From Natrinema salifodinae (lineage in GTDB: Archaea > Halobacteriota > Halobacteria > Halobacteriales > Natrialbaceae), in assembly GCF_900110455.1 (NCBI RefSeq), contig NZ_FOIS01000004.1:434001-498000 (forward strand): DNA of 64,000 bases, given 5' to 3'. Both the position numbers and the translations under genes were made by a program. Below, piece after piece: positions 1 through 64,000 of this stretch; position 1 is the first letter of the stretch, and each line of letters opens with the position of its first letter. The notes beneath the pieces are model-generated. The model did not search any database and was not told where the DNA came from. It saw only the letters and a list, made by a program, of their open reading frames with translations.

Positions 1-403
1 CGTCGAAGAAGCCCCGGTGGGGATACCGGCCGTGGTAGACCAGATCCTCGACGGTGATCGAGCCCAGCGAGTCGTTCTCCTGGGAGAGGACGCCCAGTTC
101 GCGGGCCAGTTCCTTCCGGTCGAAGGAGTCGAGGTCCTCGCCGTGGATCGTGACCGAACCCGCGTCCGGTTCGAGGTGGTTCGAGAGCGCCTTCAGGAGC
201 GTACTCTTCCCGCTGCCGTTCGGGCCGACGAGCGCGGTCACCGCGTTCTCCGGGATGTCCAGACGCGCACACTCGACGATCGTCTCCTCGCTCGTCGGGT
301 AACTCAACTCGAGGTCGTCGCCGACGAGCGCGCTCTCGACCGCGACGCCGTTGCTGTCGGTGATCCGTTCCTGGGTCGTTTGGGTCTCCGTTTGTTGTGC
401 CAT
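1..403 (-). CDS. Siderophore ABC transporter ATP-binding protein (partial, cut by left edge)
   Basis: This is the N-terminal 134 residues of a FecE/FepC-type ATPase that would drive uptake of ferric siderophore through the adjacent permease. A short Gln/Thr-rich leader is followed by the first ABC strand and a clear Walker A motif, GPNGSGKST, then the GEDLDSFDRKELARELGVLSQ region leading to the Q-loop, typical of iron-chelate importers. The ATG shares one base with the permease stop codon (TAATG), so the two are translationally coupled. The signature and Walker B motifs lie beyond the window. The chelate family is clear from the sequence; the exact substrate is inferred from the permease and the distant siderophore operon. 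Confidence 0.93.
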   Translation of the reverse strand, partial: MAQQTETQTTQERITDSNGVAVESALVGDDLELSYPTSEETIVECARLDIPENAVTALVGPNGSGKSTLLKALSNHLEPDAGSVTIHGEDLDSFDRKELARELGVLSQENDSLGSITVEDLVYHGRYPHRGFFD

Positions 404-1512
404 TATAGCTCACCCATGGACTGCTGGTTGCGCATCAGATAGAGGAAGTACGGACCGCCGATCAAGCCGGTCACGACGCCGACCGGGACCTGCGTGCCGG
501 ACAGCGCGAGCCGCGCGCCGACGTCGGCGGAGACCATCAGCGCCGGTCCCGCAAAGAGACAGCCGATCATCAGCTGCCGGTAGTCGCCGCCCACCGTGTT
601 CCGTACGATGTGGGGGACGACGAGCCCGAAGAAGCTCACGACACCGGCGACTGCGATCGCGACGCTGGCCGCGAGAATCGCGACCGCGGAGAGGAAAAAG
701 CGGACCCGCTCGACGCGCATGCCCAGCGAGCGAGCGGTGCTCTCGCCCAGCAGGAGGACGTTCAACTGCCGCGAGCCCGCGAGCGCGATCGCGATTGCGA
801 CGATCGCCGGCAGGATCGCGATCCGGACCTCGTCCCACCCGGTTCCCGTCAGCGATCCGGTGAGCCAGGCGATCGCCGTCTGCACCACGCCGAGGTCGTC
901 CGCGAAGAAGAACAGCCCCTGCTGGAGCGACTGGAAGACCATGTTGACGATGACGCCCGCGAGCACCAGGCGGACGGGGCTGGTCCCGCCCTTCCAGGCG
1001 ATGCCGTAGACGACCAGGAAGGCGACGGTGCCGCCGAGGGCGGCGACCAACGGGAGGAACGGCGCGAGGCCGCTGAAGACGACCAGCGTCGCCAGGACGG
1101 CGAAGCCGGCCCCCGAGCTGACACCCAGCACGAAGGGGCTGGCCAGTTCGTTTCGCGTCACGGCCTGAAAGATCGCGCCGGAGACCGCCAGCGTCGCGCC
1201 GGCGATGATGCCGACGAACACGCGCGGGAGTCGAAGGTTCCAGACGACGATACTGGCGGTGTCCATGTCCGGGAGTTCGGTCCCGAACAGGAACGCCGTC
1301 CACGCGTTGAGGTTGAAGATCACCATCGGGTCGAACACCGCCCGCCAGGCCTCGGCGACCGTCATCGAGTACTCGCCGAACGTCACCTGCACGAGCCCGG
1401 CGACGACGGTGACGACCGTACTCGCCAGGCAAAAGAGCACGAGCGTTCCGGTGACCCATCCCCCCCGCTCCCGAGCGGACGCGTGCCCGCCGACCGACTT
1501 CGCTTCTGCCAT
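403..1512 (-). CDS. FecCD-family iron-siderophore ABC permease
   Basis: A 369-residue polytopic membrane protein of the FecCD/BtuC family, which forms the dimeric channel for ferric siderophore or cobalamin import. Several hydrophobic helices are visible. Family hallmarks include NLRLPRVFVGIIAGATLAVSGAIFQ near residues 90-115, and LGVSSGAGFAVLATL further on. Near the C-terminus lies the FFGLVVPHIVR region, which contacts the ATPase. The start lies only six bases from an iron-box palindrome (1518-1533), so transcription is probably repressed by an Idr/DtxR-like regulator when iron is plentiful. It is first gene of an operon continuing into the ATPase. No substrate-binding protein is visible here; it may lie to the left. 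Confidence 0.93.
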   Translation of the reverse strand: MAEAKSVGGHASARERGGWVTGTLVLFCLASTVVTVVAGLVQVTFGEYSMTVAEAWRAVFDPMVIFNLNAWTAFLFGTELPDMDTASIVVWNLRLPRVFVGIIAGATLAVSGAIFQAVTRNELASPFVLGVSSGAGFAVLATLVVFSGLAPFLPLVAALGGTVAFLVVYGIAWKGGTSPVRLVLAGVIVNMVFQSLQQGLFFFADDLGVVQTAIAWLTGSLTGTGWDEVRIAILPAIVAIAIALAGSRQLNVLLLGESTARSLGMRVERVRFFLSAVAILAASVAIAVAGVVSFFGLVVPHIVRNTVGGDYRQLMIGCLFAGPALMVSADVGARLALSGTQVPVGVVTGLIGGPYFLYLMRNQQSMGEL

Positions 1513-1517
1513 CCCTA

Positions 1518-1533
1518 TTTAGGTGTGCCTAAA
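1518..1533. promoter_or_regulatory. Iron-box operator (single) before the siderophore permease
   Basis: The bases read TTTAGGTGTGCCTAAA, two TTTAGG/CCTAAA half-sites around four central bases. The same half-sites occur twice before the siderophore biosynthesis operon at 20965-21016. Such palindromes are the known targets of DtxR-family Idr/SirR regulators in haloarchaea. It sits just before the permease start, where a bound repressor would block transcription. Confidence 0.8.
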
Positions 1534-1652
1534 AGATGTTTAGTAGTTGCGGTTACGAGACCGTTTGACAACTGATAGTCATGATCGCGGTCGATCGACG
1601 GACCGTCTCGCGTTAAACTGGGCTAAATCGCCGGCTTGTGCCGAAATTCTGG

Positions 1653-2018
1653 TCACTCCAGGAGTTCGATTTCGTCGTTCCCGTTCGGGACGGCACAGAG
1701 GAACGCGCCGGGTTCGTCGCCCTCGTTGCGGTACCAGTGGACCGTCCCGGCGGGGATCAACAGCGAGTCGCCAGGCTCGACCGCGTACTCCTCGTCACCG
1801 ATACCGACCGTGTACTCGCCGTCGAGGACGTACTGTTCGTGTTCGACGTCGTTGGTGTGTTTCGGTACCTCTGCGCCGGGTTCGAGGACGAACCGGCGGA
1901 TCGCGAAGTGGGGCGCGCCGTGGTCGTCGCTGACGAGGACGCCCTTCTCGAGGCCGTCGGCCGCGTCGACGGACTCGTACTCGATCTCGTCGCTGCGCCG
2001 GACCAGTGGCTCGGTCAT
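1653..2018 (-). CDS. Cupin-domain protein
   Basis: A 121-residue single-domain cupin. The two cupin motifs are visible: a first motif around PGAEVPKHTNDVEHEQYVLDG, with the metal-binding His and Glu, and a second around EPGDSLLIPAGTVHWYRN. Small cupins of this kind bind a metal and act as isomerases, dioxygenases or sensors; the substrate cannot be read here. The ATG at 2018 is preferred over an upstream in-frame start because it begins with the acidic, conserved-looking MTEPLVRR segment. It stands alone between the importer promoter and the cold-shock gene, transcribed on the minus strand. Confidence 0.85.
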   Translation of the reverse strand: MTEPLVRRSDEIEYESVDAADGLEKGVLVSDDHGAPHFAIRRFVLEPGAEVPKHTNDVEHEQYVLDGEYTVGIGDEEYAVEPGDSLLIPAGTVHWYRNEGDEPGAFLCAVPNGNDEIELLE

Positions 2019-2219
2019 ACGCCGACTCGGTGCCGGATCCACAAAACCGTCGGGGATGGTCGAGTCGGATAGTGAGTTGCGAGGAGCGTCACACCATCGG
2101 AATCGGATTGACGTGCTACCCGCTCTGCGACGACAGAGTCAGGGCAGCGTCAGCGACGGTCGCGTCGCTATCCGGTGTAAAATACTGCAGTCAAGTGCCG
2201 ATACCGTAACGAATTCGCC

Positions 2220-2414
2220 TTACAGGCGCTCGACGTTGGTCGCGCGCGGGCCCTTGGGGGCCTGCTCGATGTCGAACTCGAGTTCCTGACCCTCTTCGAG
2301 GTCAGGGCCGCCGATGTCTTCCATGTGGAAGAAGACGTCCTCGTCCGCGTCCTCAGTCTCGATGAATCCGTAGCCGCCAGTGTCGTTGAAGAAATCAACG
2401 GTTCCTTTCGCCAT
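2220..2414 (-). CDS. cspA: Cold-shock domain protein (CspA family)
   Basis: A 64-residue OB-fold nucleic-acid-binding protein. The RNP1-like motif GGYGFIE and RNP2-like VFFHMEDI are present, and the length equals that of typical haloarchaeal Csp proteins. It would bind single-stranded RNA or DNA and loosen RNA secondary structure. The start at MAKGTVDFF is the family start; an upstream extension in the same frame is not conserved in style. It is monocistronic, with no close partner. Confidence 0.95.
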   Translation of the reverse strand: MAKGTVDFFNDTGGYGFIETEDADEDVFFHMEDIGGPDLEEGQELEFDIEQAPKGPRATNVERL

Positions 2415-2703
2415 TGCTTCTAAAGAGAGCGGCCCGGGAGTGATAAACCCTACGACTCGGCCCACGGCTGCAACTGCGGGGAGAGAAGGGCCAAGAGGGC
2501 CTCTCTCCGCCACTGCAGGAGTTATCGACGCCAGAGGCGGTCCCCATCCTCCAGACGGCTGACCGTGATCGAAATCAGGTTGATGACGGCTAAGGCCGCC
2601 AGGCCGGCGGCGGAGATCGCGGTGATGACGGTCCGACGTCCGTCGTCTCGCCGCGGTCGCGGCTGCCGAAGTTCCTTATAGCCGCCGCGGAAAAACGGAC
2701 GGT
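2415..2703. other. Intergenic region; possible degenerate small reading frame
   Basis: This stretch separates cspA from the Lrp regulator. On the minus strand a frame ending at 2522 would encode a basic stretch followed by a hydrophobic helix (VITAISAAGLAALAVINLIS), but no ATG, GTG or TTG start was found in frame. It is therefore not called as a gene. Confidence 0.4.
2673..2681 (+). promoter_or_regulatory. TATA box of the Lrp/AsnC regulator
   Basis: TCCTTATAG lies centred about 26 bases before the ATG at 2704. That is the spacing expected for a leaderless haloarchaeal transcript. Confidence 0.6.
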
Positions 2704-3168
2704 ATGACGGATTACGAACTCGACGCGGTCGATCGGGAGATCCTCTACGCGTTACAGGAGGAGGCTCGGAACCTTTCGTCCAGCGAGATCGCCGAGCGGA
2801 CCGAGGCGTCGTCGAGTACGGTCCGCAAACGAATCCAGCGGCTGGAATCGGAGGGCGTGATCAAGGGGTACAGCGCGAACATCGATTACACGAAGTCCGG
2901 CTATCCGATCCGGATGCTCCTCTTCTGTACGGCTCCGATCCCGGAACGGGGCGACTACATCGACGACATACTGGACATCCCCGGCGTCGTCTCGGTACAG
3001 GAGTTGGTCACGGGCGAGCAGAACCTGCTCGTGACGGCCGTCGTCAAGACCGACCGGGATATTACACCGATCGCACAGGAGATTTCGGATATGGGACTGA
3101 CGATCACTGACGAGGTGCTCGTACGGAGTCACCAGTCGACGTCGTTCGACGAGTTCTCCTCGCGGTAA
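2704..3168 (+). CDS. Lrp/AsnC family transcriptional regulator
   Basis: A 154-residue regulator with an N-terminal winged helix-turn-helix (about residues 5-60, including the recognition-helix region TEASSSTVRKRIQRLESEGVI in part) and a C-terminal RAM-like effector domain (about 65-145). Lrp family proteins form dimers and octamers and respond to amino acids or related metabolites. The gene is followed, same strand and 308 bases later, by dabB; whether it controls that pair is an inference from proximity only. The leaderless start at 2704 is supported by the TATA box. Confidence 0.9.
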   Translation: MTDYELDAVDREILYALQEEARNLSSSEIAERTEASSSTVRKRIQRLESEGVIKGYSANIDYTKSGYPIRMLLFCTAPIPERGDYIDDILDIPGVVSVQELVTGEQNLLVTAVVKTDRDITPIAQEISDMGLTITDEVLVRSHQSTSFDEFSSR

Positions 3169-3476
3169 CGCGGCGAATCGCCGTCCCTCCGTCTCGTCCG
3201 AACCCCCCGCTCTCGCTTCTCCGCGCGTCGCGCTCTCGGATACCGCGAGCGGCGACGTCCGGTCGTCTCGACCATCCTGACTCTCGGTACCAAGACACAT
3301 ATCTATCACGATCGTCTACTATAGAGCGGTCGCCGAACGATTTGTTCGAACCCGAGGATATAATAACCGGTCTGTTCGTATATGGAGTGAAGACGACCAG
3401 GCGTGCAAGTGTTGCCGGAATCGACTCGCCGCGACGCGACCGCGATCACGCGCTGGTCCGAGCGTGAACTCGAAGC
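3169..3476. other. Intergenic/leader region before dabB with a palindrome and TATA-like sequence
   Basis: The stretch holds an inverted repeat CGAAC-GATTT-GTTCG (3334-3348), then an A/T-rich GAGGATATAATAACC segment (about 3353-3366). If that is the dabB TATA box, the transcript would have a leader of roughly 90 bases, unusual in this window where most genes look leaderless. No gene is supported here. Confidence 0.5.
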
Positions 3477-4976
3477 ATGACCGACGAAAGGGCACCCGCA
3501 TCCGACGACGACGTCGCACCGCTTCCCGAACCGACGCCGCCGATCTCGCTCGTCCCCCGAGCGTCGACCTGGGCGGTCTGGGCGCTTTTCCTCTGCAGCG
3601 TCGGCATCCTCGTGGTCGCGGCCCGAAGCGGGGCCGGCTGGGAGATTCCGGGCTACCTGCGCGTCGACGGGCTGACCGCGGTCATGTGGGTCGTGGTCAC
3701 CTTCTTCAGCGGTATCGTCCACAGCTACTCCCGACGCTACCTGGCGGGCGACCGTCACGTCGACCGGTTCTACGCCCGCATCTTCGCGTTCACGCTCGTC
3801 GTTATGACGCTGACCGCGGCCGACCACGTCGCGCTGTTCGCGGCCGCCTGGCTGGCGATGGGCCTGGCGATGGCGTCGCTGATCGGGCACGTTCGCGAGT
3901 GGGCGCAAGCGCGGGCCGCCGCCGCGCTCGCCCGTCGGTACTTCCTCGCCAGCAGCGCGGTGCTGACCGCCGCGCTGGCCGTCCTGGTCTGGTCGACGGG
4001 AGCGACGAGCATCACCGGGATCTTCGAGAACCTCGAGCGGGTCTCGCGGACGGCCGGCCTCGTCGCCGCCGGCGGCATCGTCCTCGCCGCGATCGTCCAG
4101 TCGGCCCTGTTCCCGTTCCACGGGTGGCTGCTGTCGTCGATGACGGCACCGACGCCGGCCTCCGCCCTGATGCACGCCGGGTTCGTCAACGCGGGCGGGG
4201 TCCTGCTCACCAGGTTCGCGCCGGTGGTCGCCGACGAACTCGTCGTCATGTCGGCGCTCGTCCTCGTCGGCGCGGGCAGCGCCGTGCTCGGTCAGGCGAT
4301 GATCCTCGTTCAGTCGAACGTCAAGCGCGAACTCGGCTGCTCGACGATGGCCCAGATGGGCTTTATGATACTGCAGTGCGGCCTCGGCTTCTTCGCCGCC
4401 GCGATCGCCCACCTCGTCTTGCACGGGTTCTACAAGGCGTATCTTTTCCTGTCGTCGGGGGCCGTCGTCGAGCGGACGGCTCCCAAGGACGGCGACCACA
4501 CCCACCTCGGCTTCTCGGGGATGGCCGTCAGCCTGGCGACGGCCGTCGGCGGGGGCGCGCTGTTCGGCGTCCTCACCGGGAAGGCGACGAGCCTCGCGCT
4601 GAACGGCGGGACCGTCCTGACGCTCGTGGTCGTGCTGACGACGCTGACCGCGGCGCGGGACATCCTGCGACGGTCGACCCTGCCGACGGCGGTCAGGTTC
4701 GTCAGCGTCCCGCTGGTCGTGCTGACCGCCATCGGCGGCTACGCCGTCGCGTTCAACGCCGTCTCGACGATGCTCTCGGGCGTCCCCATGACCCACGTCT
4801 CGACGGACCTGACGGGCGCCCACTCCCTCGTCGTCGCCCTGTTCGTCGGCGCCTACCTCGTCGTCGAACTCGGCTGGCACCGCTCGAGCGAGCGCCTCTA
4901 CGTCTCCCTGCTGAACCTCTCGCAGCCCGATCCGACGACCGTGCTCACCGACAAGGAGGAATACGACGATGTCTGA
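3477..4976 (+). CDS. dabB: DabB-type proton-conducting membrane subunit (NuoL/MrpA-like)
   Basis: A 499-residue polytopic protein of the proton-antiporter (Proton_antipo_M) family, related to NuoL, MrpA and NdhF. The diagnostic helix motif beginning HGWLLSSMTAPTPASALMHA starts at residue 215, followed by VKRELGCSTMAQMG and HLVLHGFYKAYLFLSSG. These are the conserved proton-channel segments. It overlaps dabA by eight bases, and the DabB-DabA pair is known from proteobacteria as a DIC accumulator in which ion flow through DabB energises CO2 hydration in DabA. There is no complex I gene set around it, which supports the DAB assignment. Confidence 0.9.
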   Translation: MTDERAPASDDDVAPLPEPTPPISLVPRASTWAVWALFLCSVGILVVAARSGAGWEIPGYLRVDGLTAVMWVVVTFFSGIVHSYSRRYLAGDRHVDRFYARIFAFTLVVMTLTAADHVALFAAAWLAMGLAMASLIGHVREWAQARAAAALARRYFLASSAVLTAALAVLVWSTGATSITGIFENLERVSRTAGLVAAGGIVLAAIVQSALFPFHGWLLSSMTAPTPASALMHAGFVNAGGVLLTRFAPVVADELVVMSALVLVGAGSAVLGQAMILVQSNVKRELGCSTMAQMGFMILQCGLGFFAAAIAHLVLHGFYKAYLFLSSGAVVERTAPKDGDHTHLGFSGMAVSLATAVGGGALFGVLTGKATSLALNGGTVLTLVVVLTTLTAARDILRRSTLPTAVRFVSVPLVVLTAIGGYAVAFNAVSTMLSGVPMTHVSTDLTGAHSLVVALFVGAYLVVELGWHRSSERLYVSLLNLSQPDPTTVLTDKEEYDDV

Positions 4977-7437
4977 GCAACTCGACGATCAGCGCCGCAT
5001 CGAGGAGAGTATCGACCGCGCGGCCGACCGCATCGGCTCGGTCTGGCCACTGCACTCGTTCGTCACGGCCAACCCCCTCTCGGGGTTCGAGGACGAGCCG
5101 TTCCACCAGGCCGTCGCGGAGGGCCAACGCCTGTTCGGCGGGCGCGGCTACCCGCGCCCGTCGGTCTTCCGTCGAGCCTGGGAGGACGGTCGAATCGATC
5201 CGGACGTACTGCACGCCGAACTCGAGGCCCGCGGGATCGACCGCGACCCGGAGGACCTCCTCGCGGAGATGGCCGAGGGCGACGCGGAGCGCGGCGAGCC
5301 CGATACCGCGACCGAGGAAGTCGACCGCGTGCTGTCGAAGTGGCTCGCCGCCTTCCTCGACGAGGGCGAAGCCAAATGGCCGATGCCGAACCGCGAGGAG
5401 GGATTCTACGCCGCCTGGCGCTCGGTCGCCCCGTACGACGGCGACGCACCCGGCTGCGACGATCCCGACGACCTCCCCGAGACGGCGACGGCGGCGCTCG
5501 AGGCGGTCCTCGCGGACTATCCCGTGGGACAGTGGGACGACATCTTAGCGCACCACCTCGCCGCGCTCCCCGGGTGGAGCGGGTTCATCAAGCAGCGGAT
5601 CGACGACGACACTGACCGGTGGCAGGAGCGGTACCCGATCACGCTAGCGGAGTACCTGGCGGTGCGGCTGACGCTGGCGGACCTGCTGGACGCGCCGATC
5701 GAACCCGAAGCCGACGCCGTCGAGAGCGGCGGCGACGGCCCTGCCGGTGACGTCGCCGACGTCGACGGGGACGTTCCCCTCGCCGAGAGCTGGCTGACCG
5801 CCTGGGAGGAGAGCTACCGCGACCGGCTCCTCGAGGGGCTCGACGACGGGGTCGCGGACCCCTCGTCGGGGGACGACGGGGAGCGCCCGGCCGCGCAACT
5901 GGTGTTCTGCATCGACACCCGCTCGGAGGTGATCCGTCGCCACATCGAGGCTCAAGGTCCCTACGAGACCCACGGCTACGCCGGCTTCTTCGGCGTGCCG
6001 ATGCGCTATCGGGGACACGACTCGGCGGGCGAGGCCGACGCCTGTCCGCCGATCGTCGAACCGGAACACCATGTCGTCGACCGGCCCGACGCCGATGGGG
6101 ACGCGGCGACCGCCCGCGAGCGGTGGACCGGCCTGGCCGACGCGGCGACGCACCACTTCGAGACGCTCAAGAAGAACGTCGTCGCCGCCTTCACATTCGT
6201 CGAGGGCGCCGGCGGCGCGTACGGCTCGGCGATGGCGACGCGGACGCTGGCGCCGTCGGCGATCGCCAAACTCGGCGCCGCCGTCGACGAGCGCGTGCCG
6301 AGTGCCCGCGAGATCTGTTCCCCCGCGATCGACTCCGAGGAGTACGACGATCACGATCACGCCGATCACGACCTCCCGCAGGGAATGAGCCTCGAGGAAA
6401 AGGTCGAGTACGCCGCGAGCGCCTTCGAACTCATGGGGTGGACGGTGTTCGCTCGCCTGGTCGTCTTCGCGGGTCACGCGAGCGAGACGACCAACAACCC
6501 CTTCGGCTCGAGCCTCGACTGCGGCGCCTGCGCCGGGAACCCCGGCGGCCCGAACGCCCGCGTGCTCGCGGCGATCTGTAACGACGAGGACGTCAGGGAC
6601 GCCCTCCGGGATCGCGGGTTCGAGATCCCCGAGGACACCGTCTTTCTTGCCGGCGAACACAACACGACGACCGACGAGCTCGCCCTGTTCGACGACGGGG
6701 TGCCCGAGAGCCACCGCGAGGACATAGAGCGGTTGCGCGAGGACCTCGCCAGCGCCCGGGCCGGCGCCGCGGCCGAGCGCACCGCGGCGACGACGGGCGG
6801 CGATCCCGATGCCGGCGTCGACGAGGTGGAACGCCGCGCGGCCGACTGGGCGGAGACCCGTCCGGAGTGGGGCCTGGCCGGCAACGCCTCGTTCGTTATC
6901 GGCCCGCGGGACCTGACCGACGGCCGGAACCTCCACGGGCGCGCGTTCCTGCACTCTTACGACTGGACGACCGATCCGGACGGCGAGGCCCTCGAGGGGA
7001 TCATGACGGGCCCGCTGGTCGTCACCCAGTGGATCAACAACCAGTACTACTTCGCGACCGTGGACAACGCCGTCTACGGCAGCGGGTCGAAGATCACCCA
7101 GAACCCGGTCGGCAACGTCGGGGTCGTGCAGGGCAACGGCGGCGACCTGATGACCGGCCTCCCGCTTCAGTCGCTCAAGGTCGCCGACGAGCGGCCGTAC
7201 CACCAGCCCCTCCGGCTGACGGCGGTCATCCACGCGCCGGTCGAGCGCGTGACCGAGATCCTCCGGACCCACGAGCAAGTCGAGCACTTGGCCGACAACG
7301 GCTGGATCGGAGACCTGACCGTCGTCGATCCCGAGCGCGATAACGCGGTCTTCCGCTATCTGGGCGACCTCGAGTGGGAGACCGACGCGGCGGCGGACCC
7401 CGCGGCGCCGGTCGCGCAGTCGGCCGCCGACGACTGA
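4969..7437 (+). CDS. dabA: DabA inorganic-carbon accumulation protein (DUF2309)
   Basis: An 822-residue DUF2309 protein, the cytoplasmic beta-carbonic-anhydrase-like subunit of the DAB bicarbonate accumulator. The predicted zinc and catalytic residues are all present: Cys314 and Asp316 in VFCIDTRSE, His503 in FAGHASETTNNPF and Cys518 in SLDCGACAGN. The spacing of His to Cys (15 residues) matches the characterised bacterial DabA. The C-terminal half carries the expected TGPLVVTQWINNQYYF and GNGGDLMTGLPLQSL segments. Acidic inserts (about residues 245-262) are probably halophilic adaptations. It begins inside the end of dabB and ends just before a convergently oriented carbonic anhydrase. Confidence 0.93.
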   Translation: MSEQLDDQRRIEESIDRAADRIGSVWPLHSFVTANPLSGFEDEPFHQAVAEGQRLFGGRGYPRPSVFRRAWEDGRIDPDVLHAELEARGIDRDPEDLLAEMAEGDAERGEPDTATEEVDRVLSKWLAAFLDEGEAKWPMPNREEGFYAAWRSVAPYDGDAPGCDDPDDLPETATAALEAVLADYPVGQWDDILAHHLAALPGWSGFIKQRIDDDTDRWQERYPITLAEYLAVRLTLADLLDAPIEPEADAVESGGDGPAGDVADVDGDVPLAESWLTAWEESYRDRLLEGLDDGVADPSSGDDGERPAAQLVFCIDTRSEVIRRHIEAQGPYETHGYAGFFGVPMRYRGHDSAGEADACPPIVEPEHHVVDRPDADGDAATARERWTGLADAATHHFETLKKNVVAAFTFVEGAGGAYGSAMATRTLAPSAIAKLGAAVDERVPSAREICSPAIDSEEYDDHDHADHDLPQGMSLEEKVEYAASAFELMGWTVFARLVVFAGHASETTNNPFGSSLDCGACAGNPGGPNARVLAAICNDEDVRDALRDRGFEIPEDTVFLAGEHNTTTDELALFDDGVPESHREDIERLREDLASARAGAAAERTAATTGGDPDAGVDEVERRAADWAETRPEWGLAGNASFVIGPRDLTDGRNLHGRAFLHSYDWTTDPDGEALEGIMTGPLVVTQWINNQYYFATVDNAVYGSGSKITQNPVGNVGVVQGNGGDLMTGLPLQSLKVADERPYHQPLRLTAVIHAPVERVTEILRTHEQVEHLADNGWIGDLTVVDPERDNAVFRYLGDLEWETDAAADPAAPVAQSAADD

Positions 7438-7458
7438 GCGTCGGGACTCGGACCGCTC

Positions 7459-8181
7459 TCACTCGCCCGGACCGACGTCCTCGTACAGCAGACTCTTTTG
7501 TGCCGCCTCGTATCCGTCCGGCACCGACTCGACGATCGCCTCGGGATCGGTCTCGCCGTCGACGGAGACGAGGTACGTCCGACCCGGATCGTCGCCGTAG
7601 ACGCCCTGGAAGTCGTAGACGAACCCGTAGATGTCGACGAAGTCCAGGACATCGTCCGATACGTACAGCGATCGCGCCTGGTAGCCGACGTTGTACTCGA
7701 CGAGCTGGTTGATCACCCGGTCGTCGGCCGCGTCGGCGTCGACGAGGCTGCTCTCGAGGGCCTCCTCGACCACGGGCACGAGCATATCGACCCACTTGTC
7801 GACGCCCCGCGGCCCGGGCGGGTCCTCGCCGATCGCGACCCGGTAGGCCGCGGTGACGGCGCCGCAGCCGGTGTGGCCCACGACGGCGACGGCGTCGGTC
7901 CCGGTGTGGTGAATCGGGTAGAGGATCCCGCCGTCGACGATCCGCTCGCCGTCGTCCTCGTCCCAGACCTGGTTCCCAATGTTGCTCGGCGTGAAGACTG
8001 CGCCCGGACGATCGACCCCCCACATGCCTTCGTGTGCAACCCGCGAGTCCGAACAGCAGATCGCGACGACGGTCGGCCGCTGGCCCGTCTGGACGTCCGC
8101 GAAGTACTCGTCCGGCAGCGACTCGATGTGGCGTTCGTTGCCCGCGAGCAGCTCCGCGAGTGTCTTGCGACCTGTTCCCAT
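7459..8181 (-). CDS. Beta-class carbonic anhydrase
   Basis: A 240-residue enzyme interconverting CO2 and bicarbonate. The zinc motif is complete: Cys43, Asp45 and Arg47 in CCSDSRV, and His103 with Cys106 in GHTGCGAV. I chose the ATG at 8181 although the frame is open further upstream, because the first product residues MGTGRKTLAELL match the usual start of the family and a T-rich box (minus-strand CTTTTTGG) lies about 25 bases before it. It is convergent with dabA and 21 bases away, which points to a shared role in inorganic-carbon supply. Confidence 0.93.
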   Translation of the reverse strand: MGTGRKTLAELLAGNERHIESLPDEYFADVQTGQRPTVVAICCSDSRVAHEGMWGVDRPGAVFTPSNIGNQVWDEDDGERIVDGGILYPIHHTGTDAVAVVGHTGCGAVTAAYRVAIGEDPPGPRGVDKWVDMLVPVVEEALESSLVDADAADDRVINQLVEYNVGYQARSLYVSDDVLDFVDIYGFVYDFQGVYGDDPGRTYLVSVDGETDPEAIVESVPDGYEAAQKSLLYEDVGPGE

Positions 8182-8303
8182 ACCATACGTACCCGAACGA
8201 GGGCCAAAAAGGTTCGATCCGTCGGCGTCCGCGACAGTATCGGGGCGTTCGGCCGAACTTCCGCGAGCCAAATACTCACCTTCCGGGGCGCCGATATAAC
8301 GGT

Positions 8304-9320
8304 ATGGCAGAAACCAGGCAGTGGCGACTCGCCAGTCGCCCGGTCGGCGAACCGACGATGGAAAACTTCGAACTCGTGACCGTCGACCGCCCCGAGCCGG
8401 ACGACGGCGAGGTCCTCGTCAAGACGCTGTACCAGTCGGTCGACCCCTACATGCGCGGACGGATGCGCGACGCGGAGTCGTACGCCGAACCGTGGGACGT
8501 CGGCGAGCCCATGCAGGCCGGCGTCGTCGGCGAAGTCGTCGAGTCCGCAGCCGACGCGTTCGACGAGGGCGACGTCGTGACCGGCAACCTCCTGTGGGCC
8601 GAACACGCGGTCGCGGACGCCGACGAACTCCGTGCGGTCGATCCAGACCTCGGGCCCGTCTCGACCGCGCTGGGCGTGCTCGGCATGCCAGGCGTGACAG
8701 CCTACTGGGGCCTGCTCGACGTCGGCGACCCCAAACCCGGCGACACCGTGGTCGTCTCCGCCGCGGCGGGCGCGGTTGGCTCCGTCGTCGGCCAGCTCGC
8801 CCGTCTCAACGGCGCGCGGGTAGTCGGCACCGCCGGCAGCGACGAGAAGGTCGCCTGGCTGACCGACGATCTGGGATTCGACGCCGCGATCAACTACAAG
8901 GAAACGGACGATTTGGCGGATGCGATGGCCGAGGCCTGTCCGGACGGGGTCGACGTCTACTTCGATAACGTCGGCGGGCCGATCACGGACGCCGTGTGGC
9001 AGCTGTTGAACGAGCGCTCGCGGGTCGCGGTCTGCGGCCAGATCGCGCTGTACAACGAGACCGAGGTCCCGACCGGACCGCGGAAGCTCGCCAAGCTCAT
9101 CGAGACCCGGGCGAAAGTCGAAGGGTTCCTCGTCGGCGACTATCAGGACCGGTGGGGCGAGGCGCTCAAGCGGCTCTCGCGGTTCATCCGGGAGGACGAA
9201 CTCCAGTACCGCGAGAACGTCGTCGAGGGGTTCGAGAACGCGCCCGACGCGTTCCTCGGGCTGTTCGAGGGGGAGAACATCGGGAAGCAGTTGGTCAAAG
9301 TGGCCGAACGCGAGGAGTGA
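8304..9320 (+). CDS. NADP-dependent oxidoreductase, MDR family (CurA/LTB4 dehydrogenase-like)
   Basis: A 338-residue zinc-independent medium-chain dehydrogenase/reductase. The early VDPYMRGRM motif and the GMPGVTAYWGLLDVG segment are hallmarks of the leukotriene-B4 12-hydroxydehydrogenase/CurA group, which reduces C=C bonds of enones and related compounds with NADPH. The Rossmann dinucleotide motif appears as AAAGAVGSVVGQLA near residue 155, and VDVYFDNVGG follows. The start at 8304 lies 20-odd bases after a GATATAACGG box, so the transcript is probably leaderless. No operon partner is seen. Confidence 0.92.
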   Translation: MAETRQWRLASRPVGEPTMENFELVTVDRPEPDDGEVLVKTLYQSVDPYMRGRMRDAESYAEPWDVGEPMQAGVVGEVVESAADAFDEGDVVTGNLLWAEHAVADADELRAVDPDLGPVSTALGVLGMPGVTAYWGLLDVGDPKPGDTVVVSAAAGAVGSVVGQLARLNGARVVGTAGSDEKVAWLTDDLGFDAAINYKETDDLADAMAEACPDGVDVYFDNVGGPITDAVWQLLNERSRVAVCGQIALYNETEVPTGPRKLAKLIETRAKVEGFLVGDYQDRWGEALKRLSRFIREDELQYRENVVEGFENAPDAFLGLFEGENIGKQLVKVAEREE

Positions 9321-9381
9321 GCGTCCGGCCGTCGGGTAGGTATCGAGCGGCGGCTCCAAACGACGCCGAACTGGGACGGTC

Positions 9382-11025
9382 TTACGCTCGGGACGCCGGC
9401 AGGGAAATGAAGAACGTCGATCCCTCGCCGGGTTCGGACTCGATCCGGATCTCGCCCTCGTGGCGCTCGACGATCCGTTGACAGAGCGCGAGTCCGATGC
9501 CGGTCCCGGCGTACTCCTCGCGGCTGTGGAGGCGGTGGAAGACCTCGAAGATACGGTCCTGATCCGCGGGATCGATGCCGATTCCCTCGTCACGAACGGC
9601 GACGACCCACTCGTTCCCCTCCCGTTCGGCCGAGACGTGGACGCGCGGCGGTTCGTCGCCGCTGTATTCGAGCGCGTTTTCCAGCAGGTTCTGGAGCAGT
9701 TGGCGCAGTTGATTGGCGTCCCCCTCGATTCGGGGGAGCGTCTCGGCGGTTACCTCGGCGTTGGACTCCGCTATCTGTCGCTGGAGGTCGGTCCGGACAT
9801 CAGCCAGCACGTCGTTCAAGTCGACGGGTTCGAACGAGGCGCCCTGCGTCTCGACCCGGGAGTACGCGAGGAGCCCGTCGATCATCTCGCGCATCCGGTC
9901 GGCGCCGTTGACGGCGAATTCGAGGAACTCGTGGGCGTCCTCGTCTAACTCGTCCCCGTACCGGCTTTCGAGCAACTGGAGGTAACTGGATACCATCCGG
10001 AGGGGTTCCTGCAGGTCGTGCGAGGCCGCGTGGGCGAACTGTTCGAGCCGTTCGTTCGACGCCCGGAGTCGATCGTTCAGGGCTTCGAGTCGCTGTTCGG
10101 TGTACTTTCGCTCCGTGATGTCGATGAGCGCCCCGGGGAAGGTATGTGGATTTCCGTCCGCGTCGCACTCGACGTGTCCGCGGGCGAGGACCCACCGGAG
10201 TTCGTCGTCCTCGTTCCAGACACGGTACTCCTCTTCGTACTCGCCGCAGGACTCGACGGTTTCCTCGATTCGCCGTTCGACTCGCTCGCGGTCGTCCTCG
10301 TGAATAGCGGAGACGAACTGGTTGAGCGAGACGCCCTTGCGGGCCGCGTCCGGATCGACGCCGAACGTTCTGGCGAACGAGGGGCCAGTGACGAACTGGT
10401 CTTCGGGGATGAACCACTCCCAGGTTCCGACCGCGCCGGCCTCCACCGCCGCCTCCATCTGCAGGTTGGCGTCACGTAAGGTCTGTTCGCGCTCTCGCTG
10501 TTCGAGTTCGGAGCTCACCCAGTTACTGATGAGTTCGACGAACGTCACGTCCCAGTCGGAGAACTCCGCGGCCCGCGACTCCATTCCGTAGAAGCAAAAC
10601 GTCCCGTACACCTCGTCGCCGGCGAACACCGGGGACCCGAGGTAACAGGCGATTCCCCACGTCGGGTCCGCTAACTCCGGGGCCTCGTCCTCGACGTCCC
10701 GCAGGACGAGCGTCCGTTCGGTCTCGACGACGTGCTTGCAGTTCGGCAGTTCCGAGAGGGGAACCGTCGCCCCCGCCTGCAGGTCGACGTCGGCTGGCAC
10801 GTCCAGCGCCTCGAAAACGTAAGTGTCGCCGTCTACGAACGAGAACGTCGCGTACTCCGTTCCGATCGCGTCTCGAACGACTTCCAAGAGCGCGTCGATC
10901 TGTTCTCTGAATTCCAGCTCCGCGTCGGAAATGATCTCCGTGGCCTGTCGGAGAGCGCCTTCGCGGCGTTCGAGTTCGGCCGAAATCTCGTTGTGAGATT
11001 CGCTCGGCCGTTCCCGGTCACTCAT
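9382..11025 (-). CDS. GAF-PAS sensor histidine kinase
   Basis: A soluble 547-residue kinase. Domains in order: a coiled N-terminus (about 1-35), a GAF domain (about 35-175, with YATFSFVDGD and YLGSPVFAGDEVYGTFCF), a short coiled connector, a PAS domain with PAC (about 188-310), HisKA with phospho-acceptor His336 in AHAASHDLQEPLR, and HATPase_c with N-box NLLENALEYS, G1 RDEGIGIDP and G2 GTGIGLAL. No membrane segment is present, so it senses an internal or diffusible signal. It resembles the many orphan haloarchaeal kinases; no response regulator is adjacent. It is divergent from the SufU gene. Confidence 0.94.
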   Translation of the reverse strand: MSDRERPSESHNEISAELERREGALRQATEIISDAELEFREQIDALLEVVRDAIGTEYATFSFVDGDTYVFEALDVPADVDLQAGATVPLSELPNCKHVVETERTLVLRDVEDEAPELADPTWGIACYLGSPVFAGDEVYGTFCFYGMESRAAEFSDWDVTFVELISNWVSSELEQREREQTLRDANLQMEAAVEAGAVGTWEWFIPEDQFVTGPSFARTFGVDPDAARKGVSLNQFVSAIHEDDRERVERRIEETVESCGEYEEEYRVWNEDDELRWVLARGHVECDADGNPHTFPGALIDITERKYTEQRLEALNDRLRASNERLEQFAHAASHDLQEPLRMVSSYLQLLESRYGDELDEDAHEFLEFAVNGADRMREMIDGLLAYSRVETQGASFEPVDLNDVLADVRTDLQRQIAESNAEVTAETLPRIEGDANQLRQLLQNLLENALEYSGDEPPRVHVSAEREGNEWVVAVRDEGIGIDPADQDRIFEVFHRLHSREEYAGTGIGLALCQRIVERHEGEIRIESEPGEGSTFFISLPASRA

Positions 11026-11222
11026 TAGTTTCTCTCAGAGACGGCGCCTAAAAGGGTTGTTCCATCCACGACGGTTTTGAGAGTAATGGATTTGTTCATA
11101 TGTCCAGGGTGGAAAGAAATCGGCGTGCCGAGCGACGGAGCCGAATCCGTCGGAGACGGACGCGACCGTCCATTTCGGCCCCGGAACCCTTTTACAAGTC
11201 ACTGGCCTATCCGTATACAACG

Positions 11223-11642
11223 ATGGGACTGGGCTCTGATATGTACCGACAGCAGATCCTCGACCACTACAAGAACCCCCGCAACTACGGGGAGCTCGAG
11301 GATCCCACGTTCACCCACGTCGGCGAGAACCCGATGTGCGGCGACGAGATTCGCATGGACGTCAAACTCGACGAGGACGAGGAGACGATCGAGCGGGTCG
11401 CGTTCCAGGGCGACGGCTGTGCGATCAGCCAGGCCTCCGCGAGCATGCTCTCGGGAGAACTTCGGGGGAAGACCGTCGACGAACTCCTCGAGATGGACCG
11501 CGACGACGTAATCGACATGCTCGGCGTCGACATCTCGCCGATGCGCGTCAAGTGCGCGGTGCTCGCCGAGAAGGTCGCCCAGGACGGCGCGGAGATCTAC
11601 GAGGGCGAACTCGACGTCGAGAAGACGACGACCGAGGATTAA
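11223..11642 (+). CDS. sufU: SufU/IscU-type iron-sulfur cluster scaffold protein
   Basis: A 139-residue NifU-N-type scaffold on which Fe-S clusters are assembled. The three conserved cysteines are visible: Cys39 in NPMCGDEI (with Asp41), a second in GDGCAISQAS and a third in MRVKCAVLA. The insertion between the second and third cysteine is in the style of SufU. The start MGLGSDMYRQQILDHYKNP is the usual family start; the frame is open upstream but the upstream residues are basic and unlike a haloarchaeal protein. It is convergent with the end of the siderophore operon. Confidence 0.92.
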   Translation: MGLGSDMYRQQILDHYKNPRNYGELEDPTFTHVGENPMCGDEIRMDVKLDEDEETIERVAFQGDGCAISQASASMLSGELRGKTVDELLEMDRDDVIDMLGVDISPMRVKCAVLAEKVAQDGAEIYEGELDVEKTTTED

Positions 11643-11825
11643 GACCGAGATCGAGACTGAGACCGAGAATCGGACCGACCGCGATTTCCGGAGTCGAATC
11701 CGACCGTCCTGCTTCGTTCTGCCGTCCCGACCCGCTTTCCTGCGACTACTATTCGGTGCCGCGACCGTCAGCGACGGCCCCGGAGCGTCGGGTAACCGAA
11801 CGAAACGGGAGCGGGCCGGTCGACG

Positions 11826-13700
11826 TTAGTCCGTCCGCTGCGGGCCGACCTCGTACAGCGGGTTCGACACGATCCCGTGTTCGATCGCGTGGGGCCGCTC
11901 GGGGAGGTCGCCGTACCCGAAGTCGACGATCCGGTTGCGGTTCAGCGTCAGCTTCGGCAGCGTCGGATCGAGCAGATCGAACAGTTCGAACCGCTCCTCG
12001 AGTTCGGGGAACCGCGCCTGGTAGTCGTCGATCGCAGCTCGGACCTGGCCCCAGAAGCGATCCTCGGAGTAGTCGTGGTGGCGAGCCAGCAGGTCCGCGA
12101 GGTAGCGGTAGACGCCGACGAACAGGCCGTAGACGATGAAGAGACGCAACTCGCTCGGCGGCACGGACAGGAGCACGTCCCGGAGGTCGTCGGGCAGTTC
12201 CGTCAGTTCCGGGATTGGGTGCTCGCTGACGTTAACGTCGTCGACGAAGTCCTTAACCGCGAGCCGCGACGGCCGGTCGTCTTCGAGGACGAGGATCGTG
12301 TTCTCGCCGTGGGGCGAGAAGGCGGTTCCGTAGCGGTAGAGGTAGTGTAACAGCGGCGGGAGCGTCGTCGCGAACAGCTCGTCGAGCCACTCGGAGAGCG
12401 CGAGGTCGGAGCGCTCGACCAGCTTCGAGATCACGGGGTCGCCGTCCTCGACGTGCAACAGCGCGGAGAGAGTCATCGCCCGCTCGCCGTCGTCGATCAG
12501 GTCCGTGACGCTCTCGCGCCAGACGCTGCCCAGCAGTTCGTTGTACTGGTAGGCCGGGGCCTCGAGCGCGTCGAACGTCGGGTGGTCGACGTTCACGCCG
12601 GCGATCTCGCCCGGCAGGACGAGTTCGCACTCGTCGCGCAGGAACGGATCCGAGTCGCGGACGTCCTTGACGTACTCCGTGACCAGTGGGGCGGCCTCGG
12701 TCCGCTCGCCGGGGAGCCCGCGCCAGACCAACGTGTTGCTGATCATCATCGGGAGCTTGACGTTGTGCTTGCCCGGCTCGTCGGCGTTGACGAACGTCCG
12801 GATCGACTGCATCGGCAGGTACTCGTCGGGGCCCCGCCCCAGCGGGACGATCTCGTCGGTCGCGAGCTGTTGCCCGAACAGCGGGACGACCGCGTTCTCC
12901 CACTGCCAGTCGTGGACCGGCATGAAGAAGTAGTTCTCCGGGTCGAGCCCCCGCTCTTCGAGTTCGTCGCGGAACCGATCGTAGTGCTCGCCGAGTTCCG
13001 ACTCGAGCAGCGCCTGGTGGTCGAGCCCGTCGACGCTCACGAACGTCGCCGCGTCGCGCGAGACGGCACACCAGGCGAGCCGGATCGGCTCGGAGCGCTC
13101 GGGCGCGTAGGCGCGGTAGTCGTCGTACCCCCAGCCGACCCGACCCTTGTTGACGGTGAGCCACGGGTGGCCGGTCATCTCGCCCTCGATTTCGGCGTAG
13201 GGCATGTCGAGCACCGACCCGTTGGTCTCGTCGGCATCGGCGTCGATGTGGGCGTCCGCGAGCAGCGTATTCGTATACTCGCGGACCAGGTGGCCGGCCG
13301 TGATCGAATCCATGTCGATCGTCGGTTCGAGGTCGACGACGAACTGGAGGGGGTCGGCCGCGGGCTCGAAGCCGTCGCCGGCGTCCCGTTCGATCGAGTC
13401 GGCGCGGACGCCGATACTGTCCCAGGCCCGTTCCGCAGCGTCGAAGCGGTAGCGCGTGCCGGCGAGGTCGATCTCGTACCGGGTCCACGCCGCCGACTTC
13501 CCGGTCTCCCGCTCGTCAGCCAGGCGATCGTCTCCGACCGGCTCCGGATCGATGAGTTCCTCGTAGGTGAACTCCCGCAGGATCTTCGCGAGCAGATCCC
13601 GGCCGGCGTCGTCCCAGCGAGATTCGGTGAGCGCGTCGTCTAGCGTGTCGATTCCGTCGAGTCCGTTCGTCTGATCGATGTCGTGTCGTGGGTTCTGCAT
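11826..13700 (-). CDS. rhbF: IucA/IucC family siderophore synthetase (RhbF-like)
   Basis: A 624-residue NIS (non-ribosomal-peptide-synthetase-independent siderophore) synthetase. It would adenylate a carboxyl of citrate or a citryl intermediate and couple it to an N-hydroxy-N-acetyl diamine. Conserved features include GHPWLTVNKGRVGWG near the middle (the HP..K..RxG nucleotide-binding motif), MQSIRTF, and the later AFSPHGENTILV segment. A C-terminal FhuF-like part may be present (NRNRIVDFGYGD). It is the last gene of the six-gene operon, seven bases after the monooxygenase, and holds the same position as rhbF in rhizobactin clusters. Confidence 0.93.
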   Translation of the reverse strand: MQNPRHDIDQTNGLDGIDTLDDALTESRWDDAGRDLLAKILREFTYEELIDPEPVGDDRLADERETGKSAAWTRYEIDLAGTRYRFDAAERAWDSIGVRADSIERDAGDGFEPAADPLQFVVDLEPTIDMDSITAGHLVREYTNTLLADAHIDADADETNGSVLDMPYAEIEGEMTGHPWLTVNKGRVGWGYDDYRAYAPERSEPIRLAWCAVSRDAATFVSVDGLDHQALLESELGEHYDRFRDELEERGLDPENYFFMPVHDWQWENAVVPLFGQQLATDEIVPLGRGPDEYLPMQSIRTFVNADEPGKHNVKLPMMISNTLVWRGLPGERTEAAPLVTEYVKDVRDSDPFLRDECELVLPGEIAGVNVDHPTFDALEAPAYQYNELLGSVWRESVTDLIDDGERAMTLSALLHVEDGDPVISKLVERSDLALSEWLDELFATTLPPLLHYLYRYGTAFSPHGENTILVLEDDRPSRLAVKDFVDDVNVSEHPIPELTELPDDLRDVLLSVPPSELRLFIVYGLFVGVYRYLADLLARHHDYSEDRFWGQVRAAIDDYQARFPELEERFELFDLLDPTLPKLTLNRNRIVDFGYGDLPERPHAIEHGIVSNPLYEVGPQRTD

Positions 13701-13707
13701 GGCTGGA

Positions 13708-15339
13708 TTACTCCGTATCGAGCGTGTGTGACTGCGAGTGCGGCTGTGCAGCGCCGGTCCGCGTCTGCACCGGCGCGTGGTCGGCGAACCGTTCGAGATC
13801 GAAATTCTGGAAGACGGTGTCCCGGTCGACGGGATACACCTCGCGGTCGGCGAGCTGCGAGACGATCACCGCATTCCGGTAACAGCCCAGGCCGAGGTCC
13901 GGCGTGCCCACGCCGTGGGTGTGGAGTTCGGCGTTCTGGACGAAGATGCGCCTGCCCGGTTCAGTGTCATCGCCGTCGTCTCCGCGCTCGCGATCCAGAT
14001 CGCCCTGGAGTCGGTAGTCTTCGGTCACGCGGAACCGGCCGCGATCGTCGAAGGCGATCCGGTCGATGATCGGTTCGAGGAACGTCGGCGTCGGACGCCG
14101 GTAGCCCGTCCCGAAGATCACGGCGTCCGTTTCGAGTGCGAACTCCCGCTCCTGCTGGCGGTGCTCGCACGCGAGCCGGTAGTCGCCTCCGCCGTTCGCG
14201 CCCTCGGCGTGCTCGACGTCCGTCACCGCCGTCGTCGCGAGCATCCCGAAGTCGGGCTCGCGGTCGCCGATCGAGCGCTCGTAGAGGGTGTCGTAGATCC
14301 GCGCGCTGGTCTCGATGTCGATCCCCTTGTACAGCAGGTCCTGATCGGCTAGCAACTCGTCTTTGCGCGACTGGGGCAGATCGTAGAAGTACTGCGCGTA
14401 CTCGGGCGTGAAGTGTTGCAGCCCGAGCTTCGAGTACTCCATCGGGAAGAAGCCGACCGAGCGGGTGAGCCAGTCGAGCCGGAACTCGCGGTCCGCCTGG
14501 CGCTCGAGCAGATCGAGCACGACTTCGGCGGCGCTCTGTCCGGAACCGACGACGGTGATCGAATCGGCGTCGAGCGCGTCGGCGCGGCGGTGCCGGTAGT
14601 CGGCGGTGTGGAATACCCGTTCGCCGGCGCCCTCGGCTCCGCTATCTCGCTTACCTTCGCCCGCGTCGGCGACGTCGCGCGCAAATTCGGGCAGCGTCGG
14701 TCGAGAGCCGACGCCGAGGACCAGATCGGCGGTCCGGTAGCGGTAGCGCTGCCCCGTCTCGGGGTCGACGGCTTCGACGACGAACGTCCCGTCGCCGGCC
14801 GGTTCCGTGCCGTCCGCTCCGGTACCGCCATCACCACCGTCGCCGCCCGCCGCGTACTCGACGCTCGTCACCTCCCGACTGAACTGCGTCGTCGGAACGG
14901 TCTCGGCCGCCCAACGGAGGTAGTCGTCGTACTCGCGGCGGGGGATCTGGAACGTCTCGTAGAAGTAGAACTCGTAGATGCGATCGCGCTTCCGGACGTA
15001 GTTGAGGAAGCTGTAGGGGTTGGTGGGGTCGGCCATCGTCACCAGATCCGCGAGGAACGGCACCTCGAGGGTGGCCCCCTCGATCAGCATCCCCTCGTGC
15101 CAGGCGAACTCGGGCTCGCGCTCGAGGAAGACGGCGTCGAGATCGAGGTCGTCGGCGCCGTCGAGCAGGGCGGCGAGTCCGAGGTTGAACGGCCCCAAGC
15201 CGACGCCGAGTACGTCGTAGGAGCCGCGGTCGATGACCGGCTCGCTCCCGTCGGGGCCGGCGTCGACGACGGTGATCGAGTCCGAATCGGCATCGGCGTT
15301 GGTGTCGGTATCGGCATCGGACGTGGCGTCCTCAGTCAT
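13708..15339 (-). CDS. rhbE: Siderophore diamine N-monooxygenase (RhbE/IucD-like)
   Basis: A 543-residue flavin N-hydroxylase of the lysine/ornithine monooxygenase family. It would hydroxylate a terminal amine of 1,3-diaminopropane using NADPH, FAD and O2. The FAD motif LGVGLGPFNLGL begins near residue 44, the NADPH motif VVGSGQSAAEV is central, and IFGTGYRRP near the C-terminus is the usual closing motif. About 40 acidic Asp/Thr/Ala-rich residues precede the catalytic core and a Gly/Asp/Glu-rich insert interrupts it; both are probably halophilic additions. Its start overlaps the acetyltransferase stop by eight bases. Confidence 0.93.
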   Translation of the reverse strand: MTEDATSDADTDTNADADSDSITVVDAGPDGSEPVIDRGSYDVLGVGLGPFNLGLAALLDGADDLDLDAVFLEREPEFAWHEGMLIEGATLEVPFLADLVTMADPTNPYSFLNYVRKRDRIYEFYFYETFQIPRREYDDYLRWAAETVPTTQFSREVTSVEYAAGGDGGDGGTGADGTEPAGDGTFVVEAVDPETGQRYRYRTADLVLGVGSRPTLPEFARDVADAGEGKRDSGAEGAGERVFHTADYRHRRADALDADSITVVGSGQSAAEVVLDLLERQADREFRLDWLTRSVGFFPMEYSKLGLQHFTPEYAQYFYDLPQSRKDELLADQDLLYKGIDIETSARIYDTLYERSIGDREPDFGMLATTAVTDVEHAEGANGGGDYRLACEHRQQEREFALETDAVIFGTGYRRPTPTFLEPIIDRIAFDDRGRFRVTEDYRLQGDLDRERGDDGDDTEPGRRIFVQNAELHTHGVGTPDLGLGCYRNAVIVSQLADREVYPVDRDTVFQNFDLERFADHAPVQTRTGAAQPHSQSHTLDTE

Positions 15340-16033
15340 CGTCGCTCACCTCCGCCTGGCGCGCGGCCGCGCCGTCGGTCGGCGGCCAGACCTCGCGTTC
15401 GAACCGCTCGCGCTCGCAGACGACGAGCCTGGCCGTCTTCGCCTCCGCTTCGAACTCGAACTCCCGGCGAAGGTCGGCGCCACAGCGCTCGAACGCCGCG
15501 AGGACCGCGTCGTTGCGGGCGTCGGGTTCGGCGACGACCCGCAGGGTCTCGGGGTGGCGGAACTGGAACGCGATCATCGCCCGGAGCAGTGCCGTGCCGT
15601 ACCCCTGCCCGAGGTACTCCTCGGGGCCGATCAGGAGGTGCACCCCCTGGTCGGCTGGGTCGGCGTCGTAGTGGGCCGCCAGGTCGTCCTCGGCGACCCA
15701 GTAGCGCTCCCAGTAGCTCACGGGGACGTGGTCCAGACAGCCGACGTACAGCGTCTGGTGGTCGTCCGCGAGCTTCTCGCGGAGCGTCGTCCGGAACTCG
15801 GGCAGCGGCTCGTCGAGCTGCCAGTAGGGCTTGACGTGGTCCGAGCCGAGCCAGGCGTGCAGGCGACCCAGATCCCGCTCGAGGTCGACCGGGCGGAGCC
15901 CGATGTGGCGGTCGATCGTCTCGTCGTAGTACTCGAAGTCGTAGTCCGAGACGACGGTGGCGTAAGGGCCGCGGGCGGGGGATCGCGACCGGGAGGGGGA
16001 CGAAGACGAAGCGGAGGTCGGATCCGGCGTCAT
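15332..16033 (-). CDS. rhbD: Siderophore acetyltransferase, GNAT superfamily (RhbD/IucB-like)
   Basis: A 233-residue acyltransferase that would acetylate the hydroxylamine made by the neighbouring monooxygenase. The core (about residues 30-210) shows LGSDHVKPYWQLDEP, SYWERYWV and the acetyl-CoA-binding GQGYGTALLRAMI, all characteristic of siderophore GNATs. The Ser/Pro/Arg-rich first 22 residues are low in information. The frame is open far upstream, but the ATG at 16033 overlaps the previous stop (ATGA), the pattern used throughout this operon, so I chose it. Confidence 0.92.
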   Translation of the reverse strand: MTPDPTSASSSSPSRSRSPARGPYATVVSDYDFEYYDETIDRHIGLRPVDLERDLGRLHAWLGSDHVKPYWQLDEPLPEFRTTLREKLADDHQTLYVGCLDHVPVSYWERYWVAEDDLAAHYDADPADQGVHLLIGPEEYLGQGYGTALLRAMIAFQFRHPETLRVVAEPDARNDAVLAAFERCGADLRREFEFEAEAKTARLVVCERERFEREVWPPTDGAAARQAEVSDDD

Positions 16034-17928
16034 CGGGTCACCTCCGTGCGCGTCGCCGCGGCGGAGTCCGCGGTCCCGTCGGCGTCGAGGGCGTCGACGA
16101 GCGGGTTCTGCACGTCGGCGTAGACCGACTGCTCGTCCAGCGAGGGCGCGTCGAGTTCGTCCAGGCCGCGGAAGCGGGTCAGGAGGTTCGCCTTGCAGGG
16201 CACCGTCTCCGACTCGAGCAGCGGGTCCAGGATCGACGTGCTCGGCCGGTCGAACTCCCGCAGGGACTCGAGTTCCTCGCGGAGGACGGTGAGCAGCCGT
16301 CGCTCGTCGACCATGCCCGCGGTCCCGAAGGCGTTGACCACGCCGAGGGCGTTGTTGAGCACGACGTAGTAGCGGATCCGCTCGTCGGCGACCGCGTCGG
16401 GACAGACGGTGCCGGCGCGCTCGCCGACGCCGGGACAGACGGCTTCGACTCGGTCGGAGGCGCCCTTTGGGAAGTAGTAGCCCTGGTTGTCCCGGTAGCG
16501 AAACGCGTCGGGGTAGCCCGCCTCGTCGAGTGCGAGCACGCCGTTCTGCTGGTGGGCCTCGAGGCCGACGCCCCGCTCGAGGTAGAGCCAAAGGAGCGGC
16601 CGCACCGAGATCGCGAGGTAGCGACGGAACCACTCCTCGCTGACGGCGGCCGTCTCGCGGCCCTCGCGCTCGGCGATCGACTCGACGATGCGCCCCAGCC
16701 TCGATCGGCCGTCGCCGATCGCGTCCTGGCAGAGCGCGACGACCGGCGTCGCCCGCCTGGCGTCCTCGCCCCGGAACGGGTTCTCCCGCAGAACGACCTC
16801 GAAGCCGGACTCGTCGGCGTCGACCCCTAGCGCGTCCGGATCGATCGTCAGGTAGGCCGGGTCCCGGATCACGTCGAAGTCGGGGAACCGCTCGCGCAGG
16901 TCGTCGCCCAGTTCGGTCGCCAGCAGGTCGGCGATGGCGACGCCGCGCTCGAGCTCCGGGCGCTTGTTCGTCCGCAGCGAGTTGGTGATCTCGACCGCGA
17001 GCGACCCCTTGACCATGAACGGCGCGTCGGGCGCGTACAGCGTCCGCACTGACGTCGTGGGGTGGAACTCCCGACCCAGTTCGCCCAGCGATTCGAGCCG
17101 ACCCGCGGCGACCAGGTCCTGCACTTCGGGCCGGTCGAACAGCCGCTCGGCCTGCCATGGGTGAACCGGAACGAGCACGTCGTCGGCCGCCAGGCGGTCG
17201 AACAGCGAGTCGGGGACCGCCGGATCGTCGCGGAGGGCCTCGCGGACCCACGCGGCCGCGGAGGTCTCGCGGGCGGATTCGCTCTCGACGATTTCGGGGT
17301 CCGCGCGGACGTAGTGCAGCGGGAACGAGCCCTCGAGTTCCGGCGCGTACCGGTCGGCGTCGTTGGCCATCCCCCGCCGGCTCTTCGGCGTCGGGTGCCG
17401 GAGGTGGCCGAAGACGAGCGACTGCTCGGCCTCGCGGAAGGTGAAGTCCGTGCCGTACAGGGTCGCCGCGTCGTCCGCGCGAGCGGCGACGTACCGCTCG
17501 ATGTTCCGGCAGGAGCGGATCACCCGCTCGAGGAGGTCGTCGCGGCTTCCGTCGCTTCCGCGCTCGAGTTCGAGTTCCTTCGTTGCGAGGGTCGCGAGCG
17601 TGGCGTAGTCCAGTTCGACCGGCTCGCCCCCGTCGGCCCGGTAGTAGGCGGGCAGGTCGAACAGGTGCCGGCCCGTCTCCGATCGGTAGCTGACCGGGAC
17701 GAAGAGCTCGACGGCCTGGTTCGGGAGCGGACACCGCAGGACGAGCCCGCTGTCGGGCGACCGATCGACGGGCGCGTCCGCGGCGGAGACGAACTCGCCG
17801 GCGCCGGTCTCGTGGCGGTAGCAGTTCAGGAAGCTGTGCACCGTCGCCGAGCGCGCGACCCGCGTCGGGTCGACGCCCGCCGCGTCGGCGTTCGTCGCAG
17901 TCGTCGCTGTCGTGGGTTCAGGCGTCAT
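16030..17928 (-). CDS. rhbC: IucA/IucC family siderophore synthetase (RhbC-like)
   Basis: A 632-residue NIS synthetase, the second in the operon and only distantly alike its partner. The nucleotide-binding motif appears as GHLRHPTPKSRRGM, with HPWQAERL further on and the conserved GLEAHQQNGVLAL segment in the C-terminal half. It probably performs the first or second condensation of N-acetyl-N-hydroxy-diaminopropane with citrate. Both ends use four-base ATGA overlaps with neighbours. Which synthetase acts first cannot be told from sequence alone. Confidence 0.93.
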   Translation of the reverse strand: MTPEPTTATTATNADAAGVDPTRVARSATVHSFLNCYRHETGAGEFVSAADAPVDRSPDSGLVLRCPLPNQAVELFVPVSYRSETGRHLFDLPAYYRADGGEPVELDYATLATLATKELELERGSDGSRDDLLERVIRSCRNIERYVAARADDAATLYGTDFTFREAEQSLVFGHLRHPTPKSRRGMANDADRYAPELEGSFPLHYVRADPEIVESESARETSAAAWVREALRDDPAVPDSLFDRLAADDVLVPVHPWQAERLFDRPEVQDLVAAGRLESLGELGREFHPTTSVRTLYAPDAPFMVKGSLAVEITNSLRTNKRPELERGVAIADLLATELGDDLRERFPDFDVIRDPAYLTIDPDALGVDADESGFEVVLRENPFRGEDARRATPVVALCQDAIGDGRSRLGRIVESIAEREGRETAAVSEEWFRRYLAISVRPLLWLYLERGVGLEAHQQNGVLALDEAGYPDAFRYRDNQGYYFPKGASDRVEAVCPGVGERAGTVCPDAVADERIRYYVVLNNALGVVNAFGTAGMVDERRLLTVLREELESLREFDRPSTSILDPLLESETVPCKANLLTRFRGLDELDAPSLDEQSVYADVQNPLVDALDADGTADSAAATRTEVTR

Positions 17929-19523
17929 GCGGAATCGATCACCTCGCGTTCGAGGGCCTCGCCGCGGTCGACGACCGCCGCGAGGGTGTCCCGGAGGTCC
18001 GAAAGCGTCGTGCGGGGGTTCAGCAGGGTGAACTTCAGGGCGGGCGTACCGTCGACAGTCGTGCGGGCCAGCAGGGCCTCGCCGTCAGCGAAGAGTTCGT
18101 CGCGGATCGCGCGGTTCACGCGGCCGACGACCTCGCCGGACGAGCAATCGGTCCGGTCGGCCCGGTCGGCCCGGTCGGCCGTCCGATCACAGCCGTCCGT
18201 TCGGTCCGGTCGATACCGGAAGACGACCGCGCTCAGTTCCGGCTCGCAGCACAGTTCGAGCGCGGGCTCGGCCCGGATCTCGTCGGCCGCCGCGTCGGCG
18301 AGGTCGCAGACGTACTCGACGCAGTCGGCCAGGCCGGTCCGGCCGAGCGCGTTGAACGTCACGAACGGTTTCAGCGCGTCGAACCGGCGGGTCGTCCGCG
18401 GGGACTTCGAGACGAGGTTCGGCACGCCGGCCGCGTCGTCGCGCTCGGGGTTGAGGTAGGCCGCGTTGCGCTCGAGCAGCCGGTAGCGGTCGCCGTCGCG
18501 CAGGAGGAAGGCGCCGCAGCCGATCGGTTGGTAGAACAGCTTGTGGAAGTCGACGGCGATCGAATCGGCGCGGTCGATCCCCGCGAGCTTCGGGCGGAGC
18601 CGGTCACTGATCGCGCAGGCCCCGCCGTAGGCGGCGTCGACGTGGAGCCACAGGTCGCGCTCGGCCGCTCGATCGGCGAGCGCATCGACGGGGTCGATGC
18701 TGCCGAAGTCCGTCGTGCCGGCGGTGCCGACGATCGCGAACGGGTGACGGCCCTCGGCCGCGAGCCGGTCGAGCGTCTCGTCCAGCGCGGACACGTCCAT
18801 CCGGCGGTCGCCGTCGGTCGGGACCGAGACGACCGCGTCCTCGCCGAGCCCGAGGTGGTGGGCGGCCTGGTCGGCCGTGAAGTGGGCGGCCTCGGAACAG
18901 AGCAGCCGGAGGTCCGCTGCCTCGGGGGGCAGCCCCGCGGCCTGAACGTCGCGGTCGAACCGCCGCTCGCAGTACCAGTCGCGGGCCAGCAGGAGGCCCA
19001 GCAGGTTCGACTCCGTGCCGCCGCCGGTGAAGACGCCGTCGGCGCCGGCCGGGTAGTCGAACAGGTCACAGCAGGCGTCGACGACCCGCTCCTCCAGCAC
19101 CGACGCCGCGGGCGCCTGGTCGAACGAGTCCAGCGACTGGTTCGTCCCGGACAGCACCACCTCGGCGGCCAGGGCCGGGATCGTCGGCGGACAGTGCAGG
19201 TGCGCGACGCAGTCGGGGTCGTGGACCCGGACGGAGTCATCGAGGACCTCGTCGGCGACCGTCTCGAGGACCGCGTCGAGCGACTCGCCCTCGTCGGGGA
19301 CGACGGGGAGGTCGGCCAGGCGCTCGCGCAGCGTCTCGTGATCGGTGCCCGCGTAGGGACCCTCGGCCGTCGCGAACGACTCGACGAGGACCTCCCGCGC
19401 CAGTTCGATCGCGTCCGCGTAGGCGGCGTTCCCCTCGGGGTCGCCCAGAAAGGCGCTCGCGGCGGCCGGCGGCGTCGGCTCGTCGGCGCGAGACCGGCTC
19501 GCCTGGCCGAGTCCGCCGGTCAT
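17925..19523 (-). CDS. ddc: L-2,4-diaminobutyrate decarboxylase (PLP-dependent)
   Basis: A 532-residue group II PLP decarboxylase converting L-2,4-diaminobutyrate into 1,3-diaminopropane, the amine backbone of schizokinen and rhizobactin. The PLP lysine is Lys328 in VDFHKLFYQP, preceded by LWLHVDAAYGGA, and GGTESNLLGLLLARDW marks the cofactor-phosphate region. A 9-base tandem repeat (18150-18181) encodes an Arg-Ala-Asp repeat in a C-terminal loop. The gene overlaps both neighbours by four bases and corresponds to rhbB. Confidence 0.94.
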   Translation of the reverse strand: MTGGLGQASRSRADEPTPPAAASAFLGDPEGNAAYADAIELAREVLVESFATAEGPYAGTDHETLRERLADLPVVPDEGESLDAVLETVADEVLDDSVRVHDPDCVAHLHCPPTIPALAAEVVLSGTNQSLDSFDQAPAASVLEERVVDACCDLFDYPAGADGVFTGGGTESNLLGLLLARDWYCERRFDRDVQAAGLPPEAADLRLLCSEAAHFTADQAAHHLGLGEDAVVSVPTDGDRRMDVSALDETLDRLAAEGRHPFAIVGTAGTTDFGSIDPVDALADRAAERDLWLHVDAAYGGACAISDRLRPKLAGIDRADSIAVDFHKLFYQPIGCGAFLLRDGDRYRLLERNAAYLNPERDDAAGVPNLVSKSPRTTRRFDALKPFVTFNALGRTGLADCVEYVCDLADAAADEIRAEPALELCCEPELSAVVFRYRPDRTDGCDRTADRADRADRTDCSSGEVVGRVNRAIRDELFADGEALLARTTVDGTPALKFTLLNPRTTLSDLRDTLAAVVDRGEALEREVIDSA

Positions 19524-20893
19524 GCCGCGGCCTCCGTCAGGTCACGGTCGGCCGCGACGGCCTCCCGGACGCTCTCGTGGACGATCTCGCCGACCGTATC
19601 GATCCGCGAGGCCGAGATCGTCAGCGGCGGGAGGAACCGGACGACGCTGCCGCGGCGGCCGCCGGTCTCGACGACGAGCCCGCGGTCGAACGCCGCCGCT
19701 TGGACGGCCGACGCGAGGTCGCCGTCGGCGGGGTAGTGACCGAGCGAGTCGGGCACCCCGTCGGGGTCGACGAGTTCCATCCCGAGCATCAGACCGCGCC
19801 CGCGGACGTCGCCGACCGCTTCGAACGTCGCGGCCGTCTCCTCGAGGTGGCCGCGCAGTCGATCGCCCATTTCGGCGGCGTGGGCCTCGAGGTCGTTCTC
19901 GAGGACGTACTCGATGGTCGCGGCGCCGGCGGCCATCCCGAGCTGGTTCCCGCGGAACGTCCCCGCGTGGACGCCTGGCTCCCAGACGTCTAAGGACTCG
20001 TCGTAGACGACGACCGAGAGCGGAAGACCGCCGCCGACGGCCTTCGAGAGGGTCATCACGTCCGGAACGACGTCGGCGTGCTCGACCGCGTACAGTTCGC
20101 CGGTACGGCCGAGTCCGGTCTGGATCTCGTCGACGATCAGCGGGATATCGCGTTCGCGGGTGACGCGGCGCATCTCCCGGAGCCACTCGTCGGGGGCCGG
20201 CACCGCGCCGCCCTCGCCCTGGACGGGTTCGAGGATCATCCCCGCGGGGTCGACGATCCCGCTGTCGGGGTTCGAGAGCGTTCGCTCGACGTACTCGGCG
20301 CTCGTCCGCCAGCAGTCCTCGCCGCCAAGTCCGAACGGGCAACGGTAGGCGTGGGGATAGGGCAGGTGGTGGACGTCGGACATAAGCCCTGGAATTGCCT
20401 CCTTGGGCTCCGTATCGCCCATCAGCCCGAGCGCGCCGTGGGTCATCCCGTGATAGGCGCCCTGAAACGCGAGCATCGACCGGTTATCCGTGGCCGTCTT
20501 GACGAGTTTCAGCGCGGCCTCGACGGCGTCCGTGCCGGCAGGGCTGCAGAACTGGACTTTCGCGGTCTCGGCGAACTCGTCGGGGAGGCTCTCGAGCAGC
20601 CGATCGACGAAGCGCTCCTTGATCGGCGTCGTCAGATCGAGCGTGTGGACGGCCCGATCGCGCTCGAGCAGGTCCTCCATCCGCTCGACGACCGCGGGGT
20701 GGTTGTGCCCGAGCGCGAGCGTTCCCGCCCCCGCGAGACAGTCGACGTACTCGTTGCCGTCGACGTCCTCGAGGATCGCCCCCTCGGCGCGGTCGATCGC
20801 GAGCGGCAGCGACCTGGGATAGGTCCGCGCGTTCGACTCGCGACGCGCCTGCTGGGCGAGGAGAGCCTCGGCCGACGCACCGGCGTCGGTCAC
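19520..20893 (-). CDS. dat: Diaminobutyrate-2-oxoglutarate aminotransferase
   Basis: A 457-residue class III aminotransferase making L-2,4-diaminobutyrate from aspartate-semialdehyde and glutamate, the committed step toward 1,3-diaminopropane. The PLP lysine is Lys284 in TLSKAVGGGLPL; IVDEIQTGLGRTGE and GAYHGMTHGALGLMG are family motifs. Translation starts with GTG at 20893, the best in-frame start after the iron-box promoter. It is the first gene of the operon (rhbA position), and the following gene begins within its stop codon. Confidence 0.94.
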   Translation of the reverse strand: MTDAGASAEALLAQQARRESNARTYPRSLPLAIDRAEGAILEDVDGNEYVDCLAGAGTLALGHNHPAVVERMEDLLERDRAVHTLDLTTPIKERFVDRLLESLPDEFAETAKVQFCSPAGTDAVEAALKLVKTATDNRSMLAFQGAYHGMTHGALGLMGDTEPKEAIPGLMSDVHHLPYPHAYRCPFGLGGEDCWRTSAEYVERTLSNPDSGIVDPAGMILEPVQGEGGAVPAPDEWLREMRRVTRERDIPLIVDEIQTGLGRTGELYAVEHADVVPDVMTLSKAVGGGLPLSVVVYDESLDVWEPGVHAGTFRGNQLGMAAGAATIEYVLENDLEAHAAEMGDRLRGHLEETAATFEAVGDVRGRGLMLGMELVDPDGVPDSLGHYPADGDLASAVQAAAFDRGLVVETGGRRGSVVRFLPPLTISASRIDTVGEIVHESVREAVAADRDLTEAAA

Positions 20894-20964
20894 GGGCGTT
20901 CACCCCCCGTCGGCGATCGATCGATGAACGTATCAGGTAGCGCGTGTCCGTTTGGCATACGGGT

Positions 20965-20980
20965 TTTAGGCCAACCTAAA
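20965..20980. promoter_or_regulatory. Iron-box operator, proximal copy, siderophore operon
   Basis: TTTAGGCCAACCTAAA carries the same half-sites as the boxes at 1518 and 21001. It lies about 75 bases before the dat start and is next to the probable TATA region (minus-strand CATTATTTA). A bound Idr-type regulator here would stop polymerase recruitment. Confidence 0.82.
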
Positions 20981-21000
20981 TAATGAAAAGCGTACCGATT

Positions 21001-21016
21001 TTTAGGTTAACCTAAA
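21001..21016. promoter_or_regulatory. Iron-box operator, distal copy, perfect palindrome
   Basis: TTTAGGTTAACCTAAA is a perfect 16-base palindrome and the best iron box in the window. Its centre is 36 bases from that of the proximal box, so two dimers could bind on nearly the same DNA face. Confidence 0.85.
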
Positions 21017-21455
21017 AGATATAGCGGATATGCTGAGGAGGCCGAATTTTCCACTTAGAGGGGCTAAGAACCCACCAAGCTCGAATCGTCTGCGGCCGCA
21101 TCGACCGGTGATTATCGTGTGCAGCGAGATACAGGTCGTCCCGAGTAGGCGTTCAGAACGCCGGAAGATCGTTCAGAAAAGCGGAAACTCGGCGGTATTG
21201 AGATATGGGTGTCCGATCCTCGACACCGAAGGCACGCCGGAAAACGAGGCGTTTATTTAAAAGTCGATCACCGAGTGAGTCGACTGGGATAGCCTCGAGA
21301 CCGACATCGGAGCGAGCCGCTCGTGACGATACCGCGGGTTCGACGGAAGTGTAACGGTACGAACGCCGAGAACGGGATCGAAACGAAGTGAAAACGGAAA
21401 CGGAGACGGACCGGAAACTGAACGCGATCCCCGGTTCGACGATCGCAGTCGCGGT

Positions 21456-22487
21456 CTATTCGGGCTTCAGACCGCCGTCCTGAACGCGCATGACGGCCTC
21501 GCCGTCGGCCAGGTTCGGCGCGTCGACCAGGCGGACGATCCGCTTGTCGCCCTTGGACTTGCGGAGGTAGATCCGGAAGGTGGACTTGTGGCCGAGGATG
21601 TTGCCACCGATTGGCTGGGTCGGGTCGCCGAAGAACGAGTCGGGGTTCGAGGCGACCTGGTTGGTGACGATGACGGCGGCGTTGTAGAGGTTGCCGACCT
21701 TATCGAGGTCGTGGAGGTGTTTGTTGAGCTTCTGCTGGCGGTCGGCGAGTTCGCCACGGCCGACGTACTCGGCGCGGAAGTGGGCGGTCAGGGAGTCGAC
21801 CGCGAGCAGGCGGACCGGATACTCGGAGTCCTCGTGCTCGCTGGCCAGTTCCTTGGCCTTCTCGGCCAGCAGCATCTGGTGGTTGGAGTTGAACGCCTTC
21901 GCGACGTGAATCTTGTCGAGGATGTCGTTGACGAGTTCCTCCATCGTCTCCTCGTCGCCGGGCTCGCCCTCGATTTCGCGGTCGTCGAGGGTGGCCTCGA
22001 TGGCCTCGTCCGACAGGCCCCGAACCATGTCGTCGATTCGCTCGGGGCGGAAGGTGTCCTCGGAGTCCACGAAGATGGCGCTGCCGTGGAGACCGCCGAC
22101 CTCCTGGGGCAGCTGGACGTTGACGGCCATCTGGTGGGTGACCTGGGACTTGCCGGCCCCGAACTCACCGTAGACTTCGGTGATCGACTGGGTCTCGATC
22201 CCGCCGCCGAGCAGGTCGTCGACCTCGTCGATGTGCCAGCTCAGCTTGCCGATCTTGTTCCGTCGTTCCAGTACCGTGGAGCCGGTCTCGAAGCCGCCGA
22301 CATCGGCGGCGTCGCGGGCGGCGTTGACGATGTCCGCGGCAGTGGACTCGCCGACGTCGGCCGTGTTCGACAGTTCCGACGGGGAGGCGACGGCGAGACT
22401 CTGGAAGGAATCGAAGCCTGCATCGTGGAGTTTGTCTGCGGTCGCCGGTCCGACGCCGGGGAGTTCCTCGAGATCTGCTTCGGGCAT
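21456..22487 (-). CDS. radA: DNA repair and recombination protein RadA
   Basis: A 343-residue archaeal RecA/Rad51 recombinase, catalysing strand exchange on RecA-like filaments. The N-terminal helix-hairpin-helix reads [13 protein letters not shown]; Walker A is GEFGAGKSQ with Lys113; Walker B lies in [10 protein letters not shown]; the later NQVASNPD segment is also typical. The length matches haloarchaeal RadA. The ATG at 22487 is preferred over an upstream in-frame one because a TATA box (22511-22520) sits 29 bases before it, which would place the upstream start inside the promoter. Confidence 0.97.
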
Positions 22488-22510
22488 ACACCCTCGTTGT
22501 GCCGGACCCC

Positions 22511-22520
22511 CCATAAACCC
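22511..22520 (-). promoter_or_regulatory. TATA box of radA
   Basis: Minus-strand GGGTTTATGG is centred about 29 bases before the radA ATG and decides the start codon for a leaderless transcript. Confidence 0.6.
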
Positions 22521-22625
22521 TCGTTTACAGGGGAGTGAAAGTGAAAGTGGCGGACGACGGCGGGACCGATCGAGGAGTCGGCGTCGGGTTTAGAAGGGAA
22601 GGGGTGCGGAGCGCGCCCGATGAGT

Positions 22626-23870
22626 TCAGCGCAGCGGCTCGTCGGCGTCCCACGCGAGACACTGGAGAGTCCCGTCGTCGCTCCCGAGATACAGCCGCTC
22701 GGGGGCGACTGCGGGCGCGCCGCTAATGGCGTCGCCGAGCGCGAAGTGCCACAGCGGCTCGGGGTCCGTCGCGGCGATTCCGTAGAGCGAACCACTCGCG
22801 TCGCCGACACAGAGGACGTCGCCGGCGACGACGGGACACGAGCGGACCGGGCCGTCGAGTTCGACCCCCTTCCGCGAGAACAGCCACCCGCGCAGCTTGC
22901 GCCGTCCGACGGTCGTGTCGGTGACGTGGAGGTAGCCGTCCGCCGCCCCGACGAACGTCGCGTCGGCAGCCGCCAGCACGGTCGGAGCGGTCGTGAATCC
23001 GGCCTGGTTCTCGTAGGTGAACCAGGCCTGGCCGCTCGCGGCGTTCAGCGAGAGCACCGTCCCGTCGGCGGCGACGTAGACACGGCCGTCGGCGACCGTC
23101 GGCCCGCCCTGGATCGTCCCGTCGATCGGGGCCGACCAGGCCTCCGCGCCCGTTTCGGCGTCGAGCGCGCGAACGCTGCCGTAGTCGGTTCCGACGAACA
23201 CCCGTTCCGACGTCCAGTTGTGATCCGCGTCTCGGTCCCGGGCCGAGATGGCTCCGCCGAGACGGGTCGGCTCTCGGTGGCCGTCGATCGGGTTCGGGTC
23301 CGGGTCCGGGTCCGGGCCCGAGCCCGGGGCGTGCTCGTTCCTCCGGTCGAAACTCGACCGATCCCGGTCCCGACCGTCGGCAATCGCCGGACAGCCGACC
23401 ACCGCCGAGTCCGTTTCGTGGGACCATATTTCGGTCCCCGTCTCCGCGTCGAACGCGACCAGGCCCGCCGCGTGCCCGACGTAGAGGCGGCCGTCCGAGA
23501 ACGCGAGGCCGGCGGCAGTGAGGTCGGCCGGGAGGTCGGTCCGCCACTGTCGCTCGCCGGTCGCGGTATCGACCGCGGTAATCGTCCCGTCGTCCGTCCC
23601 GAAGAAGAGCCGATCGCGGAAGACGATCGGGGTCGCATCGGTCGCGGCCGTCGTCTCGAGGACCCACCGTCGATGGCCCGTTTCGCGGTCGAACGCGTAG
23701 CAGTTCCCGCGGCTCGTTCCGACGTAGACGGCGTCGCGATCGAGCACCGGTGACCCCGGCGGCCCGACGAGGTCGGCCGACCAGGCCTCGGTGACGCGAG
23801 CCGGGCCGTCGATATCGCGCCGGAGCCCCGAATTTCGCGAATCGCCCTTGTATTGGTTCCACTCCGTCAC
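22626..23870 (-). CDS. Cytoplasmic PQQ-like beta-propeller repeat protein
   Basis: A 414-residue protein built of PQQ-like blade repeats, each with a pattern such as VYVGTSRGNCYAFDRETGHRRW. About seven to eight blades cover the whole length. There is no signal peptide, lipobox or membrane segment, so it should stay in the cytoplasm, unlike the two propellers at 26244 and 55813. A Pro-Asp/Gly-rich insert near the middle is encoded by a short GGTCCGGGTCCG-type tandem repeat. Such proteins may act as scaffolds; no catalytic function can be inferred. Translation begins with GTG. Confidence 0.85.
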   Translation of the reverse strand: MTEWNQYKGDSRNSGLRRDIDGPARVTEAWSADLVGPPGSPVLDRDAVYVGTSRGNCYAFDRETGHRRWVLETTAATDATPIVFRDRLFFGTDDGTITAVDTATGERQWRTDLPADLTAAGLAFSDGRLYVGHAAGLVAFDAETGTEIWSHETDSAVVGCPAIADGRDRDRSSFDRRNEHAPGSGPDPDPDPNPIDGHREPTRLGGAISARDRDADHNWTSERVFVGTDYGSVRALDAETGAEAWSAPIDGTIQGGPTVADGRVYVAADGTVLSLNAASGQAWFTYENQAGFTTAPTVLAAADATFVGAADGYLHVTDTTVGRRKLRGWLFSRKGVELDGPVRSCPVVAGDVLCVGDASGSLYGIAATDPEPLWHFALGDAISGAPAVAPERLYLGSDDGTLQCLAWDADEPLR

Positions 23871-24311
23871 TGGTCGGGTGTACCGAACGAACCGGTATAA
23901 TGGATGTGGAGCGAGAGTCGGGCGAGACGGCGCCCGCCGAGGCGGCTCCTCTCAGGACGCGCGCCGTTGAGTCGACCGTCTCGACGCCGAAACGCTCGAA
24001 GGGGGAGTCCCAGTCGGACCCGATATCGAAAACGACGAACTCGGCGCTCAATTGGCGAACGTGACAGTTACGACCGAGTCAGGGACTGGCCGATGGAAGG
24101 AAATGCGGCAGGAAAAGGGAACAACTGGTGTATGGCGCAGTTGTGATGATGTGATGATGTGGCGATGATGTGGCCGGTGTGGCTTCCTGCCGCGTACTCT
24201 TCCGTAACCGCCGAGCCGCAATACCAGTGTCCCCAACAATATTTGGTACTCCGTCGATAGGGCGGACGAGCGCGACGCGAAACCCGGGCGACGAGGCCGC
24301 AGTATTCGAAT
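23871..24311. other. Intergenic stretch without a supported gene
   Basis: No coding frame of haloarchaeal character is visible. Around 24145-24172 a few imperfect GATGATGTG copies form a short simple repeat; there are no spacers or longer units. Confidence 0.5.
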
Positions 24312-24917
24312 TCACTCCCAGGGATGGGTTTCGCCTTCGCTGGGCCAGAGCGGGTACCAGTACTCCTTCTCGCGTTCGATCTCGAGTTCACCGTCCAGAG
24401 CGGATTCGAGTTTGAACTCGGTGCTCGAATCACGCTCGCGGCCGGACCGCGGGACGAAGGGGTAGAACCGTCCCCGGCGGAAGGAATAGATCCAGTAGGC
24501 GGGTCCGTCGCGGTCCTCGTAGGCGAAGACGGCGGCGAGCAGACGCGAGCCGTAGTCGTGCTCGATGAACGTGTCCGCGGCGAAGTGGATGCTCGTGATC
24601 AGGTCCTCGGGATCGTCGTCCGCGAGCACGACCCAGTGGTAACCGTGGTCGTCCGATGTAACCGAGAAGTCGGTGCCGGTCTCCTCGCGGCCGGCTGCCA
24701 AGATCCCCTCGACCTCGTCGACGGCGTCGCGGAAGTCGGCGGAGTCGACGCCGGAGAAACAGAGCGCGCCGACGTCTACCGACTCGTAGCCGAGATCGGC
24801 CTCCATCGTGATGTAGGCGGTGCTCATCCCGAACAGGTCGTCGGGGTCGGCGTCGCGTCCGGCGTCGGCCTCGGCGCGGAGTCCGAGCACGGCGCGGAGT
24901 CCGTCCAGTAGTCCCAT
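24312..24917 (-). CDS. pspAB: PspA-associated protein PspAB
   Basis: A 201-residue soluble protein that I recognise as the PspAB family, found with HtpX proteases and the PspA membrane-stress system in haloarchaea and actinobacteria. Features include the N-terminal MGLLDGLRAVLGL, the central CFSGVDSADF and TSDDHGYHWVVL, and a C-terminal YWYPLWPSE segment. It lies 25 bases after htpX on the same strand, so the two are probably cotranscribed. Its biochemical role is not known. The assignment rests on remembered family features and the conserved neighbour. Confidence 0.8.
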   Translation of the reverse strand: MGLLDGLRAVLGLRAEADAGRDADPDDLFGMSTAYITMEADLGYESVDVGALCFSGVDSADFRDAVDEVEGILAAGREETGTDFSVTSDDHGYHWVVLADDDPEDLITSIHFAADTFIEHDYGSRLLAAVFAYEDRDGPAYWIYSFRRGRFYPFVPRSGRERDSSTEFKLESALDGELEIEREKEYWYPLWPSEGETHPWE

Positions 24918-24942
24918 AGGGGGAGAGTCAGCGGGCGATCCC

Positions 24943-25830
24943 TTAGGCTGATTGTATTTCGCGTTCGAGCTGGCGGAGCTGTTCGACGCGGCGCTCGGTC
25001 GAGGGGTGCGTCGAGAAGAGTCGGCCGACGACGCCGGACTTGATCGGGATTATGAAGAAGGCGTTCATCTCGGCCTCCTCGCGCATGTCCTCCTTCGGGA
25101 CCTTATCCATCTGGCCCGAGATCTTCAGTAGCGCGGAAGCGAGCGCGGAGGGGTTCCCGGTGATCGCGGCCGCCCCGCGGTCGGCAGCGAACTCGCGGTA
25201 GCGCGAGAGCGCGCGGATTAGCAGGTAGCTAACGATCCAGACGACCAGCGAGATGAGGATTGCGACGACGATGCCGCCGCCTCCGCCCTGGCGACCGCGA
25301 CCGTGGCCACCGCCGAAGAACGCGCCCCAGCGGACCATCATGAACGCGATGGTCGAGAGGAACGAGGCGATGGTCATCACCATCATGTCGCGGTTCTTGA
25401 CGTGGGAGAGCTCGTGTGCGAGCACCCCGTCGAGTTCGTCCCGATCGAGCGTCCGCATGAGGCCTGTCGTCACGCAGACGGCGGCGTTGCGCTGGTTACG
25501 ACCGGTCGCGAAGGCGTTTGGCACCTGCGAGTCGACGACCGCGACCTTCGGTTTCGGGAGGTCGGCCTGCTGGGAGAGGCGTTCGATCGAGGCGTGGAGT
25601 TGGGGGTATTCGTCGCGCGAGACCGTCTTCGCGCCCATGCTCCGGAGGGTGAGCGTGTCGCTGAAGTAGTACTGCACCAGGGAGAAGCCGCCGAACATGA
25701 GCGCGAAGAGAAACAGACCGCCGCCCACGTACGCGGTGATCACCCCGGCGAAGACGATGTACAGCGCGAACAGCAGGAACATCGTCACGAACATCCGAAG
25801 CCGCAGTCCCCAGTCCGCCTGCCAGTTCAT
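24943..25830 (-). CDS. htpX: Zinc metalloprotease HtpX
   Basis: A 295-residue membrane protease of the M48B family that degrades misfolded membrane proteins. Two hydrophobic helices lie near residues 10-50; the zinc motif HELSH is at 139-143 in LAHELSHVKNRD, followed by two more hydrophobic helices and the third-ligand region RYREFAADRGAA. A Gly-rich loop separates the halves. The start at MNWQADWG fits the family and has an A/T-rich box (minus-strand ACTTATTCC) about 27 bases before it, so the longer open frame upstream was not used. Confidence 0.96.
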   Translation of the reverse strand: MNWQADWGLRLRMFVTMFLLFALYIVFAGVITAYVGGGLFLFALMFGGFSLVQYYFSDTLTLRSMGAKTVSRDEYPQLHASIERLSQQADLPKPKVAVVDSQVPNAFATGRNQRNAAVCVTTGLMRTLDRDELDGVLAHELSHVKNRDMMVMTIASFLSTIAFMMVRWGAFFGGGHGRGRQGGGGGIVVAILISLVVWIVSYLLIRALSRYREFAADRGAAAITGNPSALASALLKISGQMDKVPKEDMREEAEMNAFFIIPIKSGVVGRLFSTHPSTERRVEQLRQLEREIQSA

Positions 25831-26243
25831 GTTTCCGCCTACGGGACGCGACGGAATAAGTATCACCGCCACAACCGTCGTCCGCGACCGACTCGCAGCG
25901 ATCGATCCGGCGGCAGATCGTCAACCCCTTCGTTTCGCATGGAGACCCTGTGACGGAGTGACGTCTGACGTCGAGATCTCGCCGATCGTGTGACGCACGT
26001 CTGACGCGTTCGGCCGCGATATCGTCGCCGTCGACCCCTTCGTTTCGTGTCGACGTGGCGGCGGGTGAAGACGGCGGCTCGCTCCGCCAGGCGGTGGCGA
26101 CGACCGGGCGACGATAGCGCTAGCGGCTCCCAGCCGCCAGGGGACTGTTGTTCTGCGTCGAACGGTTGCAGCGCGTTAATTCGACGGCGGGAACGATCCT
26201 AACGAACCGATAGCTAACGGCGAGTGATGCGAAGGTGACTAGC
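25831..26243. other. Intergenic stretch between divergent genes, with a short direct repeat
   Basis: The region separates htpX from the exported propeller gene. CCCCTTCGTTTCG occurs at about 25925 and again at about 26035. GTGACG and GTCTGACG also recur between them. No gene is supported. Confidence 0.5.
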
Positions 26244-27896
26244 ATGATCGATCGCGAGAGACGGCGGGTGCTGATGTACGGTGGCCTGGCGCTGACCGGG
26301 GGAGCGCTCACGGCCGGTGTCAGGGCCGCCGCCGACGGCAGTGGGGAGACCGATACCGGCGCCGGAACCGATACCGCATCGACAACGGCCGCGACGGGCG
26401 ACAGGAGCGTTTCTACGGCCGGTGAGTGGGCGTCGCTGGGCGGGACTCTCGGGAATAACGCGTTCGTGCCGGACGCCAGCGGCCCGGAGTCGCCGGTCAC
26501 CGTCGCCTGGGAGTCCGAGTACGGAGGGCGGGTCGCGGTCGCCAACGGGCTCGTCTATGTGCCGGTCGACGGCGCGGTTCACGCGCTCGACGCCGCCACC
26601 GGTTCGCTCGAGTGGCAAAGCGCGGACGTCGACGCGAGCGGCACGCCCGCGGTCACGGCGGACGCGGTCCACGTCGGCGGCGAGCGGCTGACCGCCGTCG
26701 ATCCGTACACGGGCGACATCTGCTGTCTGTTCGATCCGACCGTCGTCGACCGGGTCCCGTCGCCCGTCGTCGCCGCGGGACTCGTGCTCGTCGTCGCCGA
26801 CGGCGTCCTCTACGCCCTCGACGCCGTCGGTTACGAGGAGCAGTGGCGGTTCGAACCCGACGAGCCGCTGTACGAACACCCGGTCGCCGTCGCCGATGGG
26901 ACGGTGATCGCGCTCGGCGAATCGCGGGTGTACGCGCTCGACGTCGACGACGGCTCCGAACGGTGGACGAACGAACCGGCGGATAACGGCGACCACAGCC
27001 GCTTCACGCCGCCGTCTGCCGACCGAGTCGGCCATCCCGTCGCGACCGACAATGTCGTCGCCGTCGGTCGCGAGCGACCGGGACCGAGCGCGAGCGAGTC
27101 GACCGGGGAGATAGCGCTCTACGATCTCGAAACCGGCGCAAAGCGAGTCGCCGGCGAGTCCTCGTCCGCGCCGGGCCCGATCGCCGACGACCGGTTCTAC
27201 GTCCACCCTCGCGGCTCGTTCGATATCGTCGGGTACGATGGAGAGACCGGCGAGCCCGCCTGGCGGCCGGCGGTCGCGACGTCCGACGTGTCGTCGATTG
27301 TCGTCGCCGACGGCACCGTCTACGCGGGCCTCGCGACCGACGGCGCCGGCGGTCCGGACGAGCAGTCCGACTCCGGGACCGGCGTGTACGCCTTCGACAG
27401 CGAAACCGGCGCCGTCGAGTGGGCCGTCCCCACCGATCCGGTCCGATCCCTCGCGCTCGTCGGCGGGACGCTCTACGCCGCCGGTGACGAGTGGGTGATC
27501 GCGATTCGGTCCGAAGGGGATGACGGATCGGCGGACGCCGACGAGGAACTCGACACGTTGGCCGCCGACGAAGCCGGCGATACGGGTACCGCGGGTGGCG
27601 GCGACGGTGATACCACTGGAACCGGCGACCGCGGTAGCGGTGACGATGTGGACGAGCGAGCGGTCGCCCAACGCGCGGACGCCGAGTCCGTCGCACTCGG
27701 TAACGAGAGCGACGGCAGCGACGACCGTACCGGCGGCGACGGGACGGCGCTTCAGTCCGAGGTCGAATCGGTCGAGGGAGACGGCTCCGACGAACTGCCC
27801 GGATTCACGTCCGGGACCGGTATCGCCGGCGGAGCCCTCGCGCTCGAGTGGCTTCGGCGGCGGGCCAGCGGCGAGGAAGGAGAGGGGGAGGAGTGA
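26244..27896 (+). CDS. Exported PQQ-like beta-propeller with Tat signal and PGF-like C-terminus
   Basis: A 550-residue protein. The N-terminus carries twin arginines in RERRRVLMYGG followed by a hydrophobic stretch, consistent with a Tat signal; a Thr/Ala/Asp-rich linker follows. The propeller (about residues 60-430) shows repeats such as LVYVPVDGAVHALDAATG and VYAFDSETGAVEW. A long Asp/Gly/Thr-rich tether leads to LPGFTSGTGIAGGALALEWLRRR near the end, which has the three parts (PGF, hydrophobic stretch, Arg cluster) of an archaeosortase PGF-CTERM signal, although the hydrophobic part is short. Function is unknown; scaffolding or extracellular binding is plausible. Confidence 0.85.
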   Translation: MIDRERRRVLMYGGLALTGGALTAGVRAAADGSGETDTGAGTDTASTTAATGDRSVSTAGEWASLGGTLGNNAFVPDASGPESPVTVAWESEYGGRVAVANGLVYVPVDGAVHALDAATGSLEWQSADVDASGTPAVTADAVHVGGERLTAVDPYTGDICCLFDPTVVDRVPSPVVAAGLVLVVADGVLYALDAVGYEEQWRFEPDEPLYEHPVAVADGTVIALGESRVYALDVDDGSERWTNEPADNGDHSRFTPPSADRVGHPVATDNVVAVGRERPGPSASESTGEIALYDLETGAKRVAGESSSAPGPIADDRFYVHPRGSFDIVGYDGETGEPAWRPAVATSDVSSIVVADGTVYAGLATDGAGGPDEQSDSGTGVYAFDSETGAVEWAVPTDPVRSLALVGGTLYAAGDEWVIAIRSEGDDGSADADEELDTLAADEAGDTGTAGGGDGDTTGTGDRGSGDDVDERAVAQRADAESVALGNESDGSDDRTGGDGTALQSEVESVEGDGSDELPGFTSGTGIAGGALALEWLRRRASGEEGEGEE

Positions 27897-27993
27897 TCGG
27901 CCGCTCCGCGGATACTGCTACCGGACGACCGCGGACGAACCGCCGGCCGCGGAGAGCACGCCGTTTAACTCCCTGACCCCCCAAACGGGGATA

Positions 27994-29181
27994 ATGAGTC
28001 AATCGCGCGCGTTCTGTCCCCGTTGCGGGGACCCGATCCCGGAGCGATCCGCGAGCGGCGCGGACGCTGCGGATCCGCTGCGGCCGGGCGCCGAGGTCGA
28101 ACTCTGCGACGAGTGTTACTTCGAGGACTTCGACTTCGTCGACGCCCCGGACCGGATCGACGTCCGCGTCTGCGCCCAGTGCGGCGCCGTCTACCGGGGG
28201 AACCGGTGGGTCGACGTCGGCGCCCAGGACTACACCGACATCGCCATCGAGGAGGTCAGCGAGGCGCTGGGCGTCCACGTCGACGTCGACGACGTCGCCT
28301 GGCAGATCGATCCCGAACAGGTCGACGAGAACACGATCCGAATGCACTGTTACTTCACGGGCGTGGTCCGCGGGACGCCGGTCGACGAGCAGGTGACCGT
28401 GCCGGTCAAGATCGCCCGCCAGACCTGTCAGCGGTGCGGCCGGATCGCCGGCGACTACTACGCCAGCATCGTCCAGATCCGCGCCGAGGACCGCACGCCG
28501 ACGAGCGAGGAGACCGATCGCGCCGAGGAGATCGCGAACCAGGTCGTCGCCGACATGGAGGCAACGGGCGACCGCAACGCCTTCGTCACCGAGGTCGGCG
28601 AGACCGACGACGGGCTGAACATCAAGGTCTCGACCAACAAGATCGGCAAGAAGATCGCGAACAAGATGGTCGAGGAGTTCGGCGGCACCGTCAACGACGC
28701 CGAAACCCTCGTGACGGAGGACGAGGACGGCAACGAGGTCTACCGCGTGACCTTCGCCGTCCGCCTGCCGCCGTACACGCCAGGCGACGTCATCGACCTG
28801 GCGGACGACGAGAAGGGGCCCGTCCTCGTCCGCAGCGCCCACGGCAACCTGAAGGGAACGCGGGTGACCACCGGCGAGCGCTACGAAGCGGGCTACGAAG
28901 AGGGGAACTCTCCCGAGGCCCGCAAGCTCGGCGAACTCGAGGACGCCGTCGAGACGACGGTCGTCACCGTCGAGGACGAGAACGCCGTCCAGGTGCTCGA
29001 CCCCGAGACCTACCAGGCGACGACCGTCGCCAGGCCGGACTACTTCGATGCGGCCGCCGAGACGGTGCCCGTGTTGAAGAGCCGCGCGGGACTGCACGTG
29101 CTGCCGGATTCGGATCCCGATACCGGCGCGGACGACGTCGAGCCCTACGATCCCTACGCGAACGCCGATACCGATGCCTGA
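27994..29181 (+). CDS. nmd3: NMD3-family ribosome biogenesis protein
   Basis: A 395-residue archaeal homologue of the eukaryotic 60S export adaptor NMD3. The zinc-binding N-terminal region shows four CxxC pairs: CPRC, CDEC, CAQC and CQRC. The RNA-binding-like second half includes STNKIGKKIANKMVEEFGG. In archaea, which have no nucleus, it is thought to act on the large ribosomal subunit. The start at 27994 is the ATG of MSQSRAFCPRC. It overlaps the taw2 start by eight bases, so both are coupled as an RNA-biology operon. Confidence 0.93.
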   Translation: MSQSRAFCPRCGDPIPERSASGADAADPLRPGAEVELCDECYFEDFDFVDAPDRIDVRVCAQCGAVYRGNRWVDVGAQDYTDIAIEEVSEALGVHVDVDDVAWQIDPEQVDENTIRMHCYFTGVVRGTPVDEQVTVPVKIARQTCQRCGRIAGDYYASIVQIRAEDRTPTSEETDRAEEIANQVVADMEATGDRNAFVTEVGETDDGLNIKVSTNKIGKKIANKMVEEFGGTVNDAETLVTEDEDGNEVYRVTFAVRLPPYTPGDVIDLADDEKGPVLVRSAHGNLKGTRVTTGERYEAGYEEGNSPEARKLGELEDAVETTVVTVEDENAVQVLDPETYQATTVARPDYFDAAAETVPVLKSRAGLHVLPDSDPDTGADDVEPYDPYANADTDA

Positions 29182-30421
29182 CGATCCGGAACGGGGCGGC
29201 GAACCGGCGGAGCCGGACGAGAGCCCCGATGGGCCCGCGTCGGACGTCGATGCGCGCCTCGATCGCGCGGACGCACCGCTGGCCGCGGTCGTCGAGAAGT
29301 CCCGCGCGGAGACGGCCATCGAGTCGCTGCGCGCCGAGGGCGTCTACGACGACTCCCGGCGCGTGCGCGAGGCTCGAGGGCGAAGCGGAGCGAAGCCCTC
29401 GGACGACGCGATCCAGTCTTCGACCCGCGAGGACGGACCCGCCCGGATCGCGCTGCCGGTCACGGATCCCCCGTCCGAGACGCGCGTGCTCGAGGTCGTC
29501 CGACAGCTCGACCCCGAGCCGCGAAATACCGATCTCGAGGATCTGCTGGCCGACCGCGGCTGGAGCGACGAGGCCCTCGAATCCGCACCAGGCTCGTGGG
29601 CCGTGATCGGCTCGGTGATCCTCGTGACGGTGCCCGAGGGCTGCCCCGACGAGGCCGACCTCGGGGAGGCCCTGCTGGAACTCCACGGCGAGGCCGACAG
29701 CGTCCTGGCCGACGAGGGGATCGCCAACGACGGCGCGGCCGGCACCTACCGCGAGCCCCGCACCCGCCTCATCGCGGGCGAGCGCGACACCGAAACGATC
29801 CACACCGAACACGGGACCCGGTACGGGCTCGACCCCGCGGCGGTCATGTTCTCGCCGGGGAACCAGGCCGAACGCGCGCGGATGGGCGAGGTCGCGAGCG
29901 CCGACGAGCAGGTGTTCGATATGTTCGCCGGCATCGGCTACTTCACCCTCCCTATGGCCCGGTCCGGCGCGCGGGTGACTGCGACCGAGATCAACCCGAC
30001 CGCGTTCCGGTACCTGGTCGAGAACGCGATGCTCAACGACGTCGGCGACCAAGTCGACGCCTACATGACCGACTGTCGGGACCTGGCGGGCGAGATCGAG
30101 GCCGACCGGGTCGTCATGGGGTACTACGGGAGCGGAAACGAGAGCGAGCGCGCGGACGGCGACCGCGACGGCGGCGCACACGGCACGCGCGCCGACGAGG
30201 CCCACGAGTTCTTGGACGACGCCCTGACCGCGCTGGTGCCTGACGGCGTCGTCCACTACCACGAGGCGACCCCCGAATCCCGGCTGTGGGACCGCCCGCT
30301 CGCCAGGCTCGAGTCGGCGGCCGACGCGGCCGACCGGAAACTCGAGGTGCTCGAAAAGCGGCGCGTCAAGAGCCACAGCGCGGGTGTCGATCACGTCGTC
30401 GTCGATGCCCGGTTCGATTAG
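29174..30421 (+). CDS. taw2: Trm5/Tyw2-family tRNA-modifying enzyme, probably Taw2
   Basis: A 415-residue class I SAM-dependent protein. The SAM-binding motif DMFAGIGYFTLPMA begins at Asp249, followed by ATEINPTAFRYLVENA. The catalytic loop reads VVMGYYGS rather than the NxPY-like loop of Trm5 methyltransferases, which favours Taw2, the aminocarboxypropyl transferase of wyosine synthesis on tRNA-Phe; I infer this and it is not certain. The first 115 residues are variable, and codons 68-76 are formed by a short palindromic element (29375-29401). Translationally coupled to nmd3. Confidence 0.82.
   Translation: MPDDPERGGEPAEPDESPDGPASDVDARLDRADAPLAAVVEKSRAETAIESLRAEGVYDDSRRVREARGRSGAKPSDDAIQSSTREDGPARIALPVTDPPSETRVLEVVRQLDPEPRNTDLEDLLADRGWSDEALESAPGSWAVIGSVILVTVPEGCPDEADLGEALLELHGEADSVLADEGIANDGAAGTYREPRTRLIAGERDTETIHTEHGTRYGLDPAAVMFSPGNQAERARMGEVASADEQVFDMFAGIGYFTLPMARSGARVTATEINPTAFRYLVENAMLNDVGDQVDAYMTDCRDLAGEIEADRVVMGYYGSGNESERADGDRDGGAHGTRADEAHEFLDDALTALVPDGVVHYHEATPESRLWDRPLARLESAADAADRKLEVLEKRRVKSHSAGVDHVVVDARFD
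29375..29401. repeat. Palindromic element inside taw2
   Basis: CGAGGGC and GCCCTCG flank a GAAGCGGAGCGAA core. The core resembles that of the intergenic palindrome at 37102-37139. It adds an Arg/Gly/Ala-rich stretch to the variable N-terminal part of the protein, without breaking the frame. Confidence 0.6.
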
Positions 30422-30429
30422 TACCGGCG

Positions 30430-30511
30430 TCGACCTTGACCCCGATCCCGACCCGGCGCTGACTCCGTCGACCTTGACCCCGATCCCGACCCGGCGCTGA
30501 CTCCGTCGACC
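30430..30511. repeat. 38-base tandem duplication downstream of taw2
   Basis: Two exact 38-base copies (30430-30467 and 30468-30505) are followed by the first six bases of a third. The identity implies a recent duplication, or slippage between GACCCCGATCCCGACCC-type runs. It lies outside any gene. Confidence 0.95.
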
Positions 30512-30572
30512 GCCGGCCGCGGGACGCCGGTCGGTCGTGGCATTGATACCCGCGGAACGACAGCTACCGCCC

Positions 30573-30656
30573 ATGGACAAGAATCAGCTCATCGCGCTAC
30601 TCTTCGCGCTCCTCATGGTCTCCTCGATGGTCGCCTGGAGCGCGTCCGTGTTCTGA
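30573..30656 (+). CDS. 27-residue single-helix membrane microprotein
   Basis: The frame encodes MDKNQLIALLFALLMVSSM and then VAWSASVF. A short polar N-terminus precedes one hydrophobic helix that covers most of the protein. I believe similar tiny proteins occur in other haloarchaea, but this is memory and unverified. No ribosome-binding site is obvious and no partner is assigned. The lack of frame interruption and the clear helix make it more than a chance frame. Confidence 0.6.
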   Translation: MDKNQLIALLFALLMVSSMVAWSASVF

Positions 30657-30724
30657 CGGGGCGGTCGAGATACCGATCCATCGAGCGTAAGGATTTACTT
30701 CAAACTGATCGATATGACAACTAG

Positions 30725-31600
30725 ATGACCGAGGAGTCAGCGCGCGCCCTCCGGTACCTCTCCGGATCGGCCGTCCGGCCTGCTATCCTCGAGCGGCTCG
30801 TCGACGGGCCCGCTCGTCCCGCCGACCTCGTCGAACGGACCGGCGTCTCCCGGACGACCGTCCACCGGACGCTCTCCGAGGTGACCGACCGCGACTGGGC
30901 GCGTCGCGTCGACGGCGGGTACGACGCCACGCCCGTCGGCGAGTTGGCCCTCGAAACCTACGAACGTGCCCGCGCTCGGTTTCGGACCATCGATCGGTTC
31001 GAACCGTTTCTCTCGCACCTCGGGCCGGCGGCCGCGGACCTCGATCCGGACTGGCTGCGCGGTGCCGACCTGGCGACGGCGACCGACGCGAACCCCTACT
31101 ACCCCTCCGAGTGGTACGTGGAGCGACTCGCCGCCTGCTCGAACGAGAACGCGTCCCGGACCGGCGACGAGGAGACGAGTGGAATCGGGAAGGGAGACCC
31201 GGAACGCCTGCGTCTCGCGGCGCCGGTCTTCACCCGACGAGTGCTTGCCGTCCACGCGCCGAGCACCGACGAGGGGCCGCTCGACGAGGGACGCGCGACG
31301 GAACTCGTCGTCGGCGACGCGGCCCTCCGCGCGGTCGCCGAGCGGTATCCCGACCAGGTCCGGAACGCGCTCGCACACGACGGCTTCGATCTGTACGCCG
31401 CGTCGGCGGCGCCGTCGGTGGGAATCGCACTCGCCGGAGAACGGGTCGTCCTGGGCGCGCCCGAAGACGGACGACTCGATGCCGCCGTCGAGAGCGCGGA
31501 CGACCGACTCCTGGAGTGGGCGACCCACCGGTACCGCCGACTGCGAGCGGACGCGCGCCCGGTGACCGAATTCGACGACTGTCATCTCTCCTCGACGTGA
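30725..31600 (+). CDS. HTH transcriptional regulator, ArsR-like with FilR1-type effector domain
   Basis: A 291-residue protein with an N-terminal winged helix (about residues 10-75, RPADLVERTGVSRTTVHRTL) and a C-terminal domain (about 120-285) resembling the effector half of haloarchaeal FilR1-like regulators. The region around residues 140-160 is charged and probably a loop. A GGATTTACTT box about 35 bases before the ATG may be the promoter. The ligand and target genes are unknown. Downstream lie two direct TGTTACAC copies (31673-31699), which could be a binding site. Confidence 0.85.
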   Translation: MTEESARALRYLSGSAVRPAILERLVDGPARPADLVERTGVSRTTVHRTLSEVTDRDWARRVDGGYDATPVGELALETYERARARFRTIDRFEPFLSHLGPAAADLDPDWLRGADLATATDANPYYPSEWYVERLAACSNENASRTGDEETSGIGKGDPERLRLAAPVFTRRVLAVHAPSTDEGPLDEGRATELVVGDAALRAVAERYPDQVRNALAHDGFDLYAASAAPSVGIALAGERVVLGAPEDGRLDAAVESADDRLLEWATHRYRRLRADARPVTEFDDCHLSST

Positions 31601-31672
31601 ACAGCCGTTCCGAGCCAGTCGCGTTCTCACTCGCCTTCTGTTACGGCATCGCCTGGCCGGCCGATCGCCGAC

Positions 31673-31699
31673 TGTTACACACCGTGCAACGTGTTACAC
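31673..31699. promoter_or_regulatory. Direct repeat TGTTACAC, possible operator
   Basis: TGTTACAC occurs at 31673-31680 and 31692-31699, 19 bases apart start to start, close to two turns of the helix. It lies in the 266-base gap between the regulator gene and the convergent helicase. Function is speculative. Confidence 0.3.
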
Positions 31700-31866
31700 G
31701 AGACAGATAATTGATCGCCGAGGGGCTGGGTACGAACGACGACGCGGCGGTAGATCGGTTTCGAGGTCATGCCGACCATCCGCGACGGACCCGGTCCGCC
31801 GCCGCGTCGGCCGTCTCCGCATCTTTACTCGGCTCGCGCCCAGAGACGTTTTCTCAGCTCCCGCGC

Positions 31867-33726
31867 TCACTCGTCAGTGTCCCAGACGTCCGCCAATGGA
31901 CTCGAGCGGGACGAGCGCCGCGACCGGCCCGACCCCCGCGAGCGCGCGGACCGATCGGTCCGTCCGCCTCGTCCGCGGTCGGATGTCGGTCCACCGCTGT
32001 CCACACTGCCGTCCGTTCCCGACGTCCCGTCGCCGAGCGCCGCCCGCGGATCGAACTGCGGGAGGTCAGGCGACTCCATGCGGTCGACCTGAGCTTCGAA
32101 CCAGGCGGGCATATCGGTCCGAGCGCGATCGAAGAGATCGACCAGGCTCGAGTCGGCGAGGTACGTCGCACCGTAGTCGTCGGGCGCGCGGACGACCCGG
32201 CCGCAGGCCTGGATCACCGTGCGCAGCGCCGTCCGGTAGTACCAGGCCCACTGGCCCTCCTCGAGCCGGTGGGCGACCCGCGAGTCGCCCGTGTTGAGGA
32301 ACGGGGCCTTACAGAGCACCTGCCACCGACAGAGGTCGCCCTTGAGGTCCAGCGCCTCCTCCATCTTCACCGAGAGGAAAACGTCCGGGTCGTCGCTGGC
32401 CTTCCAGGCCTCGAGGGCGGCGTCGCGGCCGTCGCGGTCGTGGGTCCGGATCCGGTCGCCGACGCCGAAGTCCCGCAGGCGGTCCGCCAGGCGCTCCTGA
32501 ATGTCGTAGGAGTGGGCGTGGATCAGCCCCTTCTCGTCGGGGTGGCGCTGCATGAGCCGGACGATCGTGCGGGCGATCTTCGGCGTCGTTTCGTCGCGCT
32601 GCTCGTAGGTCATCTTCCCCTGCGTGACGTCGTACAGCGGCCGGTTCTCGACGGGGAAGGTGTGCCCGACGTCGACCAGGGCGACGTCGTCGGGGTCGAG
32701 ACCGACCTGACGGCAAAAGGCGGCCTTGTTGAGGATCGTCGCCGAGAGGAGCGCAAACTTGTTCCCCCGGTCCCAAACGGTGTGCTGGAGGTACTTCTCG
32801 GGGTTCATCGGCTTGATCGTCAGCGGGCCGCCCCGCGGTTCGTCGCCGTCGCCGTTGTCGTCGGCGCCGGTGCGCCCGCGCGACTCGGACTGGTCGACCA
32901 GCCAGGTCGTCGGACTCTGGGGGTCGCGATAGTCCGAGACGAACCAGTCGAGTTCGCCGATGAGTTCCTGGAGGCGGTCGCGTTCGCGAACTTCCGCGGG
33001 GGAGAGCGAGTCCTGTGCGAGCAGTTCGTCCTTCCGGCGTTCGCACGTCCCTTCGAGGCTCTCAGCGTACCGGACGGCACGCTCGACGTCGTCGATCTCG
33101 GGGACGCGCAGATCGTCCCAGAACGGGACGGTTCGGGGGCCGAGCTGGATCGTCGCGTACATCTCCGCCCACTCCGCTAAGCCGTGTGCCTCGTCGACGA
33201 CCACGACGTCGCGCGTGCGAAAGACCTCGCTGCCAGCGGTCTGCATGAAGTAGGCCAGCGTCATCGCCGCGATCTCCCGGTTCGAGGCGATCGCCCGGTC
33301 GGAGAAGTACGGACACCGGTGTTTCACGGAGCAATCGTAGCCGCGTTCGCGGACGCAGGGCGCCTGGTTGACCGGCGTGTCGCGCTCCTCCGGGAGGATG
33401 CAGGTGTAGTTCGACTTGCCCCGGATGACGTTTAGGTCCGCCAGCAGGTCGTCGGCGGCCACGTCGTCCAGTTGGGAGACCTGCGGCGTCGTGTAGTAGG
33501 CGCCGGTCGCGTCGCTGGGATCGCCCTCGTCGGCGCGCCTGGCGCAGCCGGCGACGGCGCGGGCCAAGAGTGACTTGCCGCTGCCCGTCGGCGCACGAAC
33601 GAGCACGACGTCGTTGCCGGCCGCGAAGGCGTCGCGAATGTCGCGGAGGGCCTGCTCCTGATTCCCGCGGTAGCTCGGTGCGGGAAACGCTTCGAAGATC
33701 CGCTCGGGATTCACCGTTCGATTCAC
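31867..33726 (-). CDS. XPD/DinG-like iron-sulfur ATP-dependent DNA helicase
   Basis: A 619-residue superfamily 2 helicase. Walker A is APTGSGKS at residues 45-52; the DEAH box appears in VVVDEAHGLAEW; motif VI is QACGRVVRAPDDYG. Four cysteines between the first two motifs (NYTC, APC, YDC, HRC) match the 4Fe-4S site of XPD-type helicases. These enzymes unwind 5-prime to 3-prime during repair. An Arg/Ser-rich C-terminal tail is low in information. The start is the GTG of VNRTVNPERIF; the frame is open upstream but the preceding residues are basic and unlikely to be translated. Confidence 0.92.
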   Translation of the reverse strand: MNRTVNPERIFEAFPAPSYRGNQEQALRDIRDAFAAGNDVVLVRAPTGSGKSLLARAVAGCARRADEGDPSDATGAYYTTPQVSQLDDVAADDLLADLNVIRGKSNYTCILPEERDTPVNQAPCVRERGYDCSVKHRCPYFSDRAIASNREIAAMTLAYFMQTAGSEVFRTRDVVVVDEAHGLAEWAEMYATIQLGPRTVPFWDDLRVPEIDDVERAVRYAESLEGTCERRKDELLAQDSLSPAEVRERDRLQELIGELDWFVSDYRDPQSPTTWLVDQSESRGRTGADDNGDGDEPRGGPLTIKPMNPEKYLQHTVWDRGNKFALLSATILNKAAFCRQVGLDPDDVALVDVGHTFPVENRPLYDVTQGKMTYEQRDETTPKIARTIVRLMQRHPDEKGLIHAHSYDIQERLADRLRDFGVGDRIRTHDRDGRDAALEAWKASDDPDVFLSVKMEEALDLKGDLCRWQVLCKAPFLNTGDSRVAHRLEEGQWAWYYRTALRTVIQACGRVVRAPDDYGATYLADSSLVDLFDRARTDMPAWFEAQVDRMESPDLPQFDPRAALGDGTSGTDGSVDSGGPTSDRGRGGRTDRSARSRGSGRSRRSSRSSPLADVWDTDE

Positions 33727-33891
33727 GGCGCGGCCGCGTCCTAAAGGCTGCGAACCGTCGCGCCCGCTGCGAGTCCGGCGGGCCCGACCGGCCGCGAGCC
33801 CCGCCGAAACCACCGGCTACCGGCGGCGGTCGGCCCGGTATCGGGCACCTACGGCCGGCCGCGACCGACGACGACCCGGGTAGCCGGCCGA

Positions 33892-33900
33892 TTACAAATA
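33892..33900 (+). promoter_or_regulatory. TATA box of the tRNA-like gene
   Basis: TTACAAATA stands out in a very GC-rich context about 30 bases before the first base of the tRNA-like structure at 33927, where transcription should start. Confidence 0.6.
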
Positions 33901-33926
33901 CGAAATCCGCCGTCGGCCTCACGTGC

Positions 33927-34015
33927 GGAAGGGTCGCTCAGTGGTAGAGCACCGCGGTGCCACCTGGTTCCGCGGCGGCGTTCAGCCGCGTGGCGTTCGA
34001 ATCCCACCCCTTCCG
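33927..34015 (+). tRNA. Non-canonical tRNA-like gene, GCC (Gly) anticodon position
   Basis: The acceptor strands GGAAGGG and CCCTTCC pair perfectly. The D arm is GCTC-AGTGGTA-GAGC and the T loop is TTCGAAT, all canonical. Other parts are not. The anticodon stem CCGCG/CGCGG encloses 14 bases, GTGCCACCTGGTTC, instead of seven; GTGCCAC would be a normal loop with anticodon GCC, leaving seven extra bases. The variable region is a 14-base arm with stem CGGC/GCCG. The T stem GTGG-C-G carries one extra C against CCCAC. It has its own promoter, so it is probably transcribed. It may be a glycine tRNA with a tiny intron, a decayed tRNA, or a tRNA-like RNA. Confidence 0.6.
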
Positions 34016-34183
34016 TTCACGGCTGCGATTGTGCCGTGGTTGTGGCTGCGGTTCGCAAGAGCGCTCACGCTCGCCGTGGCACGGCGTGCGCGTTCCGTTC
34101 CGTCACATCGCCTCCACTCCCCACTGCAGTCATTTTTCGAGCGTTAATCGACCGCCGGCGACACGCCCGGCGTGACGCGATGA

Positions 34184-34435
34184 TCAGTCCGACAGCGCGC
34201 CGAGCCGCGAGGTCTCGTCGTCGACGCGCTCTAACCGCTCGATGTCCTCGGCGGTCGGATAGTCCGGTATCGCCTCGATACAGGGGTAACACAGCAGGTG
34301 CGACGTCCCGTCATCGAGTTCGAGCGTCATCGCGGTCCCGACGGTGCCGGCGTCCGTCCCGAACGACCAGATGTTGGCGATCCCGCCAGAGACCGTGACC
34401 GTTCGGCCACAGCCGTCACAGGAGTCCTTCGACAT
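34184..34435 (-). CDS. Small zinc-ribbon protein of unknown function (DUF7561-like)
   Basis: An 83-residue haloarchaeal protein. Two Cys pairs, CDGC near the N-terminus and CYPC near residue 48, would bind one zinc ion; GGIANIWSFG and TLELDDGTSHLLC lie between. I recall the family as DUF7561, without certainty. The start at MSKDSCDGC is chosen over an upstream ATG because the Cys pair then sits at the very N-terminus as in relatives. It is divergent from the YkgJ-type gene. Confidence 0.75.
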   Translation of the reverse strand: MSKDSCDGCGRTVTVSGGIANIWSFGTDAGTVGTAMTLELDDGTSHLLCYPCIEAIPDYPTAEDIERLERVDDETSRLGALSD

Positions 34436-34515
34436 ACCCGTGAGTCGGTCCTCGACGGTGAAAGTCGTTCTCCCGTCGGTATCGGACACTCGAGGCAGGG
34501 ACCCGCACGGCGAGC

Positions 34516-34523
34516 GATTATAG
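34516..34523 (+). promoter_or_regulatory. TATA box of the YkgJ-type gene
   Basis: GATTATAG is centred about 27 bases before the ATG at 34547, consistent with a leaderless transcript. Confidence 0.6.
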
Positions 34524-34546
34524 ACCGCGGACGCCTACCGGCGCAC

Positions 34547-35563
34547 ATGGAGGTGAACTGCGACGGCTGTGCGGGCTGTTGTATGGACTGGCGACCGTTG
34601 CTCGAGGACGGCGTCGGAAGCGATGCGCGCGACGGCGATCCCAGTGACCAGGCGACCCAGCGAGGCGAGCGACGGCGCGATCCCTTCGGGGGCGGGGACG
34701 AAGCCGATCACGAGAAACGGCCGTCGCGGGAGCCGCTGGACGACGACGCCACCTTCGTTCCGCTGACCCGCGACGAAGTGCGGGCGTTCCTCGACGCCGG
34801 GATGGCCGACGCCCTGACTCCGCGGTTCTGGCGCGCCCGCGACGAGAACGAGGGCGTCGAGGTGGACGGCTACACCCTCGCCGCCGTCGCGAGCCGGCCC
34901 GCCTTCTTCGTCGGCCTCCGGAAACCGCCCAAGCCGGTCGCCCCCTTCGGCCGCGAGGAGCCGGCCTGGCTCCCGGCCTGCGTCTTCCTCGATCCGACGA
35001 CGCTGCAGTGTCGGATCCACGACGGTGATCTCTACCCCGACGAGTGCGGGGCCTACCCCGAGTACAACCTCGCGCTCGACCGCGAGACCGAGTGCGAGCG
35101 CGTCGAGGCGGCCTTCGGCGGCGACCGCCTGGTCGACGACGATCACGGCGATCTCGACGGCCTGCTGTTAGGTTCCCAGGCGATCGGGGCGAAGCTCTTC
35201 TGTCACCCGCGGCCGGCCGAGCTCGAGGGGATCGTCGAACGAGCCGCGACGGGCGCGCTCACCCGACGGGACCGCGCCGAGACCCTCGCGATCGCCGTGG
35301 CCTCGAGCCCGGGGACGCTCGCGATCTCCGAGCGCCACTACGAGCGGGGCAGAGAGCGGGCGCTCGAGGGGGCGAACGGCGAGGGAGAGGGAGAGGAATC
35401 GGGCGAATCGAGCGGCGACGAGTCCTGGGTCGGCCCGGCGATCCGCGAATGGCACCGCCGCTATCGCGAGAGCGACGGGACCGTCCCGTCGCCGGCCGTC
35501 GCCGACGCCGTTGAGACCGACCGCGGCGCGCCCGACACGCCGGGGTGGGACGCGCTCGAGTAA
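34547..35563 (+). CDS. YkgJ-family cysteine-cluster protein
   Basis: A 338-residue protein with the Cys pattern of the YkgJ/CxxCxxCC family, thought to bind zinc or an iron-sulfur cluster: NCDGCAGCCMDW at the N-terminus, then ACVFLDPTTLQCRIH and YPDECGAYP in the middle, and FCHPR later. A charged insertion near residues 25-65 and an acidic low-complexity C-terminal stretch are additional to the core. No function is established for the family. Confidence 0.85.
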   Translation: MEVNCDGCAGCCMDWRPLLEDGVGSDARDGDPSDQATQRGERRRDPFGGGDEADHEKRPSREPLDDDATFVPLTRDEVRAFLDAGMADALTPRFWRARDENEGVEVDGYTLAAVASRPAFFVGLRKPPKPVAPFGREEPAWLPACVFLDPTTLQCRIHDGDLYPDECGAYPEYNLALDRETECERVEAAFGGDRLVDDDHGDLDGLLLGSQAIGAKLFCHPRPAELEGIVERAATGALTRRDRAETLAIAVASSPGTLAISERHYERGRERALEGANGEGEGEESGESSGDESWVGPAIREWHRRYRESDGTVPSPAVADAVETDRGAPDTPGWDALE

Positions 35564-35699
35564 TCAGTGAGGTGGGCGCTGCGGCGAGGAAACGGGTATA
35601 GAGCAGGGAAGCGGAAACGGACGCGGACCGACGGCTGTTCGGGTTCGGGGGCCCCTCCTGCGCGAAGAGAAATCGAAACCGAGGCGGCCGTCGACACCG

Positions 35700-35873
35700 T
35701 CAGTCCGACTTGATCTGTTCGAACTGGTCTAACAGCTCCTCGGCGGATTCGCCGGCGTCGTACTCTACCTTCCCGTGGTAGATCGTCCGCTCGTCATCGA
35801 AGTCCGTGTCCACCTTCGAGGCCTGCTGTTCGCGGCGCTCGTGCTCGTCTTCGTCATAGGCACCCATTGACAT
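35700..35873 (-). CDS. Small acidic protein of unknown function (DUF5786-like)
   Basis: A 57-residue, highly charged protein starting MSMGAYDEDEHERREQQ and ending with ESAEELLDQFEQIKSD. It resembles a haloarchaea-specific family that I recall as DUF5786. The frame remains open upstream, but the additional residues are not of the same character. No domain, membrane segment or Cys is present. Start at 35873 or at the second Met, 35867. Confidence 0.75.
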   Translation of the reverse strand: MSMGAYDEDEHERREQQASKVDTDFDDERTIYHGKVEYDAGESAEELLDQFEQIKSD

Positions 35874-36030
35874 GGTAACTACACACAGGATAGGGCCGTA
35901 TCGACTATCAATGTAACGGTCTATCACACAGCTAACGGGAGCGAAACGTACCCCTGGACGCCGTACCGAGGACGCGAAGTCGGCGACGGCGGAGCCAGGA
36001 GGTGCGGGGACGACGCGTCGGACAGCGAAC

Positions 36031-36038
36031 GGTATATG
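36031..36038 (+). promoter_or_regulatory. TATA box deciding the start of the DUF5784-like gene
   Basis: GGTATATG lies 27 bases before the GTG at 36063. An in-frame ATG at 36036 is part of this box, so it cannot be the start of a transcript made from it. Confidence 0.6.
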
Positions 36039-36062
36039 GCCCTCCGCGGCCTAGGCGGGAAC

Positions 36063-37070
36063 GTGGCACGGCCGCTTCGCTTTCGGTACTCGCCCGCGTC
36101 GTGGAGCGACGGGCGCGTGAAACACGAAATTCTCCAGCCCCTGCAGTCGAACATCGGGGCCCGCGCCGCCTCGCCGTGGTTCAAGAGCGGCGGCGACTGG
36201 CAGACACACCGCTTCGAGATGGACAACGGCGACGTCGCCCTCTTCGCGCGAAACGATCAGGAGGCCTATTGGATGGGCAACACGGAGACGCCCTCCGCGC
36301 TGTGGAAGACGGACAAGTTCGGCTGGCGGGAGGTCCCCTACCACGTCTCGCGGTGGGCCCAACGAGAACTGACCGCGACGCTGCACGAGGAAGACCCCTG
36401 GCTCGCCGACTATCCGCACCTCTCGTGGTTCTTCCTGCCGGTGTTCATGTCCAAGGACGGCCGCGACTCGACCCGCGCCTTCTTCCGCGAACACGCCGCC
36501 GGCTTCCCCGACGCCGGTCGCCGGGAGACGACCCGATTTTTCGAAGACTTTCTGCAAACCGGCGTGCTCGACGAGTATCGCCACGTCATGTCGGGCAAGC
36601 TCGGCACCAGCGATCACGTCGACCGCGTCCGGATGAGCGCCGCGATGGCCGAGTTCATCGCCGCGAAGGTCCTCACCGACGCCGGCTACGACGTCGTCCC
36701 GGAGATCGAGGTGACGACGGGACACTCGCTCGACTTCCGGGCCGAAAACGGCGACGCGAACGCCCTCGTCGAAGTCACGCGCCCGCAGCCGCCGGCCAAC
36801 CGCGCAGCCGCCGGCCCCGTGGCCGCCGTCCGCGATACCGCCGAGACCAAGACCAACGGCCAGTTGGCCGAACACGGCGGCGGCGCGGTGCTGTTCGTCG
36901 ACTGCTCGAGTTTCCGCGACGACTCGTGGGCAGCGGTCCGCGGCGAACGGCCAAACCTGCGACACCGCCCCGCCGTCGTCTATCGCACCAGGCCAAACGG
37001 CCACGTCGAGGGCTACCGCAAGGGCGCGGTGCCCCTCGAGTTAGGCGACGCGATCGAGTTCATCGACTGA
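36063..37070 (+). CDS. Conserved haloarchaeal protein of unknown function (DUF5784-like)
   Basis: A 335-residue soluble protein. The first half has WFKSGGDWQTHRFEMDNGDV and AYWMGNTETPSALWKTDK; the second half contains VPEIEVTTGHSLDFRAENGD followed by ALVEVTRP. The latter pattern (a glutamate, then Asp and Glu-Val) resembles a PD-(D/E)XK nuclease-like core, which is my inference. I place the start at the GTG of 36063, after the TATA box, giving MARPLRFRYSP. I recall the family as DUF5784. No partner gene is coupled. Confidence 0.8.
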   Translation: MARPLRFRYSPASWSDGRVKHEILQPLQSNIGARAASPWFKSGGDWQTHRFEMDNGDVALFARNDQEAYWMGNTETPSALWKTDKFGWREVPYHVSRWAQRELTATLHEEDPWLADYPHLSWFFLPVFMSKDGRDSTRAFFREHAAGFPDAGRRETTRFFEDFLQTGVLDEYRHVMSGKLGTSDHVDRVRMSAAMAEFIAAKVLTDAGYDVVPEIEVTTGHSLDFRAENGDANALVEVTRPQPPANRAAAGPVAAVRDTAETKTNGQLAEHGGGAVLFVDCSSFRDDSWAAVRGERPNLRHRPAVVYRTRPNGHVEGYRKGAVPLELGDAIEFID

Positions 37071-37101
37071 GCGTTCGCTCGACGCTTCTGCGGAATCGAC
37101 T

Positions 37102-37139
37102 CGACCGAGCGCGAGCGGAGCGAACGCGCGGCTCGGTCG
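37102..37139. repeat. Palindromic element downstream of the DUF5784-like gene
   Basis: CGACCGAGC (37102-37110) and GCTCGGTCG (37131-37139) are perfect inverted arms around a GCGAGCGGAGCGAACGCGCG core. The core shares AGCGGAGCGAA with the element in taw2. It could also act as a hairpin at the convergent gene ends. Confidence 0.65.
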
Positions 37140-37187
37140 TCGAAGGGGTCCATCGAGCGCAGCGAAAAAGCGTGAAACCGTCTCGTC

Positions 37188-37475
37188 TCAGAACGAGACC
37201 GCGTCGGGCGTGTAGGGGCTGCCGACCGGTGCCGGGTCGCGGTCGCTGTAGCCGACGCGGCCGACGGCCTTGTTGCTCACGGCAGTGTAAACGGCGAAGC
37301 GCGCGTCCTCGGGAGCTTCGAAGGTCTCGGGTCCGAGGCGGGCGAGTACGTCGCCGACCGTCTCGGTACCGTTGGGGAGCTCGATGGTCCGGTCCCCGTA
37401 TTCCTCGATCAGTTCCTCGGTCGTGGCGGGGTACTCGTGGTCGTCGATGGCGTCGCCGGTGCCGTTCAGCTGCAT
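37188..37475 (-). CDS. Small conserved haloarchaeal protein (DUF5789-like)
   Basis: A 95-residue acidic protein. The segment DDHEYPATTEELIEEYGDRTIELPNGTET in its N-terminal half and AVGRVGYSDRDP near the C-terminus match a haloarchaeal family that I recall as DUF5789, related to DUF2795. These are thought to be small regulatory or stress proteins, but nothing firm is known. The start at MQLNGTGD is supported by a TATA box (minus-strand GTTTATAATTAT, 37498-37509) 29 bases upstream. Confidence 0.8.
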   Translation of the reverse strand: MQLNGTGDAIDDHEYPATTEELIEEYGDRTIELPNGTETVGDVLARLGPETFEAPEDARFAVYTAVSNKAVGRVGYSDRDPAPVGSPYTPDAVSF

Positions 37476-37497
37476 CACACCCCTATCTGGGTGAACG

Positions 37498-37509
37498 ATA
37501 ATTATAAAC
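37498..37509 (-). promoter_or_regulatory. TATA box of the DUF5789-like gene
   Basis: Minus-strand GTTTATAATTAT is the most A/T-rich spot for several hundred bases and is centred 29 bases before the ATG at 37475. Confidence 0.6.
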
Positions 37510-37634
37510 ATTGTCCATATACGTTTCCTAGCACCACGGTACACCTAATACACCTAGTATGGCCTTGTGTCTCTCGGAAATCCGGGCGTACGGCCGGAGA
37601 AACGCCTTTCTGCGCGGACCCGGTCGGATACCGT

Positions 37635-38411
37635 ATGCCCTACGCGGACCTACACGTCCACACGACGCGCTCGGACGGGAGCCTCGACCTCGAGTCGGTC
37701 CCCGAGGCCGCCCGCCGCAACGGCGTCGACGTCGTCGCCGTGACGGATCACGATCGACGGCAGCCGTTCGACGGCCCGGTCGTCGAACGCGACGGCGTGA
37801 CGCTCGTTCACGGGATCGAACTGCGCGTCGAGACGGACGGCGGCCAGCGACTCGACTTGCTCGGCTACGGGCTGGAACCGAGCGCAGAACTCGAAGCCAT
37901 CCTCGAGGACATCCAGGCGAACCGCATCGAGCGCGGCCAGGCGATCGTCGACTGCGTGGAGAGCCGGCTGGGGATCGAACTGGACGTGACGATCGACGGC
38001 GGCTTCGGCCGCCCCCACATCGCGCGGGCGATCGAGGCCCACCCCGAGATCGAGTACGACTATCAGGGCGCGTTCGATCACCTCATCGGCTCCGACTGTC
38101 CGTGTTACGTGCCCCGGGAAGTCCCGTCGTTCGAGCGGGGACGGGCGGCCCTGGCCGAATCGTGTCGGCTCGTCTCGCTGGCGCACCCGCTGCGATATCG
38201 CGATCCCGAGAGCGCGCTCGCCGTCGCGGCCGAACTCGACGCCGTCGAACTGCACTACCCCTACGGGCGCGAGGTCGACCGCGAGCCCGTCGAGCGGGCG
38301 ATCGAGCGCCATGAACTGCTCGCGACGGGGGGAAGCGACGCCCACGACGAGCAACTCGGCATCGCCGGACTCTCGCGAGAAGCGTACGAACGGCTCGACC
38401 TCCCGACCTGA
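37635..38411 (+). CDS. PHP-domain phosphoesterase
   Basis: A 258-residue PHP protein, likely a metal-dependent phosphatase or nuclease of the RNase AM/YciV group. The metal ligands are spread as usual: HVHTTRSDG at the N-terminus, AVTDHDRR, GIELRVE, GRPHIARAI, SLAHPLRY, and GGSDAHDEQLG at the C-terminus. The ATG at 37635 begins MPYADLHVH. Whether it acts on 3-prime,5-prime-bisphosphonucleotides or short RNA cannot be decided here. Confidence 0.9.
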   Translation: MPYADLHVHTTRSDGSLDLESVPEAARRNGVDVVAVTDHDRRQPFDGPVVERDGVTLVHGIELRVETDGGQRLDLLGYGLEPSAELEAILEDIQANRIERGQAIVDCVESRLGIELDVTIDGGFGRPHIARAIEAHPEIEYDYQGAFDHLIGSDCPCYVPREVPSFERGRAALAESCRLVSLAHPLRYRDPESALAVAAELDAVELHYPYGREVDREPVERAIERHELLATGGSDAHDEQLGIAGLSREAYERLDLPT

Positions 38412-38475
38412 ATCCGACGGGGTAGCCTTCGCCGATAGCGGAGGGTTCAATGCGTCGTGGCCCCAAGGGGCGGAC

Positions 38476-38640
38476 ATGAACTGCCACTACTGTGACCGCG
38501 AGGCCGCGTTCGCAGCCGAGTCCGACGGACTCAAAGTCGGCCTCTGCGAGGAACACTTCCGCGAGCGGTTACAGGAGCTCGCCGAAGCCGACGGACTCGA
38601 GAATTTAAAAGAGAAAGTCGACGTCGATCGCGCCGAGTAA
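38476..38640 (+). CDS. Small zinc-binding protein (DUF6757-like)
   Basis: A 54-residue protein starting MNCHYCDREAAFAAESDG with a CxxC and a later CEEHF, which together can bind a zinc ion. The second half is a charged helix. I recall this as DUF6757, present in most haloarchaea. It follows the PHP gene by 64 bases on the same strand and could be cotranscribed. Confidence 0.8.
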   Translation: MNCHYCDREAAFAAESDGLKVGLCEEHFRERLQELAEADGLENLKEKVDVDRAE

Positions 38641-38678
38641 TCGCACACTCATCTATCGAAGGGGCGGGATTCGCCCAC

Positions 38679-39098
<420 letters not shown>

Positions 39099-39167
39099 TC
39101 AACGGGTGGATTTAGCACAATCGGTGCGCGGCCGCGACCCGATGGCCGTCGAGGGGTATATACGACG

Positions 39168-39968
39168 TCACTCGTCCGTCGACCGGTCCTCGTCGCGAAT
39201 CTCGAGCCGATCGTCGAGCAGTTCGCGGATCCAAACGGCGAACCCGTGATCGTGGCCGTAGGTCCAGACCGCCACCTGGTCGACTACGTCGGGGAGATCG
39301 CTCTCCTTGATACCGGTCGCGACGATCGATTCCTGATCGACCATGAGCAGCTGCGCCGGCCACTCGGAGTAGATTTCGTTCGTCGAATTGAGATCGTTCG
39401 AGACGACGACGTCGACGTTCGAGCCCATGTCGGAGAACTCGTCTCGATCGGCCTCCGATGCCACTTCGATGTAGACCCTGACGCCGCGGTCGGCGGCCGA
39501 TTCGAGAGCCGCGAGAATCTTCCGATCGACGACCTCGGTCGCTGGAACGAGGTAGTGAACGGTATCCTCAGCGTCGTCGAGGAACGTGACGATGCGGTCG
39601 GTGACGTGCTGGGGCTGCGTGATCGCCCACATTCCCTCGTCGTCCTTCGAGTCCGGCGTCTCGAGGTTTCCGAGCGCGTTCTCGGCGGCGTTGATCCGGG
39701 AATCGTAGTCCTCCCGGATGCGCCGACACGCCGTTTCGACCGATACGGCCTTGTACTCCCGTGGCTCGGTCTGCTGGACGCTGACCAGGCCCTTCCGATC
39801 GAGCCGCTCGATGGTGTCGTACACGCGCGAGCGAGGGATGTCCGCGACCTGGCTGACTTCCTTGGCGGTCCCCTTCGAGATACGAGTGAGCGCGACGAAG
39901 CAACGGGCCTCGTACTCCGTCAACCCCAGTTCTTCGAGGGAGGTGACCGCTTCCTCGACGTTGGGCAT
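39168..39968 (-). CDS. TrmB-family transcriptional regulator
   Basis: A 266-residue regulator with an N-terminal winged helix (about residues 5-75, LGLTEYEARCFVAL and IPRSRVYDTIERL) followed by a coiled segment and a C-terminal PLD-like/TrmB effector domain (about 110-265). TrmB proteins of haloarchaea control sugar metabolism and other central pathways by sensing carbohydrates or intermediates. The start at 39968 (MPNVEEAV) is preferred to an upstream in-frame GTG. Confidence 0.9.
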   Translation of the reverse strand: MPNVEEAVTSLEELGLTEYEARCFVALTRISKGTAKEVSQVADIPRSRVYDTIERLDRKGLVSVQQTEPREYKAVSVETACRRIREDYDSRINAAENALGNLETPDSKDDEGMWAITQPQHVTDRIVTFLDDAEDTVHYLVPATEVVDRKILAALESAADRGVRVYIEVASEADRDEFSDMGSNVDVVVSNDLNSTNEIYSEWPAQLLMVDQESIVATGIKESDLPDVVDQVAVWTYGHDHGFAVWIRELLDDRLEIRDEDRSTDE

Positions 39969-40037
39969 CGGCGAATACTCAACGAGCAATCGGGAAAGAC
40001 CGCGGCCTTCTGACGCCACCCCCTTATCCTGTATCTG

Positions 40038-40193
40038 TCACTCGAACGGCCGAAACGACGTGCCGCCGCAGGGACAGCCGTCGGCGCTCCCGATCGGCCG
40101 AATCTCGTCCGACGAGATCCACACCGCTAACGCCGTGCCACAGTCGATACACTGCGCTGCGGCCTTCCGTCGCGTCCGTGATTGCGTCGCCAT
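40038..40193 (-). CDS. 51-residue zinc-ribbon protein
   Basis: The frame starts MATQSRTRRKAAAQCIDCG and continues with TALAVWISSDEIRPIGSADGC and PCGGTSFRPFE. CxxC and CPC pairs would hold one zinc ion. A basic N-terminus precedes the ribbon. The pattern is typical of haloarchaeal single-zinc-ribbon proteins, whose function is mostly unknown. It lies between the TrmB-like regulator and the MFS carrier, both on the same strand, with a 70-base gap to the regulator start. Confidence 0.75.
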   Translation of the reverse strand: MATQSRTRRKAAAQCIDCGTALAVWISSDEIRPIGSADGCPCGGTSFRPFE

Positions 40194-40314
40194 GGACGGG
40201 TCTTCACCGGCGCGTCACATAAGCGAGCCGCGAGTTTCGGGACAGTACACGGCCGCCTACTCCGGCCGTAACAACAGCCGCCGTCCGCTCCCGCCGCCGC
40301 TCACCTCGACGGCG

Positions 40315-41490
40315 TCAGTATCCCAACGAGAATGCGCGATTGACGACGAGGGCGGCGAAGACGACCCCGAGCAACGCGGCGAGAAAGCCGAAGGAGACGG
40401 CCCAGCCGAAGAGATCCGCCAGGGTACCGGTGACGACCGATCCCAGCGCGCCGAGGACCCCGTAGACCGTCCGGACCAGGCCGAAGCCCGCGCTGCGCTC
40501 GGTCGCGGAGAGGTGGTCCATGAAGCGAGGGAGCAGCGCCGCTCCCCAGCCGAGCCCGATTCCGAGGAGCAGGACCGCGGCGACGACCGCGACGGGGCCG
40601 GGGACGGCGATCAATAGCGCGAAGCCGGCGACCGAGAAGGCCATACAGACCGCCGTGACGACCTGGCGGCCGTAGCGGTCGGAGGCCGCGCCGACTCCGA
40701 CCTGCGTGATCCCCTGGACGATGAAGTAGCCTCCGAAGACGAGACTCGCCGTCGTCTCGGGCTGGCCCCGATAGGCGACCAGAAAGGCCGGCAGGAACGA
40801 CGAGACCGCCTGCCAGACGAAGTCCCCCAGCACGGCGAGGACCACGGTGAAGGCAATCTCCGGCCGCGAGAGCAGGTCAACGAGCGGGCCGAGTTCGAGC
40901 CGATCGGCGATCGCCTGGTCCGGCCGCTGCGGATCGATCGGACGGACCGACCTGGCGAACAGGACGAAGATCGGGACGGCCACGACGGCCCCGATCGCGA
41001 TCGCGGCCCGCCAGCCGTACCGGACGGCGACCCAGGCGGCGATCGGCGGCGCGACCAGGCCGGCGATGGGACCGCCGCTGTTGTGGACGCCGATCGCGGC
41101 CCCGATCTCCTCGTAGGTCCGGGTCAGCAGCGAGGTTGCGACGCTGTAGTGGAGGCCGGCGACGGCCCCGAGGACGATCGTTCCGATCACGAAGACGGGG
41201 AAGACGGGCGCGATCGCGAGGAATGCGCTCGCGACGGCCGTGCCGCCGACGGCGACCAAGATGACGCGGCGCTCGCCGTACTTGTCGGCGAAGACGCCGC
41301 TGGGGAACTGCGAGAGGAAGTAGGCCATCCACATGCCCGTCAGCGCGACGCCGATCACCGAGTTCGAGACGCCGAACTCCGCGGTGAGTCGGGGGACGAT
41401 CGGACTGATCACCAGCCTGGCGGCCATCGTCGCCAGGAAGGCGAGCGTACACATCGTGAGGACGGTTTCTTGATATCGCCAGCGTAGCAT
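40315..41490 (-). CDS. MFS transporter
   Basis: A 391-residue carrier of the major facilitator superfamily with about 12 hydrophobic helices. The loop 2-3 signature appears as FADKYGERRVILV, and the equivalent in the second half as ASDRYGRQVVTAV. The substrate is not evident. The frame is open upstream to a GTG at 41556, but MLRWRYQETVLTMC starts right before the first helix, so I prefer 41490. Confidence 0.9.
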   Translation of the reverse strand: MLRWRYQETVLTMCTLAFLATMAARLVISPIVPRLTAEFGVSNSVIGVALTGMWMAYFLSQFPSGVFADKYGERRVILVAVGGTAVASAFLAIAPVFPVFVIGTIVLGAVAGLHYSVATSLLTRTYEEIGAAIGVHNSGGPIAGLVAPPIAAWVAVRYGWRAAIAIGAVVAVPIFVLFARSVRPIDPQRPDQAIADRLELGPLVDLLSRPEIAFTVVLAVLGDFVWQAVSSFLPAFLVAYRGQPETTASLVFGGYFIVQGITQVGVGAASDRYGRQVVTAVCMAFSVAGFALLIAVPGPVAVVAAVLLLGIGLGWGAALLPRFMDHLSATERSAGFGLVRTVYGVLGALGSVVTGTLADLFGWAVSFGFLAALLGVVFAALVVNRAFSLGY

Positions 41491-41780
41491 TCGAATCGGA
41501 TTCCAACGTGGTCGTCGGTACTCGGCGGTCGATACGAAAACCCACTCGTCAGTCACGGATCCCGATAGATGAGGGTATTGCTACCGGCAGGGGGCGCCTC
41601 GAGCGGGACGGCATCGAGTTGCAGCGATCGACGGGGCTGGTCGAGCAGCGGTGTCGCGGACACGGACTCCCCTTATACGGCTTTTGCAAGCAAGTATTGG
41701 AAATAATTCGCCATTCGAGAAATACTGGGTGTGCCACACAGTGTCAATGACGGACCGATTGTTCGATCGGGGGAAGAGCC

Positions 41781-43265
41781 ATGGTAAGTGACGCGGTCAC
41801 CGATCCGGTCGTGGTAACGATGACTGGGTACTTCGCGGTGACACTCGCGGTCGGGTTGTGGTTCGGTCGCGGCGCGGGCGAGGGCTACGTGGAGTTTACG
41901 CTGGCCGGCCGAAACCTGAGTCTGCCCGTCTATATGATGACCTACTTCGCGACGTTCACGGGCGGCGGACTCACGATGGGGATCGCTCAGCAGGCGTTCA
42001 TCGAGGGGATCAGCGCCCAGTGGTACGCGATGACGCAAGGGGTAGCCTGGATGACGATGACGCTGTTCATCGGCTTTATCTACTCGTTCGAGGTCGTGAG
42101 CGTACCCGAACTGCTCGGGCGCGTCTACGGCGATTACACGAAGTACTTCGCCGGACTGTTCACCGTCCTCGGCCAGATCGCGCTCACGGCCGGACAAACG
42201 ATCGGCATGGCGTCGGTCCTGGCGGTCGTCACCGGCATCGACCTCGACACCGCGTTCTGGATCAGCGTGGCGGTCTTCGTCGGCCTCACCGCGTACGGGG
42301 GCATGAACACCGTCGCCTACACCGACACGCTCCACGGCGTCGTCATCATCGTCGGGATGCTCGTCGCGATTCCGCTCGCGGTGACGAACGTCGGCGGCGT
42401 CGGGGCCGTCACGGCCGAGGTCCCGTCGGGCCACATGAACTGGTTCGGCGTCGGACTCGTCCAGATCGGAACCTGGTACCTGATGTACATCACCGTCGCC
42501 GGTGCCCAACAGCAGATGCTCCAGCGGACCTGGTCCGCTCGGAGCCGACGGGTCGCGATGTTCGGCACTTTCCTCGCGGGCACCGTCATCACCGGGTACG
42601 GAATCCTCACGGCGACAGCCGGCATGATCGCCAGCGCACAGGGCGCCGACATCGAATCTTCGATGGCGTTCGCCTGGACGATCACGAACGTCCTGCCGGA
42701 CGCCTTCGCGGGACTGCTGCTGGCCGCGGCCGTCTCGTCGGTCATCACCGGCGCGGACTCGTTCCTGCTGGCGGGCGCGACGAGCTTCATCAACGACCTC
42801 TACATCCCGCTGCGCGGCGGTCGCGACCGCCTCACGGACGCACACCTCGTCCTCGTGACGCGGCTGACAATCATTGGGTTCGGGGTCGGCGCCGCGCTGA
42901 TCGCGTTCAGCGGGATCGAGATCATCGTCATCAACACGCTCGGCATGGGCATCATGTCCGTGCTGTTCGCGGGCCTGGTGATGATGCTCTGGGAGGGGAC
43001 CGTCCGCGAGGCGGGCCTCCCCGGCTTCGTCGTCGGCGGCCTCGTCTTCGTCGCCTGGGAGTTCGGGCTGGGATCGCCGGAGTTCTTCGGCGAGGGACAG
43101 GTCGAACCCGCCGTCCCCGCGACGGCCGCGGCGATCGTCACGATCTGGCTCGTGAGCGTGCTGTACGACGGCGAGACGTTCGATAACGAGGAGGTCCGCG
43201 AACACGCGAGTCAGGACATGGACCGGCTGACCGCGGGCGACGTCGCGGACGTCGCCGACGACTGA
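41781..43265 (+). CDS. Sodium:solute symporter family protein
   Basis: A 494-residue member of the SSS family (relatives carry proline, pantothenate or acetate with Na+). About 13 hydrophobic helices are visible. The early EFTLAGRNLSLPVYMMTYFA region and AQQQMLQRTWSARS are characteristic, as is the SSVITGADSFLLAGATSFINDLY segment in the middle, where the sodium site is expected. The cytoplasmic tail is acidic. It is divergent from the MFS carrier, with a 290-base spacer including an A/T-rich segment near 41670-41720. Confidence 0.92.
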   Translation: MVSDAVTDPVVVTMTGYFAVTLAVGLWFGRGAGEGYVEFTLAGRNLSLPVYMMTYFATFTGGGLTMGIAQQAFIEGISAQWYAMTQGVAWMTMTLFIGFIYSFEVVSVPELLGRVYGDYTKYFAGLFTVLGQIALTAGQTIGMASVLAVVTGIDLDTAFWISVAVFVGLTAYGGMNTVAYTDTLHGVVIIVGMLVAIPLAVTNVGGVGAVTAEVPSGHMNWFGVGLVQIGTWYLMYITVAGAQQQMLQRTWSARSRRVAMFGTFLAGTVITGYGILTATAGMIASAQGADIESSMAFAWTITNVLPDAFAGLLLAAAVSSVITGADSFLLAGATSFINDLYIPLRGGRDRLTDAHLVLVTRLTIIGFGVGAALIAFSGIEIIVINTLGMGIMSVLFAGLVMMLWEGTVREAGLPGFVVGGLVFVAWEFGLGSPEFFGEGQVEPAVPATAAAIVTIWLVSVLYDGETFDNEEVREHASQDMDRLTAGDVADVADD

Positions 43266-43408
43266 CGGGCAGGACCGGCAACGGACGATAGCGAACGGAC
43301 GGCGTTCGGTCGGTCGACCGGGAATCGGCGACGCTCGGCCGTGACCCGGTCCGCTCGAGAGAGCGCGCCGTTTTTGACCCGCCCGTCGCTAGACGAACAA
43401 GAGCACAC

Positions 43409-44422
43409 ATGGACCTCACTCATCGTCCCCGGCGGCTCCGCCAGGACCACGTTCGCGGCCTGGTCAGCGAGACGAGCCTCGAGCCCGCGGATCTCATCGC
43501 GCCGGTGTTCGTCGACGCGACGGCCGACGAGCGCCGCCCCATCGAGTCGATGCCCGGCCACGAGCGCGTCCCAGTCGAGGAGGCCGTCGCCCGCGTCGAG
43601 GAAGTCCTCGAGACCGGCGTCGAAGCGGTCATGCTGTTCGGGATTCCGGAGTCGAAGGATCCCGACGGCACGCGCGCCTGGGCGGACGACGGCGTCATTC
43701 AGGAAGCGCTGCGCCGGATCACGACCGAAACTGACGCGTACGTCATCACCGACGTCTGTCTCTGCGAGTACACCGATCACGGCCACTGCGGCCCGCTCGA
43801 GGAGGAACTCCGCAGCGAGGACGACGTGACCGAGGGCGGCCCCGCCTGCGAACCGACGCTGACCGTCGACAACGACGCCGCGCTGGCGGCCTTGGAGAAG
43901 ATCGTCGTTTCCCACGCCCGGGCGGGCGCGGACATGGTCGCGCCCAGCGGGATGATGGACGGGATGGTCGGCACCATCAGGGACGCACTCGATCGCGAGG
44001 GGTTCGAACACGTCCCGATCATGAGCTACGCGGCCAAGTACGAGAGCGCCTTCTACGGCCCGTTCCGTGACGCCGCCGACGGCGCGCCCGCCTTCGGGAA
44101 CCGCCGTCACTACCAGATGGACCCGGCGAACGCCCGCGAAGCCATGCGGGAGGTCCGACTGGACGCCGAGCAGGGTGCCGACGTGATGATGGTCAAACCC
44201 GCGCTCCCCTACCTCGACATCGTCAGCGCCGTTCGTCGGGAGTTCGACCACCCAGTCGCCGCCTACAACGTCTCCGGCGAGTACGCCATGCTCCACGCCG
44301 CCGCCGAGAAGGGCTGGCTCGATCTGGAGGAGGCCGCCCTGGAATCGCTGCTGTCGATCAAGCGGGCCGGCGCGGACCTGATTCTTACCTACTTCGCGGA
44401 AGACGTCGCACGGGGACTGTAA
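43409..44422 (+). CDS. hemB: Delta-aminolevulinic acid dehydratase (porphobilinogen synthase)
   Basis: A 337-residue enzyme condensing two aminolevulinate molecules into porphobilinogen. The catalytic zinc ligands are in DVCLCEYTDHGHCG. The first Schiff-base lysine lies in MSYAAKYESAFYGPFRDA and the second in MMVKPALPYLDI. It is the first of a scattered set of tetrapyrrole genes on this strand. Confidence 0.97.
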   Translation: MDLTHRPRRLRQDHVRGLVSETSLEPADLIAPVFVDATADERRPIESMPGHERVPVEEAVARVEEVLETGVEAVMLFGIPESKDPDGTRAWADDGVIQEALRRITTETDAYVITDVCLCEYTDHGHCGPLEEELRSEDDVTEGGPACEPTLTVDNDAALAALEKIVVSHARAGADMVAPSGMMDGMVGTIRDALDREGFEHVPIMSYAAKYESAFYGPFRDAADGAPAFGNRRHYQMDPANAREAMREVRLDAEQGADVMMVKPALPYLDIVSAVRREFDHPVAAYNVSGEYAMLHAAAEKGWLDLEEAALESLLSIKRAGADLILTYFAEDVARGL

Positions 44423-44880
44423 CGGACCTTCGCTCGCCGTTCGACGGAGAACCGGACGGTTGCGACCGGGTCGAGTCACGGCGTCACCGGACGACCCAGG
44501 CGTGACCGATAGGAAAATCGAGCACTCTTGGGTATTTCAGGGAGGTATTAGACGAACGTCAATGACCGCTCCTAACTGACCGGCCGTTCGGCAATATCTG
44601 CCGCGCGCGAGGGAAAACGTGCCGATCCGCGCCGTTCAGACCCTTCTCCAATGGTAATTCGATCGATTTTGGCCGGATTTTCGACTCGTCCCGGGTTTAC
44701 AAACGCAAAAAATATAACCGCAGGTCGAAAAAGACGTCATTTCCAATACCCTTATACAGATTATATCTACATTAGCTTTGAACGGATGACCCTATTACGC
44801 CCCCAATTTCGCCCATTTGTCAAAGCTAACCCTTAAATGGAACAAGTCCAACCCACTCTAACGTGATTTGGAGTACGATC
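44423..44880. other. A/T-rich intergenic region before the amt leader frame
   Basis: The stretch between hemB and amt is noticeably lower in GC, especially 44690-44830. A 61-codon frame at 44651-44836 is basic and aromatic and does not look haloarchaeal. The stretch GCTAACCCTTAAATGG (about 44824-44839) could be part of the amt promoter. No gene is supported. Confidence 0.5.
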
Positions 44881-44958
44881 ATGAACGGGATTGCACTGGG
44901 ACAAGACGATCGTTTGGTGGCCGACGATAGCGCGTGGGGAACGGAGGTGGACGCCTGA
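44881..44958 (+). CDS. 25-residue leader peptide overlapping the amt start
   Basis: ATG at 44881 opens a frame for [19 protein letters not shown] and then GTEVDA; its TGA shares a base with the amt ATG (TGATG). The acidic composition is in keeping with real haloarchaeal coding sequence. It may be a short translated leader that couples or tunes amt translation, or a remnant of a former N-terminus. It is not a known family to me. Confidence 0.45.
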
Positions 44959-46622
44959 TGGAACCGACGCTCCTGCAGGCCGAGACGGAGATGCTGATCG
45001 AGTCGATCAACTACACGTGGATCCTGATCGCCACGTTCCTGATCTTCTTCATGCACGCCGGCTTCGCCATGCTCGAGGCGGGCCAGGTGCGCTCGAAGAA
45101 CGTCGCGAACCAGCTGACGAAGAACCTGCTGACCTGGAGCGTCGGCGTGACGGTGTTCTTCCTCATCGGCGCGACCGTCGAAGGCCTCGTCGCCGGAAAC
45201 GGACTCGCGTTCCAGTTCGAGAGCGCCGCGTCCGACTGGATGGACTGGCTGTACGGCGCCGTGTTCGCCATGACGGCGGCGACCATCGTTTCGGGGGCCG
45301 TCGCCGGTCGCGCGAAGCTTCGCGCGTACGTCACGTACACCTTCCTGCTGGCAGCGGTCATCTACCCGGTCGTCACCGGCCTCACGTGGGCCGGCGAACA
45401 CATCGCGTACAGCGACGTCCTGTTCCACGACTTCGCGGGTGGGATGATCGTCCACGGCATGGGCGGCATCGCCGGCCTCACCGCCGCGTGGGTGCTGGGT
45501 CCGCGCATGGACCGGTACAACAGCGACGGGAGCGCGAACGTCATTCCCGGGCACTCGCTGACCTTCGCCGCGCTCGGAACCTTGATCCTCGCGTTCGGCT
45601 GGTACGGCTTCAACGTCGGTACCTCGGCGATCATCGACGAGAGCGCGTTCCTCGGCGATCAGCTCGGTCGCGTCGCACTGACCACGACGATCGCGATGGC
45701 CTGCGGCGCGATGGGCGCTGCGTTCGTCGCGTGGCTTAAGACCGGGAAGGTCGACACCCTCTACGTCGCGAACGGGCTGCTGGCCGGCCTGGCTGCCATC
45801 ACCGCGATTCCGGACACCACCGCGTGGTGGGGCGCGTTCGTCGTCGGCGGCCTCGCCGGCGCACAGCTGCCGCTCGTCTTCGAGTTCGTCGAGCAGCGCC
45901 TGAAGATCGACGACGTCTGTGCGGTGTTCCCCGTCCACGGCTCCGCGGGGGTCCTCGGAACGCTGCTGTTCCCCTTCGTGGCCGCACCGGGCGTCGTCGA
46001 TAGCATCGCGAACGCGTTCATCGTCCAACTGGCCGGCGTCGTCGTGATCGGCCTCTGGACGATCGTCGCGACCGGCGCCATCTGGTACGCCTTCAAGGCC
46101 GCCGGCCAGGCCCGCGTCACGCCCGAACACGAGCGCGAAGGCCTCGACGTCGCCGAACACGGCGTCGACACCTACCCCGAGTTCGGCGAGCCCGACGTCG
46201 CGACCGACGGCGGTAAGCCGAGCAACGCGAGGCAATCCTCGTCAGAGCTTTGCTCTGACGGCGGCGCGCCGAACGACGGCGAGATCAAGATGGTCACGGC
46301 GATCGTCCGCCCAGACTGCCTCGGCGACGTCAAGCAGGCGCTCGCGGAGGTCGGCGCGCCGTCGCTGACCGTCACCAACGTCTCCGGCCGCGGCTCCCAG
46401 CCCGCGAAGAAGGGCCAGTGGCGCGGCGAGGAGTATACGGTCGATCTCCACCAGAAGGTCAAGATCGAGTGCGTCGTCGCCGATATCCCGGCCGCGGAGG
46501 TCGTCGACGCCATCCGCGAGGCCGCCGAAACCGGCGAGCCTGGCGACGGCAAGATCTTCGTCCTCCCGGTCGAGGGAGCGACGCAGGTCCGCACCGGCAA
46601 GACCGGACCCGACGCCGTCTAA
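44958..46622 (+). CDS. amt: Ammonium transporter fused to a complete PII (GlnK) domain
   Basis: A 554-residue protein. Residues 1-385 form an Amt channel with about 11 helices ([43 protein letters not shown]). A linker (about 385-441) contains two small DNA palindromes. Residues 442-554 are a full-length PII domain: [19 protein letters not shown]-loop with Tyr493 (equivalent to Tyr51) in RGEEYTVDL, and B-loop [14 protein letters not shown]. In most organisms GlnK is a separate protein that plugs Amt when nitrogen is plentiful; here channel and regulator are one chain, so self-regulation by ATP/ADP/2-oxoglutarate is expected. Confidence 0.92.
46228..46259. repeat. Two adjacent palindromes in the Amt-PII linker
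   Basis: CGAGG-CAAT-CCTCG (46228-46241) is directly followed by GTCAGAGC-TTT-GCTCTGAC (46241-46259). Together they encode a Ser/Arg/Cys-rich piece of the linker unlike the rest of the protein, which suggests a small inserted element tolerated between domains. Confidence 0.6.
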
Positions 46623-47042
46623 GCTCGGGTCGCGCGGCCGCCCGATCGCGGTCTCCCCGCCGACGGACCGCGACGTGAGCACAGCGCGTCCGCTCACGCG
46701 GCCCACGTTCGACGATATCGACTGCCTCTGACAATGCGAGTCGGCGGTGGCTGGCACCCCGACGTCCGGCGACCCGGGCGTCACGCGGCGGTCCGCGCGC
46801 GTCGGCTCGCGGCCGCCGTCCAGTGCAGTCCGCTGTGGCTTCGATCGTGTCGCGCTGTACTGGATTCGGTGCGGTTCGCTCGCTTTTCTCGCGGTTCGAT
46901 CAGTCGCACTCGCAGCGATGGTGTCGCGGCGAGCGGCGAGTCTCGGTCTCGGCGTCCGCGGGCGTACACGTTCGGCGTCCGAACGACGGGGTCGCGGCCG
47001 AACCTCGGTACAACTTTCCCGTCGGAATTCCAAGTGGCGTCC
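46623..47042. other. Intergenic region between amt and hemL
   Basis: The hemL frame is open through much of it, but the upstream residues are Arg/Ser/Val-rich and not of haloarchaeal style, so it is not considered coding. No RNA or repeat is apparent. Confidence 0.5.
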
Positions 47043-48389
47043 ATGAACGAGGAGCACTCACGCGAGCTGTACGACCGGGCGCTGTCGGTGCTGCCAGGCG
47101 GCGTCAACTCCGCGGTTCGCGCGGCGATCGAGCCCTACCCGTTCTTCGTTCGGAAGGGCGAGGGCGGTCACGTTGTCGACGCCGACGGCAACCGCTACAT
47201 CGACTGGGTGATGGGGCTCGGTCCGCTGCTGCTGGGCCACGACCTCCCCGAACCCGTCCAGGCTGGCATCCAGCGGAAGGCCAGCGAGGGGCCGATGTAC
47301 GGCACGCCGACGGAGGTCGAGGTCGACCTCGCGGAGTTCGTCGTCCGCCACGTCCCCAGCGTCGAGAAGATCCGCTTCGTCAACTCGGGCACCGAGGCGA
47401 CCACCTCGGCCGTCCGGCTCGCGCGGGGGTACACCGGCCGGAACAAGATCGTCGTCATGCAGGGCGGCTACCACGGCGCTCAGGAATCGACGCTGGTCGA
47501 GGGCGATGCCGAGAACCCGCGGCCCTCCTCGGCGGGGATCCCACAGTCGTTCTCCGAGCACACCCTCCCGGTGCCGTTCAACGACGAGGAAGCGATCCGC
47601 GAGGTCTTCGAGAAACACGGCGACGACATCGCCGCGGTCCTCACCGAGCCGATCCTGGGTAACTACGGCATCGTCTACCCCGAGGACGGCTACCACGAGT
47701 TCCTCCGGGAGATCACCGACGACCACGGCGCGCTCCTGATCTTCGACGAGGTCATCACCGGCTTCCGCGTCGGCGGCCTCGGCTGCGCGCAAAGCGAGTT
47801 CGGCGTCACTCCCGACCTGACGACCTTCGGCAAGATCGTCGGCGGCGGCTTCCCCGTCGGCGCGATCGGCGGCCGCGCCGAGATCATCGAACAGTTCGCC
47901 CCCACCGGCGACGTCTTCCAGGCCGGCACCTTCTCCGGCCACCCCGTCACGATGGCCGCCGGCCTCGAGACCCTGAAATTCGCCGCGGAGAACGACGTCT
48001 ACGACCACGTCAACGACCTGGGCGACCGGCTTCGCCGCGGCCTGACCGATATCGTCGCCGACCAGGCGCCCAGCTACACGGTCACCGGCACCGACAGCAT
48101 GTTCAAGGTGATCTTCACACGCGAGGGGCCGGGGAAAGACGAGTTGGACGGGCAGTGCGAGGCCGGCTCCCGGCAGGACCCCGACTGCCCCCGCTACGAG
48201 TACAGCCCGAAGAACGCCGCCGACGTGAAAAACGCCGACACCGAGCGCTGGCGGCGGCTCTTCTGGGGCCGGATGAAAGAACAGGGCATCTTCCTCTCGC
48301 AAAACCAGTTCGAGTGCCAGTTCGTCAGCTACGGTCACACCGAGGAGGACGTCGACCGGACGCTCGAGGCCTACAAGAACGCGCTCTGA
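47043..48389 (+). CDS. hemL: Glutamate-1-semialdehyde 2,1-aminomutase
   Basis: A 448-residue PLP enzyme giving 5-aminolevulinate from glutamate-1-semialdehyde, the C5 route to tetrapyrroles. The PLP lysine is Lys264 in [10 protein letters not shown], with [12 protein letters not shown] before it and [17 protein letters not shown] in the N-terminal half. The start [20 protein letters not shown] is that of the family. A charged insertion with two Cys ([11 protein letters not shown]) near residue 375 is additional. Confidence 0.97.
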
Positions 48390-48583
48390 GGCGCCACCGT
48401 GTGACCGCGCCGTCGAGGCCGAGCCGACGTAGAGACGAACCGAGCCGCTGACGAGGACCGGATCGTCGACCGCGGTCGACGACTCGGCAGAGAGCGGCGA
48501 ACGAAGAGTACCCGTCGGATCGGTCGGTGCGAGCGCGGGTCGATCGCGTCTCGGTCCCGCCTGGTCGCGTCCGTCCGGCCGCG

Positions 48584-48949
48584 TCAGTTCGGGACCGTGA
48601 CGATGTCGCCCCGGTAGCTCTCGATCGCTTCGAGGACCGCCTGGCGGTCGTCCTCGTCGACACCGAACTCGGCGAGGGTGTCGTCGAGGTGGGTCGCGAT
48701 CGCCTCGAAGTCGGCCGGGCCGATGCCCAGGTCCGCGTGGGCCGCCGCCATCTCCTCGCCGGTGTACTCGACGGGGCCGCCCGTGACCGAACTGATGAAC
48801 TGGGTCTGGTGGACGCGTTGTTTCTGCATGTCCACGTCGTCGAAGTAGTGGGCGACCTGATCGTCAGCCACGACGCGCTCGTAGAATCGATCGACGACGT
48901 CGGCGATGGCGTCCTCGCCACCGAGTCGGTCGTACACTGTCTCTGTCAT
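48584..48949 (-). CDS. Group 1 truncated haemoglobin
   Basis: A 121-residue haem protein of the 2-on-2 globin fold. Family marks are YDRLGGEDAIADVVDRFYERV at the N-terminus, YFDDVDMQKQRVHQTQFIS in the middle, and the proximal His in MAAAHADLGIG. Such globins detoxify nitric oxide or sense O2. The position between hemL and hemC fits supply of the haem. A TATA-like GATTTATTACT lies about 32 bases upstream of the ATG at 48949, with a 17-base palindrome further up (49016-49032). Confidence 0.92.
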   Translation of the reverse strand: MTETVYDRLGGEDAIADVVDRFYERVVADDQVAHYFDDVDMQKQRVHQTQFISSVTGGPVEYTGEEMAAAHADLGIGPADFEAIATHLDDTLAEFGVDEDDRQAVLEAIESYRGDIVTVPN

Positions 48950-48975
48950 CCACTCGTATGTACCCCTTCGAAGAG

Positions 48976-48987
48976 TAATAAATCGCG
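48976..48987 (-). promoter_or_regulatory. TATA box of the truncated haemoglobin gene
   Basis: Minus-strand CGATTTATTACT is centred about 32 bases before the ATG at 48949. Confidence 0.55.
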
Positions 48988-49015
48988 TCCCGAACACGTT
49001 TTGGAAAAACACTGT

Positions 49016-49032
49016 GTGGAAATACCACACAA
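49016..49032. promoter_or_regulatory. Palindromic operator candidate upstream of the truncated haemoglobin promoter
   Basis: GTGTGG-AAATA-CCACAC has perfect 6-base arms about 35 bases upstream of the TATA box of the globin gene, where an activator or repressor could bind. It is also 130-160 bases before hemC on the other strand. Confidence 0.45.
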
Positions 49033-49179
49033 CGTCGTGAGACTGTCGGACAGCCGCGCTTTCGTCGATCCGAGGTTCGAACCGGTCCGGTGACCGCGCC
49101 AACGCAGCGGGCCCCGTCGGTCGAGCGAGCGCGCCGGACAAGCGTGCGCTTTTCATACCCGAGGCACCGACTGGCGCCT

Positions 49180-50316
49180 ATGAGAACGCGCGGGACGCTG
49201 CGACTGGCGACGAGGGGGTCCACGCTCGCCCGGAGACAGGCCACCCTAGTACAGGAGGCCTTGGAGGACCGCCGGTACGAGGTAGAGCTCGTCACCGTCG
49301 AAACAACGGGGGACCAGATCAGAGACGAATTGATTCACCAACTCGGGAAAACGGGGGCGTTCGTCCGCGAACTCGACGAGCGCGTCCTCGAGGGGGACCT
49401 CGACGGCGCGATCCACTCGATGAAGGACATGCCGACCGAGCAGCCCCAGGAGCTCGTAACCGCCGCGATTCCCGAGCGGGGCCGGCCTGGCGACGTGCTC
49501 GTCACGCCCGACGGCTCGACCCTCGAGGAACTGCCCGCGGGCGCGACCGTCGGCACCTCGAGTCTGCGCCGGCGCGCGCAGGTGCTCTCCGAGCGGCCGG
49601 ACCTGACGGTCGAGCCGCTGCGCGGGAACGTCGACACGCGCCTCGAGAAACTGCTCGCGCCCGCGCTCCAGGAGGAGCACCAGGCGCGTTCGGAAGCGGA
49701 CAAGGAACGGAAAGCGAACACGGGCGACGACGACTTCGAACCCGAGTACGAGCAGTCCGTCGACGAGTGGTTCGAGGGCCTCTCGGAACTGGAAAAGCAG
49801 GCGCTCGGCCGCGAGATCGAGACCGAGTACGACGCGATCGTCCTCGCACACGCGGGCCTCGAGCGCAGCGGGCTCGCTCACTACGTCGACTACCAGGAAC
49901 TGCCGCCATCGACGTTCGTCCCCGCACCAGGCCAGGGCGCGCTCGCGGTGACCGCGACCGACGGCGAGACGGCTCGAAAGATCCAGTCGGCGATCGACCA
50001 CCCGCGAAGCCGCGTCGAGACGACCGTCGAGCGGACGATCCTCGCGGAACTTGGCGGCGGCTGTATCGCCCCGGTCGGCATCTACGCGGTCGTGCAGGGC
50101 GAGTACGTCCACACGAGCGTCAGCGTCTTCGACCGCGACGGCGAGGAGTCGGTGACCGGCAGCCGCGACCTGCCCGTCGAGAGCCACGCCGAGGCCGCTC
50201 GAGCGTTCGCGCGGGACCTCGCGGATCGCGGTGCCGCAAGCCTGATCGACCAGGCTCGCGAGGACGCCGAGGACGACGGCGACGTCTCCGCGGAAGATAA
50301 GCCCGCGGGGAAATAG
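49180..50316 (+). CDS. hemC: Hydroxymethylbilane synthase (porphobilinogen deaminase)
   Basis: A 378-residue enzyme polymerising four porphobilinogens into hydroxymethylbilane. Marks are LATRGSTLARRQA at the start, GAIHSMKDMPT, TSSLRRRAQV and the dipyrromethane-cofactor Cys295 in LGGGCIAPVG. An acidic insertion (about residues 175-205) is a halophilic addition. I use the ATG at 49180; the open frame upstream is non-conserved. It is followed within 15 bases by the methyltransferase gene. Confidence 0.96.
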   Translation: MRTRGTLRLATRGSTLARRQATLVQEALEDRRYEVELVTVETTGDQIRDELIHQLGKTGAFVRELDERVLEGDLDGAIHSMKDMPTEQPQELVTAAIPERGRPGDVLVTPDGSTLEELPAGATVGTSSLRRRAQVLSERPDLTVEPLRGNVDTRLEKLLAPALQEEHQARSEADKERKANTGDDDFEPEYEQSVDEWFEGLSELEKQALGREIETEYDAIVLAHAGLERSGLAHYVDYQELPPSTFVPAPGQGALAVTATDGETARKIQSAIDHPRSRVETTVERTILAELGGGCIAPVGIYAVVQGEYVHTSVSVFDRDGEESVTGSRDLPVESHAEAARAFARDLADRGAASLIDQAREDAEDDGDVSAEDKPAGK

Positions 50317-50331
50317 GACACGGATACTGAA

Positions 50332-51162
50332 ATGGCAGCACGCGAAATCGACGCGGAACCCGGCACCGTCTACCTCGTCGGCAGCGGCCCCGGCGATCCC
50401 GATCTGTTGACCGTCAAGGCGAGGGAACTCCTCGAGAGCGCGGACGTCGTCCTCCACGACAAGCTCCCCGGCCCGGAGATCATCGACATGCTCCCCGAGG
50501 ACCGCCGCGAAGACGTCGGCAAGCGCGCCGGCGGCGAGCGCACGCCCCAGTCGGCAATCAACGAGCGCCTGGTCGAACTCGCGCGCGAGGGCAAGTCGGT
50601 CGTCCGGCTCAAGGGCGGCGACTCGTTCGTCTTCGGCCGCGGCGGCGAGGAGGCGGAGTACCTGGCGGCCCACGAGGTGCCCTTCGAGGTCGTCCCCGCG
50701 GTCACCTCGGCGATCGCCGCGCCCGCCGTGGCCGGCATCCCGGTCACGCACCGCGATCACGCCTCGTCGGTCTCCCTCGTGACGGGCCACGAGGACCCGA
50801 CCAAGGCGGAGTCCGCGGTCGACTGGGCGGCCCTGGCCGCCACCGGCGGCACCATCGTCGTCCTGATGGGCGTCGGCCGGCTTCCCGACTACACCGAAGC
50901 CTTACGCGAGGCCGGAATGGCCCCTGAGACGCCGGTCGCGCTCGTCGAACGGGGCACCTGGCCGGGCCAGCGGGTTGCGACGGGGACCCTCGAGACCATC
51001 GTCGACGTCCGCGACGAGAAAGGAATCGAGCCACCCGCGGTGACGGTGATCGGCGACGTCGCCGGGACCCGCGAGGCGGTCGTCGACTTCCTGCGGACCG
51101 ACGACGGCGCGGCCGCCGAAAGCGAGGTCGAGAGTGGAGATGACAGCGAAGAGGGAGCGTAA
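50332..51162 (+). CDS. cobA: Uroporphyrinogen-III C-methyltransferase
   Basis: A 276-residue SAM-dependent methyltransferase converting uroporphyrinogen III into precorrin-2, the branch point toward sirohaem, haem (by the alternative archaeal route) and cobalamin. Marks are YLVGSGPGDPDLLTVKA, RLKGGDSFVFGRGGEEA and GIPVTHRDHASSVSLVTGH. The acidic tail is short. It lies between hemC and hemD with minimal spacing, so the three are an operon. Confidence 0.95.
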   Translation: MAAREIDAEPGTVYLVGSGPGDPDLLTVKARELLESADVVLHDKLPGPEIIDMLPEDRREDVGKRAGGERTPQSAINERLVELAREGKSVVRLKGGDSFVFGRGGEEAEYLAAHEVPFEVVPAVTSAIAAPAVAGIPVTHRDHASSVSLVTGHEDPTKAESAVDWAALAATGGTIVVLMGVGRLPDYTEALREAGMAPETPVALVERGTWPGQRVATGTLETIVDVRDEKGIEPPAVTVIGDVAGTREAVVDFLRTDDGAAAESEVESGDDSEEGA

Positions 51163-51166
51163 ACCG

Positions 51167-51904
51167 ATGGCCGACGCACCGACGGTCGCCGTCTTCCGAC
51201 CCGACGACGACCGCCTCGAGCGAGCCGTCGACCTGCTCGCGGACCTGGGGGCCGAGCCGGTCCCGGACCCGATGCTGGCCGTCGAGCCGACCGACGCGAC
51301 GGCCCGGACCGACGCCGACTACGTCGTCTTCACGAGCAAGACCGGCGCCGAACTCGTCTCCGACGCGGGCTGGGCGCCAGGCGAGAGTGAAACCGTCTGC
51401 GCGATCGGGCCCGCGACCGCCGACGCGCTCCGCGCCGAGGGGTACGCGGTCGACGTCGTTCCCGAGGAGTTCACGTCGAGCGGCCTGGTCGCCGAACTCG
51501 AAGCCCGGGTCGACGGCGCGCGCGTCGAGGTCGCCCGCAGCGACCACGGGAGCGCGGTGTTGCTCGACGGCCTCGAAGCGGCGGGCGCGTACGTCCACGA
51601 GACGATCCTCTATCGACTGGTGCGACCCGAGGGAAGCGGTGACTCGGCAGCGCTGGCCGCCGACGGCAACCTCGACGCCGCCTGCTTCACCTCGTCGCTG
51701 ACCGTCGAGCACTTCCTCGAGGCCGCCGCTGAACGGGAAATCCGCGACGAAGCGCTCGCGGGGCTCGCGGACGCCGTCGTCGGCGTCATCGGCGAACCGA
51801 CGGCTGAAACGGCGACGGCACAGGGGATCGACGTCGACGTGGTGCCCGAGGAGGCGACGTTCGACGCGCTCGCGCGGGAGACGGTCGCGGCGACCCTAGA
51901 TTGA
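51167..51904 (+). CDS. hemD: Uroporphyrinogen-III synthase
   Basis: A 245-residue enzyme cyclising hydroxymethylbilane into uroporphyrinogen III. HemD proteins have poor sequence conservation; here the pattern DYVVFTSKTGAELV, CAIGPATADALRAEGY, and the later CFTSSLTVEHFLEAA and IGEPTAETA are characteristic. The start is taken as the ATG at 51167, four bases after the cobA stop; an alternative in-frame ATG at 51140 lies inside cobA. Confidence 0.92.
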   Translation: MADAPTVAVFRPDDDRLERAVDLLADLGAEPVPDPMLAVEPTDATARTDADYVVFTSKTGAELVSDAGWAPGESETVCAIGPATADALRAEGYAVDVVPEEFTSSGLVAELEARVDGARVEVARSDHGSAVLLDGLEAAGAYVHETILYRLVRPEGSGDSAALAADGNLDAACFTSSLTVEHFLEAAAEREIRDEALAGLADAVVGVIGEPTAETATAQGIDVDVVPEEATFDALARETVAATLD

Positions 51905-52355
51905 GGTTAGTGAGAGGTCGTCCCACGGATCCGTCCGATCTCGAGAAGGATTTATCATCGAAAGGACATATTTCATTGGTGTAGTGTCGCAATTTTTCGA
52001 CAATCGTCACAATATTCGCGAAACGGTCGTCGTCGGTCGAGCCGTGCGGCCAAGCGTTTCACCGCCCGCAAGGAAGTCGATCTCGATTGAACAGGTCGTG
52101 GGTGGGACTCTGATTTCCGGGCAAACGGGCAGTTTTCGACGATACTGGCGTTCGACGATGGGCGCGTTATCTTGAACGGATCGAACACGAAATCGACGCG
52201 CGCGTCGGGAAAGCGGAGACGGACTGTGATCACGGTGGTCCGCCCGATACCGGGTCATACCTCGAGATGACCATACACTTGCAGTAATCGAGTGGCGTTT
52301 TCGTCAATTAGTTGATTAGAAAAGGTTTTTAATATGTAGATTATCCCTAGTTTAC
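51905..52355. other. A/T-richer intergenic region with the promoter of the accessory block
   Basis: Base composition drops here compared with the haem operon, and more strongly toward 52300-52355. A 63-codon frame at 51984-52175 was not accepted. TTTTTAATATG at 52326-52336 is a strong TATA candidate for the gene at 52356. Confidence 0.55.
52326..52336 (+). promoter_or_regulatory. TATA box of the accessory Tat-signal gene
   Basis: TTTTTAATATG is centred 25 bases before the ATG at 52356, which suggests a leaderless transcript for the whole 52.3-55.8 kb pair. Confidence 0.65.
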
Positions 52356-53381
52356 ATGAGTTATAATGACATTCAGACTTCGAGAAGGGATGTCCTGAAG
52401 GGGTTATCAGCCGGTGCATCCGCCCTGTTGGCGGCTTCGGGGGCAGGAACAGTGACCGCCGTAGAGAGTTCGGTTCCGGAGGATTCGCCGATGTTAGGCG
52501 ACTTTCGGGAGGGACTCGAGGGGTGGAAATCGCGAGGGCCACACCGGGAAACGAGGGTCGAAGCAGGTCAGACGAGTGTCATCGAAACCGGTGGACACGG
52601 GTTACAAGTCCCGTTTACCGAACGGAGAAACGCACGGATCTGGAACCAGAGCCGAGTTCGTACGGCCGACTTCGCCGCGAACCGGTATCTGTTCGCCCGT
52701 CTCACGGCAAGTGTTGGGGGGACGAACTCGCCACTCGTATTTTTCGCTCGACTGTACTATCCCGGAGCACAGGGTACCGGTCGCGGCGAAAGCGGTGGAG
52801 ATGGCAACGACGGGACGGAAACGGGCAACAATGGCAATGGAAACAGCAAGAACCGCAACGGGAAGAGCAACGGCAACGACGACGACGGAACGAACGGGCG
52901 AAACGGCAGCGGCAAACCGGTCGTCGAATCGCATCCGATCGTCGTCCCGCAAAACACCGTCCACTCCCTATATTGGGATCTTGAGGAGATTCCGGAGAAG
53001 ATTCGCAGCAACGTCCACCGACTCGAGATCGTCTGGTTCCTAGCCGATCATCCGCCCGCTGAAAGCGGCTCCGGTCGGGGGCGCGGACAGGCCGAATATA
53101 TGGGGACCGTGCTGTTCGATCATATCCGGCTTAGCGACGACAACCGAGAGGTAACGCGGAAAGCGCTCCGAGACAAGCGAAACGACCTCCAGCGCTTCCA
53201 TGGGTCGATCACCGACAACGAGGTTCTGAGATCGACCGACGACATGGAATTAGGCAATTTCGTGTTCACCGACGGAGAAAAGATCATGTACGGAGTCAAG
53301 TACCACGATGAGGCGGGCGACAGAGAGTCGGTAACGTACATTCTTGACGGGGAGCGGTTCGCGCTCGGAGGTGAGAACTGA
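52356..53381 (+). CDS. Tat-exported protein of unknown function, first of a coupled pair
   Basis: A 341-residue protein. A Tat signal is clear: TSRRDVLKGLSAGASALLAAS followed by a small-residue cleavage region near residue 35. The core begins with DFREGLEGWKSRG and continues as beta-rich sequence (LFARLTASVGG, LVFFARLYYPG), with VHRLEIVWFLADH and MGTVLFDHIRLSDDN later; this pattern resembles carbohydrate-binding-type jelly rolls, which I only infer. A Gly/Asn/Lys-rich insert (about residues 145-188) is low complexity. The stop shares one base with the next start (TGATG). Confidence 0.8.
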   Translation: MSYNDIQTSRRDVLKGLSAGASALLAASGAGTVTAVESSVPEDSPMLGDFREGLEGWKSRGPHRETRVEAGQTSVIETGGHGLQVPFTERRNARIWNQSRVRTADFAANRYLFARLTASVGGTNSPLVFFARLYYPGAQGTGRGESGGDGNDGTETGNNGNGNSKNRNGKSNGNDDDGTNGRNGSGKPVVESHPIVVPQNTVHSLYWDLEEIPEKIRSNVHRLEIVWFLADHPPAESGSGRGRGQAEYMGTVLFDHIRLSDDNREVTRKALRDKRNDLQRFHGSITDNEVLRSTDDMELGNFVFTDGEKIMYGVKYHDEAGDRESVTYILDGERFALGGEN

Positions 53382-55774
53382 TGACCGATACTCAGCAGTA
53401 CACTTCTCACAACGGCCCCGAAGGGGACGAGTCAGCCGAGATCATATACGATAACCCGGGTGGCGGGATCGGGATTCAATCTGTCGAATCCCAGTCGGAT
53501 GCGCTTATCATCAAGGACTGTCGGCCGTGGGGGACGGACGCCAACGAACAGGTGTTCGACGACCTGAACGTCGACTACGACGTCATTCCGTCGTCACGAC
53601 TGGCGGAAACGACCCTCGAGGACTACATGGTCGTCGTCCTTCCGTCGACGCAGGATTCGTCCTACTACGATCGACTGGCGGAGGCGAACGACGACATCGA
53701 ACGCTTCGTTGCGGGCGGTGGAACGCTCGTCGCACACGTTACCGACGATGGCTGGCCATGTGCGACACAGTGGAACGAGTCGTTCCTCCCGGACGATGTC
53801 GGGAAGGAGAATACGCTCCGAAACGACCTCTCTATCGAGGCGGAAACGCATCCGCTCGTAGAGTCATTCTCCGACGAGACGCTGGATGGGTGGGGGAGTT
53901 CGACGCACGGCTACCTAACGAACCTCCCGGACGACGCGACGGTCGTCGCGACGATTGGGGGCGACGAGTCTCGTCCGACCTACGCCGACTACGGGTACGA
54001 GTCCGGACGGGTTCTAGTGACGATGCAGACGATGGAGTGGCCGTACACAGGTAGTGTCGGAAGCCGCCCGGAGGATCCGCGAGCGCTACTGCAGACCGAA
54101 CTCGAGATTGCGCTTGACGGGCGACGATCGCAGCGCGTCTCGGCACAATCGACGATTCTGCACTACATCAACGGTGAGAACGAGAACGTCACAGAGGGAG
54201 GCCATCCGCTCCACAGCGCCCAGATGCAAGTATTCCCGCGGTCTGATTCGGTTCAGGTGCCGCTTTCCGAGATTCCGAGGCTTCCCGACGTTTCGGTGCC
54301 CTTCCCCCTCGAGCCAGTGCTCGATAGCTGGCAGAAGGGAGATATGATTATGCAACCGGACACTGACCTGAAGGAAGCGACAAAGTTGAAAGATGGCAAG
54401 AACGCCGACGAGTACGGGGATGCCGCGTTTAAGCCGTATCGGTTCAAAAATCAGGTCAGCATCTCGTTCACGTCGCCCGACGGGGAAGCGATCGACAAAG
54501 AGAGCCTCCGGATTCGGTTCAACGAGGAGGGCACGTCGGACGACACCGTCGAGTACAAGGGTGAATCGGAATCGTATACGGTACTCGTCGGTGACGACAT
54601 CAACAACCTCAGAACGGACGAGTGGTTCGATTCGCTCCGAGAACGCGGGACGCGAGTCGATCGCGACTATTCGATAGACACTGTCGAAGTCGGCAAAACT
54701 GAAGGAGTCCGGGTCAGCACTGTCACTAGTGGATACGCCGGCTTCGCACACGAAATCGTCGACCGAGCAGCCCGCAATCCGATTCACTTTCTGGCGACGA
54801 TTTTCGGCTGGTACGAGGTGGTCGAGGACCTTCCAGGCGTTGACGACCTGCCAGACGTGGGCTGGGACGACCTTCCTGATCCACCGGAGGTCCCGGACAG
54901 TGACGATCTGGGCGATCTGCCGAATACACCGGACTGGGACATCCCCGACGGCCCGGACCTCTCCGACTCACCAAGCTGGGACGACGTCCCGGACCTCCCT
55001 GACTCACCGAGTTGGGACGACGTGCCGGACCTTCCGGACAGACCAGGCTGGGACGATGTCCCAGATCCCGATATTCCAGACTTGACCTTGTCGGTGGAAG
55101 GGGCAAGCGCGTTGACGGCGGACGCCGCCGGTCAATTCGAGCCCGTTTCTGACGGCGGAACCGCCACGATGAGCGCCCAACGGACGGCACCAGCCGAATT
55201 CGGCGTCGATCTGGATAACCTGTCGGCGGACGAAATCATCGATCTCATCGCACCCCATCTGCCCGATATCGTCGAGGAAGTCGTCGATCTCTTGACCGCC
55301 GTTCCGAACATCTACTCGTTCTACGAGCTGACCGTCCTGGCTGACGGACGACGGTTCACTCGTGTCTGGGACACGAGCCGTTTCCCGAGCAATGCGTTGT
55401 ACGTCGACGGGCAGCGCCAGCGGCTGAATGTCGTACCTTATAAACGGAAACAGCTGTTCAGCGCTAGAATGGCCGCCTTCTTCGTCGTTGCGAAGGCGGG
55501 GATCTCGCCGTACAAGGGGATCGACTCGAAGGAGAACTATCTCAACTGGCTCCGGGCGAGACGAGTAATGGACGATCCCGGGAGCGTTCTGGAAGAGTTT
55601 GACGAACTCAACGATGTTGTCCGTAACTATCCCCGGATCTTCGCCGAGTTCGACTTCGATGTGAACGACATCATCGTCGACACCCCACAGTGGATTGTCG
55701 GCTACGACGCAACCGGCGATCGAATCGCCAATCCGGAAGCATACTTAAGTTCGAATATCCCCAGTCCATTCTAG
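53381..55774 (+). CDS. Large protein with amidotransferase-like domain and Asp-Pro-Trp repeats
   Basis: A 797-residue protein coupled to the Tat-signal gene. Residues about 40-250 look like a class I glutamine-amidotransferase-like (ThuA/DUF4350) fold: DALIIKDCRPWGTDANEQVF, YMVVVLPSTQDS, IERFVAGGGTLVAHVTDDGW and YGYESGRVLVTMQTMEWP. A beta-rich region (about 270-470) follows. Residues about 487-570 contain repeats with the pattern SWDDVPDLPD. A C-terminal domain (about 600-797) has alternating helices and no recognised motif. There is no signal peptide, lipobox or membrane helix, although its partner is Tat-exported. Function unknown. Confidence 0.8.
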   Translation: MTDTQQYTSHNGPEGDESAEIIYDNPGGGIGIQSVESQSDALIIKDCRPWGTDANEQVFDDLNVDYDVIPSSRLAETTLEDYMVVVLPSTQDSSYYDRLAEANDDIERFVAGGGTLVAHVTDDGWPCATQWNESFLPDDVGKENTLRNDLSIEAETHPLVESFSDETLDGWGSSTHGYLTNLPDDATVVATIGGDESRPTYADYGYESGRVLVTMQTMEWPYTGSVGSRPEDPRALLQTELEIALDGRRSQRVSAQSTILHYINGENENVTEGGHPLHSAQMQVFPRSDSVQVPLSEIPRLPDVSVPFPLEPVLDSWQKGDMIMQPDTDLKEATKLKDGKNADEYGDAAFKPYRFKNQVSISFTSPDGEAIDKESLRIRFNEEGTSDDTVEYKGESESYTVLVGDDINNLRTDEWFDSLRERGTRVDRDYSIDTVEVGKTEGVRVSTVTSGYAGFAHEIVDRAARNPIHFLATIFGWYEVVEDLPGVDDLPDVGWDDLPDPPEVPDSDDLGDLPNTPDWDIPDGPDLSDSPSWDDVPDLPDSPSWDDVPDLPDRPGWDDVPDPDIPDLTLSVEGASALTADAAGQFEPVSDGGTATMSAQRTAPAEFGVDLDNLSADEIIDLIAPHLPDIVEEVVDLLTAVPNIYSFYELTVLADGRRFTRVWDTSRFPSNALYVDGQRQRLNVVPYKRKQLFSARMAAFFVVAKAGISPYKGIDSKENYLNWLRARRVMDDPGSVLEEFDELNDVVRNYPRIFAEFDFDVNDIIVDTPQWIVGYDATGDRIANPEAYLSSNIPSPF
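54831..55086 (+). repeat. Diverged Asp-Pro-Trp coding repeats
   Basis: About seven units of a (D/S)xxWDD(V/L)PDLPD-type pattern are encoded. Two neighbouring units of 36 bases starting near 54970 and 55006 are nearly the same in protein but differ at several silent positions, so the repeat is maintained at protein level rather than being a recent DNA slippage. Confidence 0.75.
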
Positions 55775-55812
55775 TCGCACTCCCGTTTGCAATATCACCA
55801 AAACGAATCACA

Positions 55813-56895
55813 ATGACCGAGACTCCCAGCCGACGAGACGGCCATACTCGCCGCATCATCCTTAGCGCACTCGTCGGCGGGACGATCGGTGTGGCAGGAT
55901 GTGTGGGTGGCGACGACGAGATCGACCGGCTGCAACCCGAACGAGAGCTGTGGTCGTTCGAAGCCGACGGGCGAATACCCACGACCCCTGCCGTCGCGAA
56001 CGGCCGGGTCCACGTCGGCAGCCTCGATCGGAACGTTTACGCGCTCGAGACGGAGGACGGAACGGAACGGTGGCGATTCGAAACCGGGAACGAAGTCTGG
56101 TCCGCACCGACGATCGACGGCGACGCCCTGTACGTCGGCGGCGTCGACCAGAGAGTGTACGCGATCGGGCTCGACGGGGACCAGCGGTGGACAGTCGAGA
56201 CGGATAACGAGATCTACGCGCCGCCGACAACCGCGGACGACCGCGTCTACATCGGGAGCAACGATGGTAAGCTGTATGCCCTCTCGAGCGCCGCTGGCGA
56301 GGTCGAGTGGTCGGTCGAAATCGGCGGGAAAGTAAAATCGGAACTGGCGACGATCGAGGACTGGGGGTACGTCGGAAGCACCAACGGCACTCTTTCCGCA
56401 ATCGATCTCCGCGACGGGGCGAGACAGTGGCGTTTCGGAACCGACGAGCGGGTTCTGAGCCGGCCGGCGATCCACGACGACCGCGTCGTGTTCGGTTCGA
56501 CGGACAGGCGATGTTACGCGATCGACCGGCAAAACGGCGACGAACGCTGGCGGTACGAGACAGACGGCGGCATCGCGTCCTCGCCAACGGTTCGCGACGG
56601 AACCGTCTACTTCGGCAACTGGCGGATGCGCGTCCACGCAGTTGACGTCGAAACTGGCGAGCAGCAGTGGCAAACGACGCTTCGCGGCCGGATCAACGGC
56701 TCCCCGACTCTCGCCAACGACGTGCTCTACGTCGGAGACGCCGCTGGCATCGTCCACGCGCTTAATCCCGAGACGGGCGAGGCCCACTGGCGGTTCAAAA
56801 CCGACAACGCCGTCATCGCCGCACCGACTGTCGTCGACGACGTTGCCTACGTCGCGAGCAACGACGGCCGCGTCTACGCGCTCGACGTAACCTGA
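55813..56895 (+). CDS. Lipoprotein PQQ-like beta-propeller
   Basis: A 360-residue protein with an N-terminal signal: twin arginines in HTRRIILSALVGG, then the lipobox VAGC, so it should be lipid-anchored on the outer face of the membrane, possibly after Tat export. The rest is a regular series of seven or eight propeller blades with patterns such as VHVGSLDRNVYALETEDG and VYIGSNDGKLYALSSAAG. Such propellers bind partners or act as assembly scaffolds. It starts 38 bases after the large accessory gene on the same strand and may belong with it. The frame is open upstream, but the ATG at 55813 starts a normal signal. Confidence 0.88.
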   Translation: MTETPSRRDGHTRRIILSALVGGTIGVAGCVGGDDEIDRLQPERELWSFEADGRIPTTPAVANGRVHVGSLDRNVYALETEDGTERWRFETGNEVWSAPTIDGDALYVGGVDQRVYAIGLDGDQRWTVETDNEIYAPPTTADDRVYIGSNDGKLYALSSAAGEVEWSVEIGGKVKSELATIEDWGYVGSTNGTLSAIDLRDGARQWRFGTDERVLSRPAIHDDRVVFGSTDRRCYAIDRQNGDERWRYETDGGIASSPTVRDGTVYFGNWRMRVHAVDVETGEQQWQTTLRGRINGSPTLANDVLYVGDAAGIVHALNPETGEAHWRFKTDNAVIAAPTVVDDVAYVASNDGRVYALDVT

Positions 56896-56970
56896 CGCGA
56901 GGCGTCTCGTCTCGATTCGCAGGACCGGAGGTTTATCCCCGATGACGACCCACCATCGAGCAATGAACCG

Positions 56971-58506
56971 ATGACCGGGCCGGTGCCTGAACTCGAGGAT
57001 CGCGCGGTAACGTGTGCCGAACGGCTGTGCGAGGCCGACCGCGTGCTGCTCACCTCTCACATCGACGCCGACGGACTCACCAGCGCCGCGATCGCAGCCC
57101 AGGCGCTCGAGCGGGCGAGCATCCCGTTCGAGACGGTCTTCAAGAAGCAACTCGACGACCAGGCGATTGCCGACATCGCGGCGACCGACTACGACACCGT
57201 TCTCTTTACCGACTTCGGGAGCGGCCAGCTCGATATCATCGGCGCCCACGAGGACGCGGGCGATTTCACGCCCGTTATCGCGGATCACCACCAGCCCGCC
57301 GACAGGGAGACGGAGTACCACCTCAATCCGCTCCTATTCGGGATCAACGGGGCCTCGGAGCTCTCGGGAGCCGGAGCGAGCTACGTCCTCGCGCGGGCGC
57401 TTGCGGAGGTTTCTGACAACGAACCGGATCCGTCAGTCGCAGCGGATGGAGGAACCGTCACTGCATCGGGGACCGCGAACGCCCGCGCCGACAATCGCGA
57501 CCTCGCCGCCCTCGCGGTCGTCGGCGCCGTCGGCGACATGCAGGCCTCCGGCGGCGAACTTCACGGCGCGAACGCGAAGATCGTCGCGGAGGGCGTCGAC
57601 GCCGGCGTCCTCGAGACGGGCAAGGACCTCGCGCTTTACGGGAAACAGACCAGGCCGCTTCCGAAACTGCTTGAGTACGCGACCGACGTCCACATTCCGG
57701 GGATTTCGAACGACGAAAACGGCGCACTGCGGTTTCTGGACGGCCTGGACCTCGAATTGAAACGCGACGGCGAGTGGCGCCGCTGGTCCGGGCTCACGAA
57801 CGAGGAGAAGCAGACAGTCGCCAGCGCGCTCGTCCGGCGGGCCGTCTCGAGCGGGGTCCCCGCGAAGAAGATTGAGGGCCTGGTGAGCACGGCCTACGTC
57901 CTCCCTGAGGAGCCGGCGGGAACCGAGCTCCGGGACGCGAGCGAGTTCTCGACACTGCTGAACGCGACCGCCCGCTACGAGCGGGCCGACGTGGGGCTCG
58001 GCGTCTGTCTCGGCGACCGAGACGGAGCGCTCGAACGCGCCCGGAAACTCCTGCGGAACCACCGGCGGAACCTCTCGGAGGGGATCGATCTGGTCACGCG
58101 CGAAGGCGTGACCCACGAGGATAACGTCCAGTGGTTCCACGCGGGCGATCGCATTCGGGAGACAATCGTCGGCATCGTCGCGGGAATGGCGATGGGCAAC
58201 GAGGGAATTAGCCGCTCGAAGCCGATCATCGCGTTCGCGGAGAAGCGCGCGGAGCGCGAGTCAGCGACCGCGAATCGGAGCGACGACGTCCCAGCGGCCG
58301 ACGAGGAGATCAAGGTCTCCGCCAGGGGGACCCACTCGCTCGTCCGCAAAGGGCTGGACCTCTCTGCCGTGATGGGCCAGGCGTCCCGCGCCGTCGACGG
58401 CGACGGCGGCGGTCACGACGTCGCGGCGGGGGCGACGATTCCGAAAGGAAACGAAGACGAGTTCATCGAGCGCGCCGACGAGATCGTCGGTGACCAACTC
58501 TCGTAG
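56971..58506 (+). CDS. DHH-family phosphoesterase/RecJ-like exonuclease
   Basis: A 511-residue protein with a DHH domain and a C-terminal DHHA1-type domain. Visible motifs are SHIDADGLTSAA near residue 30, FTDFGSGQ, the eponymous DHH in IADHHQPAD, AVVGAVGDMQ, and DGDGGGHDVAAGATIP near the C-terminus. In archaea such proteins include RecJ/GAN homologues of the replication machinery and single-strand nucleases or nanoRNases. The exact activity cannot be read. The start codon at 56971 gives MTGPVPELED. Confidence 0.9.
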   Translation: MTGPVPELEDRAVTCAERLCEADRVLLTSHIDADGLTSAAIAAQALERASIPFETVFKKQLDDQAIADIAATDYDTVLFTDFGSGQLDIIGAHEDAGDFTPVIADHHQPADRETEYHLNPLLFGINGASELSGAGASYVLARALAEVSDNEPDPSVAADGGTVTASGTANARADNRDLAALAVVGAVGDMQASGGELHGANAKIVAEGVDAGVLETGKDLALYGKQTRPLPKLLEYATDVHIPGISNDENGALRFLDGLDLELKRDGEWRRWSGLTNEEKQTVASALVRRAVSSGVPAKKIEGLVSTAYVLPEEPAGTELRDASEFSTLLNATARYERADVGLGVCLGDRDGALERARKLLRNHRRNLSEGIDLVTREGVTHEDNVQWFHAGDRIRETIVGIVAGMAMGNEGISRSKPIIAFAEKRAERESATANRSDDVPAADEEIKVSARGTHSLVRKGLDLSAVMGQASRAVDGDGGGHDVAAGATIPKGNEDEFIERADEIVGDQLS

Positions 58507-58521
58507 CGAGTCGGTCCGTTA

Positions 58522-59277
58522 TCAGGTCGATCGATCCATTGAGGCCGGGACCGTCGGGACCAGCGGTGCACGCGAGGTGAACAGATAGGCTGTCTTGCGA
58601 GCCGCGCCCTTGGCGTACTGGACCGAGCTCTTGCGAATCGGGGTGCGCCGGCCGTGGATCTGGGTCCGTCCCTCGAGAATCGCCTCGACCAGGTCGTCAC
58701 CGTCGATATCGGCCTTCGTCGGGTTGGCCGCGTCGGGCGTCACGATCACTTCGGTGTAAGCCTTGCCGACGTTCAGGAGGTAGTGGGCGTCGCTGGCACC
58801 GATCCGTGGATAATCCCGGCGCTTCGCGAAGGTGCTGGCGCGGCGGTTACGGTAGCCGGTAAAGAGCATCGAGTTGTAGGTCTCGATCGCATCGGCGTCG
58901 GCGATGTGGCGTTTCCGGACGCCGTGACGGCTGCGCTGGAAGGGGTGGGGGACGATCGCCACCCCGCCCAGCTCGCGGACCGCTCGAACGGTGTCCATGA
59001 ACGGCTGCCCGGGATCGGGACGTTTCTCGACGCCGATCGCCAGCAGGTGGCCGTGTTTGGTCGAGACCTCGACGCCTGAAATGCCGACCAGGCCGTACTT
59101 CGGCGCGAGGTCGGCGGCGCGTAGCGACTCGTCGATTTCGTCGTGGTCGGTGATGACCACACCGTCGAGGCCGATGTCGGCGGCGTGTTCGAGAATGAGT
59201 TCGATCGGTTCGTGCCCGTCGTAGGAGTCGTCCGAGTGGACGTGAAAGTCGATCGCGAACGGAATCTGGGTCGTCAT
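58522..59277 (-). CDS. PHP-domain protein
   Basis: A 251-residue PHP protein. Metal-ligand motifs are FHVHSDDSYDG, VITDHDEID, GVEVSTKHGH, IVPHPFQRSRHG and GASDAHYLLNVG. It differs from the PHP gene at 37635 and is likely in the group of PHP-associated phosphoesterases with a C-terminal basic tail (TPIRKSSVQYAKGAARK). It is convergent with the DHH gene, with ends 15 bases apart. Confidence 0.9.
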   Translation of the reverse strand: MTTQIPFAIDFHVHSDDSYDGHEPIELILEHAADIGLDGVVITDHDEIDESLRAADLAPKYGLVGISGVEVSTKHGHLLAIGVEKRPDPGQPFMDTVRAVRELGGVAIVPHPFQRSRHGVRKRHIADADAIETYNSMLFTGYRNRRASTFAKRRDYPRIGASDAHYLLNVGKAYTEVIVTPDAANPTKADIDGDDLVEAILEGRTQIHGRRTPIRKSSVQYAKGAARKTAYLFTSRAPLVPTVPASMDRST

Positions 59278-60817
59278 GTGGAGGTCGTCATGTGGAGGTC
59301 GGTATAGCGGGCGTCGCTACCACCAATAACCTGTTGCCCCGCATAAACGCTGTGCTGCCGCCCGAGTCCCACTCGGGCCCTGATTCAATATATCATTATG
59401 TGATTTATGACAGTCCAGACGCCGAATTCGAAGCAGTAGCAGAGAGGGAACGAAACGCGCCAAAACGGCCGAATCGACGAGAAGGTCGGGATCGATTCGG
59501 TACGAACAGTCCGCTCGGGACGTGCTCCCGCAGTAGACGGCGGACGCGGTATCGAAGAACGACGTCGACGAACGAAGCATTCTCAGTCGAGGTTCGAGAC
59601 CGCTGACGGCGAGGTTGCGTACCTGCCGTCGTCGCACTGTAACCCCGCTGACCGCGTGAGCGGCCGGGATCGGCGACAGCGAGACGGCGTTCGATCGTCG
59701 CTCGCCTGGTCCGATGATCGCCGGTGACGGCAGATCGGGTGCTCGCGCGCTCGATGCAGGGCTGCGCGAGGCGAATCGAGACCGAGGCGCCACGTGGTCG
59801 ATACCCGGTTGCCGACGTGATCGAACGATGGGGGCGCTATCGGCCGACCAGGCGATAGCCAATGTAGCGGCGAGCCGAGAGCGCGGCGGGCCCCTCGTGA
59901 CAAACAGCAATTCCGAGAGGCGAGGGAGGAGGAAATCGTAGTCGAGCAGTTCGGCTGCTCGAACGGCGAGGAAAACGGCATCTACCGCGCGCGAACTCGG
60001 ACGTTGCGATCGGCCGAGATCCGTTGCGGTACGATCGTGCGTCCTGGCAGGCCGCGGGTCGGCCAGGCGGGCGAACACTGCGTTCGAACCGCGAGCGCAG
60101 AGACGCGACGCTGGGAAAAGCCCTCTACTAAAGTGATGAACCATATGGAGATATACTGAATCTCCGAAACGGACTCGGAGCCAGAAAAAACCGTGGGTGG
60201 AACGACGCTCCGAGAGAGACGCCATCGCATCGAATAGGCAGCCAGCGACGGCGTGAACTACTACGCCGTCTGCGCTCGCTCCTGGGAACGACCGGGCCGG
60301 AGCCGGCCAGCGATTCGCGACCGGACGGCCGCGGCCGACGTCGCTCGCACTACCGAACGATACCGCGCCGCGCTCGGACGTGACGATCCGCGGCTCCCGT
60401 ACTCCGATCCGATCGTCTGCCAGTTGCGCTCGGCAACTGACGACAGCAACTGCGATGCGGCGACTGGTCGATGGACTCGATCGAAACGAGCCTGGCTGCG
60501 GACGACAGCCGACGAGTCGCTCCACCAGCGTGACTTCGAAGCGTTACGGGCGAACGCGAACGACTCGAGAACCGACCGGAATCGGCCGAAGGCGCTCATC
60601 GGGGACCGGCAAGTGCAACTTACCGAGTCGACGACCGCTACGGACCCGGCGGCGCGCGGTATCAGTCATTGGTAGCAGCGTGTTACTCGACGCTGGGTCC
60701 GCCAGCCGCTACTCTCGGGCTACTCTCGATCGTGACGCGGCTGTGCGGGAGCTGCAGCAGCCGTCAGCCGTCCGTGTGATGCACCTGACCGCGGCGGTCC
60801 GAATCGGAGCGGACGAT
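59278..60817. other. 1.5 kb gene-poor region
   Basis: Several frames are open on both strands, but none has the acidic composition and codon character of the surrounding genes. The 402-codon minus frame at 59317-60525 is rich in Arg, Ser and Cys, and the 140-codon plus frame at 60253-60675 likewise. No tRNA, insertion sequence ends or long repeats were noticed. The region may hold decayed genes or regulatory DNA. It is the largest such gap in the window. Confidence 0.5.
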
Positions 60818-61213
60818 TCAGGTGCTACCCGGGGACTGAATTCCCTCGGGTACGAAGTCGGAAAGCGATACGGTGTCGAGCACCTCGTCGACCGCCAGCG
60901 GATCGTCGGCTGTGGAGACGGTCTCGTGAATGCATCGCATGCATTCGAGCACCCCGTCGACGGCGGCTCGGCGGGTCGACACGCGGCCGATCGTTCGGTG
61001 GATCGCCCTGTCCGCGAGGAAGTACCGGTAGCGGAGCTCCCAACACCGACAGAGGCCGAGTCCCGGGTGGGATCGGTCGGCGAGCGTACTGTCCGCGATC
61101 AATTCGATCGTGGGCCGGCTATGCCGGTAGATGAACCGATCGTCGCGGAGCTCCGCGAGCCCCCACCTCGGAGGCAATGCCTCCGGCGGGATGGGGTCCT
61201 GGTCAGCGACCAT
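60818..61213 (-). CDS. Hypothetical haloarchaeal protein, 131 residues
   Basis: A frame starting MVADQDPIPPEALPPRWGL with DDRFIYRHSRPTIELIADST, GLGLCRCWELRYRYFLADR and TIGRVSTRRAAVDGVLECM. The proportion of acidic residues and ordered alternation suggest a real protein, and its central segment recalls an uncharacterised haloarchaeal family, but I cannot name it. The start is ATG at 61213. A TATATAGG segment 55 bases upstream could be a promoter. It borders a gene-poor region. Confidence 0.65.
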   Translation of the reverse strand: MVADQDPIPPEALPPRWGLAELRDDRFIYRHSRPTIELIADSTLADRSHPGLGLCRCWELRYRYFLADRAIHRTIGRVSTRRAAVDGVLECMRCIHETVSTADDPLAVDEVLDTVSLSDFVPEGIQSPGST

Positions 61214-61433
61214 AGTATCGATATCGCAGAGAACGGGAGTGTCCGTTCCGCTTGCGTACGCGGGTTCCTATATAGGATCCCCGTACCGTTTCAGCGGTCT
61301 GGCATAGGGGGACCGTACCGGAGTCCGTTCGGGCGCCGGCGGCGCCGAGCGCGATCGAGACGGCCACCGGCGCGGAATCGGGCCGAACGGGGACGATCGT
61401 CCGACTTTTGTCCGCGCCCGTCCGAGTTCGAGT

Positions 61434-61751
61434 ATGGCCGACTTCGATCCCGAGAAGTTCGAAGACAAGTACGCCAACTACTTCCCCGAACTGCAGCAGG
61501 CGTACAAGAACGCGTTCAACCGGATGAACGACCGCTACGACTCCGAACTCGTCCACGCGATCGACCAGCAGGTGTTGAACGAGAGCGAACCCTTCTACGA
61601 GGGCGACGGCGAGTTCCGCGTCGAACTCCCGGACGATCCGTACGAGCGCCTCTCAGGCGTGCTCGTCGAAGAGGAACGGTTCGAGCAGGTCTTAGAGTCC
61701 CACGTCGAGGAAATCGAAACCGAGCTACAGCGCGTCTTCGGCTTCGCCTAA
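61434..61751 (+). CDS. Conserved haloarchaeal protein (DUF5783-like)
   Basis: A 105-residue acidic protein starting MADFDPEKFEDKYANYFPEL, helical by appearance, with NRMNDRYDSELVHAIDQQVL in the middle. I recall the family as DUF5783. The function is unknown. It is 83 bases before the NifU-domain gene on the same strand; both could be cotranscribed. Confidence 0.82.
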   Translation: MADFDPEKFEDKYANYFPELQQAYKNAFNRMNDRYDSELVHAIDQQVLNESEPFYEGDGEFRVELPDDPYERLSGVLVEEERFEQVLESHVEEIETELQRVFGFA

Positions 61752-61834
61752 CGAAGCGGTCCGGCCGTCGCAGTCGCCGATAGCCGACCGCGAAGGACGG
61801 AAGGTTTAGGGGGGCTGATACCCAAGGGGCTTCT

Positions 61835-62197
61835 ATGAGCACCGAGACCCAGAACGACGGGGACGACCTCGAGGAGCGCGTCACGAACTTCCTGCGCCGG
61901 AACTTCCCGCAGATCCAGATGCACGGCGGGAGCGCAGCGATTCAGGACATCGACCGCGAGAGCGGTGAGGTCTCGATCGCGCTCGGCGGCGCCTGCAGTG
62001 GCTGCGGGATCTCGCCGATGACGATCCAGGCGATCAAGAGCCGGATGGTCAAGGAAATCCCCGAAATCGAGCAGGTCAACGCTTCCACCGGGATGGACGG
62101 TGGCGACGACATGGGCGGCGGCACGAGCCCCTCCTTCCCCGGCGAGACCGTCGACGACGACGGCGAAGCCGACGAAGGTCCGGAAGCACCGTTCTAA
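61835..62197 (+). CDS. NifU C-terminal domain (Nfu-type) iron-sulfur protein
   Basis: A 120-residue Nfu-type protein. The domain covers residues 10-85 and has the conserved CxxC in GACSGCGISPMTIQ, which would carry a transferable 4Fe-4S cluster. The C-terminal 35 residues are Gly/Asp/Glu-rich. It may accept clusters from the SUF scaffold (such as the one at 11223) and pass them to target proteins. Confidence 0.94.
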   Translation: MSTETQNDGDDLEERVTNFLRRNFPQIQMHGGSAAIQDIDRESGEVSIALGGACSGCGISPMTIQAIKSRMVKEIPEIEQVNASTGMDGGDDMGGGTSPSFPGETVDDDGEADEGPEAPF

Positions 62198-62303
62198 CCG
62201 TCGCTCGTCCCGCCCGTTCGAGCAGTCGTTTTTGCTATTTCATTCCTCGACAGTCGTCGCTCCGAGTAGAGGGGTCACAACGAGACGCCGAGACGACCAC
62301 CGG

Positions 62304-63224
62304 TCAGCGCAGGTCGCGTCCGCGTTCCCACGTCCTGATCAGCGCCGTGAGCGTTCGAACCGTCGGCACATCGAGGCCCGTCTCGGCCGCGCGATCCACG
62401 ACATAGCCGTGGATCGCATCGATTTCGGTCCGCCGGTCGGCCAGCAGGTCCTGCGCCATCGAGGACGTGTTCGCGGCCGTCGCCGCGGCGACGGCTTCCA
62501 TCGCGGCGAGTGCCGCGCGGTCCGAGAGGGAGACGCCGCACTCCCGAGCGACGCGTGCCGTCTCCCGAGTCGCCGTCCGCGCCAGTTCGTTCGCCGGCGC
62601 CTCGAGGACCGCCCCGTTCTCGGTCTCGGTCAGGGCCGTCACGGCGTTGATCCCGGCGTTGACCGCGATCTTCTCCCACAACCGGCGGGGCATATCCTCG
62701 GCGACCGTCGTCTCGATCCCGGCGGCCGCAAACGCCTGGCCGACTCGCTCGGCGATCGTCGACGGACCGCCGTCGCGAGCGCCCAGAACGACCTCGCCGA
62801 GACCCGTACATTCGACGACGCCTGGTTCCCGGAGCAGCGCACCGTAGGTCGCCGTCCCCGCGAGCACCGGCGCGTCGACGCGGGCCGCGAGCGTCGCCTC
62901 GTTGCCCATGCCGTTTTGCAAGGAGAGTACGGCGTCGAACGACCCCGTCGAGAGCGCGGCGGCGGCCGCAGCGGTGTCGAACGACTTGACCGTCACGACG
63001 GCCAGGTCGGCGTTCAGTTCGGTCCCGTCGGTCGTCACGGATGGGGACGAGTGGACGGGGAACTCGTCGGCGACGCCCTCGCCCGCACCCACGATTTGCA
63101 ACCCCGATTCGCTGACGGCGCGGGCCTGGTCCGCGCGGGCGACGAGGGTAACGTCGTGCTCGCGCGCCAATAGGCCGCCGACGAGGCTGCCCAGGCTACC
63201 GGCGCCGAAAACGACAGCGTTCAT
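62304..63224 (-). CDS. panE: 2-dehydropantoate 2-reductase (ketopantoate reductase)
   Basis: A 306-residue NADPH enzyme that reduces ketopantoate to pantoate in coenzyme A synthesis. The Rossmann motif is VFGAGSLGSLVGGLLA near the N-terminus, with LQNGMGNEATLA and the catalytic Lys in RRLWEKIAVNAGINAVTAL. The frame is open further up, but the ATG at 63224 begins at the Rossmann strand as usual. In many haloarchaea pantoate synthesis uses this enzyme, so an anabolic role is likely. Confidence 0.93.
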   Translation of the reverse strand: MNAVVFGAGSLGSLVGGLLAREHDVTLVARADQARAVSESGLQIVGAGEGVADEFPVHSSPSVTTDGTELNADLAVVTVKSFDTAAAAAALSTGSFDAVLSLQNGMGNEATLAARVDAPVLAGTATYGALLREPGVVECTGLGEVVLGARDGGPSTIAERVGQAFAAAGIETTVAEDMPRRLWEKIAVNAGINAVTALTETENGAVLEAPANELARTATRETARVARECGVSLSDRAALAAMEAVAAATAANTSSMAQDLLADRRTEIDAIHGYVVDRAAETGLDVPTVRTLTALIRTWERGRDLR

Positions 63225-63312
63225 GGCACGAGGTGGACCGAGCGCAGTAAAAACGGTTGTCGTCGGGGGCCGCGCTCGGCGCCGACCGCCGTCCGAGCGC
63301 CGGGCGCGGTTA

Positions 63313-63606
63313 TCAGTCCTCGGTCCAGTAGTACAGGTCCTCGCGGTCGGCACCGCAGGATGGACACTCGTCGGGGACGTCGCGATCGAGCCGGCCCAAC
63401 TCGCCACACTCCCAGCAGCGCCACATGAGTTCGGCTTCACCGAACTTCTGACCCGACCGGACGTGTTCGACGCTCAGGCCTTCGATGCCGTCGCGGAGCG
63501 TGATGTACAGTCCGTTTTCGTCGATCCCGCGAATCCGTCCGATTTCGGTGCCATCCTCGGTGTAGACCGTCATCCCGAACGCGAGCCGTGACTGTTCCTC
63601 GGCCAT
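63313..63606 (-). CDS. Rubredoxin-like zinc/iron protein (DUF7130-like)
   Basis: A 97-residue protein. The N-terminal 55 residues form a small beta-barrel like the PRC-barrel (GMTVYTEDGTEIGRIRGID); the C-terminal part is a rubredoxin-like knuckle with CWEC and CPSC. I recall it as DUF7130. It resembles its neighbour at 63708 closely and both lie on the minus strand in tandem. The start at MAEEQSRLAFG was chosen over an upstream GTG-type extension. Confidence 0.85.
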   Translation of the reverse strand: MAEEQSRLAFGMTVYTEDGTEIGRIRGIDENGLYITLRDGIEGLSVEHVRSGQKFGEAELMWRCWECGELGRLDRDVPDECPSCGADREDLYYWTED

Positions 63607-63707
63607 GTGAATCACCAACGAGAAACTACGCCGCGAGCGGTGATAAACCCCAATGTGCTATATAAAATTGGGCTGACTATCGCTACGGACCGCACGCCTG
63701 GCGCCGC

Positions 63708-64000
63708 TCAGTCCTCGGTCCAGTACATCAGGTCCTCGCGTTCGGTGCCGCAGTTCGGACACTCGTCGGGGAGGCCGTCCTCGATGTCTCCCATCTCGCC
63801 ACACTCCATGCAGCGCCACATCAGGTGGGCCTCGCCGAACTCGTGGCCCGAGCGGGCGTGCTCGACGCTCATCGCCTCGGCGCCCTCGCGGGTGGTGACG
63901 AAGAAGCCGCTCTGCTCGAAGCCACGAATCTTTCCGAGTGCGTTTCCGTCCTCGTCGTAGACCGTCTGCCCGAAGTTGAGGTCCTCGACCGCATCGACGG
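63708..64000 (-). CDS. Rubredoxin-like protein, tandem paralogue (partial, cut by right edge)
   Basis: The last 96 residues of a close paralogue of the protein at 63313. VYDEDGNALGKIRGFEQSGF, ARSGHEFGEAHLMWRC and the knuckle CMEC/CPNC followed by LMYWTED match the neighbour segment by segment. The start lies beyond the window. The tandem arrangement implies duplication, and the differences near the barrel suggest different partners. Confidence 0.88.
   Translation of the reverse strand, partial: VDAVEDLNFGQTVYDEDGNALGKIRGFEQSGFFVTTREGAEAMSVEHARSGHEFGEAHLMWRCMECGEMGDIEDGLPDECPNCGTEREDLMYWTED

Follow-up and report, generated by a model that had tools for sequence, protein, structure and literature searches.

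A conserved gene pair of Halobacteria couples a Tat-signal protein to a signal-less partner and is a probable non-redox Tat hitchhiker

Two overlapping genes in the stretch of Natrinema salifodinae DNA that we analysed (64,000 nucleotides, hereafter the window) form a real, conserved and undescribed two-gene unit. The first encodes P1, a Tat-exported-type protein of 341 amino acids (positions 52356..53381, + strand; open reading frame, NCBIfam match, alignment and AlphaFold2 model of an orthologue), and the second encodes its partner P2, of 797 amino acids (53381..55774, + strand; open reading frame and test of the N-terminus), which carries no export signal. A sequence-only reading had placed both genes at exactly these coordinates and suggested that their products might be exported together. 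Judging from the sequence comparisons below, we consider it likely that P1 and P2 are a non-redox Tat hitchhiker pair, a folded cytoplasmic complex that would be exported on the signal of P1 and reside at the cell surface. Dozens of related genomes show the coupling, and on this ground P1 probably carries folded P2 out.

Two rounds of searching in 391 Halobacteria genomes, the first using P2 and the second a profile of the P2 core, yielded 26 full-length relatives of the core in 24 genomes. A P1 relative lies directly upstream of every one (26/26); no full-length P2 without an adjacent P1 was found among these 26 relatives, and an own export signal is absent from every P2 relative tested. The sequence-only reading had called for a search for conserved co-occurrence, and had named P2 relatives that stand alone or bear their own signals as evidence against it; the first was found throughout, and the second was not found among full-length relatives. 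Intact P1 relatives nearly all have a twin-arginine motif together with a hydrophobic stretch, and in 27 of the 31 junctions examined the two genes overlap by 1 nt (TGATG/TAATG) or 4 nt (ATGA/GTGA). A coupling of these two genes that is repeated across the Halobacteria is not due to chance. The evolutionary distances of P1 and P2 are also correlated (Mantel r = 0.91, n = 16), as is expected for a unit inherited together. Conserved order, overlap, co-occurrence and the missing signal are thus established here, as is an exchange of accessory domains described further on.

Further pairs were found in G043 (two), G022, Haloarcula amylovorans, Halovivax and Halorussus salinisoli, and at five plasmid loci, on plasmids of Halorussus, Haladaptatus, Haloprofundus and Haloarcula. 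The distribution is patchy, with representatives in 15 of 86 Halobacteria genera, and the window's genus has one other member with the pair among the genomes searched. The window has a mean GC content of 0.669 (sd 0.027) and the pair one of 0.590; no other 3.4-kb stretch within the 64-kb window is as low, in agreement with the earlier remark that its base composition differs from that of the flanks. Low GC, patchy distribution and plasmid copies, some of them beside transposases, together make it plausible that the P1-P2 block is acquired DNA, as had been proposed. A viral origin is unsupported: neither viral contigs nor phages yielded any relative, and a phylum sample gave none outside Halobacteria.

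Lone or broken copies do occur. The P1-like gene of G193 is unaccompanied by P2 and also lacks a recognisable Tat signal; in G139 the start of P1 is fused to the end of P2; and G293 retains a P2 fragment alone. These three are decayed. In G209, P1 is present before P2, with its last part out of frame. Frameshifts or in-frame stops were seen in the P1 or P2 genes of L069, L068, L061 and L056/L080 (genomes G209, G265, G151:C61 and G022), and point either to decay of the module in some lineages or to assembly errors.

The N-terminus of P1, MSYNDIQTSRRDVLKGLSAGASALLAASGAG, is a standard Tat signal covering approximately residues 1-36, and the signal TSRRDVLKGLSAGASALLAASGAGTVTA scores 17.3 bits against NCBIfam TIGR01409, for which the cut-off is 16.7. 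At the other end of the gene, the stop codon TGA (53379-53381) shares its A, at 53381, with the ATG of P2, giving the overlap TGATG (53379..53383, + strand). The sequence-only reading was therefore right about both the Tat signal and the junction. A Shine-Dalgarno sequence for P2, GGAGGTGA (53367..53374, + strand), falls in the codons of the conserved terminal Gly-Gly of P1, and a sequence of the GGAGG/GGTGG type occupies this position in most relatives. Upstream, a TATA-like box, TTTTTAATAT (52326..52335, + strand), lies about 25 nt before the P1 start; by comparison with typical haloarchaeal promoters, the P1 transcript is probably leaderless. Tight gene overlap by itself is common in operons, and to that extent counts against reading the pair as a hitchhiker.

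Behind its signal, P1 consists of a CBM22-like sandwich (approximately residues 46-262) and a C-terminal module of a helix and five strands (approximately 264-341). The structural evidence comes from the Halovivax orthologue, whose AlphaFold2 model (pLDDT 77.7) places a beta-sandwich at approximately 45-225 and, at 228-298, a single long helix with five strands, which form the C-terminal module. The modelled sandwich has the fold of a beta-sandwich CBM; it matches CBM22 structures with Z of 14-15 over 147-158 residues (Foldseek E = 1e-6), including 1h6x (Z 14.4, rmsd 3.3, 155 residues) and 2w5f (Z 15.2, rmsd 3.2, 147 residues). P1 thus shares a fold with the CBM22 and CBM11 modules of xylanases and lichenases, but its identity to them is only 12-16%, it has no attached catalytic domain and it bears the extra C-terminal module. 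At the sequence level, 2 of 13 P1 family members, but not the window P1, gave a match (E = 2e-4) to PF21253, a galactose-binding-like domain of a mannanase. We propose that the sandwich may bind a surface or extracellular glycan. It contains a low-complexity loop rich in Gly, Asn and Asp (52773..52913, + strand), which alignment shows to be shorter or missing in relatives. A further likeness of the modelled sandwich is to a viral protein, the Haloferax tailed virus 1 turret protein (8qpg, Z 12.9), and probably reflects no more than a shared carbohydrate-binding fold.

We propose that the C-terminal module of P1 (53145..53378, + strand; orthologue model and comparison with G356) is the dock for the P2 core. 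It is a candidate because it is retained in G356, where the P1 adjoining P2 keeps its Tat signal and this module and the CBM-like middle has been swapped for other repeats. The higher conservation expected of a dock was not found (0.36 for the module vs 0.40 for the sandwich).

An RR motif is absent from residues 1-40 of P2, and the maximum 15-residue hydropathy within residues 1-60 is 0.73; by this simple motif and hydropathy test, which we applied to the N-termini of the family, the window P2 lacks an export signal, as had been reported. Alignment shows that most P2s are about 340 amino acids long and consist of the core. In the window copy the core is divided into a first part, residues 252-480 (54134..54820, + strand; alignment A1), and a second part containing the motif LADGRRFTRVWDTSRFP..LYV, residues ~620-797 (55238..55771, + strand; alignment A1). 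Comparison of family members indicates that the ancestral P2 was about 340 amino acids long and that the window copy gained a ThuA-like domain and an acidic linker. Other members carry LamG-like domains (L057, L058 and probably L115) or a Kelch propeller (L061), so that accessory domains vary and the core is retained. The core itself found no match in Pfam, NCBIfam, PHROGs, PADLOC or PDB sequence searches, and no paper describing the unit was found in the open-access literature; the sequence-only reading likewise knew of no described system of this makeup. Its model is poor (pLDDT 52), and the single outlying structural match, to the functionally uncharacterised protein BAS0735 (3c5p; Z 9.8, rmsd 4.8, 178 residues), is accordingly a lead only.

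The ThuA-like domain spans P2 residues 29-247 (53465..54121, + strand) and is recognised by weak profile matches to PF06283 (E = 1.5e-4) and PF08532 (E = 0.008), the ThuA/class I amidotransferase-like profile scoring 22.5 bits, below the curated cut-off of 33.4. The amidotransferase-like fold noted earlier is therefore real but weak, and it is an add-on of a few members, in this lineage, rather than the family core. The only two Cys of the window P2 lie in this domain and are invariant across its four known members; a C47-C127 disulfide is possible from the sequence. Matches of the ThuA-like profile to LukS in the PDB have E above 0.1 and are at chance level. The linker (residues 486-568; 54836..55084, + strand) is an acidic stretch rich in Pro and Trp with SWDDVPDLPD repeats, missing from aligned relatives. 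Asp-Pro-Trp repeats had been described here, but DPW never occurs; the unit, of about 12 residues, is (S/G)WDDVPDLPDSP, with four W-D-D-[VL]-P-D copies at residues 494-562, and the DNA holds a 36-nt tandem repeat of 3.2 copies. NCBIfam also matched P2 with BAC, an IgA-binding protein (E = 2e-5), over the Pro/Asp repeat; we rejected this match as compositional.

Several observations bear on where P2 works. The same pair of LamG-like domains is found on a Tat-tagged P1 (Haloarcula marina plasmid) and on the signal-less P2 of G043 (blastp E = 2e-12); since it occurs on either partner, P1 and P2 probably work in one compartment. ThuA-like domains also occur with their own Tat signal in two fully read proteins outside the pair (L055 and L060). 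Together with the neighbouring lipoprotein gene described below, these sequence relationships point to a location of P2 outside the cytoplasm. In a comparison trained on a small set of 20 Tat proteins, the window P2, taken whole, ranks by composition above about 96% of cytosolic-type proteins, on the exported side, and most long P2s also fall there; the short P2s, which make up most of the family, are equivocal, cytosol-like and do not stand out.

The composition of the short P2s is what would be expected if P2 stayed in the cytoplasm and the overlap served co-expression only, P2 being for instance a chaperone that helps P1 to fold or attends it before export. Redox enzymes have dedicated Tat chaperones, which lends this explanation some precedent. 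A chaperone role nevertheless sits badly with P2s that bear LamG-like, Kelch or ThuA-like domains, with the LamG-like pair on a Tat-tagged P1, and with accessory domains that vary around a retained core; we judge it unlikely.

The genes downstream of the pair raise a different explanation. A lipoprotein gene is often found 3' of the pair in its long or plasmid forms. In the window this gene (55813..56895, + strand; identified from sequence and from relatives at other pair loci) encodes a PQQ-type beta-propeller with a Tat motif and a lipobox (TRRIILSALVGGTIGVAGC). PQQ-propeller relatives follow P2 in L053 (a P2 remnant), L057, L059 and L061 and lie convergently in L062, L159 and L163, and at loci with a long P2 the propeller is probably a third component of the module. 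The remnant in G033 (L053:7656-9503) is 73 aa of the P2 C-terminus. It lies just before a PQQ-propeller gene that is 51% identical to that of the window, which suggests that P2 and the propeller were already neighbours before P2 was lost in G033. A plasmid-rich clade instead has a different small lipoprotein, a lipobox family of about 170 amino acids with no match in Pfam, present in 1-5 copies after P1-P2 (L114:4810-7250, L066:6019-8249, L074:9331-10838, L149, L158, L160, L161 and L162). Orphan P2 C-terminal pieces (profile positions ~217-334) lie between or after the lipobox copies in L066, L074 and L162.

These arrays resemble toxin/immunity arrays, and P2 might accordingly be a secreted toxin-like antagonist carried by P1, with the small lipoproteins as immunity proteins and the orphan P2 ends as displaced toxin tips, in the manner of polymorphic toxins. 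The likeness is confined to one plasmid clade, however; most pairs, including that of the window, have no member of this lipoprotein family nearby, and the orphan pieces may be no more than tandem duplicates that have decayed. The C-termini of P2 are moreover conserved rather than polymorphic, and no toxin family was matched in Pfam, NCBIfam, PADLOC or PDB, nor any known immunity family. We therefore hold this explanation to be quite improbable. That P2 leaves the cell independently, through some route not recognised here, and joins P1 only afterwards would account for exported-type domains on a protein with no recognised signal, but it leaves the constant company of P1 and the gene overlap unexplained and is very unlikely.

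Export of P2 as a hitchhiker on P1 is supported by the absence both of full-length P2s without an adjacent P1 and of P2s with their own signal; this part of the earlier proposal of joint export is supported, and its reading of the amidotransferase-like fold needs amending, that domain lying outside the core and bearing its own Tat signal where it occurs outside the pair. Three features of a Tat hitchhiker were found together: a Tat signal on P1, no signal on P2 orthologues, and obligate genetic association. We counted against it the composition of the short P2s, the poor model of the P2 core, the unremarkable conservation of the P1 module and the P1 without P2 in G193. From the whole we infer the following course of complex formation, export, docking, glycan binding and anchoring. 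The overlapping genes and the Shine-Dalgarno sequence at the end of P1 would couple synthesis, so that both proteins are made together in one place; P1 and P2 would assemble in the cytoplasm as a folded complex, the C-terminal module of P1 docking the P2 core; and the complex would exit through the Tat translocase on the signal of P1. Outside, the CBM22-like sandwich would bind a surface or extracellular glycan, P2 would supply an exchangeable extracellular domain (ThuA-like in the window), and the Tat lipoprotein encoded next, here the PQQ propeller, may hold the complex at the membrane.

The hitchhikers described in detail so far are redox enzymes, in which cofactors force folding before export. 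The division of labour proposed here is that of E. coli HybO-HybC, PaoABC and the formate dehydrogenases, in which one subunit bears the signal and the folded complex is exported (PMC4273604, PMC10924467), P1 having a Tat signal and P2 none. Unlike these cofactor-bearing enzymes, P1-P2 showed no redox family and no cofactor motif and has almost no Cys, its escort is CBM-like, and export is in this case inferred. Among haloarchaea, the nitrate reductase NarGH has a Tat signal on NarG and none on NarH, and the two proteins are proposed to fold into a dimer before they cross the membrane (PMC8301774); P1-P2 is likewise a haloarchaeal pair with one Tat signal, but NarGH is a redox enzyme pair and no sequence relation to it was seen.

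A second coupled pair was observed in L055:221-3495 and L060:8414-11367, in which a Tat-signal ThuA-like protein overlaps a signal-less partner by 1 or 4 nt. The partner, of about 350 amino acids, has no Pfam family and contains, by eye, an Ig-like stretch; from its sequence arrangement, this pair is another hitchhiker candidate. In L153 (G141:C20), an open frame of about 4700 residues, possibly a giant surface protein, contains a ThuA-like domain of the same type. The L055/L060 pair hints that the design is not unique to P1-P2. More tentatively, haloarchaea may have a general escort-passenger design, free of redox cofactors, in which a Tat-exported glycan-binding escort with a C-terminal dock would carry a signal-less passenger with a swappable outer domain, for surface display or antagonism.

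In haloarchaea, Tat is the route of 39-55% of the exported proteins (PMC2945643). The P1-P2 pair is small and occurs in culturable genera (Natrinema, Haloterrigena, Haloarcula and Halovivax), and its joint export is testable in laboratory haloarchaea. If it is true, piggyback export would be a broader way of placing signal-less proteins on the cell surface, beyond redox enzymes, and signal-based counts of the secretome would miss such signal-less passengers.
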